In this document: positions 1 through 48,652 of the stretch, in pieces | How positions within the stretch are numbered: position 1 is the first letter of the stretch | How the letters are laid out: each line of letters starts with the position of its first letter | Assembly: GCF_020850895.1 (NCBI RefSeq) | Contig: NZ_JADZDS010000114.1 | Location: 1 to 48,652, forward strand | Origin: Thermomonas sp. | GTDB taxonomy: Bacteria > Pseudomonadota > Gammaproteobacteria > Xanthomonadales > Xanthomonadaceae | Length of the DNA: 48,652 nt | Reading direction: 5' to 3' | Translations under genes and position numbers: made by a program | Notes under the pieces: generated by a model | The model's database searches: none | Told to the model about the DNA's origin: nothing | Seen by the model: the letters and a program-made list of their open reading frames with translations, nothing else

Positions 1-180
1 CAGGCGGAAGCCGAGCGCGTTGCCGCAGAACAGGCGGAAGCCGAGCGCGTTGCCGCGGAACAGGCGGAAGCCGAGCGCGTTGCCGCGGAACAGGCGGAAG
101 CCGAGCGCGTTGCCGCGGAACAGGCGGAAGCCGAGCGCGTTGCCGCGGAACAGGCGGAAGCCGAGCGTGTTGCGGCAGAA
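1..180 (+). repeat. Six tandem 30-bp repeats inside pilL
   Basis: Six head-to-tail 30-base units begin at 1, 31, 61, 91, 121 and 151. Units two to five are identical; units one and six differ by one or a few bases. Each encodes the ten residues [10 protein letters not shown], so the array is in frame and adds a charged, helix-forming segment in front of the visible Hpt domain. Degenerate copies continue to about 390. The array may extend to the left of the window. Confidence 0.95.
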
Positions 181-2928
181 CAGGCTGCAGCGGCGGAAGC
201 GGCGCGTCTGGCCGCAGAGCGCGAGGAAGTCGAGCGCATTGCGGCGGCGCGTGCCGAAACCGAACGCCAGGAAGCCGCACGTGTGGCAGCCGAGCGGCGT
301 GAAGCCGAGAGGAAAGATGCCGAACGTCGCGCTGCCGAGTCGGCGGCGATCGCCAAGGCGCGCGAGGAGGCCGCACTGGCTGCCCTGCTCGCGACCGCGA
401 CTGCGGCCGAAGACCCGGATGCGCCACTCGATACCAGTGATCTGGACGTCGAGTTGCTCGACATTTTCATCGAGGAAGGCAACGACCTGCTCGATCACTC
501 CGATGGCCTGCTTGCGCAATTGCGTGACAACCAGGACGACAACGAGCTGATCGTCGGGCTGCAGCGCGACCTGCACACCTTCAAGGGTGGCGCGCGCATG
601 GCCGGCATGATGTCGGTCGGTGAGTTGGGCCATGCGATGGAATCGCTGTTGGAAGGCGTGGCCCTCCAGCGTGCAGAACTTGGTGGCGATGGCGTGAAGC
701 TGCTCGAACGCGGCTTCGATCGATTGCGCGACATGGTCACCCGCATCGCGGCACGCCGCGCTGTCGGCCTGCCGGCCATGCTGATCGAGGAGTTCGTTGC
801 GCGCTCCGAAAATCGAGTATTCGAAGCCCCGGAATCGGTTGCTCAGGCTCCCGCGGAAATCGAAACCGGAGGCGAAGCGGCGGCACCGGCAGATCTCGAA
901 TTGCCTGCAGCAGGAGCCGAGGCAACGTCGGAACGCGATACGGTTGCCGCGGTCGAATCTACCCCGGAGCCGGCACCTGAAAGCCAGCCCGAGGCAACGA
1001 GCGTCCCGGTGCCGAGCAGGGTTGCGGCGCTCAAGCCGTTGTCGGCACCGATCGAAGATCGCACGTTTGCCGCGGACGACGATGCCTCCGTGCGTGCGCC
1101 GCAGGAACAGGTGCGCATCCGCGCAGACTTGCTCGACCGGCTGGTGAATTACGCCGGCGAAGTGGCGATCTACCGTGCGCGTCTCGAACAGCAGCTTGCC
1201 GCCTTCCGCGCCACCGCGCAGGAAATGGAGCGCACCAACATCCGTTTGCGCGACCAGCTGCGTCGCCTCGACTCCGAGACCGAAGCGCAGATCATGGCGC
1301 GCTACCAGCGCCAGAACGACGCCGGCGACGAATCCTTCGATCCGCTGGAGCTGGACCGTTTCAGCACCCTGCAGCAGCTGTCGCGCGGCTTGGCCGAATC
1401 GGCCGCCGACTTGCAGAGCCTGCATGATTCGATGGACGACCTCACGCGCCAGTACGAGACGCTGCTGACGCAGCAGTCGCGCGTGAGCTCGGACCTGCAG
1501 GAAGGCCTCATGCGCACGCGCATGTTGCCGCTGGATTCGCTGCTGCCTCGGTTGCGCCGGGTGGTTCGCCAGTCGGCTGGCGAGACCGGCAAGCAGGCGG
1601 TGCTCAAGGTCGACGGTGCGCAGGGCGAACTCGATCGCAACGTGCTCGAGCGCATGACGGCACCGCTGGAGCACATGCTGCGCAACGCGGTGGCCCATGG
1701 CTTGGAGGCCCCGGACAAGCGTGCGCAGGCCGGGAAGTCCCTGGAAGGAGCGATCCGCATCGCGGTCCGCAACGAGGGATCGGAAGTCGTGCTCGAAGTG
1801 GGCGACGATGGCGCCGGCCTCAACCGCGAGGCGATCAGGGCACGTGCAGTCGACCGTGGGCTGATCCAGCCGGACACGGTGATGACCGATGCCGAACTCG
1901 ATCGCATGATCTTCGAGCCTGGCTTCTCAACCGCCGAGACGGTCAGCAGGCTCGCCGGTCGCGGCGTCGGCATGGACGTGGTGGCGAGCGAAGTCCGCCA
2001 ACTCGGTGGCTCGATCGAAATCCAGTCCAAGCTGGGCGAAGGCACCAACTTCGTCCTGCGCCTGCCGCAGATGCTGGCGGTGACCCAGGCAGTGTTCGTC
2101 AAGATCGGCGAAACCGAGTACGCGGTGCCAATTGCATCGGTTCGCGGCGTCGGTCGCATCCCGCGCGAAGACCTGGCAAAGCCGGACGCGGTGTATCGCT
2201 ACGGTGGCGAAGACTACGCGTTGCATGATCTCGGCGCGCTGGTCGGGGCACCGACGGCGAAGGCGGAAGGTCACTTGCAGATGCCGCTGCTGTTGATCGG
2301 TTCGGGTGAGTTGCGCGCGGCGGTGGCGATCGACCAGGTGGTCGGCAGTCGTGAAATCGTGGTCAAGGACGGCGGCCCGCAGCTGTCGTCCCTGCCTGGC
2401 GTGTTCGGTGCAACCATCATGGGCGATGGCCGCGTGGTCATCATCCTCGACATCGCGCCGATGGTGCGTCGCTACGCATCGATGGCCCACTTGGAGGCCC
2501 CGGTATCGGAGGCCCCGGCCGAAGACCAGCGCAAGGTTCCACTGGTCATGGTGGTGGACGACTCGGTCACCATGCGCAAGGTCAGCGGGCGCGTGCTGGA
2601 ACGCCATGGTTTCGAGGTGGCGACGGCGAAGGATGGCCTCGACGCGCTGGAGCACATGATCGATCTGGTTCCGGACCTGATGCTGCTCGATATCGAAATG
2701 CCGCGCATGGATGGCTACGAGTTGGCCACGGCGATGAAGGCGGATCCGCGTCTGCGCAACGTGCCGATCATCATGATCACCTCGCGCACCGGCGACAAAC
2801 ATCGCCAGCGCGCGGTCGACATCGGCGTCGAACGCTACCTCGGCAAGCCGTACCAGGAGGTCGAGCTGATGCGCAACGTGTTCGAGCTGCTCAAGCTGGA
2901 GCGCGTTGGCGACGGTAGCCTGCAATGA
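1..2928 (+). CDS. pilL: PilL/ChpA-type hybrid chemotaxis histidine kinase (3' part; 5' end outside window)
   Basis: The frame is open from base 1 to the TGA at 2926, so about 975 C-terminal residues are visible. Order seen: an Ala/Glu/Arg-rich repeat linker (residues 1-130), an Hpt domain with the phospho-accepting His near residue 192 ([11 protein letters not shown]), an acidic/proline linker, a CheA dimerisation region, a HATPase domain (N-box [11 protein letters not shown]-boxes DDGAGLN and GRGVGMDVV), a CheW-like domain and a C-terminal receiver (acidic pair in VVDDS near 853-854, phospho-Asp in LLDIEMP near 897, Lys in LGKPY). Proteins of this build phosphorylate regulators that control type IV pilus extension and twitching. 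The next gene overlaps by ATGA, so the chemosensory genes are probably one operon. Earlier Hpt domains, typical of the family, would lie left of the window. Confidence 0.93.
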
Positions 2929-3899
2929 CAGGCGCAAGGGTGGTCGTGCTGGCCAAGGCCGGTGCTGCGTGTGACCGTGCCGAAGCTGCGGTACGGAAGA
3001 CTGGCGCCGAGCTGGTTGCCACCTTGGATCCGACCGCGGCTTCGGAAGGCGATGTCAGGGCAAGGGCGCCCGGCGCATTGCTGGTCCTGCTGGATTCGGC
3101 AACCGAAGCTGCGCTTGGCAAGTTCGATGATCTGTTCGCCGATCCTGCGTTGGAAGTGCTGTTCGACGATGCTGATGTCGCGGCCCGTCGTACTGGCTGG
3201 GAGGAGGCACGGTGGGAGCGGCACCTCAACGCCAAGCTCTCCGGGAGCGATGATGTGCTTCCCGGGATTGCGAGCAAGGATGGGGCTGTCGATTTCGAGG
3301 CTGAAATGCGCGAGCTGACGCTGGCGGTTGCCGCGCTTCCCGAAGAACCCCGGGCCCCGGCACATGCACCCGCGCAGGTTCCGGGTGCGGTTGTGATCGT
3401 TGCCGGCGTGGGCGGTCCGGATGCCGTGCGCCAGTTGCTCGGCGCACTTCCGGCGGCTTTCCCGCGCGCAATCCTGCTGCGGCAGCGCATCGAAGGGGCG
3501 CAATACGATCGATTGGTGCGGCAGATGCAGCGATCTACGCCCTTGCAGGTCGTCCTTGCACAGGCAGGCGATTCGCTCCAGCCGGGAACCGTGTACGTTC
3601 TTCCAGACGGTCTTGACGTGGAATCCGGGGACCGTGGCCTGGTGTTCAGTGCGGCCACCGGAGAACCCCGGTTTGCCGCCCTGCGCGCTGCGGACAGTGC
3701 GCTGCTTCTGCTCAGCGGTGCGGAATCAGCAATGGTCGACGTCGGCATGACCATGTCCTGGGCGGGCGCCATGGTTCTGGGCCAGGCGCCGGAAAACTGC
3801 TTTGATCCCGCCGCGAGTCAGGCGCTGGTTGCGCGCGGCGGGGATTCGCGCAGCCTTGCGATCATGGCGCGCCAACTCCTTGAACGCTGGACCCCCTGA
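2925..3899 (+). CDS. CheB-like chemotaxis protein with degenerate methylesterase domain
   Basis: A 324-residue protein whose ATG overlaps the pilL stop (ATGA). Residues about 150-310 align by eye with the CheB methylesterase domain: a Rossmann-like start [16 protein letters not shown], then [12 protein letters not shown], which matches the conserved GTVYVAP segment. CheB enzymes use a Ser-His-Asp triad. Here the Ser of the ASTGG motif reads Gly (AGVGG), the His of the QHMP segment is replaced (LLRQRIE), and the Asp segment GMGxDG is replaced by SGAESAM. Residues 1-145 look like a worn receiver domain without a clear phosphorylation Asp. Position after pilL suggests a ChpB equivalent in pilus chemosensing, probably non-catalytic or adaptor-like. 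Loss of activity is inferred from sequence only. Confidence 0.75.
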
Positions 3900-3907
3900 G
3901 GTAGCTC

Positions 3908-4381
3908 ATGGCCGACATCTCCCACATCATCCGCGGCGTCCTGATCCAGGTGGCGGGGACGCGCCTGTTGTTGCCCAATGCCGCGATCGCTGAAGTGCTT
4001 TCCTACCCCACGCCAGAACCCGTTCCTGGTGCACCGGATTGGCTGCTTGGCCGCATCCGCTGGCGCGGTTGGCGCTTGCCGCTGGTCGCGTTTTCCCGTT
4101 TCGCCGGGATCTCCGAGGAGCAGGGTGGATTGGGCAGCAAGGTGATCGTGCTGAAGGCGATGGGCGGTGATACCAAGCGCCCGTACTTCGCGGTGCTGAC
4201 CCAGGGCTTCCCGCGTCTGGTGACGGTGACTGATGCTGCGCTGTCTCGTTTGGACGAGAGTGGTGATGAGTTGCCGGACGGCGTGCTGTCGCGGGTACGG
4301 CTCAACGATGACGAAGCCGTGGTCCCGGATCTCGACGACTTGGAATTGGCCTTGCGCGAAGTGCTGGCTGAAGTGGCCTGA
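3908..4381 (+). CDS. chpC: CheW-like adaptor of the pilus chemosensory cluster (ChpC-like)
   Basis: A 157-residue protein made of one CheW-like beta-barrel domain (IRGVLIQVAGTRLLLPNAAI at the start; GAPDWLLGRIRWRGWRLPLV is the typical CheW central segment). CheW proteins couple receptors to CheA kinases. Only 8 bases separate it from the preceding stop, with GAGGTAG just before the ATG as ribosome binding site, so it probably belongs to the pilL operon. It could instead be a second PilI-like adaptor; the name ChpC rests on its place at the end of the cluster. It converges with rsmE, leaving 15 bases between the two stops and no obvious terminator hairpin. Confidence 0.8.
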   Translation: MADISHIIRGVLIQVAGTRLLLPNAAIAEVLSYPTPEPVPGAPDWLLGRIRWRGWRLPLVAFSRFAGISEEQGGLGSKVIVLKAMGGDTKRPYFAVLTQGFPRLVTVTDAALSRLDESGDELPDGVLSRVRLNDDEAVVPDLDDLELALREVLAEVA

Positions 4382-4396
4382 CAGCAGGGTTCTGGT

Positions 4397-5128
4397 TCAG
4401 GTCAGGTCGCCGGTCAGGGCTTGCAGGGCGGCCAGCGCAGCAAGCCCGGCAGTTTCCGTGCGCAGTACCCGGCGGCCGAGGCGGATGCCCTCGAATCCCG
4501 CAGCGTGCAGCAACTCGAGATCGCGGGGTGACCAGCCGCCTTCCGGACCGACGGCCAGCGTGCAATCACCCGGGGTCGCTGGAAGACTCTCGCGCAGGGA
4601 ATGTCCGCAACATGGGTCGAGGACGTAACCCCGGCCGGAGCGAAGGCCGGCGGCCCATTCCAACGGCTGGGGAATGGCAACGACCGGCACCTGCGCCCGG
4701 CCGCTTTGTTCGCAGGCTGAGATGGCAACTTCGCGCCAGTGCGCAAGGCGCTTGCCAGCCCGCTCTGCGTCCAGTCGCACCTCGCAGCGTTCACTGACCA
4801 CCGGAAGGATGTGAGCCACGCCCAGTTCGGTGGCCTTCTGGATGATCCAGTCCATCTTCTCGCCGCGCGCGAGCCCCTGCAGCAGGGTGACGCGAAGCGG
4901 GGATTCGTTGTCGATGTGCCGGCGAGCGGTGATCTCCGCCTGAGCTCCGCGCTTGCCGACCGCCACGATGCGGGCATCGCAGTCGTGGCCATCGCCGTTG
5001 AACAACACGCAAGAATCGCCCACACCCAATCGCAGGACGCGCAGCAGGTGCTGTGCAGTTTGCTCGGTCAAGTTGACCGTTGCTCCAACGGCCAGCGGCT
5101 GGTCGAGGTGGCAGCGGGTCAGGCGCAT
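4397..5128 (-). CDS. rsmE: 16S rRNA m3U1498 methyltransferase RsmE
   Basis: RsmE methylates N3 of U1498 in 16S rRNA using S-adenosylmethionine. The protein has 243 residues, the family's usual length. It shows the SPOUT-class signature: GPEGGWS near residues 194-200 and RLGRRVLRTETAGL near 216-229, which form the knotted cofactor site, plus the PUA-like N-terminus MRLTRCHLD. The ATG at 5128 is preferred over an in-frame ATG 69 bases upstream, because family proteins begin with this segment and the upstream extension lies inside bioA. The start overlaps the end of bioA by 10 bases, so translation is likely coupled. Confidence 0.95.
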   Translation of the reverse strand: MRLTRCHLDQPLAVGATVNLTEQTAQHLLRVLRLGVGDSCVLFNGDGHDCDARIVAVGKRGAQAEITARRHIDNESPLRVTLLQGLARGEKMDWIIQKATELGVAHILPVVSERCEVRLDAERAGKRLAHWREVAISACEQSGRAQVPVVAIPQPLEWAAGLRSGRGYVLDPCCGHSLRESLPATPGDCTLAVGPEGGWSPRDLELLHAAGFEGIRLGRRVLRTETAGLAALAALQALTGDLT

Positions 5129-6555
5129 CGGGCGGCCTCGTCCAGGGCGACAGCGGTCGCGTTGGCCAGCAGTGCCAATTGCGCGTGGTCGACGCAATAG
5201 GGTGGCATCCAGTACAGCACGTCGCCCAGAGGGCGCAGCAGGACGCCATGATCCAGTGCAGCGCGGTACATGCGCAGGCCGCGGCGCCTGGCAATTTCGA
5301 CCGCATGTCCATCCTCGCGGTTGTCCGATGCCGGGTTCAACTCGATAGCGAGGATCATCCCTGCTTGGCGCACTTCTCGAACCAACGGGTGGCTGGCCAG
5401 TGGTGCGGCCAGTTCGGCCATCCGTGTCGCAGTTGCCCGGTTACGCACGATCACGCCATCGCTTTCGAAGATGTCCAGCGACGCCAACGCCGCTGCGCAA
5501 GCGAGCGGATTGCCGCTGTAGCTGTGCGAATGCAGGAAGGCACGTTCGCGTGAGTCGTCGAGGAACCCGTCATAGATCGCTTGGGTTGCCAGGACTGCGC
5601 AGAGTGGCAAGAACCCGCCAGTCAGCCCCTTCGACAGGCACAGCAGGTCGGGCTGGATGCCGGGGCCGCTGCAATCGGCCGCGGGAGCCTGTTCGCAGGC
5701 GAACAGGGTGCCGGTGCGGCCGAACCCGACCGCGATCTCATCGGCAATCAGGAAAACGCCATGGGTATCGCACAGTTCGCGCACCCGGCGCAGGTAGGCC
5801 GGGTGATGCATGCGCATGCCCCCGGCGCATTGCACCAGTGGCTCCAGGATGAAGGCACAGACTTCACCTGGGTGTTCCGTCAGCAAGCGCTCCAAGGCAT
5901 CGGCGGCGGCGTGGGCGCGCTCGCTCGCGGTGGCCTCATCCGGCGCCCCGAAAGCGTCAGGCGAGGGCGCGAACAGGACCTCCAGCAGCAACGGTGCGTA
6001 CACCCGGCGATACAGCGGGATGTCTCCCACCGACAGCGCGCCGAGCGTTTCGCCGTGATAGCTGCCGGTCAGCGCGACGAACCGGGTGCGGTTGCGGTCG
6101 CCACGATTGTGGAACCAGTGGTAGGCCATCTTCAGTGCGACCTCGACCCCGGACGAGCCGTTGTCGGCATAGAACACCTTGGCCAACGGCGCACGGCCCG
6201 GTTCGCGGGGAATGATCGCGAGCAGGCGCTCGGCCAGTTCCACTGCCGGTGCATGCGAACAGCCGGCAAGGATGACCTGCTCCAGGGTCTGGGCCTGGCG
6301 TGCGATGGCATGGGCGATCCGCGGCTCGGCGTGGCCGTGCAGGTTGGTCCACCAACTGCTGATGGCATCGAGCACGTGGCGCCCGTCGTGGCCAACCAGC
6401 CACGCGCCTTCCGCGCGTGCCACCGTCAGTAGCGGCAATGCCCCTCCACTGGTGTGTTCGCGCATCTGGGTGCACGGATGCCACAGGACCGCGAGGTCGC
6501 GCGCGCGCCAGCGCTGCTCCACCGTTATCATGTCGGTATCGTGACCTGCCTTCAT
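5119..6555 (-). CDS. bioA: Adenosylmethionine-8-amino-7-oxononanoate aminotransferase BioA
   Basis: BioA makes 7,8-diaminopelargonic acid in biotin synthesis, using S-adenosylmethionine as amino donor and pyridoxal phosphate as cofactor. The 478-residue frame shows WHPCTQM at the N-terminus, SSWWTNLHGH (substrate site), ADEIAVGFGRTG with the cofactor Asp near 272, and LSKGLTGGFLPL with the Schiff-base Lys near 309, all typical of class III aminotransferases. Neither candidate start is compelling: ATG 6555 has little spacing to its purine-rich stretch, while ATG 6531 (470 residues) has AAGGCAGG at long spacing. The gene is divergent from nudE with only 29 bases between, and is followed by rsmE. 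No other biotin gene is in the window. Confidence 0.95.
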   Translation of the reverse strand: MKAGHDTDMITVEQRWRARDLAVLWHPCTQMREHTSGGALPLLTVARAEGAWLVGHDGRHVLDAISSWWTNLHGHAEPRIAHAIARQAQTLEQVILAGCSHAPAVELAERLLAIIPREPGRAPLAKVFYADNGSSGVEVALKMAYHWFHNRGDRNRTRFVALTGSYHGETLGALSVGDIPLYRRVYAPLLLEVLFAPSPDAFGAPDEATASERAHAAADALERLLTEHPGEVCAFILEPLVQCAGGMRMHHPAYLRRVRELCDTHGVFLIADEIAVGFGRTGTLFACEQAPAADCSGPGIQPDLLCLSKGLTGGFLPLCAVLATQAIYDGFLDDSRERAFLHSHSYSGNPLACAAALASLDIFESDGVIVRNRATATRMAELAAPLASHPLVREVRQAGMILAIELNPASDNREDGHAVEIARRRGLRMYRAALDHGVLLRPLGDVLYWMPPYCVDHAQLALLANATAVALDEAARCA

Positions 6556-6584
6556 CCCGCCATTATCGCCTTCGTTGCGACCCC

Positions 6585-7139
6585 ATGAGCCATCGCCTGC
6601 CGATCATCCACGGCATCACCGAGCACGATGCCGGCCCGTACCGGATGGAGCGGCTCGACCTCGAATTCGGCAATGGCGAACGCCGTCGTTACGAGCGTCT
6701 GCACGGGCGTGGCCACGGCGCGGTGGCGGTGGTGCCGATGCTGGACGAGGCGACCGTGCTGCTGATCCGCGAATACGCGGCTGGCGTGAACCGTTACGAG
6801 TTGGGTTTGGTCAAGGGGCGCATCGATGCCGGCGAGACTCCAGAGCAGGCTGCCAATCGTGAGTTGATGGAGGAGGCCGGCTACGGTGCCCGTGAGCTCC
6901 GCGTCTTGCGCAGCCTGACCCTGGCCCCCACCTACATGAGCCACCAGACCCATCTCGTGCTGGCGCGGGACCTGTATCCGCAGCGCTTGCCAGGCGACGA
7001 GCCCGAGCCGCCCGAACTGGTGCCGTGGAAGCTGGCCAACCTGGGGGAACTGATCCTGCAGGAAGATTTTTCCGAAGGCCGCACGATTGCCGGCCTGTTC
7101 ATCGCACGCGAATGGATGCAGCAGCATGCCGATCGTTGA
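6585..7139 (+). CDS. nudE: ADP-compound hydrolase NudE (Nudix)
   Basis: A Nudix hydrolase of 184 residues, closely resembling E. coli NudE, which cleaves ADP-ribose, NADH and diadenosine compounds to AMP plus a second phosphate product. The Nudix box is complete: G-x5-E-x7-RELMEEAGY (from GRIDAGE near residue 90). YERLHGRGHG, LIREYAAG and GDEPEPPELV are further family segments. An open frame extends upstream over bioA, but ATG 6585 gives the NudE N-terminus and lies just outside bioA. It overlaps the start of cysQ by 14 bases, an arrangement that pairs two enzymes removing adenylylated metabolites. Confidence 0.92.
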   Translation: MSHRLPIIHGITEHDAGPYRMERLDLEFGNGERRRYERLHGRGHGAVAVVPMLDEATVLLIREYAAGVNRYELGLVKGRIDAGETPEQAANRELMEEAGYGARELRVLRSLTLAPTYMSHQTHLVLARDLYPQRLPGDEPEPPELVPWKLANLGELILQEDFSEGRTIAGLFIAREWMQQHADR

Positions 7140-7914
7140 CGGACTGCGGGAAGGCGTGATCCGGTTGGCGCGTGAGGCCGCCGCCGAGATCCTGGCAATC
7201 TATGGGCACGATTTTGCGGTCGAGGAAAAGACCGACCATTCGCCGCTGACCGCTGCCGACCTGGCCTCCCATCGCTGCCTCGTTGATGGCCTGAGGTCGT
7301 TGACCCCGGATATCCCGGTGCTGTCGGAAGAATCCCGCGACGTGGAGCTTGCCGAACGCCGGCAGTGGCGCCGACTGTGGCTGGTCGATCCGCTCGACGG
7401 CACCCGCGAGTTCGTGAAGCGCAATGGTGAGTTCACCATCAATATCGCCTTCGTCGAGGATGGCGTGGCGCGCTTCGGCCTGATCCAGCAACCGGTTACC
7501 GGCGGACTTTGGCATGGCGACGCGCGCGGCGCGTTCCGTCGGGAGGGCGATCGCGATGTCATCATCCAAACCCGTCGGCCTGCGGTTGCACCGCTGCGTG
7601 TGGCCGCCAGCCGTTCGCACCGGGATGCGCGCACTCAGGCCATGCTCGATGCGTTGCCCGGGGCCGAGGTGATCGGTTGCGGTTCGGCGCTGAAGTTTTG
7701 CCGGATCGCCGAGGGCGCCATCGACCTGTACCCGCGCTTTGGCCCGACCAGCGAATGGGACACCGGTGCCGGGCAGGCCATCGTGGAAGCTGCCGGCGGG
7801 GCAGTACTCGATCCGCAGGGGCGTCCTTTCCGTTACAACCAGCGCGACATCCTGCTCAACGGGGATTTCCTTGCGCTGGGGGATCCCACCCAGTGGGAAC
7901 GGTTGCAGGCATGA
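7126..7914 (+). CDS. cysQ: 3'(2'),5'-bisphosphate nucleotidase CysQ
   Basis: CysQ removes the 3'-phosphate from PAP and PAPS, by-products of sulfate assimilation. The 262-residue protein carries the inositol-monophosphatase-fold signatures: EKTDHSPLTAAD and SEES for metal binding, LVDPLDGTREF (the DPxDGT motif) and EWDTGAGQAIVEAAGG (the WDxAxG-type motif). The ATG at 7126 is inside the end of nudE; an in-frame start 39 bases earlier would add residues with no family match. Its stop overlaps the mazG start (ATGA), so nudE, cysQ, mazG and the next gene form a chain of overlapping genes. Confidence 0.94.
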   Translation: MPIVDGLREGVIRLAREAAAEILAIYGHDFAVEEKTDHSPLTAADLASHRCLVDGLRSLTPDIPVLSEESRDVELAERRQWRRLWLVDPLDGTREFVKRNGEFTINIAFVEDGVARFGLIQQPVTGGLWHGDARGAFRREGDRDVIIQTRRPAVAPLRVAASRSHRDARTQAMLDALPGAEVIGCGSALKFCRIAEGAIDLYPRFGPTSEWDTGAGQAIVEAAGGAVLDPQGRPFRYNQRDILLNGDFLALGDPTQWERLQA

Positions 7915-8750
7915 GCCAGACACGCACGATCGATGACCTGCTGGCGATCATGGCCAGGTTGCGTGATCCCGATGGCGGCTGTCCGTGGGATACCCAACAG
8001 ACATTTTCGACCATCGCGCCGTACACCATCGAGGAGGCCTACGAGGTCGCCGATGCGATCGACCGCGGTGACATGGTGGACCTGAAGGACGAACTGGGTG
8101 ACCTGCTGTTGCAGGTGGTGTTCCATGCGCGGATGGCGGAGGAAGACGGAGCATTCGCGTTCGCCGATGTCGTCGAGTCGATTTGCGACAAGATGGAACG
8201 TCGGCATCCGCACGTGTTCGGTGATGCCAGTTTCGAGGACGCCGAAGCACAGTTGGCCGACTGGGAGGCGCGCAAGCGCGCCGAACGCATCGCCAAGGGC
8301 GAGCAGGATGGTTCGGCCTTGGCCGGGATCTCGCGCGGCCTGCCGGAATGGCAGCGGGCGGTGAAGCTGCAGCACAAGGCGGCCAAGGTCGGCTTCGATT
8401 GGCCGGGCCCCGGGCCGGTGCTGGAAAAATTGCGTGAGGAAATCGACGAAGTGCGTGCCGAGTTCGACGCAGTCGCGGCCGCGCCCGGAGATGCCGCTGC
8501 GCGCGATCGACTGGAAGACGAGATTGGCGACGTGCTGTTTGTCTGCGCCAACCTGGCGCGCCATGCAAAGGTCGATGTGGGCGGCTCGCTTCGACGGGCG
8601 AACCTGAAATTCGAGCGCCGGTTCCGGGCGATGGAGGCGCTTGCAGCCGGCGATGGAGGTTTGGCGGGCAAACCACTCGAGGCGCAGGATCGCTATTGGG
8701 AGCGGGCCAAGCTGGCCGAGCGCGAGTCCTTGAAGCAGGGCATTTCGTGA
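7911..8750 (+). CDS. mazG: Nucleoside triphosphate pyrophosphohydrolase MazG
   Basis: MazG hydrolyses nucleoside triphosphates to monophosphates plus pyrophosphate; in E. coli it is linked to removal of aberrant nucleotides and to nutrient stress. The 279 residues contain two all-alpha NTP-pyrophosphatase repeats: the first with CPWDTQQTF, IEEAYEVADAI and DELGDLLLQVVFHA, the second with LREEIDEVRAEFDA and RLEDEIGDVLFVCANLARH. These supply the ExxE...ExxD magnesium-binding motifs. The ATG overlaps the cysQ stop. The length fits the two-domain enterobacterial form (about 263), with somewhat longer linkers. Confidence 0.95.
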   Translation: MSQTRTIDDLLAIMARLRDPDGGCPWDTQQTFSTIAPYTIEEAYEVADAIDRGDMVDLKDELGDLLLQVVFHARMAEEDGAFAFADVVESICDKMERRHPHVFGDASFEDAEAQLADWEARKRAERIAKGEQDGSALAGISRGLPEWQRAVKLQHKAAKVGFDWPGPGPVLEKLREEIDEVRAEFDAVAAAPGDAAARDRLEDEIGDVLFVCANLARHAKVDVGGSLRRANLKFERRFRAMEALAAGDGGLAGKPLEAQDRYWERAKLAERESLKQGIS

Positions 8751-9052
8751 GCAAAGGCTACTCAAGCTTCAGCGAGTTCTATGGTTTTTATCTGGGCCAG
8801 CATCGCAACCGCACCTGCCGGCGGCTGCATTTCTTCGGCACCAGCCTTTCCATCGGCTTCATCGTGCTGGCGGTCAAGGCTGCGAATCCATGGTGGCTGC
8901 TGGCATCAGTGGTCTGCGGCTATGCGTTTGCGTGGGTCGGGCATTTCTTCTTCGAGAAGAATCGTCCGGCCACGTTCAGGAACCCCTTCTATTCCTTCGC
9001 CGGCGACTGGGTGATGTACAAGGACATCTTGGTCGGACGGATTCCGTTCTAG
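8747..9052 (+). CDS. DUF962 (Mpo1-like) small membrane protein
   Basis: A 101-residue protein with a GTG start whose bases overlap the mazG stop (GTGA). It shows the DUF962/Mpo1-like pattern: FSEFYGFYLGQHRNRTCRRL with an early His, HFFGTSLSIGFIVLAV (first membrane helix), a second helix around WWLLASVVCGYAFAWV, then GHFFFEKNRPATFRNPFYSF and DWVMYKDI. The yeast relative Mpo1 is an iron-dependent dioxygenase acting on 2-hydroxy fatty acids; the conserved His residues are present here, but activity of the bacterial form is not established. It ends the nudE-cysQ-mazG run, and its stop lies 8 bases before a repeat region. Confidence 0.85.
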   Translation: MSKGYSSFSEFYGFYLGQHRNRTCRRLHFFGTSLSIGFIVLAVKAANPWWLLASVVCGYAFAWVGHFFFEKNRPATFRNPFYSFAGDWVMYKDILVGRIPF

Positions 9053-9205
9053 GGCTCACGCGAATCAATCACCCGCATGATTGATTCGTGGCCCGCCATC
9101 CTTGGCGGGCGGGCGCTGTCTGGGGCTGCACTGAACAAGTCCATCCGGGGCTTGTCAGCGGCCGACCGGCCATGGTCGGTAGACAACGCCAAATTAAGCG
9201 TTGCC
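9053..9205 (+). repeat. Multi-hairpin intergenic repeat, copy 1 (order C-D-A-B)
   Basis: At least five inverted repeats are packed here. C: stem 9061-9070/9079-9088, ten perfect pairs. D: 9091-9097/9104-9110, seven pairs with loop ATCCTT. A: 9135-9142/9148-9155, eight pairs including one G-U, loop ATCCG. B: CCGACC 9162-9167/GGTCGG 9174-9179, followed by GTAG overlapping the stem end. A fifth: CAACGC 9184-9189/GCGTTG 9198-9203. Related sets occur near 42650 and 46246. No gene is visible, and no T-tract follows any stem, so these are not classical terminators. Confidence 0.85.
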
Positions 9206-9305
9206 CTGGGCCAGTGCTGCCCTGGGCGGTGACGGGATGTCCCTTCACGCAGCTTCGACCATGGAGGCAGCATCCTGCAGGGACAGGGACGCCGGGACGA
9301 CACGC

Positions 9306-10016
9306 ATGCAGGAAAAACAGCAAAGTGGGTTGGTGCTGATCATCGAGGACAACCGCAACATCTCCGAGATGGTTGGGGAGTTCCTCGAAAGCTGCGGCTT
9401 CGAGATCGATTACGCCGCCGACGGCGTCGATGGCTATCGCTTGGCTTCGGAGAACACCTATGACGCCATCGTGCTCGACCTGATGTTGCCGCGCATGGAT
9501 GGGGTCGAAGTCTGCAAGCGACTGCGTGGCGAGGCCCGCAAGGCGACCCCCATCCTGATGCTGACCGCGCGCGATACCCTCGACGATAAGCTGACCGGGC
9601 TGTCTTCAGGAGCAGACGATTACCTGACCAAGCCGTTCGCGATTCGTGAACTGGAAGCGCGGTTGCACGCGCTGATCCGCCGTGATCGCCGCCAGATCGG
9701 CGCGGAGGCTCTGCGCGTCGGGGATCTGGAACTCGACCCCGGTGCGATGCGTGCCACACGTGCCGGCATCGAACTGCAACTGTCGCCGATCGCCCTGCGC
9801 CTGTTGTCGATCCTGATGCGGGAATCGCCCAAGGTGGTGAGCCGGCAGGAGATCGAACGCGAGATCTGGGGCAACGACATGCCCGATTCAGACACCCTGC
9901 GCAGCCACCTGTACAACCTGCGCAAGGTCATGGACAAGCCGTTCCCGCATCCCCTCCTGCACACGGTGCAAAGCGCCGGCTACCGGATTGCCGATTTGTC
10001 CGGACAGCCGGGCTGA
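9306..10016 (+). CDS. OmpR-family two-component response regulator (RaxR-like)
   Basis: A 236-residue regulator. The receiver domain has the acidic patch (IIEDN), the phospho-Asp in VLDLMLPRMDG, the Thr in MLTARD and the Lys in LTKPF. The C-terminal winged helix has LSPIALRLLSILM, the recognition-helix segment SDTLRSHLYNLRKVMDKP and a typical VQSAGYRIAD end. ATG 9306 is chosen because the receiver fold begins a few residues later; an earlier in-frame ATG at 9237 would add a tail without matches. The kinase gene begins 16 bases after its stop, so the two form a pair. Xanthomonads carry a similar pair, RaxR/RaxH; that link is a family-level guess. The efflux genes downstream are candidate targets. 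Confidence 0.9.
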   Translation: MQEKQQSGLVLIIEDNRNISEMVGEFLESCGFEIDYAADGVDGYRLASENTYDAIVLDLMLPRMDGVEVCKRLRGEARKATPILMLTARDTLDDKLTGLSSGADDYLTKPFAIRELEARLHALIRRDRRQIGAEALRVGDLELDPGAMRATRAGIELQLSPIALRLLSILMRESPKVVSRQEIEREIWGNDMPDSDTLRSHLYNLRKVMDKPFPHPLLHTVQSAGYRIADLSGQPG

Positions 10017-10032
10017 ATTCCGGACCGCAGCC

Positions 10033-11106
10033 ATGTCGACTTGGCAATTCCAAGTCCGCAGGATCTTCCTGCTGCAACTCGCCCTGCTCTGTGGGGTGGC
10101 TGCCTGCGGGCTGATCGTGCTTGCGCATTACGACGATGTCACCGGGGCATGGTTTCCGCCCGCGGTCTTTGCGGCCGTGGCTCTGGTCATGCTGGCGGTG
10201 ATCTGGCTTGGGGACCGTGCGGGTCGCCGGGCCATCGCGCCGGTCTGCTGGATCCTGCGTGCTGTCGCGGCCTGGGATCCGCGTCGTCCCAATCCCGATG
10301 TCCTCTCGCCTGAGCACCTGCCAAGGGAAATCCGTGGCGACGTGCGCAAGCTTGCCGATGCGCTGCATGGATTCGGCCTGCGCCTTCGCGAACACGCGGT
10401 GCGCGAACGCGAGTTCACCCGTGCGGCCAGCCACGAACTGCGTACGCCGCTGACCGTGATCCGGGTTGCAAGTGACCTGATCGGCAACGACTTGGCGTTG
10501 TCGGAGACCTCGCGGCGTTCGTTGGAGCGGATCCGGGTCGCAGGTGCAGGCATGGAGGCGATCATCGATGCCCTGCTGCTGCTGGCGCGCAGCGAAGAGA
10601 CCGAGCCCGAATGCGAGGAGTTTGCGGTCGGTGATGTCCTTGAGCGCGAATTGCAGAGGATTCGCCCGCAACTGGAACAGAAACTGTTGCAACTGAAGGT
10701 GGTGCACCATGCCGGTCCGGAACTGCACGCGTCTCCACGGATGCTGCAGGTCGTGTTGGGCCAACTGCTCGACAACGCAGTCCGTTTTACCCCTGCTGGC
10801 GAAGTGCGGGTGCACCTGCATTCAGATCGACTGCAGGTCGAGGACACCGGACCTGGCATGGATGCGACGGCGCTGGAACATGCCACTGAACCGTTCTTCC
10901 GCGGCAGCGACCTTGGCGAGGGTTCCGGGCCGGGCCTCGGGCTGACCATCGCACATCGGCTTGCACTCCGTTGCGGCTGGCATCTCGTGCTCGAGCGCAT
11001 GCAAGAGCGTGGCACCCGCGCCAGCCTCCTGTTCCGGCCCGAGACACGGTGCGAGATTTCCCAAGGGCATGCGCCCTGTCAGGAATTGGGCCCGCTTACT
11101 GACTGA
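10033..11106 (+). CDS. Two-component sensor histidine kinase (RaxH-like)
   Basis: A 357-residue inner-membrane kinase. Two N-terminal membrane helices (around IFLLQLALLCGVAACGLIVL and VFAAVALVMLAVIWLG) enclose only about 15 residues, so there is practically no periplasmic sensor domain. The H-box is FTRAASHELRTPLTVIR, the N-box QLLDNAVRFTP, and the G-boxes VEDTGPGMD and GSGPGLGLTIAH, all intact. The very short sensor loop suggests signals arrive through the membrane or a partner protein. ATG 10033 is used; the frame is open slightly upstream, but that stretch overlaps the regulator's last codons. It probably phosphorylates the preceding regulator. Confidence 0.9.
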   Translation: MSTWQFQVRRIFLLQLALLCGVAACGLIVLAHYDDVTGAWFPPAVFAAVALVMLAVIWLGDRAGRRAIAPVCWILRAVAAWDPRRPNPDVLSPEHLPREIRGDVRKLADALHGFGLRLREHAVREREFTRAASHELRTPLTVIRVASDLIGNDLALSETSRRSLERIRVAGAGMEAIIDALLLLARSEETEPECEEFAVGDVLERELQRIRPQLEQKLLQLKVVHHAGPELHASPRMLQVVLGQLLDNAVRFTPAGEVRVHLHSDRLQVEDTGPGMDATALEHATEPFFRGSDLGEGSGPGLGLTIAHRLALRCGWHLVLERMQERGTRASLLFRPETRCEISQGHAPCQELGPLTD

Positions 11107-11122
11107 ACGAAGAGCGAAGCGA

Positions 11123-11159
11123 CGCTCTGGACCATTCCTTCCGGCACGGTGCCCGGAAG
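11123..11159. other. Hairpins between the two-component genes and macA
   Basis: Two inverted repeats follow the kinase stop: AGAGCG 11111-11116 with CGCTCT 11123-11128, and CTTCCGG 11138-11144 with CCGGAAG 11153-11159 (seven pairs, 8-base loop). Neither is followed by a T-run. They may slow transcription or protect the upstream mRNA; an intrinsic terminator is not proven. Confidence 0.4.
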
Positions 11160-11184
11160 CAAACGGCAGGTAGCATCCGTGGCC

Positions 11185-11212
11185 TTGTCAACCTAAGGCG
11201 CCCTCGTACGCT
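11185..11212 (+). promoter_or_regulatory. Candidate sigma-70 promoter for macA
   Basis: TTGTCA at 11185-11190 and TACGCT at 11207-11212 are separated by 16 bases, a fair match to the -35 and -10 consensus, and lie about 45 bases before the macA ATG. This is pattern matching only; other hexamer pairs are possible in GC-rich DNA. Confidence 0.35.
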
Positions 11213-11255
11213 ACAAGGGGTTTGCCGCCTGTCGTCCGGGAGCCGTGTTTACGTC

Positions 11256-12821
11256 ATGAACAAAGTGCAACGATCCAGCAGCCTGTTCAGCCCGCGTCGG
11301 CTAGGCATCCTTGGTTTGGCCGCTGTCGTCCTTGCGGGCGGATGGTACATCTGGCATCGGCGCGCCGATGCTGCCGCGGAAGACGGCTACCGCACCGAGG
11401 CGGTGCAGCGCGGCAACATCCGGGTGACGATCTCCTCGACCGGCACCCTGAGCGCGATCTCCACCGTCACCGTCGGCAGCCAGATCTCCGGTCAGGTGAC
11501 CGATGTGCTGGTGGATTTCAATTCGCCGGTGAAGAAGGGTGACGTGCTGGCCCGGATCGACCCGTCCACCTATCGTGCCCAGCTGGAGCAGGGTGATGCC
11601 GCGATCGCCAGCGCACGTGCGCAATTGGCGCAGGCGGAAGCGAGCCTGCGCAATGCCAGCCTCGACTTCCAGCGCAAGCAGGACCTGGTGCAGCAGAAAC
11701 TGATTGCCCGCAGCGATTTCGATCTTGCCCGCGCTGCGCTTGACCAGGCGCGTGCGCAGGTGAGCTCGGCGCAGGCGCAGATCCGCCAGCAGACGGCTTC
11801 GGTGAAGAACACCCAGGTCAACATCAGCCGCGCCGTGATCACCTCGCCGGTGGATGGCGTGGTGCTGACCCGCAAGATCGATCCGGGCCAGACTGTTGCG
11901 GCCAGCTTCTCGGCACCGGAGTTGTTCACCATCGCCGAAGACCTGTCGAAGATGCAGATCGAGCTGGCGGTGGACGAGTCCGATATCGGCCAGGTGCAGG
12001 TGGGCCAGAACGTCAGCTTCACCGCCGATGCCTTCCCGGATCGCCAGTTCAAGGGCGTGGTCAAGCAGGTGCGGATGGCGGCCACCACCACCAACAACGT
12101 GGTCACCTATCCGGTCATCGTCACCGTCGACAACAGTGACGGCACCTTGCTGCCTGGGCTGACGGTGAATGCCGAGATCGAGGTCAGCAGCCGCGAAAAC
12201 GTGTTCAAGCTCGGCAATGCCGCGCTTCGCTTCAAGCCAAACGAGGATTCCCCGCTCGCCGAGTTGCAGCCGGAAGGTGCGAGCGGTGGCCCGCCGGGTG
12301 CAGGGGGTGGCGCCGGCATGGGTCAGGATCTGCAGACGTTGGCGGCGACCTTGGGCCTGAATGCCGAGCAGAAGGCGAACTTCGAGCAGGCACTCGAGGA
12401 AATGAAGCAGCGCCAGGCCCAGCGTGCGGCGCAGTTCCAGCAGCCTGGTGGTGGCCAGCAGGGCGGTGGCAATCGCTTGTTCGGCGGAGGCCGTGGCTTC
12501 GGTGGGCGCTCCGGCGGCGGCAGCGCCGATCCCAGCATGCTGGCGCAGATGCGTGCACGCATGCGTGATCGCATGAACCAGCAATTCGCCGCGTTCACCG
12601 CGGGCCTCGATGCGGCCCAGCGGGGCAAGTGGAGCGCGGGCGTCGATGCACTGCTCAATGCGCGCCGTGTCACCGTTTATCGCCTGGCGAACGGCAAGCC
12701 GGAAGCGATTTCGATCAAGATCGGTGCCAGCGACGGCAGCAGTACCGAGGTCTCCGGGCGCGATCTGCACGAGGGCGATCAGATCATTTCCGGTGAGCGC
12801 GCGGCAACGGGAGCCAAGTGA
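11256..12821 (+). CDS. macA: MacA-like periplasmic adaptor of an ABC efflux system
   Basis: A membrane-fusion protein bridging an inner-membrane ABC exporter and an outer-membrane TolC-type channel. The 521 residues begin with a signal-anchor helix (LGILGLAAVVLAGGWYIW), then the lipoyl half VTISSTGTLSAISTVTVGSQ, a long alpha-helical hairpin (about 105-190, heptad-like Ala/Gln), the second lipoyl half VITSPVDGVVLTRKIDPGQT and a beta-barrel domain. Unusually, about 140 residues (328-465) interrupt the membrane-proximal domain: a glycine-rich stretch, LNAEQKANFEQALEEMKQRQ, more glycine, then a Met/Arg/Gln-rich helix. The domain resumes at VTVYRLANGKPEAIS. MacA of E. coli is about 370 residues. 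The stop overlaps the next ATG by one base. Confidence 0.9.
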   Translation: MNKVQRSSSLFSPRRLGILGLAAVVLAGGWYIWHRRADAAAEDGYRTEAVQRGNIRVTISSTGTLSAISTVTVGSQISGQVTDVLVDFNSPVKKGDVLARIDPSTYRAQLEQGDAAIASARAQLAQAEASLRNASLDFQRKQDLVQQKLIARSDFDLARAALDQARAQVSSAQAQIRQQTASVKNTQVNISRAVITSPVDGVVLTRKIDPGQTVAASFSAPELFTIAEDLSKMQIELAVDESDIGQVQVGQNVSFTADAFPDRQFKGVVKQVRMAATTTNNVVTYPVIVTVDNSDGTLLPGLTVNAEIEVSSRENVFKLGNAALRFKPNEDSPLAELQPEGASGGPPGAGGGAGMGQDLQTLAATLGLNAEQKANFEQALEEMKQRQAQRAAQFQQPGGGQQGGGNRLFGGGRGFGGRSGGGSADPSMLAQMRARMRDRMNQQFAAFTAGLDAAQRGKWSAGVDALLNARRVTVYRLANGKPEAISIKIGASDGSSTEVSGRDLHEGDQIISGERAATGAK

Positions 12822-13540
12822 TGGTTGCCGATGCCACGGTGCCGGTGATCCGCACGCAACGCCTCGGCAAGATCTATTCCGCCGGGACCGAGGCGGAGGT
12901 GGTGGCGCTGCACGGCGTCGATTTGACCATCGAGCGCGGCGGCTTCGTGGCGATCATGGGGCCGTCCGGCTCGGGAAAGTCGACCTTGATGAACTTGCTT
13001 GGCTGCCTCGACAAGCCGACCTCGGGCAGCTACGAGTGCGATGGTGTCGATGTGTCAACCCTCGACGCGGAACAACTGGCGCAGTTGCGACGCGAGAAGA
13101 TCGGCTTCGTGTTCCAGGGCTTCCATCTGTTGCCGCGGATGGACGCCACCGACAACGTGGCAATGCCGCTGGGCTATGCGCAGATTGCCCATCACGAGCG
13201 CAGGACGCGCGCGCTGGCGGCGCTGGAGGCGGTTGGCCTGGGTGGGCGTGCCGACCATTTTCCGAACGAACTTTCCGGCGGCCAGCAGCAGCGCGTGGCG
13301 ATCGCGCGTGCCTTGGTCAACCATCCGCCGATCCTGCTGGCGGACGAGCCCACCGGTGCGCTCGACAGCAAGACCGGCGAGGAAATCCTTGCCTTGTTCA
13401 AGCGCCTGCGCGATGACGGCCACACCGTGATCCTGATCACCCACGATGCCCACGTGGCGGCGCATGCCGACCGCACCTATGTCATGCGCGACGGCGAGTT
13501 GCATGCCATGACCGCAGCGTCGACGGAGCCGCAGCCATGA
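12821..13540 (+). CDS. macB: MacB-type ABC transporter ATP-binding protein
   Basis: A 239-residue ATPase of the LolD/MacB class: Walker A GPSGSGKST, Q-loop FVFQGFHLL, signature LSGGQQQRVAIARAL, Walker B ILLADEPTGALD and the switch His in LITHDAH. In E. coli MacB the ATPase and permease are one polypeptide; here they are two genes. The ATG at 12821 sits on the macA stop (TGATG) and has GGGAG eight bases upstream; a GTG directly before it is less likely. The stop overlaps the permease start by four bases. Confidence 0.93.
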   Translation: MVADATVPVIRTQRLGKIYSAGTEAEVVALHGVDLTIERGGFVAIMGPSGSGKSTLMNLLGCLDKPTSGSYECDGVDVSTLDAEQLAQLRREKIGFVFQGFHLLPRMDATDNVAMPLGYAQIAHHERRTRALAALEAVGLGGRADHFPNELSGGQQQRVAIARALVNHPPILLADEPTGALDSKTGEEILALFKRLRDDGHTVILITHDAHVAAHADRTYVMRDGELHAMTAASTEPQP

Positions 13541-14772
13541 CCCTGCTGGATATCCTGCGCACCGCGTTCTTCGCCCTGCGCGGCAACTGGATGCGCAGTG
13601 CGCTGACCTCGCTGGGCGTGATCATTGGCATTGCCGCGGTGATCGTGATGGTGTCGATCGGCCAGGGCACCCAGGCCGAGATTGACAAGATGGTGTCCGG
13701 CCTCGGGTCACAGCGCCTCGACATCGGCAGCTCCGGCGGCATGGGACCGGGCGGGGCGCGGATGGCGCAGGGCAGTCGCTGGTCGCTGAACGTCGGCGAC
13801 GTGGAGGCGATCCGCAACGAGGTGCCGGAGGTGCAGTACGCCGCCGGTTCGCTGCGCGGCGGCGCGCAGATCGTCTACGGCGTCAACAACACCTCGACCC
13901 AATGGCAGGGCGTGCAAGCGGATTGGTTTCCGATCAATGACTGGCAGATCGCGCAGGGCAATGGCTTCGACGCGGCCGACTACGGCGGTGGCAGCAAATC
14001 GGTGTTGATCGGCGAGACCGTGCGCAAGACGCTGTTCGGTGAGGACAGCGGAATCGGGCAGGCGATCCGGATCGGGCGGGTCCCGTTCACTGTGGTCGGC
14101 GTGCTCGGTTCGAAAGGCCAGGGCGGGTTCGGCCAAGACCAGGACGACATCGTGGTGGTGCCACTGGAAACGGCGCGGCGGCGGCTTTCGACCTCTCAGG
14201 ACATGCCGCCAGGCGCGGTCCAGCAGATCGCCGTGGGTGTCGATGACGCCCGCAACCTCGACAGCGCGCAAAGCGAGATCGAAGGCCTGCTGCGGCAACG
14301 GCACAAGATCGAACCGGGTGCTGATGACGACTTCTCCGTGCGTAACATCGCCCAGATCGTCGCCACCCGCACCGCCACCACCAACCTGATGTCCAAGCTT
14401 CTCGGCGCGGTTGCCGGCATTTGCCTGATCATCGGTGGCATCGGGATCATGAACATCATGCTGGTCTCGGTGACCGAGCGGATCCGCGAGATCGGCTTGC
14501 GGATGGCGGTGGGTGCCGGGCCGTCCGATGTGCGTCGGCAGTTCCTCGCCGAGGCAATGCTGATTTCGCTGGGCGGCGGCGTGATCGGGATCGGGATCGG
14601 GGTCGCCGGCGCGCTGATCGTCGGCAAGATCGGCGACCTGCCGGTGCAGCTCGACACCCAGGTGGTGCTGCTGGCCGCCGCATTTTCGATCTGCACCGGC
14701 TTGTTCTTCGGCTATTACCCAGCACGCAAGGCCTCGTTGCTGGATCCGATCGAGGCGCTGCGGTCGCAATAG
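13537..14772 (+). CDS. MacB-type ABC transporter permease
   Basis: A 411-residue permease with the MacB topology: one N-terminal membrane helix (LTSLGVIIGIAAVIVMVSIG), a periplasmic domain of about 230 residues (GSQRLDIGSSGG, NNTSTQWQGV), then the FtsX-like domain with three helices, including GGIGIMNIMLVSVTERIREI and GLRMAVGA. Such permeases do not carry substrate through the membrane; they drive the adaptor and TolC by mechanical movement. Together with the two preceding genes it forms an export pump for macrolides, peptides or lipid-like compounds; the substrate cannot be read from sequence. No TolC-like gene is in the window. Confidence 0.93.
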   Translation: MTLLDILRTAFFALRGNWMRSALTSLGVIIGIAAVIVMVSIGQGTQAEIDKMVSGLGSQRLDIGSSGGMGPGGARMAQGSRWSLNVGDVEAIRNEVPEVQYAAGSLRGGAQIVYGVNNTSTQWQGVQADWFPINDWQIAQGNGFDAADYGGGSKSVLIGETVRKTLFGEDSGIGQAIRIGRVPFTVVGVLGSKGQGGFGQDQDDIVVVPLETARRRLSTSQDMPPGAVQQIAVGVDDARNLDSAQSEIEGLLRQRHKIEPGADDDFSVRNIAQIVATRTATTNLMSKLLGAVAGICLIIGGIGIMNIMLVSVTERIREIGLRMAVGAGPSDVRRQFLAEAMLISLGGGVIGIGIGVAGALIVGKIGDLPVQLDTQVVLLAAAFSICTGLFFGYYPARKASLLDPIEALRSQ

Positions 14773-14840
14773 GGCGGGTCTCGATCCGTCGCTCACGCCG
14801 CGCCACCACCAGCGGGACGCCGGGTGCCGGGGGCTGGCTT

Positions 14841-14856
14841 GTGGCAGAATTGCCAC
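14841..14856. other. Perfect inverted repeat upstream of dgkA
   Basis: GTGGCA 14841-14846 and TGCCAC 14851-14856 form a six-base perfect palindrome around GAAT, roughly 90 bases before the dgkA ATG. A second small hairpin, GCGGC 14863-14867 / GCCGC 14872-14876, follows. They could be an operator or the end of the macB transcript; there is no T-tract. Confidence 0.35.
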
Positions 14857-14942
14857 GACGACGCGGCTTTCGCCGCCGGTTGCGACCTGTTTGATGCCCT
14901 CCCGAACGCCCAACACGCCTTCTGATCGCAGGGTCACCCTGG

Positions 14943-15323
14943 ATGGCTGATGTTCGTGGGCACCTCCCGCGCGGGCCTGCGGGCGTCGTGCGGGCCGCCA
15001 AATGGTCGCTGTTGGGCTTGCGTGCGGCATGGCTGCACGAATCCTCATTCCGGCTGGAGGTCTACCTGCTCGCCGTGCTCGGGCCGCTGGGCTGGTATCT
15101 GGGGCAAACCGGGGTTGAGCGCACCCTGCTGATCGGCAGCTGCCTGCCGGTGCTGGCGATGGAATTGATGAACTCCTCGATGGAAGCGGTGATCGAGCGG
15201 TTTGGCCCGGAACGCCACGAGCTGGCCGGGCGCGCGAAAGACATGGGCTCGGCGGCCGTGTTCGTCCTGATGATGAACGTGGTGCTGGTGTGGGCCTTGC
15301 TGTTGCTGCCGCGCTGGACGTGA
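14943..15323 (+). CDS. dgkA: Diacylglycerol kinase DgkA
   Basis: DgkA is a small trimeric inner-membrane enzyme that phosphorylates diacylglycerol, recycling lipid left over from periplasmic glucan synthesis. The 126 residues show the family pattern: AAKWSLLGLRAAWLHESSFR near the N-terminus, three membrane helices, and the catalytic segment ELMNSSMEAVIERFGPERHE followed by AKDMGSAAVFV. ATG 14943 has AGGG about 13 bases upstream. The next gene follows after 34 bases on the same strand. Confidence 0.93.
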   Translation: MADVRGHLPRGPAGVVRAAKWSLLGLRAAWLHESSFRLEVYLLAVLGPLGWYLGQTGVERTLLIGSCLPVLAMELMNSSMEAVIERFGPERHELAGRAKDMGSAAVFVLMMNVVLVWALLLLPRWT

Positions 15324-15357
15324 GGAACACGGTCCGGCGTGCCATGACGAGAATGAA

Positions 15358-16107
15358 ATGGACCTGAGTTTCCTGACCAGCGCCGACGCGTGGCTGACCC
15401 TGTTCACCCTGAGCGCGCTCGAAATCGTGCTCGGTATCGACAACCTGGTGTTCATCTCGATCGCGGTCGGGCGCCTGCCGGAACATCGCCGCCCGTTTGC
15501 GCGCAAGCTCGGCATCGCCGCTGCCTGCATCACCCGGGTGCTGTTGCTGGTGACGCTCGCCCATCTGGCGCGGATGCAGCAGGATATTTTTTCAGTCGCC
15601 GGGATGGGCGTCTCGATCCGCGACATCGTGCTGATCCTTGGCGGCGCCTTCCTGCTCTACAAGGGCACCGCCGAGATCCGCGAGTTGATCAGTGGTGGCG
15701 AAGACGAAGATCCCAGAACCACGCAGGCCTCGGCGGTGTTCGGCATCGTGATCCTGCAGATCGCGATCATCGACATCGTGTTTTCGCTGGATTCGGTGAT
15801 CACCGCGGTGGGCATCGCCGACCACGTGGTGGTGATGGTGCTGGCGATCCTGTCGGCGGTCGCCATCATGTTGCTGGCCGCCAATCCCCTCGGCATCTTC
15901 ATCGACAACAACCCGACCGTGAAGATGCTGGCGCTGGCCTTCATCCTGCTGGTCGGCGTGGTGCTGATCCTGGATGGGCTCGATGTCCACGTGCCCAAGC
16001 CCTACATCTATTTCGCGATGGGCTTCTCGGTGCTGGTGGAATGGCTGAACCTGTTGATGCGGCGCCGAGCCAAGGCCAATTACATCCCCGGTGCCGGTGA
16101 TTGGTGA
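15358..16107 (+). CDS. TerC/YgdQ-family integral membrane protein
   Basis: A 249-residue protein with about seven membrane helices and the two family signatures EIVLGIDNLVFIS and DIVFSLDSVITAVG, whose buried Asp residues mark TerC-type metal transporters. Some relatives (Alx, YkoY) export manganese and load secreted metalloproteins; for this branch the substrate is not known. The 34-base gap from dgkA is too short for a manganese (yybP-ykoY) riboswitch. The C-terminal cytoplasmic tail is short (RRRAKANYIPGAGDW), so it lacks the CBS domains of longer homologues. Confidence 0.88.
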   Translation: MDLSFLTSADAWLTLFTLSALEIVLGIDNLVFISIAVGRLPEHRRPFARKLGIAAACITRVLLLVTLAHLARMQQDIFSVAGMGVSIRDIVLILGGAFLLYKGTAEIRELISGGEDEDPRTTQASAVFGIVILQIAIIDIVFSLDSVITAVGIADHVVVMVLAILSAVAIMLLAANPLGIFIDNNPTVKMLALAFILLVGVVLILDGLDVHVPKPYIYFAMGFSVLVEWLNLLMRRRAKANYIPGAGDW

Positions 16108-16149
16108 GCCGCGCGGCTTACACTATGCGCTGATTCGAACCATTGACGC

Positions 16150-17034
16150 ATGATGCCGATCCTGGACCAGATCGACCCGATCGCCGTTTCGCTTGGGCCG
16201 TTGAAAGTGCACTGGTACGGGGTGATGTACCTGCTGGGCTTCGCCGTGGCCTGGTGGCTGGGCGCGCGGCGTGCGCGCGCGGGCCGACTGCCCGGCGTGA
16301 ACGAGGCGGGCTTCTCCGACCTGATGTTCTACACCATGCTGGGCGTGGTGCTGGGCGGGCGCATCGGCTACATGTTGTTCTATGGCTTTGCCGATCTGAT
16401 CCGCGACCCGCTGTCGCTGTTCCGGGTTTGGGAAGGCGGCATGAGTTTCCACGGCGGATTGCTGGGCGTGCTGGCGGCGGTCGCCTGGTGGTCGCGCAAG
16501 CACCGCCTGCACTTCTTCGACACGGTGGATTTCATCGCCCCGCTGGTGCCGGCCGGGCTGGGGTTTGGCCGGATCGGTAACTACATCGGTGGCGAGTTGT
16601 GGGGCAAGCCGACCGCAGGGACCGCCTTCGACGGTTGGGGCGTGGTGTTCCCGCGCGCCTTGCCGGAACCGTTCGCCTCGATGGACCCGGCGGCGCTGAA
16701 GGCGCAGTTCGACAGCGGCGTGCTGAACAGCTTCGCCCGTCATCCTTCGCAGCTGTACCAGGCCACGCTGGAAGGTTTGGTGCTGTTCTGCGTGCTGGTC
16801 TGGTACTCGCGTAGGCCACGCCCGCGCTATGCCGTGTCCGGCCTGTTCGCGCTGCTGTATGGCTGGTTCCGCTTCCTGGTCGAATTCGTGCGTGAACCCG
16901 ACGCACAGCTGGGCTATCTCGCCTTCGGTTGGCTGACGATGGGCCAGCTGCTGAGCACGCCGCTGATCCTGCTCGGGCTGTTCTGGCTGTGGAAATCGCG
17001 GTCCAGCCCGACCCTGGAGCCGGAGTCGCGCTGA
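16150..17034 (+). CDS. lgt: Prolipoprotein diacylglyceryl transferase Lgt
   Basis: Lgt transfers a diacylglyceryl group from phosphatidylglycerol to the lipobox Cys of prolipoproteins, the first step of lipoprotein maturation in the inner membrane. The 294 residues contain [14 protein letters not shown] at the N-terminus, [21 protein letters not shown] with the essential His, and the Lgt signature [13 protein letters not shown]. Seven membrane helices are expected. Two adjacent ATG codons (16150, 16153) are possible starts. The stop overlaps the thyA start by one base; the lgt-thyA order is common in gammaproteobacteria. Confidence 0.96.
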
Positions 17035-17828
17035 TGCAGCAGTACCTGGACCTGCTGCGGCATGTGCTGGAGCACGGCACCGAAAAGGGCGACCGCACCG
17101 GCACCGGCACCCGCAGCGTGTTCGGCTATCAGATGCGCTTCGACCTGGGCAAAGGCTTCCCGCTGGTCACCACCAAGAAGCTGCACCTGCGCTCGATCAT
17201 CCACGAACTGCTGTGGTTCCTGCAGGGCAGCACCAATGTCGCCTACCTCCGCGATCACCAGGTCAGCATCTGGGACGAGTGGGCCGATGCCGATGGCGAG
17301 CTCGGTCCGGTCTACGGCAAGCAGTGGCGCAGTTGGCAGGGCGCCGACGGCACGACGGTCGACCAGATCGCCTGGCTGATCGAGGAAATCAGGCGCAACC
17401 CCGATTCGCGGCGCCTGATCGTCTCGGCCTGGAACGTGGCCGAGTTGCCGAAGATGGCACTGATGCCCTGCCACAGCCTGTTCCAGTTCTACGTGGCCGA
17501 CGGCAAGCTCAGCTGCCAGCTCTACCAGCGCAGCGGCGACATCTTTCTCGGCGTGCCGTTCAATATCGCCAGCTACGCCCTGCTCACCCACATGGTGGCG
17601 CAGGTCTGCGGGCTGGGCGTCGGCGATTTCGTGCACACGCTGGGCGATGCGCACCTGTATTCGAATCATGACGCGCAGGCGCGCACGCAGCTGGCGCGCG
17701 ATCCCAGCGCCTTGCCGGCCTTGCGCTTGAACCCGGCCGTGCGCGACATCTTCGCGTTCACTGCTGATGACATCACGATTGACGGCTACCAGCCACATCC
17801 GGCGATCAAGGCGCCGGTGGCGGTGTGA
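17034..17828 (+). CDS. thyA: Thymidylate synthase ThyA
   Basis: ThyA converts dUMP to dTMP with methylene-tetrahydrofolate as carbon donor, releasing dihydrofolate. The protein has 264 residues, the same length as E. coli ThyA, with the catalytic Cys at 146 in [10 protein letters not shown] and the segments [33 protein letters not shown] and [12 protein letters not shown]. The ATG overlaps the lgt stop. folA, encoding the enzyme that recycles dihydrofolate, follows directly, with a repeat region between the two genes. Confidence 0.98.
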
Positions 17829-17834
17829 GGAGTG

Positions 17835-17899
17835 GGGATTCGGGATTCGGGATTCGGGATTCGGGATTCGGGAGGGTGGTAATTCGTGATTGGTGATTC
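17835..17899 (+). repeat. Tandem GGGATTC heptamers after thyA
   Basis: Five exact GGGATTC units run from 17835 to 17869. After a 9-base interruption (17870-17878) three degenerate units continue in the seven-base rhythm: GTAATTC, GTGATTG and GTGATTC (17879-17899). Similar heptamers are widespread between genes in Xanthomonas and its relatives. A GGGAGGG stretch at the edge may serve as ribosome binding site for folA. Confidence 0.93.
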
Positions 17900-18485
17900 G
17901 AATGATCAGGGCGGGGGTCTGGCGGGCGGAAACGTCGGTTCGGGCAGTGTGGCTACCGGGCGCTCTTTCCAATCCCCAATCCCCAATCCCCAATCCCGTC
18001 TCACCCTCATCGCTGCCCTCGATCGCCACTACGCTATTGGCAAAGACGGTGCCTTGCCGTGGCATCTTCCGGATGATCTCAAGCGCTTCAAGACGCTGAC
18101 CTTGGGAAAGCCCATCCTGATGGGGCGCAAGACCGCGCAGTCGCTCGGGCGTGCCTTGCCGAAGCGGCGCAACCTGGTGCTGACCCGCAGCGGCCAGGTG
18201 CCGTTCGTGGGGATGCAGGCGGTGGCGTCGTTGGAACAAGCCTTGCTGCTTGCCGAAGGCGATGGCGGCGCACTGTGCGTGATCGGCGGTGGCGAGGTGT
18301 ATGCCTTGGCCTTGCCGATCACCACGCGCTTGCATCTCACCTGGGTGGACACGGTGGTCGAAGGCGCCGATGCCCATTTCCCCCGCCTTGCCCTGCACGA
18401 GTGGCGGGAAACATCGCGCGTCCTGCATCCGGCAGATGCCGCGCACGCCTTTGCCTTCGACTTCGTGGATTACGAGCGGCGCTGA
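17886..18485 (+). CDS. folA: Dihydrofolate reductase FolA with repeat-derived N-terminus
   Basis: FolA reduces dihydrofolate to tetrahydrofolate with NADPH, closing the cycle opened by ThyA. The enzyme proper begins at LTLIAALDRHYAIG and shows PWHLPDDLKRF with the catalytic acid, GKPILMGRKTAQSLG, LPKRRNLVLTR and VIGGGEVYALAL. The start is unusual. No ATG lies in frame near the conserved Leu; the available starts are GTG 17949 (178 residues) and GTG 17886 (199 residues). Either way the protein carries at least 17 extra residues, including QSPIPNPQSR, which are encoded by the CCAATCC heptamers. The 3' end overlaps the convergent apaH by 16 bases. Confidence 0.9.
   Translation: MIGDSNDQGGGLAGGNVGSGSVATGRSFQSPIPNPQSRLTLIAALDRHYAIGKDGALPWHLPDDLKRFKTLTLGKPILMGRKTAQSLGRALPKRRNLVLTRSGQVPFVGMQAVASLEQALLLAEGDGGALCVIGGGEVYALALPITTRLHLTWVDTVVEGADAHFPRLALHEWRETSRVLHPADAAHAFAFDFVDYERR
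17969..17996 (-). repeat. Four CCAATCC heptamers inside the folA 5' end
   Basis: Four exact units start at 17969, 17976, 17983 and 17990. Read on the other strand they are GGATTGG, a near copy of the thyA-side heptamer in opposite orientation, so the two arrays form an imperfect inverted repeat with about 70 bases between. They are in frame with folA and translated. Confidence 0.93.
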
Positions 18486-19396
18486 TCGTCGGCGTGGCGT
18501 GGGCCATCGTGGCGCTGGCCGCCTTGGGGTTGCGCAGGCCTGGGTTTGTGGTGTCGATGTTTCGGTATCGGCGCCGGTACGTCGCGGCCAGGGACCTGCA
18601 CCACGTTCAGACCATCGGCATCCAGCTGCAGGGCGGTCAACTTGCCGCTCCAGACCGCGCCGGTGTCGATGGCGTGGATGCCGTTGCCGATGAACAGGTT
18701 CAGCGCGCTCCAGTGACCGCAGACGATCTTGAGATCGCGCTGGGCATGGCCAGGGACGGCGTACCACGGGTACAGCCCCGGGGGCTGGCTGCCTGGCGGG
18801 CCTTTCTGCTCGAAGGCGACCCGCCCGCGCGGACTGCAATAGCGCATGCGGGTGAAGATGTTGATGATGGCGCGATCACGTTCGCTGCCTTGCAGGCGCG
18901 GCGACCATTCCGGGCCATCGCCATACATGCTCTTCAGCAGCTTCCGGTAGCCGTCACCACGCAGGCGCGCTTCCACTTCGCGCGCGTGTTTCTCCGCCAG
19001 TTGGGTGGTCCACTTCGGGGATAGGCCGGCGTGCACCATCATCCAGCCCAGACTGCGATCGACATGGCAGAGCGGGCGGCCGCGCAGCCAGGCCAGCAAT
19101 TCCTGGGCATCGGGGGCGAACAACACGCCCTGCAGATCCGGGTTGACGCGGCGTTGTTCGTCGGGCGTGCGTTCGGACACCGCCAGCAGGGACAGGTCAT
19201 GGTTGCCGAGCACGACGTGGCTGACTTCACGCAGCGAATGCACCAGGCGCAGGGTTTCGATCGACTGCCCGCCGCGGTTGACCAAATCGCCACAGAACCA
19301 CAGCCGGTCAACCGCCGGATCGAAGCGGATCTTCTCCAGCAGGCGCTGGGTCACGTCATGGCAACCCTGCAGGTCGCCGATTGCCCAGACGGCCAT
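18470..19396 (-). CDS. apaH: Symmetrical bis(5'-nucleosyl)-tetraphosphatase ApaH
   Basis: ApaH splits diadenosine tetraphosphate into two ADP and can remove Np4 caps from RNA. The 308 residues show the metallophosphatase signatures: AIGDLQGCH (GDxxG), FCGDLVNRGG, VLGNHDL (GNHD), MVHAGLSPKW and CGHWSALN, ending with DTGAVWSGKLTAL. E. coli ApaH has 280 residues. The extra C-terminal tail (from about residue 280) is rich in His, Arg, Pro and Gln, and its last codons are antisense to the end of folA. It is the last gene of the lptD-surA-pdxA-rsmA-apaG-apaH group, 13 bases after apaG. Confidence 0.96.
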   Translation of the reverse strand: MAVWAIGDLQGCHDVTQRLLEKIRFDPAVDRLWFCGDLVNRGGQSIETLRLVHSLREVSHVVLGNHDLSLLAVSERTPDEQRRVNPDLQGVLFAPDAQELLAWLRGRPLCHVDRSLGWMMVHAGLSPKWTTQLAEKHAREVEARLRGDGYRKLLKSMYGDGPEWSPRLQGSERDRAIINIFTRMRYCSPRGRVAFEQKGPPGSQPPGLYPWYAVPGHAQRDLKIVCGHWSALNLFIGNGIHAIDTGAVWSGKLTALQLDADGLNVVQVPGRDVPAPIPKHRHHKPRPAQPQGGQRHDGPRHADDQRRS

Positions 19397-19409
19397 CTGT
19401 CACCGTCCT

Positions 19410-19790
19410 TCAGTGCAACGTGCGCGGCACGGACAGGGTGAATGCGGGGATCGGCGTGGCGAAGCGGGTGCCGTCGTCGGCGAGCATGTCGTAACTGCCC
19501 TGCATGGTGCCGATGTCGGTTTCCAAGACCGCACCCGAGGTGTATTCGAAGCCCTCGCCCGGGCGCAGCCACGGCTGCTCGCCCACCACACCGTCGCCTT
19601 CGACTTCGCGGACTTGACCATTGCCGTCGGTGATCAACCAATACCGGCCCAGCAGCCGTGCCGGCACCGTGCCCCGGTTACGGATGCGAATGGTGTAGGC
19701 AAACATGTAGCGACGCTCTTCCGGAATCGATTGGTCGTCCAGATAGCGTGCATCGACATCAATGTCGAACTGGTATTCGTTGTCGCTCAT
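19410..19790 (-). CDS. apaG: ApaG (DUF525) protein
   Basis: A 126-residue protein of the ApaG/DUF525 family, which has a fibronectin-III-like fold. Visible family segments are [47 protein letters not shown] and MQGSYDM. In E. coli its gene sits, as here, between rsmA and apaH. The molecular role is uncertain; in gammaproteobacteria it has been tied to magnesium/cobalt sensitivity. A 56-base gap separates it from rsmA. Confidence 0.95.
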
Positions 19791-19846
19791 GCCGCCATTC
19801 TAGCGGTGGTATGCCTTGGTGCGACGATCCCGGATCGATGTCGTGT

Positions 19847-20656
19847 TCAGCTGTTGGCGAGCAAATTGGCGAGGCGTACGAATCCGGCCACCTCGACCTG
19901 CTCGGCGCGCGCATCCACACGCAGGCCGGCGGCCTCGATGACGGCCGCCTCGGCCACCCCGCCGAGCGCATTGCGCAAGGTCTTGCGGCGCTGGCCGAAG
20001 GCGGCGCGGACGACGGCGGCAAAGGTCCCGCGGTTGCGCACCTCGATGCGTTCAGGCGGAAAGGGCAGCATCCGCACCACGGCAGAATCCACCTTCGGTG
20101 CCGGCCGGAACGCGCCCGGCGGCACCACGAACAGCGGGGTCACCGTGCAATACGCCTGCAGCATCACGCTGAGGCGGCCATAGACCTTGCTGCCGGGGCC
20201 GGCGGCCATGCGTTCCACCACTTCCTTCTGCAGCATGAAGTGCATGTCGCGGATCACCGCGGCGTGGTCGAGGGCATGGAACAGGATCGGCGAGCTGAGG
20301 TTGTAGGGCAGGTTGCCGGCGAGCCGGATCGTCCCGTGCGCATCGCCACTGGCCGCAGCCAGCGCCGTGAAATCCACGCCAAGGACATCGCCTTCGATCA
20401 GCTGCAGGCGGCCATGTTCGCGCGCAGCGGCTTGCAGCGGGGCATGCAGGTCGCGGTCGAACTCGATCGCGGTCAACGCGCCGTGGCGACGCAGCAGCGG
20501 GAAGGTCAACGCGCCCTGGCCGGGGCCAATCTCGACCAGCGCGTCACCCGGCTGCGGATTGATCGCCCGCACGATCTTGTCGATCACGCCGTGATCGTGG
20601 AGGAAGTTCTGGCCGAGGTGCTTCTTGGCCTCGCGAGAGAATTCCGGCGTGCTCAT
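19847..20656 (-). CDS. rsmA: 16S rRNA dimethyladenosine transferase RsmA (KsgA)
   Basis: RsmA dimethylates A1518 and A1519 in the 3' hairpin of 16S rRNA late in small-subunit assembly. The 269-residue protein shows KKHLGQNFLHD at the N-terminus, the S-adenosylmethionine site VEIGPGQGALT, the catalytic NLPYNLSSPIL motif and the C-terminal segment FGQRRKTLRNAL. ATG 20656 is chosen because it gives the conserved N-terminus and overlaps the pdxA stop by one base (TGATG); the frame is open far upstream only because it shadows pdxA. Confidence 0.97.
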   Translation of the reverse strand: MSTPEFSREAKKHLGQNFLHDHGVIDKIVRAINPQPGDALVEIGPGQGALTFPLLRRHGALTAIEFDRDLHAPLQAAAREHGRLQLIEGDVLGVDFTALAAASGDAHGTIRLAGNLPYNLSSPILFHALDHAAVIRDMHFMLQKEVVERMAAGPGSKVYGRLSVMLQAYCTVTPLFVVPPGAFRPAPKVDSAVVRMLPFPPERIEVRNRGTFAAVVRAAFGQRRKTLRNALGGVAEAAVIEAAGLRVDARAEQVEVAGFVRLANLLANS

Positions 20657-21630
20657 CAGGCAAGGCTGCCGCGACGGGCCAACCGGGTGCAGGTGTCGAT
20701 GGCGGCAAACAGCGAGGACGGATCGGCTTGCCCGGTCCCGGCCAAGTCCAGCGCGGTCCCATGGTCCACCGCCACCCGCGGATAGGGCAGGCCGAGGCTG
20801 ATGTTCACCGCATGGGCGAAATCGGTGTGCTTGAGCACCGGCAGGCCTTGGTCGTGGTACATCGCCAGCACCGCGTCGAAGCCGCGCAGCTTCTCGGGCA
20901 GGAAGGCGGTGTCGGCGGGCAGCGGTCCGACCAGTCGCAGGCCCTCGCCGCGCAGGCGCGCGAGCGTCGGGATGAGGATGTCCCGCTCCTCGCACCCGAG
21001 CAGCCCGTCTTCGCCGGCGTGCGGATTCAGGCCAAGCACGGCGATCAGCGGCTCGCGGATCGCAAACTGCGTGCGTAGCGCACGGTCGACGATGCGCAGC
21101 GTTCGGGTCAGGGCAGCGGGCGTGATGCGGTCGGCGACCTCGCGCAGCGGAATGTGCACGGTCTGCAGGGCCACGCGCATGGCGGGGTTGGCCAGCATCA
21201 TCACCACCTCGCAACCCGCGTGCGACGCCAGCAGGCCGGTGGTGCCGGTGTAGGCAATGCCGCCGGCATTGATCGCGGCCTTGTGGATCGGGCCCGTCAC
21301 CATGCCGTCGAGGTGACCGTCGAGGCAGGCTTGGGCCGCTGCTGTCAGGCTGGCGATGATGCTGGCGGCATTGGCCGGATCAGGCGTGCCGAAAGTCGAG
21401 TCAACCGGCAGTGTGCACTCGACGATTTCCAGACTGCGCGGGTCGAGCGGTGCAGAACCGCGGGCGTGCAAAAACAGCGGCAGATCAACCGCCGCGGCTG
21501 CGCGTCGTAGCGTGGCGGCGTCGCCGTGGATGACGAGATCGGCGTCCCAGCTGCGTTGTGCCGCCCGCACCACCAGCTCGGGACCTATCCCCGCCGGTTC
21601 GCCCGGGACCAGCGCCAGCCGTGGTCGCAT
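20656..21630 (-). CDS. pdxA: 4-hydroxythreonine-4-phosphate dehydrogenase PdxA
   Basis: PdxA oxidises 4-phosphohydroxy-L-threonine with NAD in pyridoxal 5'-phosphate synthesis. The 324 residues show LVPGEPAGIGPEL at the N-terminus, VTGPIHKAAIN, the metal-binding His segments SHAGCEVVMM and GLNPHAGEDGLLG, and AMYHDQGLPVLKH, followed by NISLGLPYPRVAVDHGTA, typical of the family. Five bases separate it from surA and one base overlaps rsmA. The enzyme supplies the cofactor used by BioA, also encoded in this window; that link is metabolic, not operonic. Confidence 0.97.
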   Translation of the reverse strand: MRPRLALVPGEPAGIGPELVVRAAQRSWDADLVIHGDAATLRRAAAAVDLPLFLHARGSAPLDPRSLEIVECTLPVDSTFGTPDPANAASIIASLTAAAQACLDGHLDGMVTGPIHKAAINAGGIAYTGTTGLLASHAGCEVVMMLANPAMRVALQTVHIPLREVADRITPAALTRTLRIVDRALRTQFAIREPLIAVLGLNPHAGEDGLLGCEERDILIPTLARLRGEGLRLVGPLPADTAFLPEKLRGFDAVLAMYHDQGLPVLKHTDFAHAVNISLGLPYPRVAVDHGTALDLAGTGQADPSSLFAAIDTCTRLARRGSLA

Positions 21631-21635
21631 TGGGA

Positions 21636-23057
21636 TCAGAAAAGGATGCGGCTTCCTTCCCGGCGCGTTTCGACGGGCGTGACCCTGTGGCGTTCCTCGG
21701 GCGTTTCCTGCAATTCGGGGCGGGTGGAACGGCCTTGGGCATCGCGAATGTCGACATAGGCTTCGCTGCGCAATTCATGCAGGTAGCGATCCCATTCCTC
21801 TTCCAGCTTGCGGCGGCCGATGGTTTCGCGGATCTGGCCGCGCTGGCTCTCGTTGCCGGCGGCAATCTCGCGGGAGCCCTGTCGCTGCACGATGACCCAA
21901 CCTTCGTCGGTTCGGAACGGGGCGGATGTCTGGCCATCGGCAAGGGCAGCAACCTGCATGCCGAGCGTGGCACTTTGCGCATCAGCCGAGAACCAACCCA
22001 AGTCGCCACCGCGCGTGCGGGAGGCCTGGTCGTCGGAATTCTCCCGTGCCAGCTTGCCGAAATCGTCGCCGCCGGCCAGTCGGGCTGCCAGCGCGTCGAT
22101 CTTTGCCTTTGCATCGGCATCACTGGTGCTGGCATCCACCTTCACCAAGATCTGGCGGGCAGAGAACTGGGTCACCATTTCTCCCGCAGCAGGGGCTTGG
22201 TCGCGGGTGTCGACCAACTGCAACAGCTGGAATCCGCTGGGCCCACGGACCGGCCCGATGATCTGGCCGGGCTGCATCTGCTGGATGGTGCTGGCGAATG
22301 CGGGCGGGATCTCGTTGGCGCTGCGCCAGCCGAGGTCACCACCTTCTAGCGCATTGGGGCTGTTTGAATAGCGAACGGCGGCGGCTGCGAAGGTGATCTG
22401 GCCACGATCGATTTGATTCTTGATGTCCTCGATTTTCTTGACGGCCGCCTGCACCTGTTCCGGACTGGCGTTGTCCGGGGTGTTGATCAGGATATGGGCA
22501 AGGTGGAATTGGTGGATGCTCGTGCTGGCGGCAGTGGCCAGCGCGGCGTCCACCTCGGCTTCGCTCACGTTGATGCGGTTCTGGGCGAAACTCTGGCGCA
22601 ATTTCTGGCTAATGATTTCATCGCGCAGGTTGGCACGGAAATCGGCCATCGAGGATCCATCCTTCGCGAGCCGCTCACGCAGTTGGTCCGGGGTCATGTT
22701 GTTCTGCTGCGCGATGCCGTTCACGGCGTTGTCGATGTCGGCATCGGTGGCCGTAATGCCGCCACTGATGGCTCGCTCGAGTTCGAGCCGCTGCAGGATC
22801 AGGCGTTCGAGGACCTGTTGCTCCAGCATGGCGGGTGGCGGCAGGATGTTCGGACGGTCGGCGTATTGGGCGCGGACGTTGGCCACGGCGCGGTCCAGGT
22901 CGCTGCGCAGGATCACGTCCTCATTGACCACCGCGGCGATGCTTTCCACCGGTTGGGGCGCAGCTTGTTGCGCCGTGGCGGTACCGGCCAGCAGCAGGGC
23001 CAATGACAGGGAAAGGGCGAGGAGGCGCGGCAGGCGCGGGCGAATGGTGGGCATCAT
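21636..23057 (-). CDS. surA: Periplasmic chaperone and peptidyl-prolyl isomerase SurA
   Basis: SurA escorts unfolded outer-membrane proteins across the periplasm to the Bam machinery. The 473 residues start with a signal peptide (RLLALSLSLALLLAGTATAQ), followed by the N-terminal chaperone domain (ESIAAVVNEDVILRSDLD), two parvulin domains (around HLAHILINTPDNAS and FSARQILVKV, each with EGGDLGW- or RGGDLGW-type ends) and a C-terminal helix. Its start overlaps the lptD stop by four bases. LptD is itself a major SurA client, so the coupling makes functional sense. Confidence 0.96.
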   Translation of the reverse strand: MMPTIRPRLPRLLALSLSLALLLAGTATAQQAAPQPVESIAAVVNEDVILRSDLDRAVANVRAQYADRPNILPPPAMLEQQVLERLILQRLELERAISGGITATDADIDNAVNGIAQQNNMTPDQLRERLAKDGSSMADFRANLRDEIISQKLRQSFAQNRINVSEAEVDAALATAASTSIHQFHLAHILINTPDNASPEQVQAAVKKIEDIKNQIDRGQITFAAAAVRYSNSPNALEGGDLGWRSANEIPPAFASTIQQMQPGQIIGPVRGPSGFQLLQLVDTRDQAPAAGEMVTQFSARQILVKVDASTSDADAKAKIDALAARLAGGDDFGKLARENSDDQASRTRGGDLGWFSADAQSATLGMQVAALADGQTSAPFRTDEGWVIVQRQGSREIAAGNESQRGQIRETIGRRKLEEEWDRYLHELRSEAYVDIRDAQGRSTRPELQETPEERHRVTPVETRREGSRILF

Positions 23058-25372
23058 GGGCGAATGCTGTCTTGGTCCGGCGAGGGTGGCTGGCCAGTCG
23101 CGGCTTGCGGCGGGACCAGGTAAAGATCATCGCGATTGTAGCCGAGGATGGCGCGGCGCAAGGTGCTGCGGGTGTCTTGGCCGGCTCCGCCAAGCCCCTT
23201 GAGTTCGAATTCCAGCATCAGGGTATTGTCCAGCCGGCCATCGCGGTTGCGCATGTATCGGCGGGCAACCAGACGGACCGCGATGCAGCAACTGTCCCAC
23301 TGCACGCCAGCCAGGCCTTCCAGCGTCTTGCGTTCACGCAGTGAGTAGTAATGGCGCCCGACCAAGCTCCAGCTGGCATTGACCGGGTACAGGAAGGAAA
23401 AATCGACCTGTTCCAGCAAAGCCCTGCGGTAGCGGTAGTTCAGGTTGATCACGCCTTCGCCCGGGAACATGTAGCGGGCGCGCAGGCTGGCGAGGTCGGT
23501 GCGGCGGAACTTGGGATCGCGTTGGTAGGACGCACCCAGGGTCCAGCGGTCGGTGGGGGCGTAGTTGATGTCAGCCACCCAGGCCGAACGGTCCTGCTGG
23601 GTGATTGGTTCCCCGGGCAGGTGCACGCGCGAATCACGGAAATAGCGGATCTGGCCGAGGCTGGCCGAGAAACGCTCGCGGCCGTCCGATTCACGGATCA
23701 TGCGGGTGCTCACCGCCAGCGTGAGTTGGTCGGCGTCGGCCTGTCGATCGGCACCGGAATAGCGGTTGTCACGGAACATCTGCGGCCAGCCGAAGGTCAG
23801 CGGCTGGGTGTCGAAGATCGGCATGTCATCCTGGTTGGCGTAGGGCACGTTCAGGTAAAATAACCGCGGCTCGATCGTCTGCAGGTAGTCCTTGCCCTTG
23901 TACTGGACCTGGCGGTCGAAGAACAGGCCGGCATCGACGCTGAAGATCGATTGCCCGCGCGAGGGCGAGGCGCTGCCCAGGATCTGGGCCAGCGCTGGGC
24001 CCAGCGAATAGCTGGTCTGCCGGAAGGCCAGCGTTGGTCGCACGAACCAGGCGTTGCCTTCGAACGACGCGGCGATCCATGGCTTGATGTCGAGGCGGGA
24101 TCCCGCTGGGAAGACGGAGTGGCGGAAACGCACTGCCTCGGCGTCGATCCCGAAACTCACCGGGCCTGCCCCCAGTGGATACTCCCAATGTGCCGCGGCG
24201 CGCGGCATCCGGTCGTAGGGCAGGATCCAGTCGTTGAGGGTGTAGTCCGCCAGTTGCCAGTGGTCGGCGCTGAGTTGGACGTTCCAGTTGCTGCCGCGAC
24301 CGTAGAGGCCAATGGAGCTGTAGGCGGTGGATTGCGAGAGTCCGTCGATGCTGTTGGTGAAGTCCTCGAAGTAGCGTGGGTCGCTGATCCAATTGACGCT
24401 GGCCCTCGCCTGCCAATGCTCGCCAAAATCCTGCAGGGCGTTGTAATGCACGCGCCAGCGGTCGCGATTGCGCAGGTCGTCGTTCGGCATCCACAGTGCG
24501 CCAAGGGTGCCGCTGCCGTGCTCGTTCAAGTAGCGGAACTCGGCACCCAGCAAGACGCCGCGGCGGCTCATGAATCTGGGATTGAGGGTCAGGTCGTAGT
24601 TCGGGGCCAGATTGATGTAGATCGGCTGTCGCCAATCGAAACCGTTGCGACCGGAGTTGGAGATCGACGGGTACAGCAAGCCGCTGCGACGGCGATCATC
24701 GGTTGGGAACATCAGCCAGGGCAGGTAAAGCACGGGCACGTTGCCCAGCTTCAGGCTGGCGCCATGCGCCACCGCCATTCCGGTTTTCTGGTCGATGTCG
24801 ATCCGCCGCGCGCTCAATTCCCAATGCCGTGACTCCGGCGCGCAAGTCGAGTACGTGGCGCCATACAGGCTGCCGTTGTCCCCGACCATGCTGGCGCTCT
24901 TGGCGGTGCCGTTGCCGCGGCGCGAGAGCAACTGGTAACGGATGTCTTCCAGGGTATGCGACTCGGTGTTCTGGTTGCCTTCGGCATGGTCGGCGCGCAG
25001 TCGCATCCCCGGTGCCTGGTAGCGGATGTTTCCTTCCGCGGTGTAGCGACCCTGGGCCTGATCGTAGGTGATCTGGTCTGCTCCGAGGAACTGCGCGCCG
25101 TTGCGCATGGTCACGTTGCCACGGAAGATCGGATTGGCGTCGGTTCCGGAGAGTTGGTCGCCTTCGATGTCGGTGGGCTGGTTCTTGCCATCGATGGCCA
25201 CCCCTTCCGGAACCTGCGTGACTTCAGGGAATGCAGGGATCACGTCCTGGATGGGGCACAGGCCCCAATTCTGTGGAAAGTCGTCGCCGGCGTGCGCCTG
25301 CAGCGAGGATGCGATCAACAGGGGCAGGGCAAGAAGGCGCGGGATTGGGCGCACGGGCGGGTTCACAGGCAA
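23054..25372 (-). CDS. lptD: LPS-assembly outer-membrane protein LptD
   Basis: LptD, plugged by LptE, inserts lipopolysaccharide into the outer leaflet of the outer membrane. The 772-residue protein has a signal peptide (LLALPLLIASSLQAHA), an N-terminal OstA-like beta-jellyroll (FRGNVTMRNGAQFLGADQI) and a long beta-barrel region. The four Cys residues for the non-consecutive disulfides are present: C39, C177 and the adjacent pair C695-C696 (WDSCCIAVRLV). It heads the surA-pdxA-rsmA-apaG-apaH group. The start at 25372 gives a normal signal sequence. Length is close to E. coli LptD (784). Confidence 0.96.
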   Translation of the reverse strand: MPVNPPVRPIPRLLALPLLIASSLQAHAGDDFPQNWGLCPIQDVIPAFPEVTQVPEGVAIDGKNQPTDIEGDQLSGTDANPIFRGNVTMRNGAQFLGADQITYDQAQGRYTAEGNIRYQAPGMRLRADHAEGNQNTESHTLEDIRYQLLSRRGNGTAKSASMVGDNGSLYGATYSTCAPESRHWELSARRIDIDQKTGMAVAHGASLKLGNVPVLYLPWLMFPTDDRRRSGLLYPSISNSGRNGFDWRQPIYINLAPNYDLTLNPRFMSRRGVLLGAEFRYLNEHGSGTLGALWMPNDDLRNRDRWRVHYNALQDFGEHWQARASVNWISDPRYFEDFTNSIDGLSQSTAYSSIGLYGRGSNWNVQLSADHWQLADYTLNDWILPYDRMPRAAAHWEYPLGAGPVSFGIDAEAVRFRHSVFPAGSRLDIKPWIAASFEGNAWFVRPTLAFRQTSYSLGPALAQILGSASPSRGQSIFSVDAGLFFDRQVQYKGKDYLQTIEPRLFYLNVPYANQDDMPIFDTQPLTFGWPQMFRDNRYSGADRQADADQLTLAVSTRMIRESDGRERFSASLGQIRYFRDSRVHLPGEPITQQDRSAWVADINYAPTDRWTLGASYQRDPKFRRTDLASLRARYMFPGEGVINLNYRYRRALLEQVDFSFLYPVNASWSLVGRHYYSLRERKTLEGLAGVQWDSCCIAVRLVARRYMRNRDGRLDNTLMLEFELKGLGGAGQDTRSTLRRAILGYNRDDLYLVPPQAATGQPPSPDQDSIRP

Positions 25373-25430
25373 ATCAGGCGGCTAGCTTGCCGGAAGCGAG
25401 GCGTGGCGGCAAACCCCGGTGGCGTTCCGT

Positions 25431-26375
25431 TCAGCGTGGCTGGCGTGGCGGTTCGAGCAGGGCATCGACATGGACCACGCTGCATTCGGCGAGCGCCTGC
25501 AGGTCGTAACCGCCTTCCAGCATGGACACGATCCGGCCATGGGCATGTCGATCGGCGATGGCCGCGAGTTCACGGGTGAGCCAGCCGAAATCGCCGGCCT
25601 CGAGCTGCAATCCGGCCAAGGGGTCATTGCGATGGGCATCGAAGCCGGCGGAGATCAGCAGCAGTTCGGGTGCAAAGGCATCAAGTGCCGGCAACAGGCG
25701 GGACCGCCAGACGGAACGGAAGGCCGTGCCATCGGCACCCGGCGGCAGCATCACGTTGAACACATTGCCGCAGCCGGTCTCGCGCTCGTCCCCGGTGCCG
25801 GGATACAGCGGAGCCTGATGGCTACTGGCGTACAGCACCTGCGGGTCGTGTTCGAAAATCGCCTGCGTGCCATTGCCGTGGTGGACGTCGAAATCGACGA
25901 TGGCAACGCGTTTCAGCCCGTGGACATCGATGGCGTGGCGTGCCGCCACCGCGACATTGTTGAACAGGCAGAATCCCATCGCGGTGTCGGCGGTTGCGTG
26001 GTGGCCGGGTGGGCGCACCGCGCAGAACGCACGGAGTGCGCCACCGCCAACGATGGCATCCACCGCTGCGATACCGGCACCGGCAGCGCGCAAGGCCGCT
26101 TCGGCCGAGCCGGGGGAAGCCACGGTGTCTGGATCCAGTCCGACCAGGCCCTCCGGGATCGGCGCGAGGACCACATCCACCAACGAGGCCGCGTGGACGC
26201 GCTGGAGCTTGCTGCGGTCGGCGCGTGGCGCCTCCTTCCAGATCAGGTCGGGGAAGGCTGTGCGTAGCGCGGTGAGCACCGCGGCCAAGCGCTCGGGTCG
26301 CTCGGGATGGCCGGGGCCGGTTGCGTGCCCAAGGCAGGCCGGATGGGTGAAGGCGTGCAGCGTCGCAGTGCTCAC
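25431..26375 (-). CDS. Histone-deacetylase-fold amidohydrolase
   Basis: A zinc-dependent deacetylase of the arginase/HDAC superfamily (314 residues). Key parts: GHPERPERL, the His pair in RPPGHHA, the metal ligands in DFDVHHGNGTQ, and SAGFDAHRNDPLAG; a Tyr-containing GGYDL segment follows. Bacterial relatives deacetylate acetylpolyamines or other small amides. The GTG at 26375 is preferred because it overlaps the stop of the adenosyltransferase gene (GTGA); an ATG 36 bases upstream would give a 40-base overlap and a tail unlike the family. Its place downstream of a cobalamin gene does not reveal its substrate. Confidence 0.88.
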   Translation of the reverse strand: MSTATLHAFTHPACLGHATGPGHPERPERLAAVLTALRTAFPDLIWKEAPRADRSKLQRVHAASLVDVVLAPIPEGLVGLDPDTVASPGSAEAALRAAGAGIAAVDAIVGGGALRAFCAVRPPGHHATADTAMGFCLFNNVAVAARHAIDVHGLKRVAIVDFDVHHGNGTQAIFEHDPQVLYASSHQAPLYPGTGDERETGCGNVFNVMLPPGADGTAFRSVWRSRLLPALDAFAPELLLISAGFDAHRNDPLAGLQLEAGDFGWLTRELAAIADRHAHGRIVSMLEGGYDLQALAECSVVHVDALLEPPRQPR

Positions 26376-26938
26376 GTTGCCTGTGGTTGCCGACGGCGTT
26401 CGTGGTTCCACATGACCTCGCCGTGTCCGCTGGCGCGCGCCAGCACGCGCGACAGCACGAACAGGAGGTCAGAAAGTCGGTTCAGGTAGTGCCGCGGCTG
26501 CGGCCGGATATCTTCGGCCTGCGCCAGCGTCACGGTGACGCGTTCTGCACGGCGGACCACCGTGCGGGCGATATGGCAGCGCGCCGCTGCTTCGCCGCCA
26601 CCGGGCAGGATGAATTCCTTGAGCGCGGGCAGGTCGCGATTGAAACAGTCGATCTGCGTTTCCAGCGCCTCGATGTCGGCATCGAAGATCGCTGCATGGC
26701 CGGGGATGCACAGCTCGCCGCCGAGGTCGAACAGTTGATGCTGGATATGCACCAGCAGTTCGCGCACCTCCGCCGGCATTTCCGCCGCGAGCAAAAGCCC
26801 GATGCAGGAATTGGCCTCATCGACCGTGCCGTAGGCCTCGACCCGTGTCGAATCCTTGGCGACACGCGAACCGTCGCCGAGGCCGGTGCTGCCGTCATCG
26901 CCGGTGCGGGTGTAGATCTTGCTGAGGCGATTGCCCAT
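26372..26938 (-). CDS. pduO: PduO-type ATP:cob(I)alamin adenosyltransferase
   Basis: This enzyme adds the adenosyl ligand to cobalamin, making coenzyme B12. The 188 residues show the PduO-family N-terminus SKIYTRTGDDGSTGLGDGSR (ATP site), VEAYGTVDEANSCIG, and the core FILPGGGEAAARCHIARTVVRRAER with the Arg/Glu residues of the active site, ending LNRLSDLLFVLSRVLAR. Nine bases separate it from the membrane-protein gene upstream and four bases overlap the amidohydrolase gene downstream. No cobalamin biosynthesis genes are near, which suggests salvage of imported corrinoid. Confidence 0.94.
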   Translation of the reverse strand: MGNRLSKIYTRTGDDGSTGLGDGSRVAKDSTRVEAYGTVDEANSCIGLLLAAEMPAEVRELLVHIQHQLFDLGGELCIPGHAAIFDADIEALETQIDCFNRDLPALKEFILPGGGEAAARCHIARTVVRRAERVTVTLAQAEDIRPQPRHYLNRLSDLLFVLSRVLARASGHGEVMWNHERRRQPQAT

Positions 26939-26947
26939 GCCGGGCGA

Positions 26948-27517
26948 TCAGGCGGTCTGGGTGCGCAGCTGCGGATGGCGACGGCGCAACAGTTCGAAGC
27001 CGCCGAACAGCAGCGCCGAATAGAACAGCGTGCCGGCCACGGTCCACTGGAAGAAGGGAATGCCGGCGACGTAGGCGGCGACCAAGCCAGCGGCCGTTTG
27101 GGGATACATGGAACCGCCCAACCAAGTGCCGAAATTGGTGACGAGGAAGAACAACACCGAACCTGCTAGCGAATAGCCCAGCACGCGCCCGCCGCTGACC
27201 TTGCCGCGCAGACCGAAGCCGAGCACGGTGGACAGGGCGATGCAGGCATACACCATCAGGTAGCCGGCGCTGGCGAAGTAGCTCCAGTAGATCCCGCCGT
27301 TCACCAGTCCGAGCACGAGGTCGGATGCGAACATCGCCACCAGCGGCACCACCAGCGCCCAGCCACGCGGAATGAAGTAGGCACCGCCGAACAGTGCGAC
27401 CGCTTCGATCGGCGAGAAATTCGGCGGATGCGGGATCACGCGACTCAGTGCGGCGGCGAAGATCAGCGCGGCCAACAGCAGCGGGCCGGCGGAGAGGGTC
27501 GAAGCAGTACGGTTCAT
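26948..27517 (-). CDS. DUF6580-like membrane protein, candidate corrinoid transporter
   Basis: A 189-residue protein with about five or six membrane helices. The N-terminus SRVIPHPPNFSPIEAVALFG and the glycine/aromatic-rich loops fit the DUF6580 group, which resembles the S-components of ECF vitamin transporters. It lies 9 bases upstream of the cobalamin adenosyltransferase gene, so a role in corrinoid uptake, like the solitary S-component BtuM, is a reasonable guess; the Cys that BtuM uses to remove the cyano ligand is not evident (the only Cys is at residue 92). ATG 27517 is chosen because it precedes the first helix. A longer frame upstream shadows rlmM. Confidence 0.75.
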   Translation of the reverse strand: MNRTASTLSAGPLLLAALIFAAALSRVIPHPPNFSPIEAVALFGGAYFIPRGWALVVPLVAMFASDLVLGLVNGGIYWSYFASAGYLMVYACIALSTVLGFGLRGKVSGGRVLGYSLAGSVLFFLVTNFGTWLGGSMYPQTAAGLVAAYVAGIPFFQWTVAGTLFYSALLFGGFELLRRRHPQLRTQTA

Positions 27518-27648
27518 GGCGATGGGTATGTAGCGGCCAGAGAAGGCGTAAGCATAGCGCAAAGCCCGTGCGGGACTGCGTGATCTTCCCTCGCCTTGGC
27601 AAGCGCAGGTCGTGCCGATGGGCATGGCGACATGCGACGGGCGACGGC

Positions 27649-28725
27649 TCAGTTCGATCGGGAAGGCGTGGCGACCACGGTGATTTCCTCGCGGTCGTGG
27701 TAGAGCTGCTTGGCACGGATGACCAGCGGTTTCCCGGCCTGCTGCGCGAACAGGTCGAGGCAGAGCCGGGTCTCCTGCCAGCGTTTTTTCATCGGCAGTT
27801 TCAGGTTGAAGATTGCCTGCCGGCACCAGCCCTCGCGCAGCCAGGTGGCCATCCGTTCGGCCACCCGCCTGGGTTGCTCGACCATGTCGCAAACCATCCA
27901 GTCCAGCGGGTGCGGGGGCTGCCAGGAAAACCCGTCGGCGCGCAGGTGCTGGACCATGCCGGACGCCAGCAGATACGGATGCAGCGGGCCATTGTCCACC
28001 GCCGTCACTCGGATCCGGTTGCGGGTCAGCACCCAGGTCCAGCCGCCGGGCGCGGCGCCGAGGTCGGCACCGACCATGCCCTCTTTCAACAAGCGCTGGC
28101 GCTCTTCCGCGTCGAGCAACACCAGCAGCGCTTCTTCCAGCTTGAGTGCCGAGCGCGAAGGCGCATCCTTGTGCATTTTCAGGCGCGGGATGCCAAGCGG
28201 CCACGGCGCACTATCGGCGGCGTGGCTACGCGCCAGCAAGGCGTGATCGCCGGAGAGCAGGCAGACGTGCAGCCGCGGCAGGCCGGGGTTGTCCTTGGTC
28301 GCGAGCAATCCCGCCTTGCGCAATGCCGGGCGCAGCGCGTTGCCAAGGCTGCGGGCGAGGCCCGCCAGCGGCTTGCCGGCACTGGAATCCGGGTGCTCCA
28401 TCACCAACTCGCCGAAACGCGTCTGTCCCTGTAGCACATCCAGCATCGGTGCGATCCGGTCCTGTGGGGCCAGGCCGCGCAGTTCCGCCAGCAGGTGCAG
28501 TTTCTGTCGCGCAAAAATCAGCGATGAAAACGGCAAGGCGCGATCCAGCGATGCACCGTCTTCGCAGAAGAACACCACATGGCCGCTGTCGCGCTCGGTG
28601 CGTGCATAGCCGGCAAAGCCCGCCTCCGCGGCGCGGTCGGTCAGCTCCGCCGCGAGTTCGGGTTCGAAGCCCTGCCGGCAGTAGGCAAGCAGGCCGTCAA
28701 TAATTCGGTCCGCCGAGTTCGCCAT
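27649..28725 (-). CDS. rlmM: 23S rRNA C2498 ribose 2'-O-methyltransferase RlmM
   Basis: RlmM methylates the ribose of C2498 in 23S rRNA. The 358-residue protein has an N-terminal THUMP-like region (DGLLAYCRQGFEPELAAELT) and a Rossmann methyltransferase domain with the cofactor motif GADLGAAPGGWTWVL, the acid in DWMVCDMVEQP and the Lys in FNLKLPMKKRW, giving the K-D-K-E type active site. ATG 28725 lies inside the end of the deaminase gene, a 29-base overlap; a start 39 bases further up is open but would lengthen the overlap. The gene ends the glnS-deaminase-rlmM run. Confidence 0.94.
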   Translation of the reverse strand: MANSADRIIDGLLAYCRQGFEPELAAELTDRAAEAGFAGYARTERDSGHVVFFCEDGASLDRALPFSSLIFARQKLHLLAELRGLAPQDRIAPMLDVLQGQTRFGELVMEHPDSSAGKPLAGLARSLGNALRPALRKAGLLATKDNPGLPRLHVCLLSGDHALLARSHAADSAPWPLGIPRLKMHKDAPSRSALKLEEALLVLLDAEERQRLLKEGMVGADLGAAPGGWTWVLTRNRIRVTAVDNGPLHPYLLASGMVQHLRADGFSWQPPHPLDWMVCDMVEQPRRVAERMATWLREGWCRQAIFNLKLPMKKRWQETRLCLDLFAQQAGKPLVIRAKQLYHDREEITVVATPSRSN

Positions 28726-29260
28726 AGGCTTTGAGTACCGCGCAGGCGGCTTCGCGCAGCACATCGCGCACGACCTCGATCCCGCGCTGGTTCAATTCGC
28801 CCACCCAATCGGTGGGCAGCGGGCCTTCGTCGAACGCGGTCAGTGCCATCACGTCCTCGGCGCGCGCGCCGATCAGTAGGCGGTCGATGCCGGCCCACAC
28901 GGTCGCGCCATAGCACTGGCAGCAGGGCTGGGCGGAGGTGGCCAGTGTGATCGGGCCGCCGTCCTCGTTCAGGCGGAAGCGTTGCAGGCGCTGCTGCGCC
29001 AGCATGAAGGCCATGGTCTCGGCATGCGCCAGCGAACAGCTCTGGCGCACCACGCGGTTCACGCCGACCGCGATCAGTTGGTGTTGCGCGCTGAATACCG
29101 CTGCCCCGAATGGACCACCGCTCTGGCGCTCGACGTTGTGCTTCGACAACTCGATCGCGAACGCGACCTTGGCGGCATCGGTCGAGAAATCGCGACCGCT
29201 CAGGTCCAGTTCCAGCACCCAAATCGGCAGGGTGATGTGCAGCTGCGCGGGTAGGGGCAT
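28697..29260 (-). CDS. Nucleoside/cytidine-deaminase-like zinc protein
   Basis: A 187-residue member of the cytidine deaminase superfamily (TadA/guanine-deaminase branch). The zinc motif is complete: HAET with the catalytic Glu (LAHAETMAF) and PCCQCYGA supplying two Cys ligands. GGPFGAAVF and VNRVVRQ are typical substrate-loop segments. Proteins of this branch deaminate guanine, cytosine or nucleosides; the substrate cannot be chosen here. ATG 29260 is preferred over GTG 29266 because AGAAGGG lies at a suitable distance inside the end of glnS. It begins 9 bases after the glnS stop. Confidence 0.85.
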   Translation of the reverse strand: MPLPAQLHITLPIWVLELDLSGRDFSTDAAKVAFAIELSKHNVERQSGGPFGAAVFSAQHQLIAVGVNRVVRQSCSLAHAETMAFMLAQQRLQRFRLNEDGGPITLATSAQPCCQCYGATVWAGIDRLLIGARAEDVMALTAFDEGPLPTDWVGELNQRGIEVVRDVLREAACAVLKAYGELGGPNY

Positions 29261-29269
29261 CGGCACCGT

Positions 29270-31015
29270 TCAGCCCTTCTGGGTCCAGGTGTCGCGCAGG
29301 GTGACGCTGCGATTGAACACCGGCACGCCGGGTTGGTGATCGTAACGGTCGGCGACGAAATAGCCGTTGCGTTCGAACTGGAAGCCCTGCTCCGGCGTGG
29401 CGCCTGCCGCAGCCGGTTCCACATAGCCGGTGACGACCTTGCGCGAGCCGGGATTCAGGTAATCGACATAGGTCTTGCCGCCTGCGTCGTTGTCCGGGTC
29501 GGCCACGCTGAACAGACGGTCATATAGGCGGATCTCGGCAGGGACGCCGTGCTTGACGCTGACCCAGTGGATGGTGCCCTTGACCTTGCGGTTGGCACCG
29601 TCCATGCCGGGGCGCGAAGCGGGATCCAGTGTGCAACGCAATTCAAAGGCACGGCCCGCTTCGTCCTTCACCACCTCGTCGCAGCGGATGATGCCCGCCC
29701 CGCGCAGGCGCACTTCGCCGCCCAGGGTCAGGCGCTTGAAGCCGGGTGGAGGTACTTCTTCAAAGTCCTCGCGCTCGATCCACAGCGCACGCGCGAACGG
29801 AACCTGGCGGACACCCTGCGACTCGTCCTTGGGATGGTTGGCGAAGCTCAGGAATTCCTCGTGCGCTTCCGGCACATTGGTCAGCACGATCTTCAGCGGA
29901 TCGATCACCGCCATCCGGCGTGGTGCGTGGGCGTCGAGGTCATCGCGCAGCGCGCCTTCCAGAATGGAAATATCCAGCAGCGAGTTCTGCTTGCTGATGC
30001 CGACGCGATCGACCATCAACTTCAGCGCCGAGGCGGTATAGCCGCGGCGGCGGATGCCCTGCAGGGTGGGCATGCGCGGGTCGTCCCAGCCGTCGACCAG
30101 TTTGTCGGTGACGAGCTGCATCAGCTTGCGCTTGCTCATCACCAGATAATTGAAATTGAGCCGCGAGAATTCGATCTGGCGCGGCTTGGCGGCTTCCTTC
30201 GGCAGATCCTTGGCGAGCAACGGGTCCAGCAGCTCGGGATGGCCGGCCAGATCCACGTTGTCCACGCTCCAGTCGTACAGCGGGCGGTGGTCCTCGAATT
30301 CCAGCGTGCACAGCGAATGGGTGATGCCCTCGATCGCATCGCCGAGCGCGTGGGCGAAGTCGTACATCGGGTAGATCGGCCAGTCGTTGCCGGTGTTCTG
30401 GTGTTCGACATGCTTGATCCGGTACAGCGCCGGGTCGCGCAGGTTGATATTGCCGCTGCCCATGTCGATCTTGGCGCGCAGGGTGCGGCTGCCGTCGGCG
30501 AACTCACCGGCGCGCATGCGGCGGAACAGGTCGACGTTCTCCTCGACGCTGCGTTCGCGGTAGGGCGAGTTGCGACCGGGTTCGGTGAGCGTGCCGCGAT
30601 AGGCGCGCACGTCGTCCGCACTCAGGTCGCAGACATAGGCCTTGCCGTCGCGAATGAGCTTTTCGGCGGCGAGATAGTAGACGCCGAAATAGTCGGAGGC
30701 GTGGCGCAGACTGTGCCAGTCAAAGCCCAGCCAGCGCACGTCGTCTTGAATGGCACGCACATACTCGGGGTCTTCACGCGCCGGGTTGGTGTCGTCCAGA
30801 CGCAGATTGCAGACCCCGCCGAATTCCTGGGCGATGCCGAAATCGAGGCAAATCGCCTTGGCATGGCCGATATGCAGATAGCCGTTCGGCTCCGGCGGGA
30901 AGCGGGTCTTGATCGCAGCGTGCTTGCCGGAGGCCAGGTCCTCGCGAACGATCTGGCGGATGAAGTCGTTCTTTTCGGGAAGGGCGTCGGCGGGGGCTTC
31001 AGAAGTCTGGGACAC
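29270..31015 (-). CDS. glnS: Glutaminyl-tRNA synthetase GlnRS
   Basis: GlnS charges tRNA-Gln with glutamine. The 581-residue class I synthetase has PPEPNGYLHIGHAKAICLDF (HIGH motif) near residue 42, NLRLDDTNPAREDPEYV, VYCD-like tRNA-acceptor segments and the KMSKS-type loop VMSKRKLMQL, then the two anticodon-binding beta-barrels ending with FERNGYFVADRYD. Length is a little above E. coli GlnS (554). It is the first gene of a minus-strand run with the deaminase and rlmM. The start is 95 bases from the divergent DUF3592 gene. Confidence 0.97.
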   Translation of the reverse strand: MSQTSEAPADALPEKNDFIRQIVREDLASGKHAAIKTRFPPEPNGYLHIGHAKAICLDFGIAQEFGGVCNLRLDDTNPAREDPEYVRAIQDDVRWLGFDWHSLRHASDYFGVYYLAAEKLIRDGKAYVCDLSADDVRAYRGTLTEPGRNSPYRERSVEENVDLFRRMRAGEFADGSRTLRAKIDMGSGNINLRDPALYRIKHVEHQNTGNDWPIYPMYDFAHALGDAIEGITHSLCTLEFEDHRPLYDWSVDNVDLAGHPELLDPLLAKDLPKEAAKPRQIEFSRLNFNYLVMSKRKLMQLVTDKLVDGWDDPRMPTLQGIRRRGYTASALKLMVDRVGISKQNSLLDISILEGALRDDLDAHAPRRMAVIDPLKIVLTNVPEAHEEFLSFANHPKDESQGVRQVPFARALWIEREDFEEVPPPGFKRLTLGGEVRLRGAGIIRCDEVVKDEAGRAFELRCTLDPASRPGMDGANRKVKGTIHWVSVKHGVPAEIRLYDRLFSVADPDNDAGGKTYVDYLNPGSRKVVTGYVEPAAAGATPEQGFQFERNGYFVADRYDHQPGVPVFNRSVTLRDTWTQKG

Positions 31016-31110
31016 GGAAACGGGAGAGGCGTGGGTGGCTGCTTAGTTTAGTCGTATCCTCCGTGGGTCGGATTTTCATGCGTGAGAATCGTCACTGCAG
31101 GAGTGATGGG

Positions 31111-31461
31111 ATGGCTTGGGCGATCTTCGCCTTCGTATTCGTGGGGTTGCCAACCATCTTCGTTGTGCTGCTCGTGTTGTCTTGGCGGAAAAGTCGCAGC
31201 AAGGTGCAGCAGATTGCCGCAGACGAACGGGTGGCGCAGGGTGTGGTGGTGCGAAAGGTCAAATACACTCAGGTCATCTACCGTTTCCGCGACGGGTTGC
31301 AGCAGGAGCATGAGGGCTTGAGCGACGTGCTGCGCGAGCATTGGCATCGGCTGGAAACGGGCGGGCCGGTCGAAATCGTCTACTGTGGCAGGCAGCCGGA
31401 GGTGTCGATGCTGATGGAGCGTTACCGCATGGCGAAGCCCCTGCTGCAGAACCGGCGTTAG
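31111..31461 (+). CDS. DUF3592-like single-pass membrane protein
   Basis: A 116-residue protein with one membrane helix (MAWAIFAFVFVGLPTIFVVL), followed by a basic stretch and a small beta-rich domain of the DUF3592 type (AQGVVVRKVKYTQVIYRFRD, then VEIVYCGRQPE). No catalytic residues are evident. The start at 31111 is supported by AGGAG eight bases upstream (31099-31103); a GTG at 31063 is open in the same frame but has no such site. Function unknown. Confidence 0.75.
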   Translation: MAWAIFAFVFVGLPTIFVVLLVLSWRKSRSKVQQIAADERVAQGVVVRKVKYTQVIYRFRDGLQQEHEGLSDVLREHWHRLETGGPVEIVYCGRQPEVSMLMERYRMAKPLLQNRR

Positions 31462-31466
31462 GGAAA

Positions 31467-31508
31467 CCCTGAAAAATCGTGGCTCGACTTATCAGTGCTT
31501 CTTCAGGG
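31467..31508 (+). promoter_or_regulatory. Inverted repeat that could cover the DUF2007 ribosome binding site
   Basis: CCCTGAA at 31467-31473 pairs perfectly with TTCAGGG at 31502-31508, 28 bases apart. The right arm contains most of the AGGGA (31505-31509) that serves the ATG at 31516, so folding of the mRNA would hide it. Confidence 0.45.
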
Positions 31509-31515
31509 AATGGTG

Positions 31516-31782
31516 ATGCGCACCGTGTACGAAGCTGAAAACATCATCGACGCCCACCTCGTGAAGCATGCGCTGGAGGCCGAGGGCATTCCGGCCTATG
31601 TGCGCGGGGAGTCGTTGACCGGTGGGATCGGGGAGCTCGGCGTGTTCGGCTTGGTCGCGGTGATGGTGCCTGAGGACATCTGGCCGCAGGCGCGGGACTG
31701 CGTGCAGTCGTTGCAGCTGGGCTTGGCCCCGGACCTTCGATCCGGGCGCGATGATGGATTGCCCGGCGCATTGCCGGCATGA
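31516..31782 (+). CDS. DUF2007 putative signal-transducing small protein
   Basis: An 88-residue protein with the DUF2007 pattern: MRTVYEAENIIDAHLVKHAL, then EGIPAYVRGESL and VAVMVPEDIWPQAR. The fold resembles a ferredoxin-like regulatory domain; no partner is established. ATG 31516 is preferred over ATG 31510 because AGGGA then has a six-base spacing. The stop overlaps the EamA gene by four bases (ATGA), so the two are translated together. Confidence 0.82.
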   Translation: MRTVYEAENIIDAHLVKHALEAEGIPAYVRGESLTGGIGELGVFGLVAVMVPEDIWPQARDCVQSLQLGLAPDLRSGRDDGLPGALPA

Positions 31783-32693
31783 GCGATCCCCAGCTGCGCG
31801 CGGCCAGCCTGGAGCTGTTGATCGGAGCGGCCATCATCGGCAGCAATGGGCTGATGGTGCGCTTGTCGCAGATGCCGCCGATTGCAGTGGCGTTCTGGCG
31901 GATGTTGCTGGCGGGGATCCTGCTGGCGACGGTGGTGAGCCTGCGGCATCGTTGGCAACCGCTGTCGCGCAAGGCGTGGCTGTGGCTGCCCTTGCCGATC
32001 CTTGCCTTTGCCGTCGATCTGACCCTGTGGCACAAGAGCATCCAACTGGTGGGGCCCGGGCTTGCGACCCTGCTGGCCAACGCCCAGGTGTTCTTCATGG
32101 CACTGGCTGGGCTGGTGTTGTTCGGCGAGCGTCTCGGGCCACGCTTCCTGGCAGGGGTGCTGCTGGCCTTCTTCGGCTTGTGGCTGCTGCTGGGAGCCGA
32201 CTGGGCGACCCTGCCGCCGCAGTACCGCTGGGGGGTGTGGCTGGGGCTGGGCACCGGCGTTGCCTATGCGGCCTACAACATCGGCATCAAACGGTCCCAG
32301 CACGCCGCGGCCGAGGGCAAGGCGCGCGCACCGGTCGAACAGGTGCTGTGCATCGCCGCGTTCGGCAGTGCGCTGTGCCTGGGTCTGTTGGGCTGGGCCG
32401 AAGGGGAGGTCTTTGCGCCACCGTCGCTGCACGCCTGGGGCATCCTGCTGGTGCTGGCGGCGGTGGGTCACTGCCTGAGCTGGGTGTTGATCTCGCGCTC
32501 GATGGTGGTCTTGCCGGTGGCACTGGCAGGCCTGTTGTTGCTCGCGCAGCCGATCGTGGCCTATCTGCTTGATGTGCTGGTGCTGGGCCTGATGCCCACG
32601 CCACGGCACTGGGCCGGACTGATGGTGAGCCTGCTCGGCATTTTCGTCGCCGGGATGAAATCGAAACAGCCCAGCGTCGCCCAGGAGGCATGA
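31779..32693 (+). CDS. EamA/DMT-family drug/metabolite transporter
   Basis: A 304-residue inner-membrane protein with ten predicted helices in two EamA repeats. Repeat one includes AAIIGSNGLMVRLSQ, PPIAVAFWRMLLAG and GLATLLANAQVFFMALAG; repeat two starts near WGVWLGLGTGVAYAAYNIGI and contains LLLLAQPIVAYLLDVLVLG. Members of the family export metabolites or amino acids; the substrate is not predictable here. The gene is coupled to DUF2007 and converges with the conserved orfX-like gene, leaving one base between the stops. Confidence 0.9.
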   Translation: MSDPQLRAASLELLIGAAIIGSNGLMVRLSQMPPIAVAFWRMLLAGILLATVVSLRHRWQPLSRKAWLWLPLPILAFAVDLTLWHKSIQLVGPGLATLLANAQVFFMALAGLVLFGERLGPRFLAGVLLAFFGLWLLLGADWATLPPQYRWGVWLGLGTGVAYAAYNIGIKRSQHAAAEGKARAPVEQVLCIAAFGSALCLGLLGWAEGEVFAPPSLHAWGILLVLAAVGHCLSWVLISRSMVVLPVALAGLLLLAQPIVAYLLDVLVLGLMPTPRHWAGLMVSLLGIFVAGMKSKQPSVAQEA

Positions 32694-32694
32694 G

Positions 32695-33342
32695 CTAGTC
32701 GCGGGTGATGGTGCAGGCGTACACCAGTTCGCAGGCGCCATCACCGCTGTCATCACGACGCAATGAGCTGATCCAATGCCAGCCGTCCGCGCGATCGATG
32801 CGGACCAACCAGCCATCGATGCGCACGTTGTCGCCTGCCTCGAGGTCCCGCAGCGCGCTGGCCACCTCGTCGCCGGCGGGGATGATGTGCATATTGCTGG
32901 CGCTGCGCGTGATTTCAGCGGGCGGGATCGGGGGTGCGCTGCGCCAGCGGTAATGGAAGAAGCGACTGCCCTGGCTGAAGCTGAGTTGGCTCAGGACCGC
33001 AGGGTCGCGCATGCGGCCCCAGCCCAGGGCGAGATCCGTCGGCGCGTACTTCGCGCCGTCGTCGAACCAGTAATTTTCAACCCCCAAGACGTGTGCCTCG
33101 ACGCTGAAGCCGGCCAGGGGCGTGAGCCTGGCGCCTGCGACGGCGGGCAATACCAGCCCCGACGGTGCATCGGTTTGCCGAGGCGGGGCACCTGCGGCAA
33201 CCCTCGGGGGCAAGGGGCAGCGGGAATTGGCCAGGAGTGTGCGCGTTTCCGGGGACACCTCGCTGCCGGGTGGGTGTGCGAGAAACCAGCCAAGGACCAT
33301 GCAGGCCACGACAATCAGCAGAAGTGTGCTGCGCTTGGGCAT
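32695..33342 (-). CDS. Conserved hypothetical membrane-anchored protein at the OrfX position
   Basis: A 215-residue protein with one N-terminal hydrophobic helix (TLLLIVVACMVLGWFL), probably a signal anchor, and a soluble domain with conserved-looking segments APTDLALGWGRMRDP, FFHYRWRSAPPIP, SNMHIIPA and VRIDGWLVRID. I do not recognise a family with known function. It follows oxyR by seven bases, the place of orfX in the Xanthomonas ahpF-oxyR-orfX operon, so it is probably co-transcribed with peroxide-defence genes. No Cys pair or metal motif stands out. Confidence 0.8.
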   Translation of the reverse strand: MPKRSTLLLIVVACMVLGWFLAHPPGSEVSPETRTLLANSRCPLPPRVAAGAPPRQTDAPSGLVLPAVAGARLTPLAGFSVEAHVLGVENYWFDDGAKYAPTDLALGWGRMRDPAVLSQLSFSQGSRFFHYRWRSAPPIPPAEITRSASNMHIIPAGDEVASALRDLEAGDNVRIDGWLVRIDRADGWHWISSLRRDDSGDGACELVYACTITRD

Positions 33343-33349
33343 GGGGCGG

Positions 33350-34261
33350 CTAGTCGGGAGTCCCCTTCAATAGTAGTCCCGCCTGTGCGCGAATCGCGTC
33401 CGCAACCTGATCGAGGAATGTCTCCATCGGCGACGTCTTTCGGTAGACGAGGGCGATCTTCCGACTCGGCGCCGGGGCTTTGAATGCCACCGTCCGGATG
33501 CTTGCCGGTTGCACCATGGGCTCGCTGACGGCAAGCGCGGGCAGCAGGGTCACGCCAGCGCCGGCTGCGACCATCTGTCGCAGCGTTTCCAGGCTGGTGG
33601 CGCGGAAGCCGGATTTCTCCTGCGCACCGGCCAATCGGCAAACATCCAGTGCCTGGTCGCGCAGGCAGTGCCCATCTTCCAGCAGCAGCAGGGTTTGATC
33701 GGAGAGATCTGCCATCGACAGCGATTTCCGCCGGGTCAGCGGGTGGCTGCTGGGTGCTGCCAGCAAGAAGGGTTCTTCGAACAGGCACTGTGAATGCAGT
33801 TGCTCGTCGTGCACCGGCAGGGCCAGCAAGGCCGCATCCAGTTTGCCTTCGTGCAGGCGTTGCAGCAGGACGTCGCTCTTTTCCTCGATCAATAGCAGTT
33901 CCAGTTGCGGGAAGCGCTGGCGCAACTGTGGCACCACATGCGGCAGCAAATACGGGCCAAGGGTCGGGAACACGCCCAGCCGCAAGCTGCCCGCGGCCGG
34001 ATCGCGGCTGCGCCGGGCACTGGCTTTCATCGCCTCGACGTCGGCGAGGATACGCCGCGCACGCTGCACCATGTCGATGCCGACGGGGGTGAGCATGACT
34101 TTGCGCGGTGCGCGTTCCACCAGTGGCACGCCCAATTCCTCCTCCAGTTTCCGGAGTTGGGTGGACAGTGTCGGTTGGCTGACGAAGCAGGCCTCGGCCG
34201 CCTTGCCGAAATGGCGCAGGTCGGCGAGCGCGACGAGGTAGCCGAGATCGCGCAGGTTCAT
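33350..34261 (-). CDS. oxyR: Hydrogen-peroxide sensor/activator OxyR
   Basis: OxyR is a LysR-type regulator that activates peroxide defence after forming an intramolecular disulfide. The 303-residue protein has the N-terminal winged helix (HFGKAAEACFVSQPTLSTQL) and a regulatory domain in which both redox Cys residues sit at 199 and 208 (EDGHCLRDQALDVC), the same numbers as in E. coli. It lies three bases after ahpF and just before the orfX-like gene. A matching binding site is visible upstream of ahpC. Confidence 0.97.
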   Translation of the reverse strand: MNLRDLGYLVALADLRHFGKAAEACFVSQPTLSTQLRKLEEELGVPLVERAPRKVMLTPVGIDMVQRARRILADVEAMKASARRSRDPAAGSLRLGVFPTLGPYLLPHVVPQLRQRFPQLELLLIEEKSDVLLQRLHEGKLDAALLALPVHDEQLHSQCLFEEPFLLAAPSSHPLTRRKSLSMADLSDQTLLLLEDGHCLRDQALDVCRLAGAQEKSGFRATSLETLRQMVAAGAGVTLLPALAVSEPMVQPASIRTVAFKAPAPSRKIALVYRKTSPMETFLDQVADAIRAQAGLLLKGTPD

Positions 34262-34264
34262 CGC

Positions 34265-35845
34265 TCAGGCTGCCTTGGCCGTTTCCGCCGGTGCCGAGGT
34301 CCGGATCAGGTGGTCGAAGGCCGACAGCGCGGCCGTGGAGCCACCGCCCATCGCCACCACGATTTGCTTGTAGGCCTCGGTGGTGGCGTCGCCGGCGGCA
34401 AACACGCCAGGCAGGCTGGTGTGGCCGCGTTCGTCGATCACGATTTCGCCGCGCGGCGACAGTTCCAACGCACCCTTCAGCCACTCGGTGTTGGGGAGCA
34501 GGCCGATCTGCACGAACACGCCGGCAAGGTCGAGATCACGCGCTTGGCCATTGCTTCGGTCAGTGAAACGCAGCCCGGTGAGCTTGCTGCCATCGCCCAG
34601 CATCTCGGTGGTTTGCGCGTTCACATGCACGGCGGTGTTGGGCAGGCTGTACAGCTTGCGCTGCAGGACCGCATCCGCACGCAGTTGGCCGTCGAACTCC
34701 AGCACCGTCACGTGTTCGACGACACCGGCCAGGTCGATCGCCGCCTCGATGCCGGAATTGCCGCCGCCGATCACCGCCACCCGCTTGCCCTTGAACAGCG
34801 GGCCGTCGCAGTGCGGGCAATAGGTGACGCCCTTGGTACGGTAATCGGCCTCGCCGGGCACACCGGTCTGCCGCCAGCGTGCGCCGGGGGCGAGGATCAC
34901 GGTCTTGCTGCGCAAGGTCGCGCCGCTTTCCAGTTCGACGCCAATCAGCGCGTTCGCGGCGGAGGCAGGGTGCAGTGCGTTTGCGCGCTGGGTGGTGATC
35001 ACGTCGACGCCATAGCTGCGCACATGCGCTTCCAGAGAGGCGGCCAGCTTCGGCCCTTCGGTGTATTCGACCGAAGGAAAATTCTCGATCGCCATGGTGT
35101 CCTGCACCTGGCCGCCGAAACGCTCGGCGATGAGGCCCGTGCGGATGCCCTTGCGTGCGGCGTAGATCGCGGCTGCCGCGCCGGCCGGGCCACCACCGAC
35201 GATCAGCACGTCGTACGGCTCACGCGCGCTCAAGGCGTCTGCCGCACGCGCCGCGGCACCGCTGTCAAGCTTGGCCAGGATTTGTTCGATGCTCATGCGG
35301 CCCGAGTCGAATTCCACGCCGTTGCGGTACACCGTCGGCACCGACAGGATCTGCTTGGCTTCGACTTCATCCTGGAACAGTGATCCATCGATGGCGACGT
35401 GGTGGATGCGCGGGTTGAGCACGCTCATGGCGTTCAGTGCCTGCACGGTGTCCGGGCAGCTCTGGCAATGCAGGGACATGAACGTTTCGAAATGGTGCTC
35501 GCCTGGCAAGTCGCGCACGTGCTGCGCCAGCGCCGCGTCGATGCGCACCGGGTGGCCACCCACCTGCAGCAGGGCCAGCACCAATGACGTGAATTCGTGG
35601 CCCAGTGGGATGCCGGCGAAGCCCACCTGCACGTCGCTGCCGGTGCGCTGGATCAGGAAGGAGGGCTTGCGCGCATCGTCACCGTCGGCGCGGGAAATCT
35701 TCGGCGACAGCGCGGTGATTTCATCCAGCAAAGCGTCGAGTTCACGCGACGTCTCGGAATTGTCCAGCGAGGCGACAAGCGCAATGGGATGTTGCAGTTT
35801 TTCGAGATAGGTGGCGAGCTGCGTCTTGAGGCTGGCGTCCAACAT
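34265..35845 (-). CDS. ahpF: Alkyl hydroperoxide reductase subunit F
   Basis: AhpF is the NADH-dependent flavoprotein that re-reduces AhpC. The 526 residues contain an N-terminal thioredoxin-like double domain with the CxxC in LHCQSCPD, and a thioredoxin-reductase-like part with the FAD site [18 protein letters not shown], the CxxC in YCPHCDG and the NAD site [20 protein letters not shown] 35845 is chosen because AAAGGAG lies six bases upstream; the open frame extends further without family match. A 138-base gap with a strong hairpin separates it from ahpC. Confidence 0.97.
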
Positions 35846-35951
35846 GGGGGCTCCTTTGAAGGATTTCAGGTGCGCACACGCGTGCCGCATGACGGCGGCA
35901 TGGCGTCGAAAGGGCTGGGTGAACGCGATGGCCGGCATCGGTTTCACGCAG

Positions 35952-35970
35952 CCCTCTCCTTGAGAGAGGG
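35952..35970 (-). terminator. Hairpin after ahpC, possible partial terminator or mRNA-end protector
   Basis: CCCTCTC 35952-35958 pairs perfectly with GAGAGGG 35964-35970 around a five-base loop. Read in the ahpC direction it begins 13 bases after the ahpC stop. No T-run follows, so full intrinsic termination is unlikely; it may lower read-through into ahpF or stabilise the ahpC message. Confidence 0.5.
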
Positions 35971-35983
35971 TGCGATGGCGCGC

Positions 35984-36547
35984 TTAGATCTTGCCGACCA
36001 AGTCCAGCGACGGGGTGATGGTCTTGGCGCCTTCCTTCCACTTGGCCGGGCACACTTCGCCGCTGTGGCTGGCGACGTACTGGGCGGCCTGCAGCTTGCG
36101 CAGGGTTTCGCTGACGTCGCGGGCGATGGCGTTGTCGTGCACTTCCATGGTCTTGATGGTGCCTTCCGGGTTGATCACGAAGGTGCCACGCAGGGCCAGG
36201 CCCGCTTCCGGGATATGCACGCCGAAGGCATTGGTCAGGGCGTGGGTGGGATCGCCCACCAGCGGGAATTGGGCCTTGCCCACCGCCGGGCTGGTTTCGT
36301 GCCACACCTTGTGGCTGAAGTGGGTATCGGTGGTGACGATGTAGACCTCGGCACCGGCCTTCTGGAACTCGGCGTAATGCTCGGCGGCATCTTCGATTTC
36401 GGTCGGGCAATTGAAGGTGAAGGCGGCCGGCATGAAGATCAGCACCGACCAGTGCCCCTTGAGGCTGGCGTCGGTGACTTCGACAAACTTGCCGTTGTGG
36501 AAGGCGTTGGCCTTGAACGGCTGAACCTGGGTATTGATCAGGGACAT
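35984..36547 (-). CDS. ahpC: Alkyl hydroperoxide reductase peroxiredoxin AhpC
   Basis: AhpC reduces hydrogen peroxide and organic hydroperoxides; it is a typical two-Cys peroxiredoxin. The 187-residue protein has the peroxidatic Cys47 in FTFNCPTEIED and the resolving Cys166 in GEVCPAKW, and ends with LDLVGKI. The length equals that of E. coli AhpC. ATG 36547 has AGGAG eight bases upstream. A sigma-70-like promoter and an OxyR site lie in front, so induction by peroxide is expected. The codon choice (strong C/G third positions) fits high expression. Confidence 0.98.
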   Translation of the reverse strand: MSLINTQVQPFKANAFHNGKFVEVTDASLKGHWSVLIFMPAAFTFNCPTEIEDAAEHYAEFQKAGAEVYIVTTDTHFSHKVWHETSPAVGKAQFPLVGDPTHALTNAFGVHIPEAGLALRGTFVINPEGTIKTMEVHDNAIARDVSETLRKLQAAQYVASHSGEVCPAKWKEGAKTITPSLDLVGKI

Positions 36548-36589
36548 CGGGACTACTCCTGTGTGGTGGGTGAATGGGTCATTGGGATC

Positions 36590-36618
36590 AAGATAGGCGA
36601 ACTCAATCGATATGTAAA
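36590..36618 (-). promoter_or_regulatory. ahpC promoter (-35 and -10)
   Basis: On the minus strand TTTACA (36618-36613) and TATCTT (36595-36590) are spaced by exactly 17 bases. The OxyR site ends next to the -35 hexamer, the usual layout for activation through contact with RNA polymerase. Transcription would start near 36583, giving a leader of about 36 bases. Confidence 0.7.
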
Positions 36619-36655
36619 ATGAATTGTGTGTATGGAAATGATAGGCTACATCTAT
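36619..36655. promoter_or_regulatory. OxyR binding site in front of ahpC
   Basis: The OxyR consensus is four tetramers, ATAG-7-CTAT-7-ATAG-7-CTAT. Here the pattern reads ATGA (36619), GTAT (36630), ATAG (36641) and CTAT (36652), each starting 11 bases after the last. The distal pair is perfect, the third best element has one mismatch and the promoter-side one two. oxyR itself is three genes downstream. Confidence 0.75.
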
Positions 36656-36749
36656 CAATTAAGGCTGCCTGACACCGACAAGGGTCAATTCATGCCCGAC
36701 CAAGGAACGCGTCCCGAGATGACGGCTTCATGACGGTTACCATGGGCGC

Positions 36750-37583
36750 ATGCAAGCAGCAAAAACGTCGGTGTCCGAACTTCTGGCGCATGCGCGCACT
36801 CGAATCGATGCCGCAGATGCCGAGATCCTGCTTGCGCACGTCTTGGACAAGCCTCGAAGTTGGCTGTTCGCTCACGCGGATGACTTGCCGGAACCGTCAG
36901 CGCTCGGCCTGTTTGCCGAGTTGCTGGAACGTCGTGCAACCGGCGAACCGGTGGCCTACCTGACCGGTTCGCGCGGCTTTTGGACGTTGGACTTGGCGGT
37001 CACGTCGGCGACCTTGGTGCCGCGTCCGGAAACCGAACTGCTGGTCGAGCAGGCGCTGTTGCGGATCCCCCCGGATGCGCCTTGGCGGCTTGCGGACCTG
37101 GGCACCGGTTGTGGCGGGATTGCATTGGCGCTGGCCAAGGAACGACCCGGCGCAACCATGGTCGCCACCGACCTGAGCGACGAAGCGTTGGACGTGGCGC
37201 GCGGGAATGCGCAGCGCAACGGGGTCGGCAACATCGAGTTCCGCCAAGGAAGCTGGCTCGAGCCTTTGGGCGAGGACCCATACGATCTCATTGCCAGCAA
37301 TCCCCCGTATGTTGCCGATGGCGACCCGCATCTGGGCGAGGGAGATCTCCGCTTCGAGCCGGCGCTGGCATTGTCATGCGGCAGCGATGGGCTGAACGCA
37401 CTGCGCGCGATTGCCGATGGCGCTTCGGCGCGGCTGCGCAAGGGCGGATGGCTGCTGTTCGAGCATGGCGTGGCGCAGGGCGCGGCGGTACGCGCGTTGT
37501 TGGTTGGCGCTGGTTTCGTTGACATCCAGACCGTGCAGGATCTCGAGGATCGTGACCGAGTGACCTTGGGCCGCGCACGGTAA
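36750..37583 (+). CDS. prmC: Release-factor glutamine methyltransferase PrmC
   Basis: PrmC methylates the Gln of the GGQ motif in release factors RF1 and RF2. The 277 residues show an N-terminal helical domain (AEILLAHVLDKPRSWL), GEPVAYLTGSRGFW, VPRPETELLVE, the S-adenosylmethionine site LADLGTGCGGIALALA and the catalytic NPPY in IASNPPYVADGD. Length matches E. coli PrmC (277). It is divergent from ahpC with about 200 bases between. prfA, its usual neighbour, is not next to it here. Confidence 0.95.
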   Translation: MQAAKTSVSELLAHARTRIDAADAEILLAHVLDKPRSWLFAHADDLPEPSALGLFAELLERRATGEPVAYLTGSRGFWTLDLAVTSATLVPRPETELLVEQALLRIPPDAPWRLADLGTGCGGIALALAKERPGATMVATDLSDEALDVARGNAQRNGVGNIEFRQGSWLEPLGEDPYDLIASNPPYVADGDPHLGEGDLRFEPALALSCGSDGLNALRAIADGASARLRKGGWLLFEHGVAQGAAVRALLVGAGFVDIQTVQDLEDRDRVTLGRAR

Positions 37584-37602
37584 TCCGGGCCAATTCGATC
37601 AT

Positions 37603-37624
37603 GGCGGGCCAAGACCCGCCCTAC
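37603..37624 (-). repeat. GTAG-headed palindrome (REP/SMAG-like) between prmC and pip
   Basis: GGCGGG 37603-37608 and CCCGCC 37615-37620 enclose CCAAGA; CTAC (GTAG on the minus strand) follows directly at 37621. A GTAG tetramer beside a GC-rich stem is the hallmark of REP-type elements described in Stenotrophomonas and related genera. It could also act as terminator for prmC, though no T-run follows. Confidence 0.65.
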
Positions 37625-37653
37625 AATTGGCATTCCTAATGCCGGTCATTCTC

Positions 37654-38598
37654 ATGCGCACGCTGTATCCCGAAATCACCCCCTACCGCAGCGGCACGCT
37701 GGCGGTGGACGCCCGCCACACCCTGTATTGGGAGGAATGCGGCAACCCCGACGGCAAGCCGGTGGTGCTGTTGCATGGCGGCCCTGGTGCGGGCTGTTCG
37801 GACACGATGCGGCGCTTCCACGATCCGGCCAAGTACCGCATCGTGTTGTTCGATCAACGCGGCTCAGGCCGCAGCACCCCGCATGCGGATCTAACCGACA
37901 ACACCACCTGGGATCTGGTGCGCGATATCGAAACGCTGCGCGCGCACCTCGGCATCGATCGTTGGCAGGTGTTCGGCGGCAGTTGGGGTTCCACCTTGGC
38001 GCTGGCCTATGCCGAAACCCATCCGGGGCGGGTCACCGAATTGGTGCTGCGTGGCATCTTCATGCTGCGGCGCTGGGAATTGGAATGGTTCTACCAGGAA
38101 GGCGCTTCGCGCCTGTTCCCGGATGCCTGGCAGCACTATCTGGAGGCCATTCCCGAGGTCGAGCGCTGTGATTTGATCGGGGCCTACCACCGCCGTCTGA
38201 CCTCACCGGACGAGGCCACCCGGCTGGCTGCGGCCCAAGCCTGGAGCATCTGGGAAGGCGGCACCAGTTACCTGCGGATTCCCGCTGACTACACCACCAG
38301 TCATGGCGATCCGCAGTTCGCATTGGCGTTTGCACGGATCGAGAACCACTACTTCGTCAACGGCGGTTTCTTCGAGGTCGAGGAGCAATTGCTGCGCGAC
38401 GCGCATCGGATCGCCGAGATCCCCGGCGTGATCGTGCATGGCCGCTATGACGTGGTCTGCCCGATCCAGAATGCCTTCGACCTGCACAAGGCGTGGCCGA
38501 AGGCGGAATTGGTGATCAGTGCGACCGCGGGACATTCCGCGTTCGAGGCTGAGAATGCGGCGGCGCTGGTGGAGGCAACCGACCGTTTCGCTGGCTGA
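37654..38598 (+). CDS. pip: Proline iminopeptidase (peptidase S33)
   Basis: This alpha/beta-hydrolase releases N-terminal proline from peptides. The 314 residues contain the oxyanion segment LLHGGPGAGCSD, DQRGSGRSTPH, the nucleophile elbow GGSWGSTLAL with Ser110, the acid in HGRYDVVCP and the His in TAGHSAFE. ATG 37654 (MRTLYPEITPY) matches how family proteins begin; ATG 37639, five codons earlier, cannot be excluded, and neither has a strong ribosome binding site. It converges with the Nudix gene, two bases between stops. Confidence 0.94.
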   Translation: MRTLYPEITPYRSGTLAVDARHTLYWEECGNPDGKPVVLLHGGPGAGCSDTMRRFHDPAKYRIVLFDQRGSGRSTPHADLTDNTTWDLVRDIETLRAHLGIDRWQVFGGSWGSTLALAYAETHPGRVTELVLRGIFMLRRWELEWFYQEGASRLFPDAWQHYLEAIPEVERCDLIGAYHRRLTSPDEATRLAAAQAWSIWEGGTSYLRIPADYTTSHGDPQFALAFARIENHYFVNGGFFEVEEQLLRDAHRIAEIPGVIVHGRYDVVCPIQNAFDLHKAWPKAELVISATAGHSAFEAENAAALVEATDRFAG

Positions 38599-38600
38599 GC

Positions 38601-39143
38601 CTACCCGGCCGGCGAGCCGTCCGGATTGCGCTCGATCATCCACAGGCCGGCCCAGAGCTTGAGGTCCAGTTCGTAGCCTTCGGACTGTTTTTGCATCAGC
38701 CAACTGGGGACTTCGCGGCGTCGTACGGCGTGCACGGTGATGTCTTCGTTGTCGACGCCACCGCCGTCGCCCACTTTCACCAGATCGCTGGCGCGCACGA
38801 AGGCGATGCGCTCGTTGCTCATGCCGGCGCTGGTGGGGCCGGTGAGCAGGACCTCGACGCGCCCTGGTGACCAGCCGGTTTCCTCGATCAGTTCACGGCG
38901 CGCAGCGTCGGTCAGCGTGTCCTCGGTGCGGTCGTCACCGACCAACCCGGCTGGCATTTCGATCGTGCGTGCGCCCAACGGCACGCGGTACTGTTCCACG
39001 AACAGCACCTCGTCGGCAGGCGTGACTGCGATCACGATCACCGCCATGCCTTGGCCGTGGATCCGCTCGCAGGACTCCCACGTGTCGATCTGGACCAGCC
39101 GCAGCCAACGGCCTGTGTAGAGAATGTGTTTGGTGTCTGGCAT
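38601..39143 (-). CDS. Nudix hydrolase (ADP-ribose pyrophosphatase-like)
   Basis: A 180-residue Nudix protein of the NudF/ADP-ribose pyrophosphatase type: WESCERIHGQGMAVIVIAVT, FVEQYRVPLGARTIEMPAGL and the Nudix core RRELIEETGW. The first acidic position of the box (G-x5-E-x7) seems to be Asp if the usual spacing holds. TSAGMSNERIAFVRA follows, typical of sugar-nucleotide hydrolases. It is followed at 100 bases by the exonuclease gene on the same strand. The exact substrate is open. Confidence 0.85.
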   Translation of the reverse strand: MPDTKHILYTGRWLRLVQIDTWESCERIHGQGMAVIVIAVTPADEVLFVEQYRVPLGARTIEMPAGLVGDDRTEDTLTDAARRELIEETGWSPGRVEVLLTGPTSAGMSNERIAFVRASDLVKVGDGGGVDNEDITVHAVRRREVPSWLMQKQSEGYELDLKLWAGLWMIERNPDGSPAG

Positions 39144-39243
39144 GGAGTGATGCTAGCGCAGGGCCGGCAAGAGGATGTGCAGTCCGCCCTGGCCTGCAGG
39201 GGGGCCGTGACGCTGATTGAAGCAGGCAATGCCCGGCGTGGGT

Positions 39244-40146
39244 TCAGGAGGCAAGCCCTGCCGCGGCATCCAGCCGTCGGCGCGTCATCGCGCCGAAGCC
39301 CATCCAGTCTGCCAGCGCGGCCAGTTCGTCGGCATGGCCGGTGCTGCGCCGGAAATCACCGTCCGGCAGCGGGGCGTCCAGCGCAATGGTGGTGAGTTGG
39401 CGCCACAGCAATACCTGTGCGCGCTGTTCGCGCAGGCGCGTGGCCATTTGCGCCGCGCCGCGCAGTCGCAGGAAGGGCACTTCATCGATCCGTTCCAGCA
39501 GTGCATCGAGGGTGCCGTAATGGCCCAGCAGGGTGGCCGCCGATTTTGGCCCGATGCCGGTGACGCCGGGGATGTTGTCCACCGCGTCGCCGGCCAGCGC
39601 GAGATAATCCGGAATCTGCTCGGCGTGCACCCCGTGCCGCGATTTCACCCCCCCGTGGCCCCAGCGCAGGCCCTTGCCGAAGTCGACCTGCTCGTCGCCC
39701 TCGCGCAGCAATTGCGACAGGTCCTTGTCGGCCGAAACGATCACGCTCCGGAAGCCGCGATTGCGCGAGGTCCAGATGGCGCTGCCGATCAAGTCGTCGG
39801 CCTCGTAGTTTGCGTGTGCCAGTGTGGCCAGCCCGAGTGCCGTGCACAGCGCCTTGCACCATGCGAACTGGCGTTTCAGCTCCGGAGGCGCCGGGTCGCG
39901 GTTGGCCTTGTAAGCCGGATACAGCGCATGCCGGAAGTTGCTGCCAAGGCTTTCATCGAAGGCAACGGCAATGTGGCTGGGGCGCTCACTTTCCAGTAAT
40001 TCGAGCAGGAAGCGTGCGAACCCCTGCACCGCATTGGTCGGCCAGCCGTCAGGGTCGTGGAATTCCTCCGCTGGCAGCGAATGCCAGGCGCGGAACACGT
40101 AGAGCGAAGCGTCGATGAGATGAAGGGTGGGCGGTGGCGTGGGCAT
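39244..40146 (-). CDS. 5'-3' exonuclease/flap endonuclease-like protein (Xni/ExoIX type)
   Basis: A 300-residue protein corresponding to the N-terminal nuclease of DNA polymerase I: LIDASLYVFRAWH, AFDESLGSNFRHAL, YEADDLIGSAIW, VSADKDLSQLL and the helix-hairpin-helix GDAVDNIPGVTGIGPKSAATLLG. All the expected acidic metal ligands are present, including those of the first metal site, which E. coli Xni retains. ATG 40146 is chosen because it precedes the first beta strand; the open frame upstream overlaps the nitroreductase end. Likely role: flap or primer processing. Confidence 0.9.
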   Translation of the reverse strand: MPTPPPTLHLIDASLYVFRAWHSLPAEEFHDPDGWPTNAVQGFARFLLELLESERPSHIAVAFDESLGSNFRHALYPAYKANRDPAPPELKRQFAWCKALCTALGLATLAHANYEADDLIGSAIWTSRNRGFRSVIVSADKDLSQLLREGDEQVDFGKGLRWGHGGVKSRHGVHAEQIPDYLALAGDAVDNIPGVTGIGPKSAATLLGHYGTLDALLERIDEVPFLRLRGAAQMATRLREQRAQVLLWRQLTTIALDAPLPDGDFRRSTGHADELAALADWMGFGAMTRRRLDAAAGLAS

Positions 40147-40162
40147 GGCGTCGTTCCGTGGT

Positions 40163-40732
40163 CTACGGCTGCCAGACCCGGAGCAGGTCAGACGGATCCG
40201 GGCGAGCGCGGTCGCGGACCGCGATCTGTGGCGTGCCAATGGCCACGGTGCCGATCAGTTGCTCTTCGGTCGTCAACCCCAGCGTGTTCTCGAGGAAGGG
40301 GCGGTCGTAGGCCAGCCAGCCGGTCAGCAACTGTGCGCCGAAGCCTTCGGCCTGTGCCGCAAGCAGCAGCATCAGCGTGGTGCAGGAGGCGCTGACCAAG
40401 CGTTCGACCGTGGGGATCTTTTCGTCGGGTCCGAGTCGGGCGATGACGGCCACGGTCAGCGGCGGCACGGTGAAGCGGGTGCGCAGCTTGTCCTCCACGG
40501 CGGGGTCGCTGTCCGGCGCGCGTTCGCGCAATCGGGCCAACGCCGCGTCGGCCAGCGCGCCGCGCGCCGCGCCGTCGATGCGCAGGAACCGGAACGGCTC
40601 CCGCTTGCCATGGTCGGGCACCCGCACCGCGGTCTGCAGCATGCGCAGCAGTTGCTCCGGCGTGGGGCCGGGGGCACCCAGTTGGCGCGTCGGAATCGAG
40701 TGGCGGGAGTCGAGATCGGCAAGTGTCAACAT
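40163..40732 (-). CDS. Nitroreductase-family flavoprotein (YdjA-like)
   Basis: A 189-residue FMN-dependent nitroreductase resembling E. coli YdjA: LDSRHSIPTRQL, TAVRVPDHGKREPFRF with the FMN-phosphate Arg, ASCTTLMLLLAAQAEGFGAQ and VAIGTPQ near the C-terminus. YdjA-type proteins are the shortest of the family. ATG 40732 has AAGGAA four bases upstream; an earlier in-frame ATG lacks this. It is divergent from pntAa with 78 bases between, which should hold both promoters. Confidence 0.88.
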   Translation of the reverse strand: MLTLADLDSRHSIPTRQLGAPGPTPEQLLRMLQTAVRVPDHGKREPFRFLRIDGAARGALADAALARLRERAPDSDPAVEDKLRTRFTVPPLTVAVIARLGPDEKIPTVERLVSASCTTLMLLLAAQAEGFGAQLLTGWLAYDRPFLENTLGLTTEEQLIGTVAIGTPQIAVRDRARPDPSDLLRVWQP

Positions 40733-40810
40733 GGATTCCTTGGGCCAATGCCTGCCAAGAACGGGGCGCATTGGTTAGGATGATGCCGGATCAGGGCACG
40801 GGAGCGGGTG

Positions 40811-41896
40811 ATGGCGGTGAACGTGGGCGTGGCGCGCGAAACGGCAAACGGCGAACGCCGGGTGGCCCTGACGCCGGAAACCTGCAAGAAACTGGTGGCG
40901 GCCGGGTGTGCGGTGCGCATCCAGCCGGGGATCGGGGCGGGGGCCTATTTCCCGGATTCCGCTTACGTCGCGGCCGGCGCCGAGCTGGCCGAGGATGCGG
41001 TTGCCGAGGCCGATCTGGTGCTGTGCGTGCAGCCCCCGGGCCATGCCGCCATTGCCGACCTGAAGCAGGGTGCGGTGCTGGTCGGCAGCCTGCAGCCACA
41101 GGCCGATCCGGCGCGCGCCGAAGCGATCCAGGCCCGCGGCCTGACGACATTTCCCCTCGAGAAACTGCCGCGCACCACCCGCGCACAGGCAATGGATGTG
41201 CTCAGCTCGCAGGCCGGCATGGCCGGCTACAAGGCGGTGCTGATCGCTGCGCAACTGGCGCCGCGGTTCTTCCCGATGCTGACCACCGCAGCGGGCACGA
41301 TCCGGCCGTCGAAGGTGTTGATCGTGGGTGCTGGCGTGGCCGGCCTGCAGGCTGTTGCCACCGCCAAGCGCCTCGGTGCGGCGGTGGAAGGCTTCGACGT
41401 GCGCCCGGAAACCCGCGAGCAGATCGAATCGCTGGGCGGCAAGTTCCTCGACCTCGGCGTGTCGGCGGCGGGTGAGGGCGGCTACGCGCGCCAGCTCACC
41501 GACGAGGAACGCGCCCTGCAGCAGCAGCGTTTGGCCGATCATCTCAAGGGGATCGACGTGGTGGTGTGCACCGCCGCGGTGCCGGGTCGACCCGCGCCGA
41601 AGATCATTTCCGCCGAGATGGTGGCGGGAATGAAACCGGGCAGCGTGATCGTCGATCTGGCCGCCGAGACCGGCGGCAACTGCGCCCTCACCCAGCCCGG
41701 GCAGACCGTCGATCGCAATGGCGTGACCGTCGCCGGCCCGCTGAATCTCGCTTCGATGGGTGCCCAGCACGCCAGCGAGATGTACGCCCGCAACGTCTAC
41801 AACTTCGTCAGCCTCCTGCTCAAGGACGGTGCCCTGCACTTCGACTGGAGCGACGAGTTGCTGGCCAAGACGGTGTGGCCAGAATGCGCGGGATGA
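40811..41896 (+). CDS. pntAa: NAD(P) transhydrogenase subunit alpha, part 1 (PntAa)
   Basis: The NAD(H)-binding domain I of proton-translocating transhydrogenase, which couples the proton gradient to NADPH formation. The 361 residues show VARETANGERRVALTPET at the N-terminus, RTTRAQAMDVLSSQAGMAGY, the nucleotide fold VLIVGAGVAGLQAVATAKRLG and the mobile-loop region VVCTAAVPGRPAPKIIS. It lacks the membrane segment, as in the three-gene form. ATG 40811 has GGAG upstream. Unusually, the membrane subunits pntAb and pntB are not next but 2.6 kb away, beyond a hydrolase gene and an opposing operon. Confidence 0.94.
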   Translation: MAVNVGVARETANGERRVALTPETCKKLVAAGCAVRIQPGIGAGAYFPDSAYVAAGAELAEDAVAEADLVLCVQPPGHAAIADLKQGAVLVGSLQPQADPARAEAIQARGLTTFPLEKLPRTTRAQAMDVLSSQAGMAGYKAVLIAAQLAPRFFPMLTTAAGTIRPSKVLIVGAGVAGLQAVATAKRLGAAVEGFDVRPETREQIESLGGKFLDLGVSAAGEGGYARQLTDEERALQQQRLADHLKGIDVVVCTAAVPGRPAPKIISAEMVAGMKPGSVIVDLAAETGGNCALTQPGQTVDRNGVTVAGPLNLASMGAQHASEMYARNVYNFVSLLLKDGALHFDWSDELLAKTVWPECAG

Positions 41897-42651
41897 TCCG
41901 CAGGACGCTGGCAGTTGTCGCGCTGGCGATTGTGCTGGTCTATCTTGCGATCTGCGGCCTGCTCTACGTCTCGCAGCGCGGCTACCTGTACTTCCCGGTG
42001 CCGCGCCAAGGCAATGCGCCTGCCTTCGTCCTGCACCGCGGCGATGCCGATGTGGTCGTCTCCACCAACGGCGTGGACAGCCCAGCCGCCGTGCTTTTTT
42101 TCGGCGGCAATGCCGAGGACGTCTCGCAGGCAATTCCGCTGCTGACGCGTGCGTTCCCCGGCCGCGCCGTCTTCGCGATGCACTACCGGAGTTATGGCGG
42201 CAGCACGGGGCAGCCGTCCGAGGTGGCGCTGGTGGCAGATGGCAAGCGTCTGTTCGACCTGCTGGCGAAGGAGCATCCGTCGATGGTGCTGGTCGGTCGC
42301 AGCCTCGGCAGCGGGATTGCCCTGCAGGTGGCCGTTGGTCGACGCGTCGAGCATCTGGTGCTGGTGACGCCCTACGACAGCATCTCCGGCCTGGCGCAGC
42401 AGCGTTTCCCGCTGTTCCCGGTGCGCTGGATCCTGCGGGACACCTACGAATCCTGGCGCTACGCTGCAAAGATCCACGTGCCGACCACCTTGGTCGTTGC
42501 TGGCCGCGACGAAGTCATCCCCAACACGAGTTCGCGACTGTTGGCCTCCCGATTCCCGCGCGGCGTTGCCAGCATCGTCACGTTTGCCGACGCCAACCAC
42601 AACGACATCTCGGGTTTCGATGGCTATGCCGATGCCTTGGGTCAACGCTGA
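41893..42651 (+). CDS. Membrane-anchored alpha/beta hydrolase
   Basis: A 252-residue protein with one N-terminal helix (TLAVVALAIVLVYLAICGLL) and a hydrolase domain of the type found near BEM46/ABHD13: VLFFGGNAEDVS, YRSYGGSTGQPSE, the nucleophile elbow LVGRSLGSGIAL, the acid in VAGRDEVIP and a His in DANHNDISG. ATG 41893 overlaps the pntAa stop by four bases; ATG 41884 is possible. Coupling to pntAa suggests co-expression, but no link to transhydrogenase is known to me. Its TGA is inside the first hairpin element of the following repeat region. Confidence 0.85.
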   Translation: MIRRTLAVVALAIVLVYLAICGLLYVSQRGYLYFPVPRQGNAPAFVLHRGDADVVVSTNGVDSPAAVLFFGGNAEDVSQAIPLLTRAFPGRAVFAMHYRSYGGSTGQPSEVALVADGKRLFDLLAKEHPSMVLVGRSLGSGIALQVAVGRRVEHLVLVTPYDSISGLAQQRFPLFPVRWILRDTYESWRYAAKIHVPTTLVVAGRDEVIPNTSSRLLASRFPRGVASIVTFADANHNDISGFDGYADALGQR

Positions 42652-42974
42652 ACAAGTCCATCCAGGACTTGTCCAGCATTGCCTGAATTTCGGTGTTGCC
42701 CTGGCCGGGCGGCGCCGCTAACGCAGGGTAGAACAATCCTATCCAGGCGTTGTCAGCCCGCGTCGAGTCGGGTGAGGGTTCCGACTCGACCCACACGAAT
42801 CCCTCGCTCGCATGATTGATTCTTGCTCGCCAACCATCCATGGCTGGCGAGAACATCTGGATTGATCAGGGGTTCCCGAGCCAAGGCAAGCCATCACCCG
42901 CGTCGGCCCGGACCGGGGTGGATCAAGCTCAGGCCTTCCGCGTTTCGGATGCAAGGATGCCCAGATGGGGACGG
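42652..42974 (+). repeat. Gene-free region with multi-hairpin repeat, copy 2 (order A-A'-B-C-D)
   Basis: A: 42652-42659/42665-42672, eight perfect pairs, loop ATCCA. A': a worn copy from 42732 (GAACAATCCTATCCAGG...TTGTCAG). B: 42762-42771/42781-42790, ten perfect pairs. C: left arm decayed, right arm CGCATGATTGATTC (42810-42823) identical to copy 1. D: CTCGCCA 42826-42832/TGGCGAG 42845-42851. Sixteen bases (CTGAACAAGTCCATCC) are shared with copy 1. Beyond 42875 no further gene or clear structure is seen up to the DUF3106 stop at 42975. Confidence 0.85.
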
Positions 42975-43418
42975 TCACGGCCGCCGCGAATCGCCCCGCT
43001 CTGGTGCCGGATGTGCCTTGAGCCAATCGGCCTTCTGCTGGGGCGTCATCCTGCGCCAGTTGTCCATGAACGCGCGTCGGGCGTCGCGGTCCATGCTTCG
43101 GGTGGCGTGGAACAAGGCGCGTGCCTGGGCGCGCTGCTCGGGGTTCATGTCATCCCATCGCTGCATGCCGCGGCGGGCATGGCCGCGTTGGTCCGGCGAC
43201 ATCGTGCGCCAACGCTGGGCGCGATCGAGCATGCGTGCGCGATCTTCCGGGCTGTTGTTCCAGCGGTCCCGCAGTGGCGCAGTCAGTGCGTCGCGCTGGG
43301 CCGGTGTCAGTTGATCCCAATTCGGCAGCGGTGCGGGCCTTGGCGTGGCCTGCTGGCCAAGGGCCAGCAGTGGGCACAGCAGCAGGGCCGGGACGACAAG
43401 GCGGGCGAAGGCTTTCAT
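42975..43418 (-). CDS. DUF3106 periplasmic protein
   Basis: A 147-residue secreted protein with a signal peptide (LVVPALLLCPLLALGQ). The mature part is a helical repeat: W-x-x-L/M-x-P-x-QR units recur as WDQLTPAQRDAL, WRTMSPDQRGHA, WDDMNPEQRAQA and WRRMTPQQKADW, as in DUF3106. This resembles the LTxxQ repeats of Spy/CpxP periplasmic stress proteins, but no binding partner is known. ATG 43418 has AGGAGT upstream. It follows the small membrane protein gene by four bases and ends the sigma-factor operon. Confidence 0.82.
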   Translation of the reverse strand: MKAFARLVVPALLLCPLLALGQQATPRPAPLPNWDQLTPAQRDALTAPLRDRWNNSPEDRARMLDRAQRWRTMSPDQRGHARRGMQRWDDMNPEQRAQARALFHATRSMDRDARRAFMDNWRRMTPQQKADWLKAHPAPERGDSRRP

Positions 43419-43422
43419 GAAC

Positions 43423-43800
43423 TTACTCCTTGGCCGCCAGGACGGCATCGTTGGAGGCGAGCCAGGTGTAGAACTCGGGATCCTCGTCCAGCAGGGTGGC
43501 ACTGCGTGCCTCGGGCGCATGGCCTGTCGCTGCGACGGTGGGGTTGACGCCAGGGGTCGCTGGGCGCGGGTGGTTGAACTGCAGACCAACGGCGAGAGCC
43601 GACAGTGCGGCAACGCTCGCCACCGCATAGCGAAGTCCATGGCGAGGTCGATGGCCCTGTCCACGCAGGGCGGCGTTGCGGCGCTGGGTGAGTTGCGCTT
43701 GCACCCGTGGCGACAACTGGGCCACGGCGTCCGCGTGGCGTGCACGGAGGACGGCATCCAACTTCAGGTCGGCGATTCCAGGATCGACAGGGGCGTTCAT
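43423..43800 (-). CDS. Putative anti-sigma-like single-pass membrane protein
   Basis: A 125-residue protein with a cytoplasmic basic N-terminal half (RRNAALRGQGHRPRHGLR), one membrane helix (YAVASVAALSALAVGLQF) and a periplasmic tail ending in DEDPEFYTWLASNDAVLAAK. It contains no Cys, so the zinc-binding anti-sigma motif (HxxxCxxC) is absent. Its position, with four bases of overlap after the sigma gene and next to a periplasmic protein gene, suggests control of the sigma factor; that role is inference. ATG 43800 is the overlapping start. Confidence 0.7.
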   Translation of the reverse strand: MNAPVDPGIADLKLDAVLRARHADAVAQLSPRVQAQLTQRRNAALRGQGHRPRHGLRYAVASVAALSALAVGLQFNHPRPATPGVNPTVAATGHAPEARSATLLDEDPEFYTWLASNDAVLAAKE

Positions 43801-44375
43801 CGCACATCCTCCAATTGTTTCTGCAGCGCGGCACGGGCGCGCGACAGATGGGTCTTGACCGAGCCTTCGCTGCAGCCCATCACGTTCGCCGTTTCGGTGA
43901 CATCGAGTTCTTCCAGCACGCGCAGGGTGAAGGCCTCGCGCTGGCGGTCCGGCAGGTCGCGCAGCGCGGCGCGGATTCGCGTCCACGCCTCGCGGCTTTC
44001 GTGACTGCGTTGCGGATCGGGGCTGTCGTCGGCCCAGTCCACCGGGTCACCGTCGCGATCGGCGCTGCCCGGCAGCATCCAGCGCAGTCGGAACAGGCCA
44101 CGCCGGTGCATGTCGGTGATCCGGTTTCGCAGGATGCTCCAGAACAGGGGGCTCCATTCGGTGGCCGGGCGCTCGCGGTAAGCCAGCATCTTCACCATCG
44201 CGTCCTGCACGGCGTCGAGCGCGTCATCGCGCTGGCGCAACCCGATTTCGGCAAAACGGAACGCACGCGCGCTCACGTCGCGCAGGAATCCGTCGAAATC
44301 CTGTGGCGAGGTCCGGTGTTGCGGCGTGTTCCCGAGTTCCACCGGGGCAAGCTTAGCGATGTCGAGCAGCAGCAT
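43797..44375 (-). CDS. ECF-type RNA polymerase sigma factor
   Basis: A 192-residue sigma-70 family protein with region 2 (RQRDDALDAVQDAMVKML, WSPLFWSILRNRITDMHRR) and region 4 (ALRDLPDRQREAFTLRVLEE and the helix-turn-helix TETANVMGCSEGSVKTHLSRAR). An internal acidic linker (SADRDGDPVDWADDSPDP) separates them. ATG 44375 is taken because the frame further upstream has no family match and runs into the pntAb leader. It heads a three-gene operon with the membrane protein and DUF3106, and is divergent from pntAb (146 bases). Its target promoters cannot be told from this window. Confidence 0.88.
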   Translation of the reverse strand: MLLLDIAKLAPVELGNTPQHRTSPQDFDGFLRDVSARAFRFAEIGLRQRDDALDAVQDAMVKMLAYRERPATEWSPLFWSILRNRITDMHRRGLFRLRWMLPGSADRDGDPVDWADDSPDPQRSHESREAWTRIRAALRDLPDRQREAFTLRVLEELDVTETANVMGCSEGSVKTHLSRARAALQKQLEDVR

Positions 44376-44521
44376 GGTGACGGATCCGGCATGGCCCTGG
44401 GCGAGCGCCGGCGCTGTCCGGCATCCCGATATCCGGACAACGCGCCCGGTCGCGCCCGGTTGACATGGCGCGCGGGGGCCTGGCTTGTCTATCATGCAGG
44501 TGACCAACCGGGAGCGGCGCA

Positions 44522-44818
44522 GTGGACGACGGATTCGTGGCCTTGTACATCTTCATGCTGGCGGCCATCGCCGGCAACGTGATCATCTCGAGGGTGCCGG
44601 TGATCCTGCACACGCCGTTGATGTCCGGTTCCAACTTCATCCACGGCATCGTCCTGATCGGCGCGATGGTGGTGCTGGGGCAGGCGGTGACACCGCTGGA
44701 GCAAGGCCTGGGCTTCCTCGCCGTCCTGCTCGGTGCCGGCAATGCCGCCGGCGGCTACGTGGTCACCGAACGCATGCTCGAGATGTTCAAGTCCAGCAAG
44801 AAGGAGGGTGGGAAGTGA
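44522..44818 (+). CDS. pntAb: NAD(P) transhydrogenase subunit alpha, part 2 (PntAb)
   Basis: The small membrane subunit of the three-gene transhydrogenase (98 residues, about three helices). DDGFVALYIFMLAAIAGNVI, VPVILHTPLMSGSNFIHGIV and NAAGGYVVTERML are typical. It starts with GTG at 44522, supported by GGGAG seven bases upstream. The stop overlaps the pntB start (GTGA). It lies apart from pntAa, so it must have its own promoter in the 146 bases shared with the divergent sigma gene. Confidence 0.94.
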   Translation: MDDGFVALYIFMLAAIAGNVIISRVPVILHTPLMSGSNFIHGIVLIGAMVVLGQAVTPLEQGLGFLAVLLGAGNAAGGYVVTERMLEMFKSSKKEGGK

Positions 44819-46236
44819 GCCCGCTCGCCCTGATCAAGCTGAGTTATTTCGTTGCCGCAACCCTGCTGTTGCTGGGGCTGCAGCGCATGGCCAGCCCCAA
44901 GACCGCGCGCAGCGGCATCCAGTGGGCGGGCGTCGGCGTGCTGGTGGCGGTCGTCGCCACCTTCTTCCTGCCGGGGATGCACAACCTGCCGCTGCTGCTG
45001 GCGGCGATCATCCTGGGCGTGGCCGGCAACTGGTACTGGGGCCGCAAGGTGCCGATCACCGACATGCCGCAGATGGTGGCCTTGTTCAATGGCATGGGCG
45101 GCGGCAGCGCGGCGGCGATCGGTGCGATCGAGCTGTGGAAGGCGATCGCCATGGACCACCGGCCGACCGCCGTGCACCTTGGTCTCGCCGCGGTGGGTGC
45201 GCTGATCGGCGCGGTTTCGCTGACCGGCTCGGTCATTGCCTGGGCCAAGCTCGATGGCCGCATGGACAAGCGCTACACCTTCCCCGGCCAGCAATGGTTC
45301 AACGCGCTGGTGTTCCTGGCCGCGCTCGCGGCGGGTGGGCTCGCGTTGTGGGGCCTGCTTGCCGGTGGCTTCGAGGCACTGCAACTGACCGGCTTTGCGG
45401 TGATCGGGTTCTTCGCGCTGGCACTGCTGCTGGGCATCCTGATGACGTTGCCCATCGGCGGCGCCGACATGCCGGTGGTGATCTCGCTGTACAACGCCTT
45501 CACCGGGTTGGCGGTCGCGTTCGAGGGCTATGTGCTGGGGAATGAAGCCCTGATCATCGCTGGCATGATGGTCGGCGCGGCCGGCATGCTGCTGACGCGG
45601 TTGATGGCCAAGGCGATGAACCGCTCGATCAAGAACGTGCTGTTCTCCAACTTCGGCGGCGGCTCGGCGGCGATGCAGGAAATCGGCGGTTCGATGAAGC
45701 CGATCGAGGCCGCCGACGTGGCCTCGATGATGGCCTTTGCCGAGCGCGTGGTGATCGTGCCCGGTTACGGCATGGCGGTGGCCCAGGCCCAGCACAAGAT
45801 CTGGGAGCTGTGCCAGCGCCTGATCGCACGCGGCGTCAAGGTGAAATTCGCCATCCATCCGGTCGCCGGGCGCATGCCTGGGCACATGAACGTGCTGCTG
45901 GCCGAGGCCGGCGTGCCCTACGACCTGATCGCCGACATGGACGACATCAATCCGGAGTTCGCGATGACCGACGTCTCCCTGGTGATCGGCGCCAACGACG
46001 TGGTCAACCCGGTGGCCAAGACCGATCCGGCCAGCCCGATCTACGGCATGCCGATCCTCGACGTGGTCAACTCCAAGAACACCATCGTCATCAAGCGCGG
46101 CAAGGGCACCGGGTTTGCCGGGATCGAAAACGCGCTGTTCTACGCCGACAACACCCGCATGCTCTACGGCGATGGCGCCGAGATGGCGAACGCACTGGTC
46201 AGCGAGTTGAAGGAACTGGATGGCGGCGGGCATTGA
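44815..46236 (+). CDS. pntB: NAD(P) transhydrogenase subunit beta PntB
   Basis: PntB carries the main proton channel and the NADP(H)-binding domain III. The 473 residues contain about nine membrane helices (ALIKLSYFVAATLLLLGLQ first), MPQMVALFNGMGGGSAA, SGSxI-like SLTGSVIAW, and the NADP domain VIVPGYGMAVAQAQHKIWEL, followed by VKFAIHPVAGRMPGHMNVLL, IGANDVVNPVAKTDP and IVIKRGKGTGFAGIENALFY. The start is GTG 44815 with AAGGAGGG upstream; the frame is open earlier only as a shadow of pntAb. A repeat region follows nine bases after its stop. Confidence 0.96.
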   Translation: MSPLALIKLSYFVAATLLLLGLQRMASPKTARSGIQWAGVGVLVAVVATFFLPGMHNLPLLLAAIILGVAGNWYWGRKVPITDMPQMVALFNGMGGGSAAAIGAIELWKAIAMDHRPTAVHLGLAAVGALIGAVSLTGSVIAWAKLDGRMDKRYTFPGQQWFNALVFLAALAAGGLALWGLLAGGFEALQLTGFAVIGFFALALLLGILMTLPIGGADMPVVISLYNAFTGLAVAFEGYVLGNEALIIAGMMVGAAGMLLTRLMAKAMNRSIKNVLFSNFGGGSAAMQEIGGSMKPIEAADVASMMAFAERVVIVPGYGMAVAQAQHKIWELCQRLIARGVKVKFAIHPVAGRMPGHMNVLLAEAGVPYDLIADMDDINPEFAMTDVSLVIGANDVVNPVAKTDPASPIYGMPILDVVNSKNTIVIKRGKGTGFAGIENALFYADNTRMLYGDGAEMANALVSELKELDGGGH

Positions 46237-46245
46237 AGTTTCGCG

Positions 46246-46360
46246 GACAAGCCCATCCAGGGCTGGTCAGTTCACGCCACGTCCGGTCCATGCCCGGACG
46301 TGGCGCTCACGAAGCAATCACTTGCGTGATTGCTTCGTGGTCGGCCATCCATGGCCGACG
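46246..46360 (+). repeat. Multi-hairpin repeat, copy 3 (order A-B-C-D)
   Basis: A: 46247-46254/46260-46267, loop ATCCA, one mismatch. B: 46276-46286/46294-46304, eleven perfect pairs. C: 46308-46321/46326-46339, fourteen perfect pairs around TTGC. D: 46340-46346/46353-46359, seven pairs, loop ATCCAT. The set sits between the convergent ends of pntB and the next gene, and C and D overlap the 3' end of that gene. No T-tracts. Confidence 0.85.
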
Positions 46361-46830
46361 GGCAAGGTTGCCGTTGACCTGAGCCCGGACAGCAGGGCCA
46401 GCACCAGGCTCGCGCCGTACCAGAGCAGGTCCGTGCGGGTATTGGCCATGCTCACCAGCAGCCACGCGTAGCTTGCACCCATGCGCAAGGCCGATTCGAG
46501 CGGCCGCAGGCCAAAATCCTGGCCGATCTGGCCCGCGGCGATCAAGAAATTGGCCAGCACGATCACGGCTGCGGTGGTCAGCACGGCGGTCAGCCCGCGG
46601 TGCAGGCCGCGTGGCCAATTGACCAAGCGCTGCAGCACGGCCAGATCGAACGCGCCCAGCAACGCCATCCACGCGAGTTGGTTATCGAATCGCAAGGCCA
46701 ACAGAACCCAGGCCGCCGCGAATCCCGTCGCACCCAGCAACAGCAAGGCCCAGGCATGCCAGCGAACGGTGGGCGGGGCGATCGAGGGCATGGGCGACGC
46801 GCTGGAAGACGGTCGATGATGCCATTCCAT
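46318..46830 (-). CDS. Hypothetical membrane protein
   Basis: A 170-residue protein with about four membrane helices: WALLLLGATGFAAAWVLLAL, a middle pair around LTAVLTTAAVIVLANFLIAA, and SLVLALLSGLR near the C-terminus. I do not recognise a family. The last twelve residues (GHGWPTTKQSRK) are encoded by hairpins D and C of the repeat region, so the natural C-terminus may have been replaced by repeat sequence. ATG 46830 is the most likely start, although its ribosome binding site is weak; ATG 46791 and TTG 46845 are alternatives. Confidence 0.6.
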   Translation of the reverse strand: MEWHHRPSSSASPMPSIAPPTVRWHAWALLLLGATGFAAAWVLLALRFDNQLAWMALLGAFDLAVLQRLVNWPRGLHRGLTAVLTTAAVIVLANFLIAAGQIGQDFGLRPLESALRMGASYAWLLVSMANTRTDLLWYGASLVLALLSGLRSTATLPVGHGWPTTKQSRK

Positions 46831-46951
46831 TGAAACCCCGATCAATGCCGAAGGTCCTGCGGTGCCGCTGTTTTTTGCCGTAAACGAGCGGCAAGGCGTT
46901 GTATCCAGTGGATTGGCGGCCTCGTGCGGGCGATGCCGTGTCGCCGGCGTT

Positions 46952-46975
46952 GGTCCTTGAATCGTATCAAGGACC
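46952..46975. other. Nine-base perfect inverted repeat upstream of sufT
   Basis: GGTCCTTGA 46952-46960 and TCAAGGACC 46967-46975 enclose ATCGTA. No T-run follows on either strand. It lies about 85 bases before the sufT ATG and could be an operator or the remainder of a repeat element. Confidence 0.5.
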
Positions 46976-47015
46976 CGCCTGTCCTTGTCCTGCAGAGCGG
47001 GTGGCGCGGTTGATT

Positions 47016-47032
47016 CGTACTAGAATGGTACG
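47016..47032. promoter_or_regulatory. Palindrome at the sufT promoter, possible IscR-family site
   Basis: CGTAC 47016-47020 and GTACG 47028-47032 flank TAGAATG, whose TAGAAT could be a -10 hexamer. ACTAGAATGGT partly fits the core of type-1 IscR sites (ACTRWWWYAGT). Because sufT belongs to iron-sulfur assembly, control by an IscR/Rrf2 regulator is plausible but unproven. Confidence 0.35.
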
Positions 47033-47060
47033 ACTTTTCGACGTCGGACCTTTCTGGATC

Positions 47061-47615
47061 ATGTATTCCCGCAGCAGCGAACCCGTCCGCTTCGAGCGTG
47101 ATTGCGCCGCCGTGCTCGTTCCGCAGGGCGACCCGGTGACCTTGCCCGCGGGAACCGTTGGCTACATCACCCAGGCTTTGGGTGGCAGTTGGACCGTGTT
47201 CGTGGAGGGCAACCTGATGCGCATCGCCGGCGAGGATGGCGACGCAATCGGCAAGGAATCGGCCCAGCCCCTCGAATTGGCCGAGGGGGCCGACGACGCG
47301 GCGGTGGAAGCCCTGATGTGGGAGCAACTGCGCACTTGCTTCGATCCCGAGATCCCGGTCAATGTGGTCGAACTCGGCCTGGTCTACCTCGCCGAACTGA
47401 GCCACCGCGAGGGCGACGGCGCACGCGTGGCCAAGGTGCGGATCACCCTGACCGCACCGGGCTGCGGCATGGGTGACATCCTGATCGACGATGTCCGCAG
47501 CAAGCTGATGCAGATCCCGACCCTCGTCGACACCGATATCGAACTGGTGTTCGACCCGCCGTGGAACCAGTCGATGATGTCTGATCTGGCCAAGCTCGAA
47601 ACCGGGATGTTCTGA
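47061..47615 (+). CDS. sufT: Iron-sulfur cluster assembly factor SufT (DUF59/MIP18)
   Basis: SufT helps mature iron-sulfur proteins. The 184-residue protein has an N-terminal region (FERDCAAVLVPQGDPVTLPA, GYITQALGGSWTVFVEG) common to the xanthomonad form, and a C-terminal MIP18/DUF59 domain with CFDPEIPVNVVELGLVYL and TLTAPGCGMGDIL, whose Cys is the conserved one. ATG 47061 matches the known N-terminus; the frame is open 162 bases further up but that part covers the promoter-like region. The other suf genes, usually upstream in relatives, are not here. Confidence 0.9.
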   Translation: MYSRSSEPVRFERDCAAVLVPQGDPVTLPAGTVGYITQALGGSWTVFVEGNLMRIAGEDGDAIGKESAQPLELAEGADDAAVEALMWEQLRTCFDPEIPVNVVELGLVYLAELSHREGDGARVAKVRITLTAPGCGMGDILIDDVRSKLMQIPTLVDTDIELVFDPPWNQSMMSDLAKLETGMF

Positions 47616-47852
47616 AGCCGGCGGGCGGGTGGCTACACCCGGAGGCGGCGTCATGCAACAGGCACACCTGCGGGCCATTGGGCCCGTGGCTGCCTTGGGC
47701 CGCGCCGGTGGTGCCAGGGCGTTCTGCCTGGACGTCGAGCCCGGACGCTGCTTCCGTGACTGCCAACGGCACTGGGCATTGAGGTCTGCGCTTCAGTGCA
47801 CACAAATACTGTGATGCACTGCCAGGTCGAAACATGAATTCTGCGTTAAATT

Positions 47853-47899
47853 GTCACAAAGTGACGCATTGCGTCAGCGCAAGAGCATGATGCATTGCA
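47853..47899. promoter_or_regulatory. Overlapping palindromes and TGAYGCAYTGC motifs
   Basis: GTCAC-AAA-GTGAC (47853-47865) overlaps TGACGCA-T-TGCGTCA (47862-47876), both perfect. The second matches TGATGCACTGC at 47812 and TGATGCATTGC at 47888, so one motif occurs three times within 90 bases. This looks like a binding-site cluster for an unknown regulator. Confidence 0.5.
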
Positions 47900-47999
47900 A
47901 TATCAAGAGCCACGTCAAGCTCGGACATTCGACAAAAGTTGTGGCGCAGGATCGAGTTTGGGTGCGTGAAACCCGCGGTTTTCCTAGACACAGTCAGGC

Positions 48000-48026
48000 T
48001 TATGCCTTCACATTATGGCGGCATAA
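48000..48026. other. Inverted repeat TTATGCC/GGCATAA
   Basis: TTATGCC 48000-48006 and GGCATAA 48020-48026 pair perfectly across 13 bases. Possible operator or hairpin in the AT-rich part of the protease upstream region. Confidence 0.4.
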
Positions 48027-48243
48027 CTCCTCATTCTTGACAGGTCACCACGGTTGGAGCAAACGTCGGCGGTCGCTTCGGGACGGTTCAGGTTCCGGGG
48101 CGGTGCCCAGCTTGGCCACGCATGTGGCAACCGCAAGGGAAGAGGCGATGTGCGCCGGAAGCGCAAGGACGTTGATTCAAGCCGTTGTCCAACCCGGCCG
48201 CATCCGCGGCAACCCAAATCAACCTTTCAGGGGGATGTCACCA

Positions 48244-48652
48244 GTGAACCGTACCCAGACCGTCAAGATCCTGTCCGCCGCGATTGCCCTGTCGCTCGCC
48301 GCGGCGGGTGCCCAGGCCGCCACCCGTGGCGACCTGCACCAGCGCGACATGAACCAGATGCGCCAGCAGTTCCAATCGTTCGTCGCCAGCCACGGCCAGA
48401 CCGCCGTGAACATGGCCAACCGTCGCCATGCGGCATTCATGGGCGCAGGCGCGTCCACCAACCTGATGATGCGTGCGGTCAACCGCCTCGACAACGGCGT
48501 GCAGAACTACCGCTATGACCAGACCTGGCGCGGCATCCCGATCTTCGGTGAAAACCTGGTGGTCAGCGAAGACGCCCAAGGCAATGTTCGCTCCATGTTC
48601 GGCAATCTGGTGAATGGACTGGATCAGGACATCACCAACACCCGCCCGTCGA
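48244..48652 (+). CDS. Secreted M4-family (thermolysin-like) metalloprotease, N-terminal part
   Basis: About 136 residues are visible before the window ends. They comprise a signal peptide (VKILSAAIALSLAAAGAQA) and the beginning of a thermolysin-type propeptide: YRYDQTWRGIPIFGENLVVS followed by EDAQGNVRSMFGNLV is the FTP (fungalysin/thermolysin propeptide) pattern. The protease domain with its HExxH motif would lie outside, so the family call rests on the propeptide. Two starts are possible: ATG 48235 and GTG 48244. AGGGGG (about 48229-48234) is directly in front of the ATG but well spaced for the GTG, which I prefer. Such enzymes are common exoproteases of Lysobacter and relatives. Confidence 0.8.
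   Translation, partial: MNRTQTVKILSAAIALSLAAAGAQAATRGDLHQRDMNQMRQQFQSFVASHGQTAVNMANRRHAAFMGAGASTNLMMRAVNRLDNGVQNYRYDQTWRGIPIFGENLVVSEDAQGNVRSMFGNLVNGLDQDITNTRPS

Follow-up and report, generated by a model that had tools for sequence, protein, structure and literature searches.

Three papers (PMC3733652, PMC10969869, PMC5896051) describe bacterial MITEs as short non-coding elements with terminal repeats and hairpins that are mobilised in trans. The families closest to the element reported here are ERIC, Correia/NEMIS, RUP, QMITE1/2, Nezha and Chunjie. Like it, they are short, non-coding and mostly intergenic, and have terminal inverted repeats, target duplication and strong hairpins; they are mobilised in trans, as we propose for the element. 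Unlike them, the element forms five separate consecutive hairpins, folds each inverted repeat on itself and has conserved loops, and it retains one architecture over several orders, and in more than one class, with ends that differ; this comparison was made with descriptions of the families. MITEs are usually seen as short-lived derivatives of one insertion sequence.

Three further systems share features with the element. REP/BIME sequences with RAYT are, as the element is, dispersed extragenic palindromes; PMC3733652 gives a REP unit of 20–40 bp, against about 155 bp here. IS5-family insertion sequences share terminal repeats and the type of 4-bp duplication with the element resident in their genome, but are 1.1–1.3 kb long and carry a transposase, and the stretch in common with the element is the end, about 14–19 bp. 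Members of this family duplicate YTAR. CsrB/RsmZ-type RNAs have A(N)GGA hairpin loops similar to those on the bottom strand of the element, which differs from them in having two GGA hairpins only, long stems and a transposable carrier.

We analysed a window of 48,652 nucleotides from a Thermomonas sp. (contig NZ_JADZDS010000114.1), in which a first-pass annotation had noticed three intergenic regions with the same four types of hairpin. These hairpins very probably belong to a MITE superfamily: a non-autonomous, five-hairpin element of ~155 bp, moved in trans by IS5-family transposases and duplicating YTAR, with a shape that some loop-reading factor would preserve. The assignment rests on several lines of sequence evidence: the copies with their termini and duplications, insertion sequences whose ends match, an empty site at one locus, insertion at stop codons, and the covariation of stems and conservation of loops. 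MITEs with hairpins are an already known kind of element (PMC10969869, PMC5896051).

Architecture of the element

The hairpins are segments of a single element of ~155 bp in the order A-B-C-D-E. This fixed order was seen from the contexts of type A matches at loci of the same genome. The outer hairpins, A and E, contain the terminal inverted repeats, and the element is flanked by 4-bp YTAR target duplications; in the genome G009 the repeats are GGACGGTCTGAACAAC and GGAACCTCTGAACAAC (13 of 16 positions matching), and the ends vary by subfamily. By arithmetic, ~155 bp allows at most about 51 codons. The common form in the Thermomonas genome has a terminus near GGCAATGCTGA, followed by A, B, C, D and E, and an end near TCAGCGTTGCC. 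Its loops are ATCC or CTCC in A, TTCG or TTGC in C and ATCC in D, and the core of B is GTCCGG-loop-CCGGAC. A second subfamily ends near TCAGAGGTTCC.

Five copies, whole or partial, are present in the window, all on the + strand. Copy 1 (9053–9112) is a remnant with C (9061–9088) and D (9091–9110), which starts right after a TAG stop codon (9050–9052) lying in CTAG. Copy 2 (9124–9205) has A (9135–9155), D (9162–9179) and E (9182–9205) and lacks B and C; CTGG is duplicated at 9120–9123 and 9206–9209. Copy 3 (42640–42700) consists of A (42652–42672) and a degenerate 3' end, with CTTG and CTGG as flanks. Copy 4 (42722–42876) belongs to a subfamily with a TTCC-type right end. It contains a degenerate A, B (42762–42790), C (about 42796–42825), D (42826–42851) and E (about 42852–42876), and its flanks are CTAA and CGAG (two of four bases alike). 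Copy 5 (46237–46373) has A (46247–46267), B (46275–46305), C (46308–46339), D (46340–46359) and a remnant of E to 46373. Its left duplication, TTGA at 46233–46236, overlaps the TGA stop codon of the gene immediately upstream (44815–46236, + strand), which we take from reading its protein to be pntB-like; the right TTGA is at 46374–46377. A covariance model built from 12 copies of this genome (R1) matches copy 4 at 42720–42878 with 110.9 bits and copy 5 at 46236–46374 with 125.9 bits.

The first-pass annotation was thus correct about the hairpins that it described, and its grouping needs revision. The region 9053–9205 lacks B, and a fifth hairpin, E, exists at the 3' end of the element. What had been read as three sets is a C-D remnant and an A-D-E copy at 9053–9205, two copies at 42640–42876, and copy 5. 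The single reading direction is true of the window, but copies occur on both strands of the genome. As a further amendment, the TGA stop codon (42649–42651) of the + strand gene at copy 3 is supplied by the element itself.

Folding of the three regions exceeds chance, with z scores of −5.5, −4.3 and −10.7 (100 dinucleotide shuffles each). Whole hairpins are missing from some copies: B and C from copy 2, C and D from two other loci (L017, L019) and B from a third (L021). At the left edge of the window (1–210) there is an apparently coding tandem repeat with a 30-bp unit, CAGGCGGAAGCCGAGCGCGTTGCCGCGGAA.

Copy number and covariation

The dispersed family that had been suspected from the window is real. 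With up to three mismatches, the type A pattern has 17 matches per strand in the genome (2.53 Mb), four near-palindromic places being counted on both strands and one match (L016) looking coding; the reversed pattern has 0 and 0. R1 gave 106 rows at E ≤ 0.1 on this genome, among them places that recur as reverse-strand shadows. The loci fetched for about the best 75 of these rows, 69 sources from this genome, yielded 74 matches at E ≤ 1e−6.

The 12 copies behind R1 were aligned without structure, and the structure was written from those same copies. In this alignment 22 of 53 pairs have both sides changed, compared with 9.5 ± 2.0 in shuffles, in agreement with the earlier observation that the stems change in both arms together. 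The same trend is found in an alignment of 27 diverse copies from many genomes, which was fitted to the structure of R1 and so favours pairing: pairing reaches 94.4% of cells, both sides have changed in 41 of 53 pairs (27.9 ± 2.2 in shuffles), and covariation amounts to 264 cells (shuffles 71.9 ± 6.2). When partners were slid by 1–3 columns, pairing dropped to 26–40%. A second covariance model (R2) was built from this alignment. The search of the genome and its relatives that the first-pass annotation had proposed was run with such models, and further copies and covariation were found.

Tandem expansion may occur in some copies: two elements of G026 (L248, L250) follow each other head to tail, linked by GTATTTGC, and their starts are separated by 254 bp. 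In G017 (L063, 1501–1679) one repeat is nested in another, with a palindrome like CCCTTCGTCAAGCTCAGGGCGGG placed in the hairpin B loop.

Target duplications and an empty site

The consensus of the target duplication is YTAR. In the Thermomonas genome, the 4-bp flanks of the 44 of 74 matches with both ends intact show 109 identities out of 176, compared with 81.7 ± 5.4 in permutations, none of 10000 reaching 109. Exact duplications are found in only 3 of these 44 copies. The mismatches are mostly in the two central bases; at the outer bases the fraction of copies in agreement is 0.73 and 0.82. Among relatives, 90 of 100 matches were kept, after six reverse-strand shadows, two weak extra matches, L072 and L073 were dropped. 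Exact 4-bp duplications flank 44 of the 74 of these that could be placed (the ends of 10 G035 copies were not placed); the cross-pair control gives 0.147 of 872. A duplication mechanism with mismatched centres was considered for the central-base mismatches of the Thermomonas copies. Since many copies in relatives are exact, ageing of the duplications is the simpler explanation, although not a proven one.

One locus, the 3' end of pntB, was used for an empty-site comparison. In 14 of 14 relatives read, from 80 loci, the pntB stop codon is directly followed by other sequence, which in several is close to the right flank of copy 5. Behind pntB the models have no match in any of the 80 named loci; a few of these loci stop shortly after the gene.

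The duplications bear on the earlier suggestion of a REP/BIME-like family, that is, short palindromes spread by a RAYT (Y1) transposase. The repeats are indeed intergenic, palindromic and dispersed, and the genome has one Y1_Tnp gene. However, there is no element copy around this sole Y1 (RAYT-like) gene (best R2 score 8.1 bits, own genome only), which answers the proposed check for a REP-associated transposase. The terminal inverted repeats, the 4-bp duplications, the length near 155 bp and the insertion sequences with the same ends also argue against such a family; we know of no target duplication at REPs. We consider this explanation extremely improbable. The Y1 transposase of this genome (L028, G000:C22:43221-43556) lies between the inverted flanks GGGGTCAGAGTCATTGATTT and AATCAATGACTCTGACCC, a different type of repeat.

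Insertion sequences with the same ends

Transposases of the PF01609 type were found in four of seven genomes searched. G026 contains an insertion sequence of 1223 bp (L276) in 13 near-identical copies. It ends in GGAGGGTCTGAACAAGTC, as the G026 element does, and its duplication is of the same type (the left end was read in two copies and the right in all thirteen). In G009 an insertion sequence of 1160 bp has the ends GGAAGGTCTGAACA, which match the G009 element, and TTAG on both sides. The insertion sequence of G034 (1295 bp, TGTTGAGAA-type ends, CTAG on both sides) matches at its ends the G034 element, in which these are quite different. All three transposases score above the cut-off of NF033581 (IS5 family). 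Judged by these ends, an IS5-family partner of the element is clear in G026, G009 and G034. Such partners are probably present also in G345 and G301, where the end matches are less secure (in G345, two of three loci tried, with different left ends). The Thermomonas genome has a contig-truncated copy ending in ACTTGTTCAGACCTTCC-CTAA.

The picture is uneven elsewhere. Of 16 element-bearing genomes, only five pass the NF033581 cut-off and seven have no match to this model (G006, G008, G036, G054, G432, G449, G333). In G481, G186 and G370 the element copy that was read has other ends than the insertion sequences found. Some plasmid matches are annotated as IS5-like ISPa16.

Distribution across genomes

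R1 matched 18 of 41 genomes, including that of the window, and none of 13 among 24 relatives of the same genus. Genomes with an R2 match number 37 of the 200 searched from the order, 41 of 274 from the class and 40 of 398 from the phylum; of these last 40, one family outside the class accounts for 30. The per-genome match counts in these overlapping samples are lower bounds, from the best 15, 11 and 7 scored candidates, respectively. In the order search, G140, from another genus of the same family, was matched and 19 other listed genomes of this kind were not. Around pntB, 80 loci (1.5 Mb) gave one clear match with R1 and R2, L111 from a Lysobacter MAG, and two weak ones with R2. The element is patchy, given the few matches among the pntB loci of named relatives.

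Read by eye, 31 of 33 loci of one set and eight further loci are much alike in hairpin order and length and mostly alike in loops; the stems, ends and GC content of the same loci differ. GC content among matches ranges from 37 to 70%. Plasmid records had no match for three element queries (G026, G345, G034), and phage records had none for one (G009). The first-pass annotation could not name the hairpin array, and Rfam offers no name either, with no match at the gathering score (six sources) or at E ≤ 0.1 (eight sources). A literature search covering few subscription journals found no published description of the element.

Position relative to genes

Genes were called with a simple codon-usage caller. 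The caller failed on G034, which was excluded; 20 copies at locus edges were set aside (one from the Thermomonas genome, nine from G026 and all ten from G034). None of 153 copies outside G034 lies inside a called gene, including none of 74 in the Thermomonas genome. In raw counts, a stop codon at or in the duplication was found at 19 of 82 adjoining 3' gene ends in this genome, 10 of 39 in other Thermomonas, 3 of 18 in G026, 4 of 14 in G036 and 0 of 9 in G035. Insertion at stop codons thus appears to be frequent. It follows from the choice of target, since YTAR contains TAA or TAG. A clear stop-codon insertion is seen at L005/L202 (G000:C10:25955), where a copy occupies the CTAG of a gene that ends in ...DDIPF-stop, an SSB-like C-terminus.

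The upstream gene reads into the 5' end of the element in 51 of 73 copies of the Thermomonas genome (p = 0.0009). The same orientation is weaker or mixed in other sets (22:11, 10:7, 4:6 and 7:3), with a total of 94 of 143 over five sets. This preference would suit hairpins that are kept as top-strand RNA in 3' untranslated regions, where copies used by the host protect or end the upstream transcript; the first-pass annotation had raised such protective RNA ends. Against it, top-strand G.T is not favoured over A.C in any of three counts (133:158, 75:108, 30:50). Selection on the top-strand RNA finds no support in these mismatches and was rejected on them. Folding is better for the bottom strand in 45 of 50 sequences (stems alone, 33 versus 10; these are related sequences, not 50 independent cases), and no element stands at the pntB site in the relatives read. 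Upkeep of the hairpins as top-strand RNA is, in our estimate, very unlikely.

Loops and the reading factor

Loop conservation, also noted from the window, was measured on 50 sequences from 47 genomes (G000, G035 and G036 twice each). The stems have a mean entropy of 0.9–1.1 bits per column. In loop A the bases TCC have 0, 0.38 and 0.24 bits, with neighbours at 1.71 and 1.27; in loop D they have 0.14, 0 and 0.38 bits, with a neighbour at 1.78. TCC is thus nearly fixed in both loops. Among the resident copies of the Thermomonas genome, TCC loops are less diverged than the average, in small numbers (0–0.12 versus 0.122 in type 1, 0–0.17 versus 0.209 in type 3).

These columns bear on the possibility that stem pairing is kept without selection, via template-switch correction of DNA quasi-palindromes. 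With hairpin C left aside, G.T and A.C occur in near-equal numbers (106:91, 54:50, 22:24), as a process insensitive to RNA wobble would produce. Such correction leaves unexplained the TCC columns (0–0.38 bits) beside neighbours of 1.3–1.8 bits and stems near 1.0, and we regard it as unlikely. Alternatively, the transposase or a host factor could read the loops and hairpins as folded single-stranded DNA during transposition. In the subfamilies read, hairpins A and E contain the inverted repeats, and there is no clear RNA wobble signal except in hairpin C, both of which would fit. The IS5 sequences that share the ends have, by eye, no adjacent A loop, so the transposase does not seem to need it. 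We hold this reading to be rather doubtful.

On the bottom strand, the conserved bases form GGA. In loop A, 29 of 50 sequences have CAGGA(U/A/C)G and 46 of 50 contain GGA; loop D reads ANGGA in 46 of 50; both loops have a GGA motif in 44 of 50. Loop C reads C-GNRA-G in 29 of 50. PMC7652899 describes CAGGA(U/A/C)G repeats in CsrB, placed in the loops of hairpins or in other unpaired stretches, and an ANGGAN hexaloop in RsmE targets, and states that a very stable structure may disfavour CsrA binding. In PMC4005645, ANGGAX on a stem is the high-affinity form, and binding is weaker with N omitted. The fit to the CsrA motifs extends to which bases are free, and the match was made post hoc. The strand co-directional with the upstream gene tends to be the top strand, not the GGA strand. 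A CsrA gene was found in 36 of 37 genomes searched (not in G086), including five Thermomonas with no R1 matches; its presence does not discriminate, because it is found with or without the element.

Wobble pairs show a weak excess for the bottom strand (A.C:G.T 50:30, p = 0.033). Hairpin C alone gives 26:8, with one pair at 10:0 that recurs in several families. We treat the excess as weak because the ratio without hairpin C is 24:22; by pair count it is even, with 12 pairs having A.C only and 12 G.T only.

Tentatively, the element may carry CsrB/RsmZ-like hairpins on its bottom strand, with an ANGGAX hexaloop in D and AGGAX in A, ~90–100 nt apart. It could then be a mobile CsrA/RsmA decoy or response module, in which a B-C-D core is re-framed by different IS5 ends across lineages and scattered behind host genes. 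We put this forward as a possibility suggested by the motifs.

Conclusion

In the MITE reading that we prefer, an IS5-family transposase with the same terminal repeats would move the element in trans. Insertion would duplicate a 4-bp YTAR target, often one holding a TAA or TAG stop codon; the gene would be left intact, with the hairpins set just behind it. Some loop-reading factor would keep the shape of the element, and the likeliest candidate would be a CsrA/RsmA-type protein on the GGA loops of the bottom-strand RNA.

The stop-codon target offers a simple account of harmless insertion. One five-hairpin design of ~155 bp recurs in Gammaproteobacteria and beyond despite differing ends, stems and composition. 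A core with differing ends, nearly fixed loop bases and compensating stems suggests selection on something besides the ends. Were the loops to bind CsrA/RsmA, sites of post-transcriptional control would be spread behind genes by mobile DNA.
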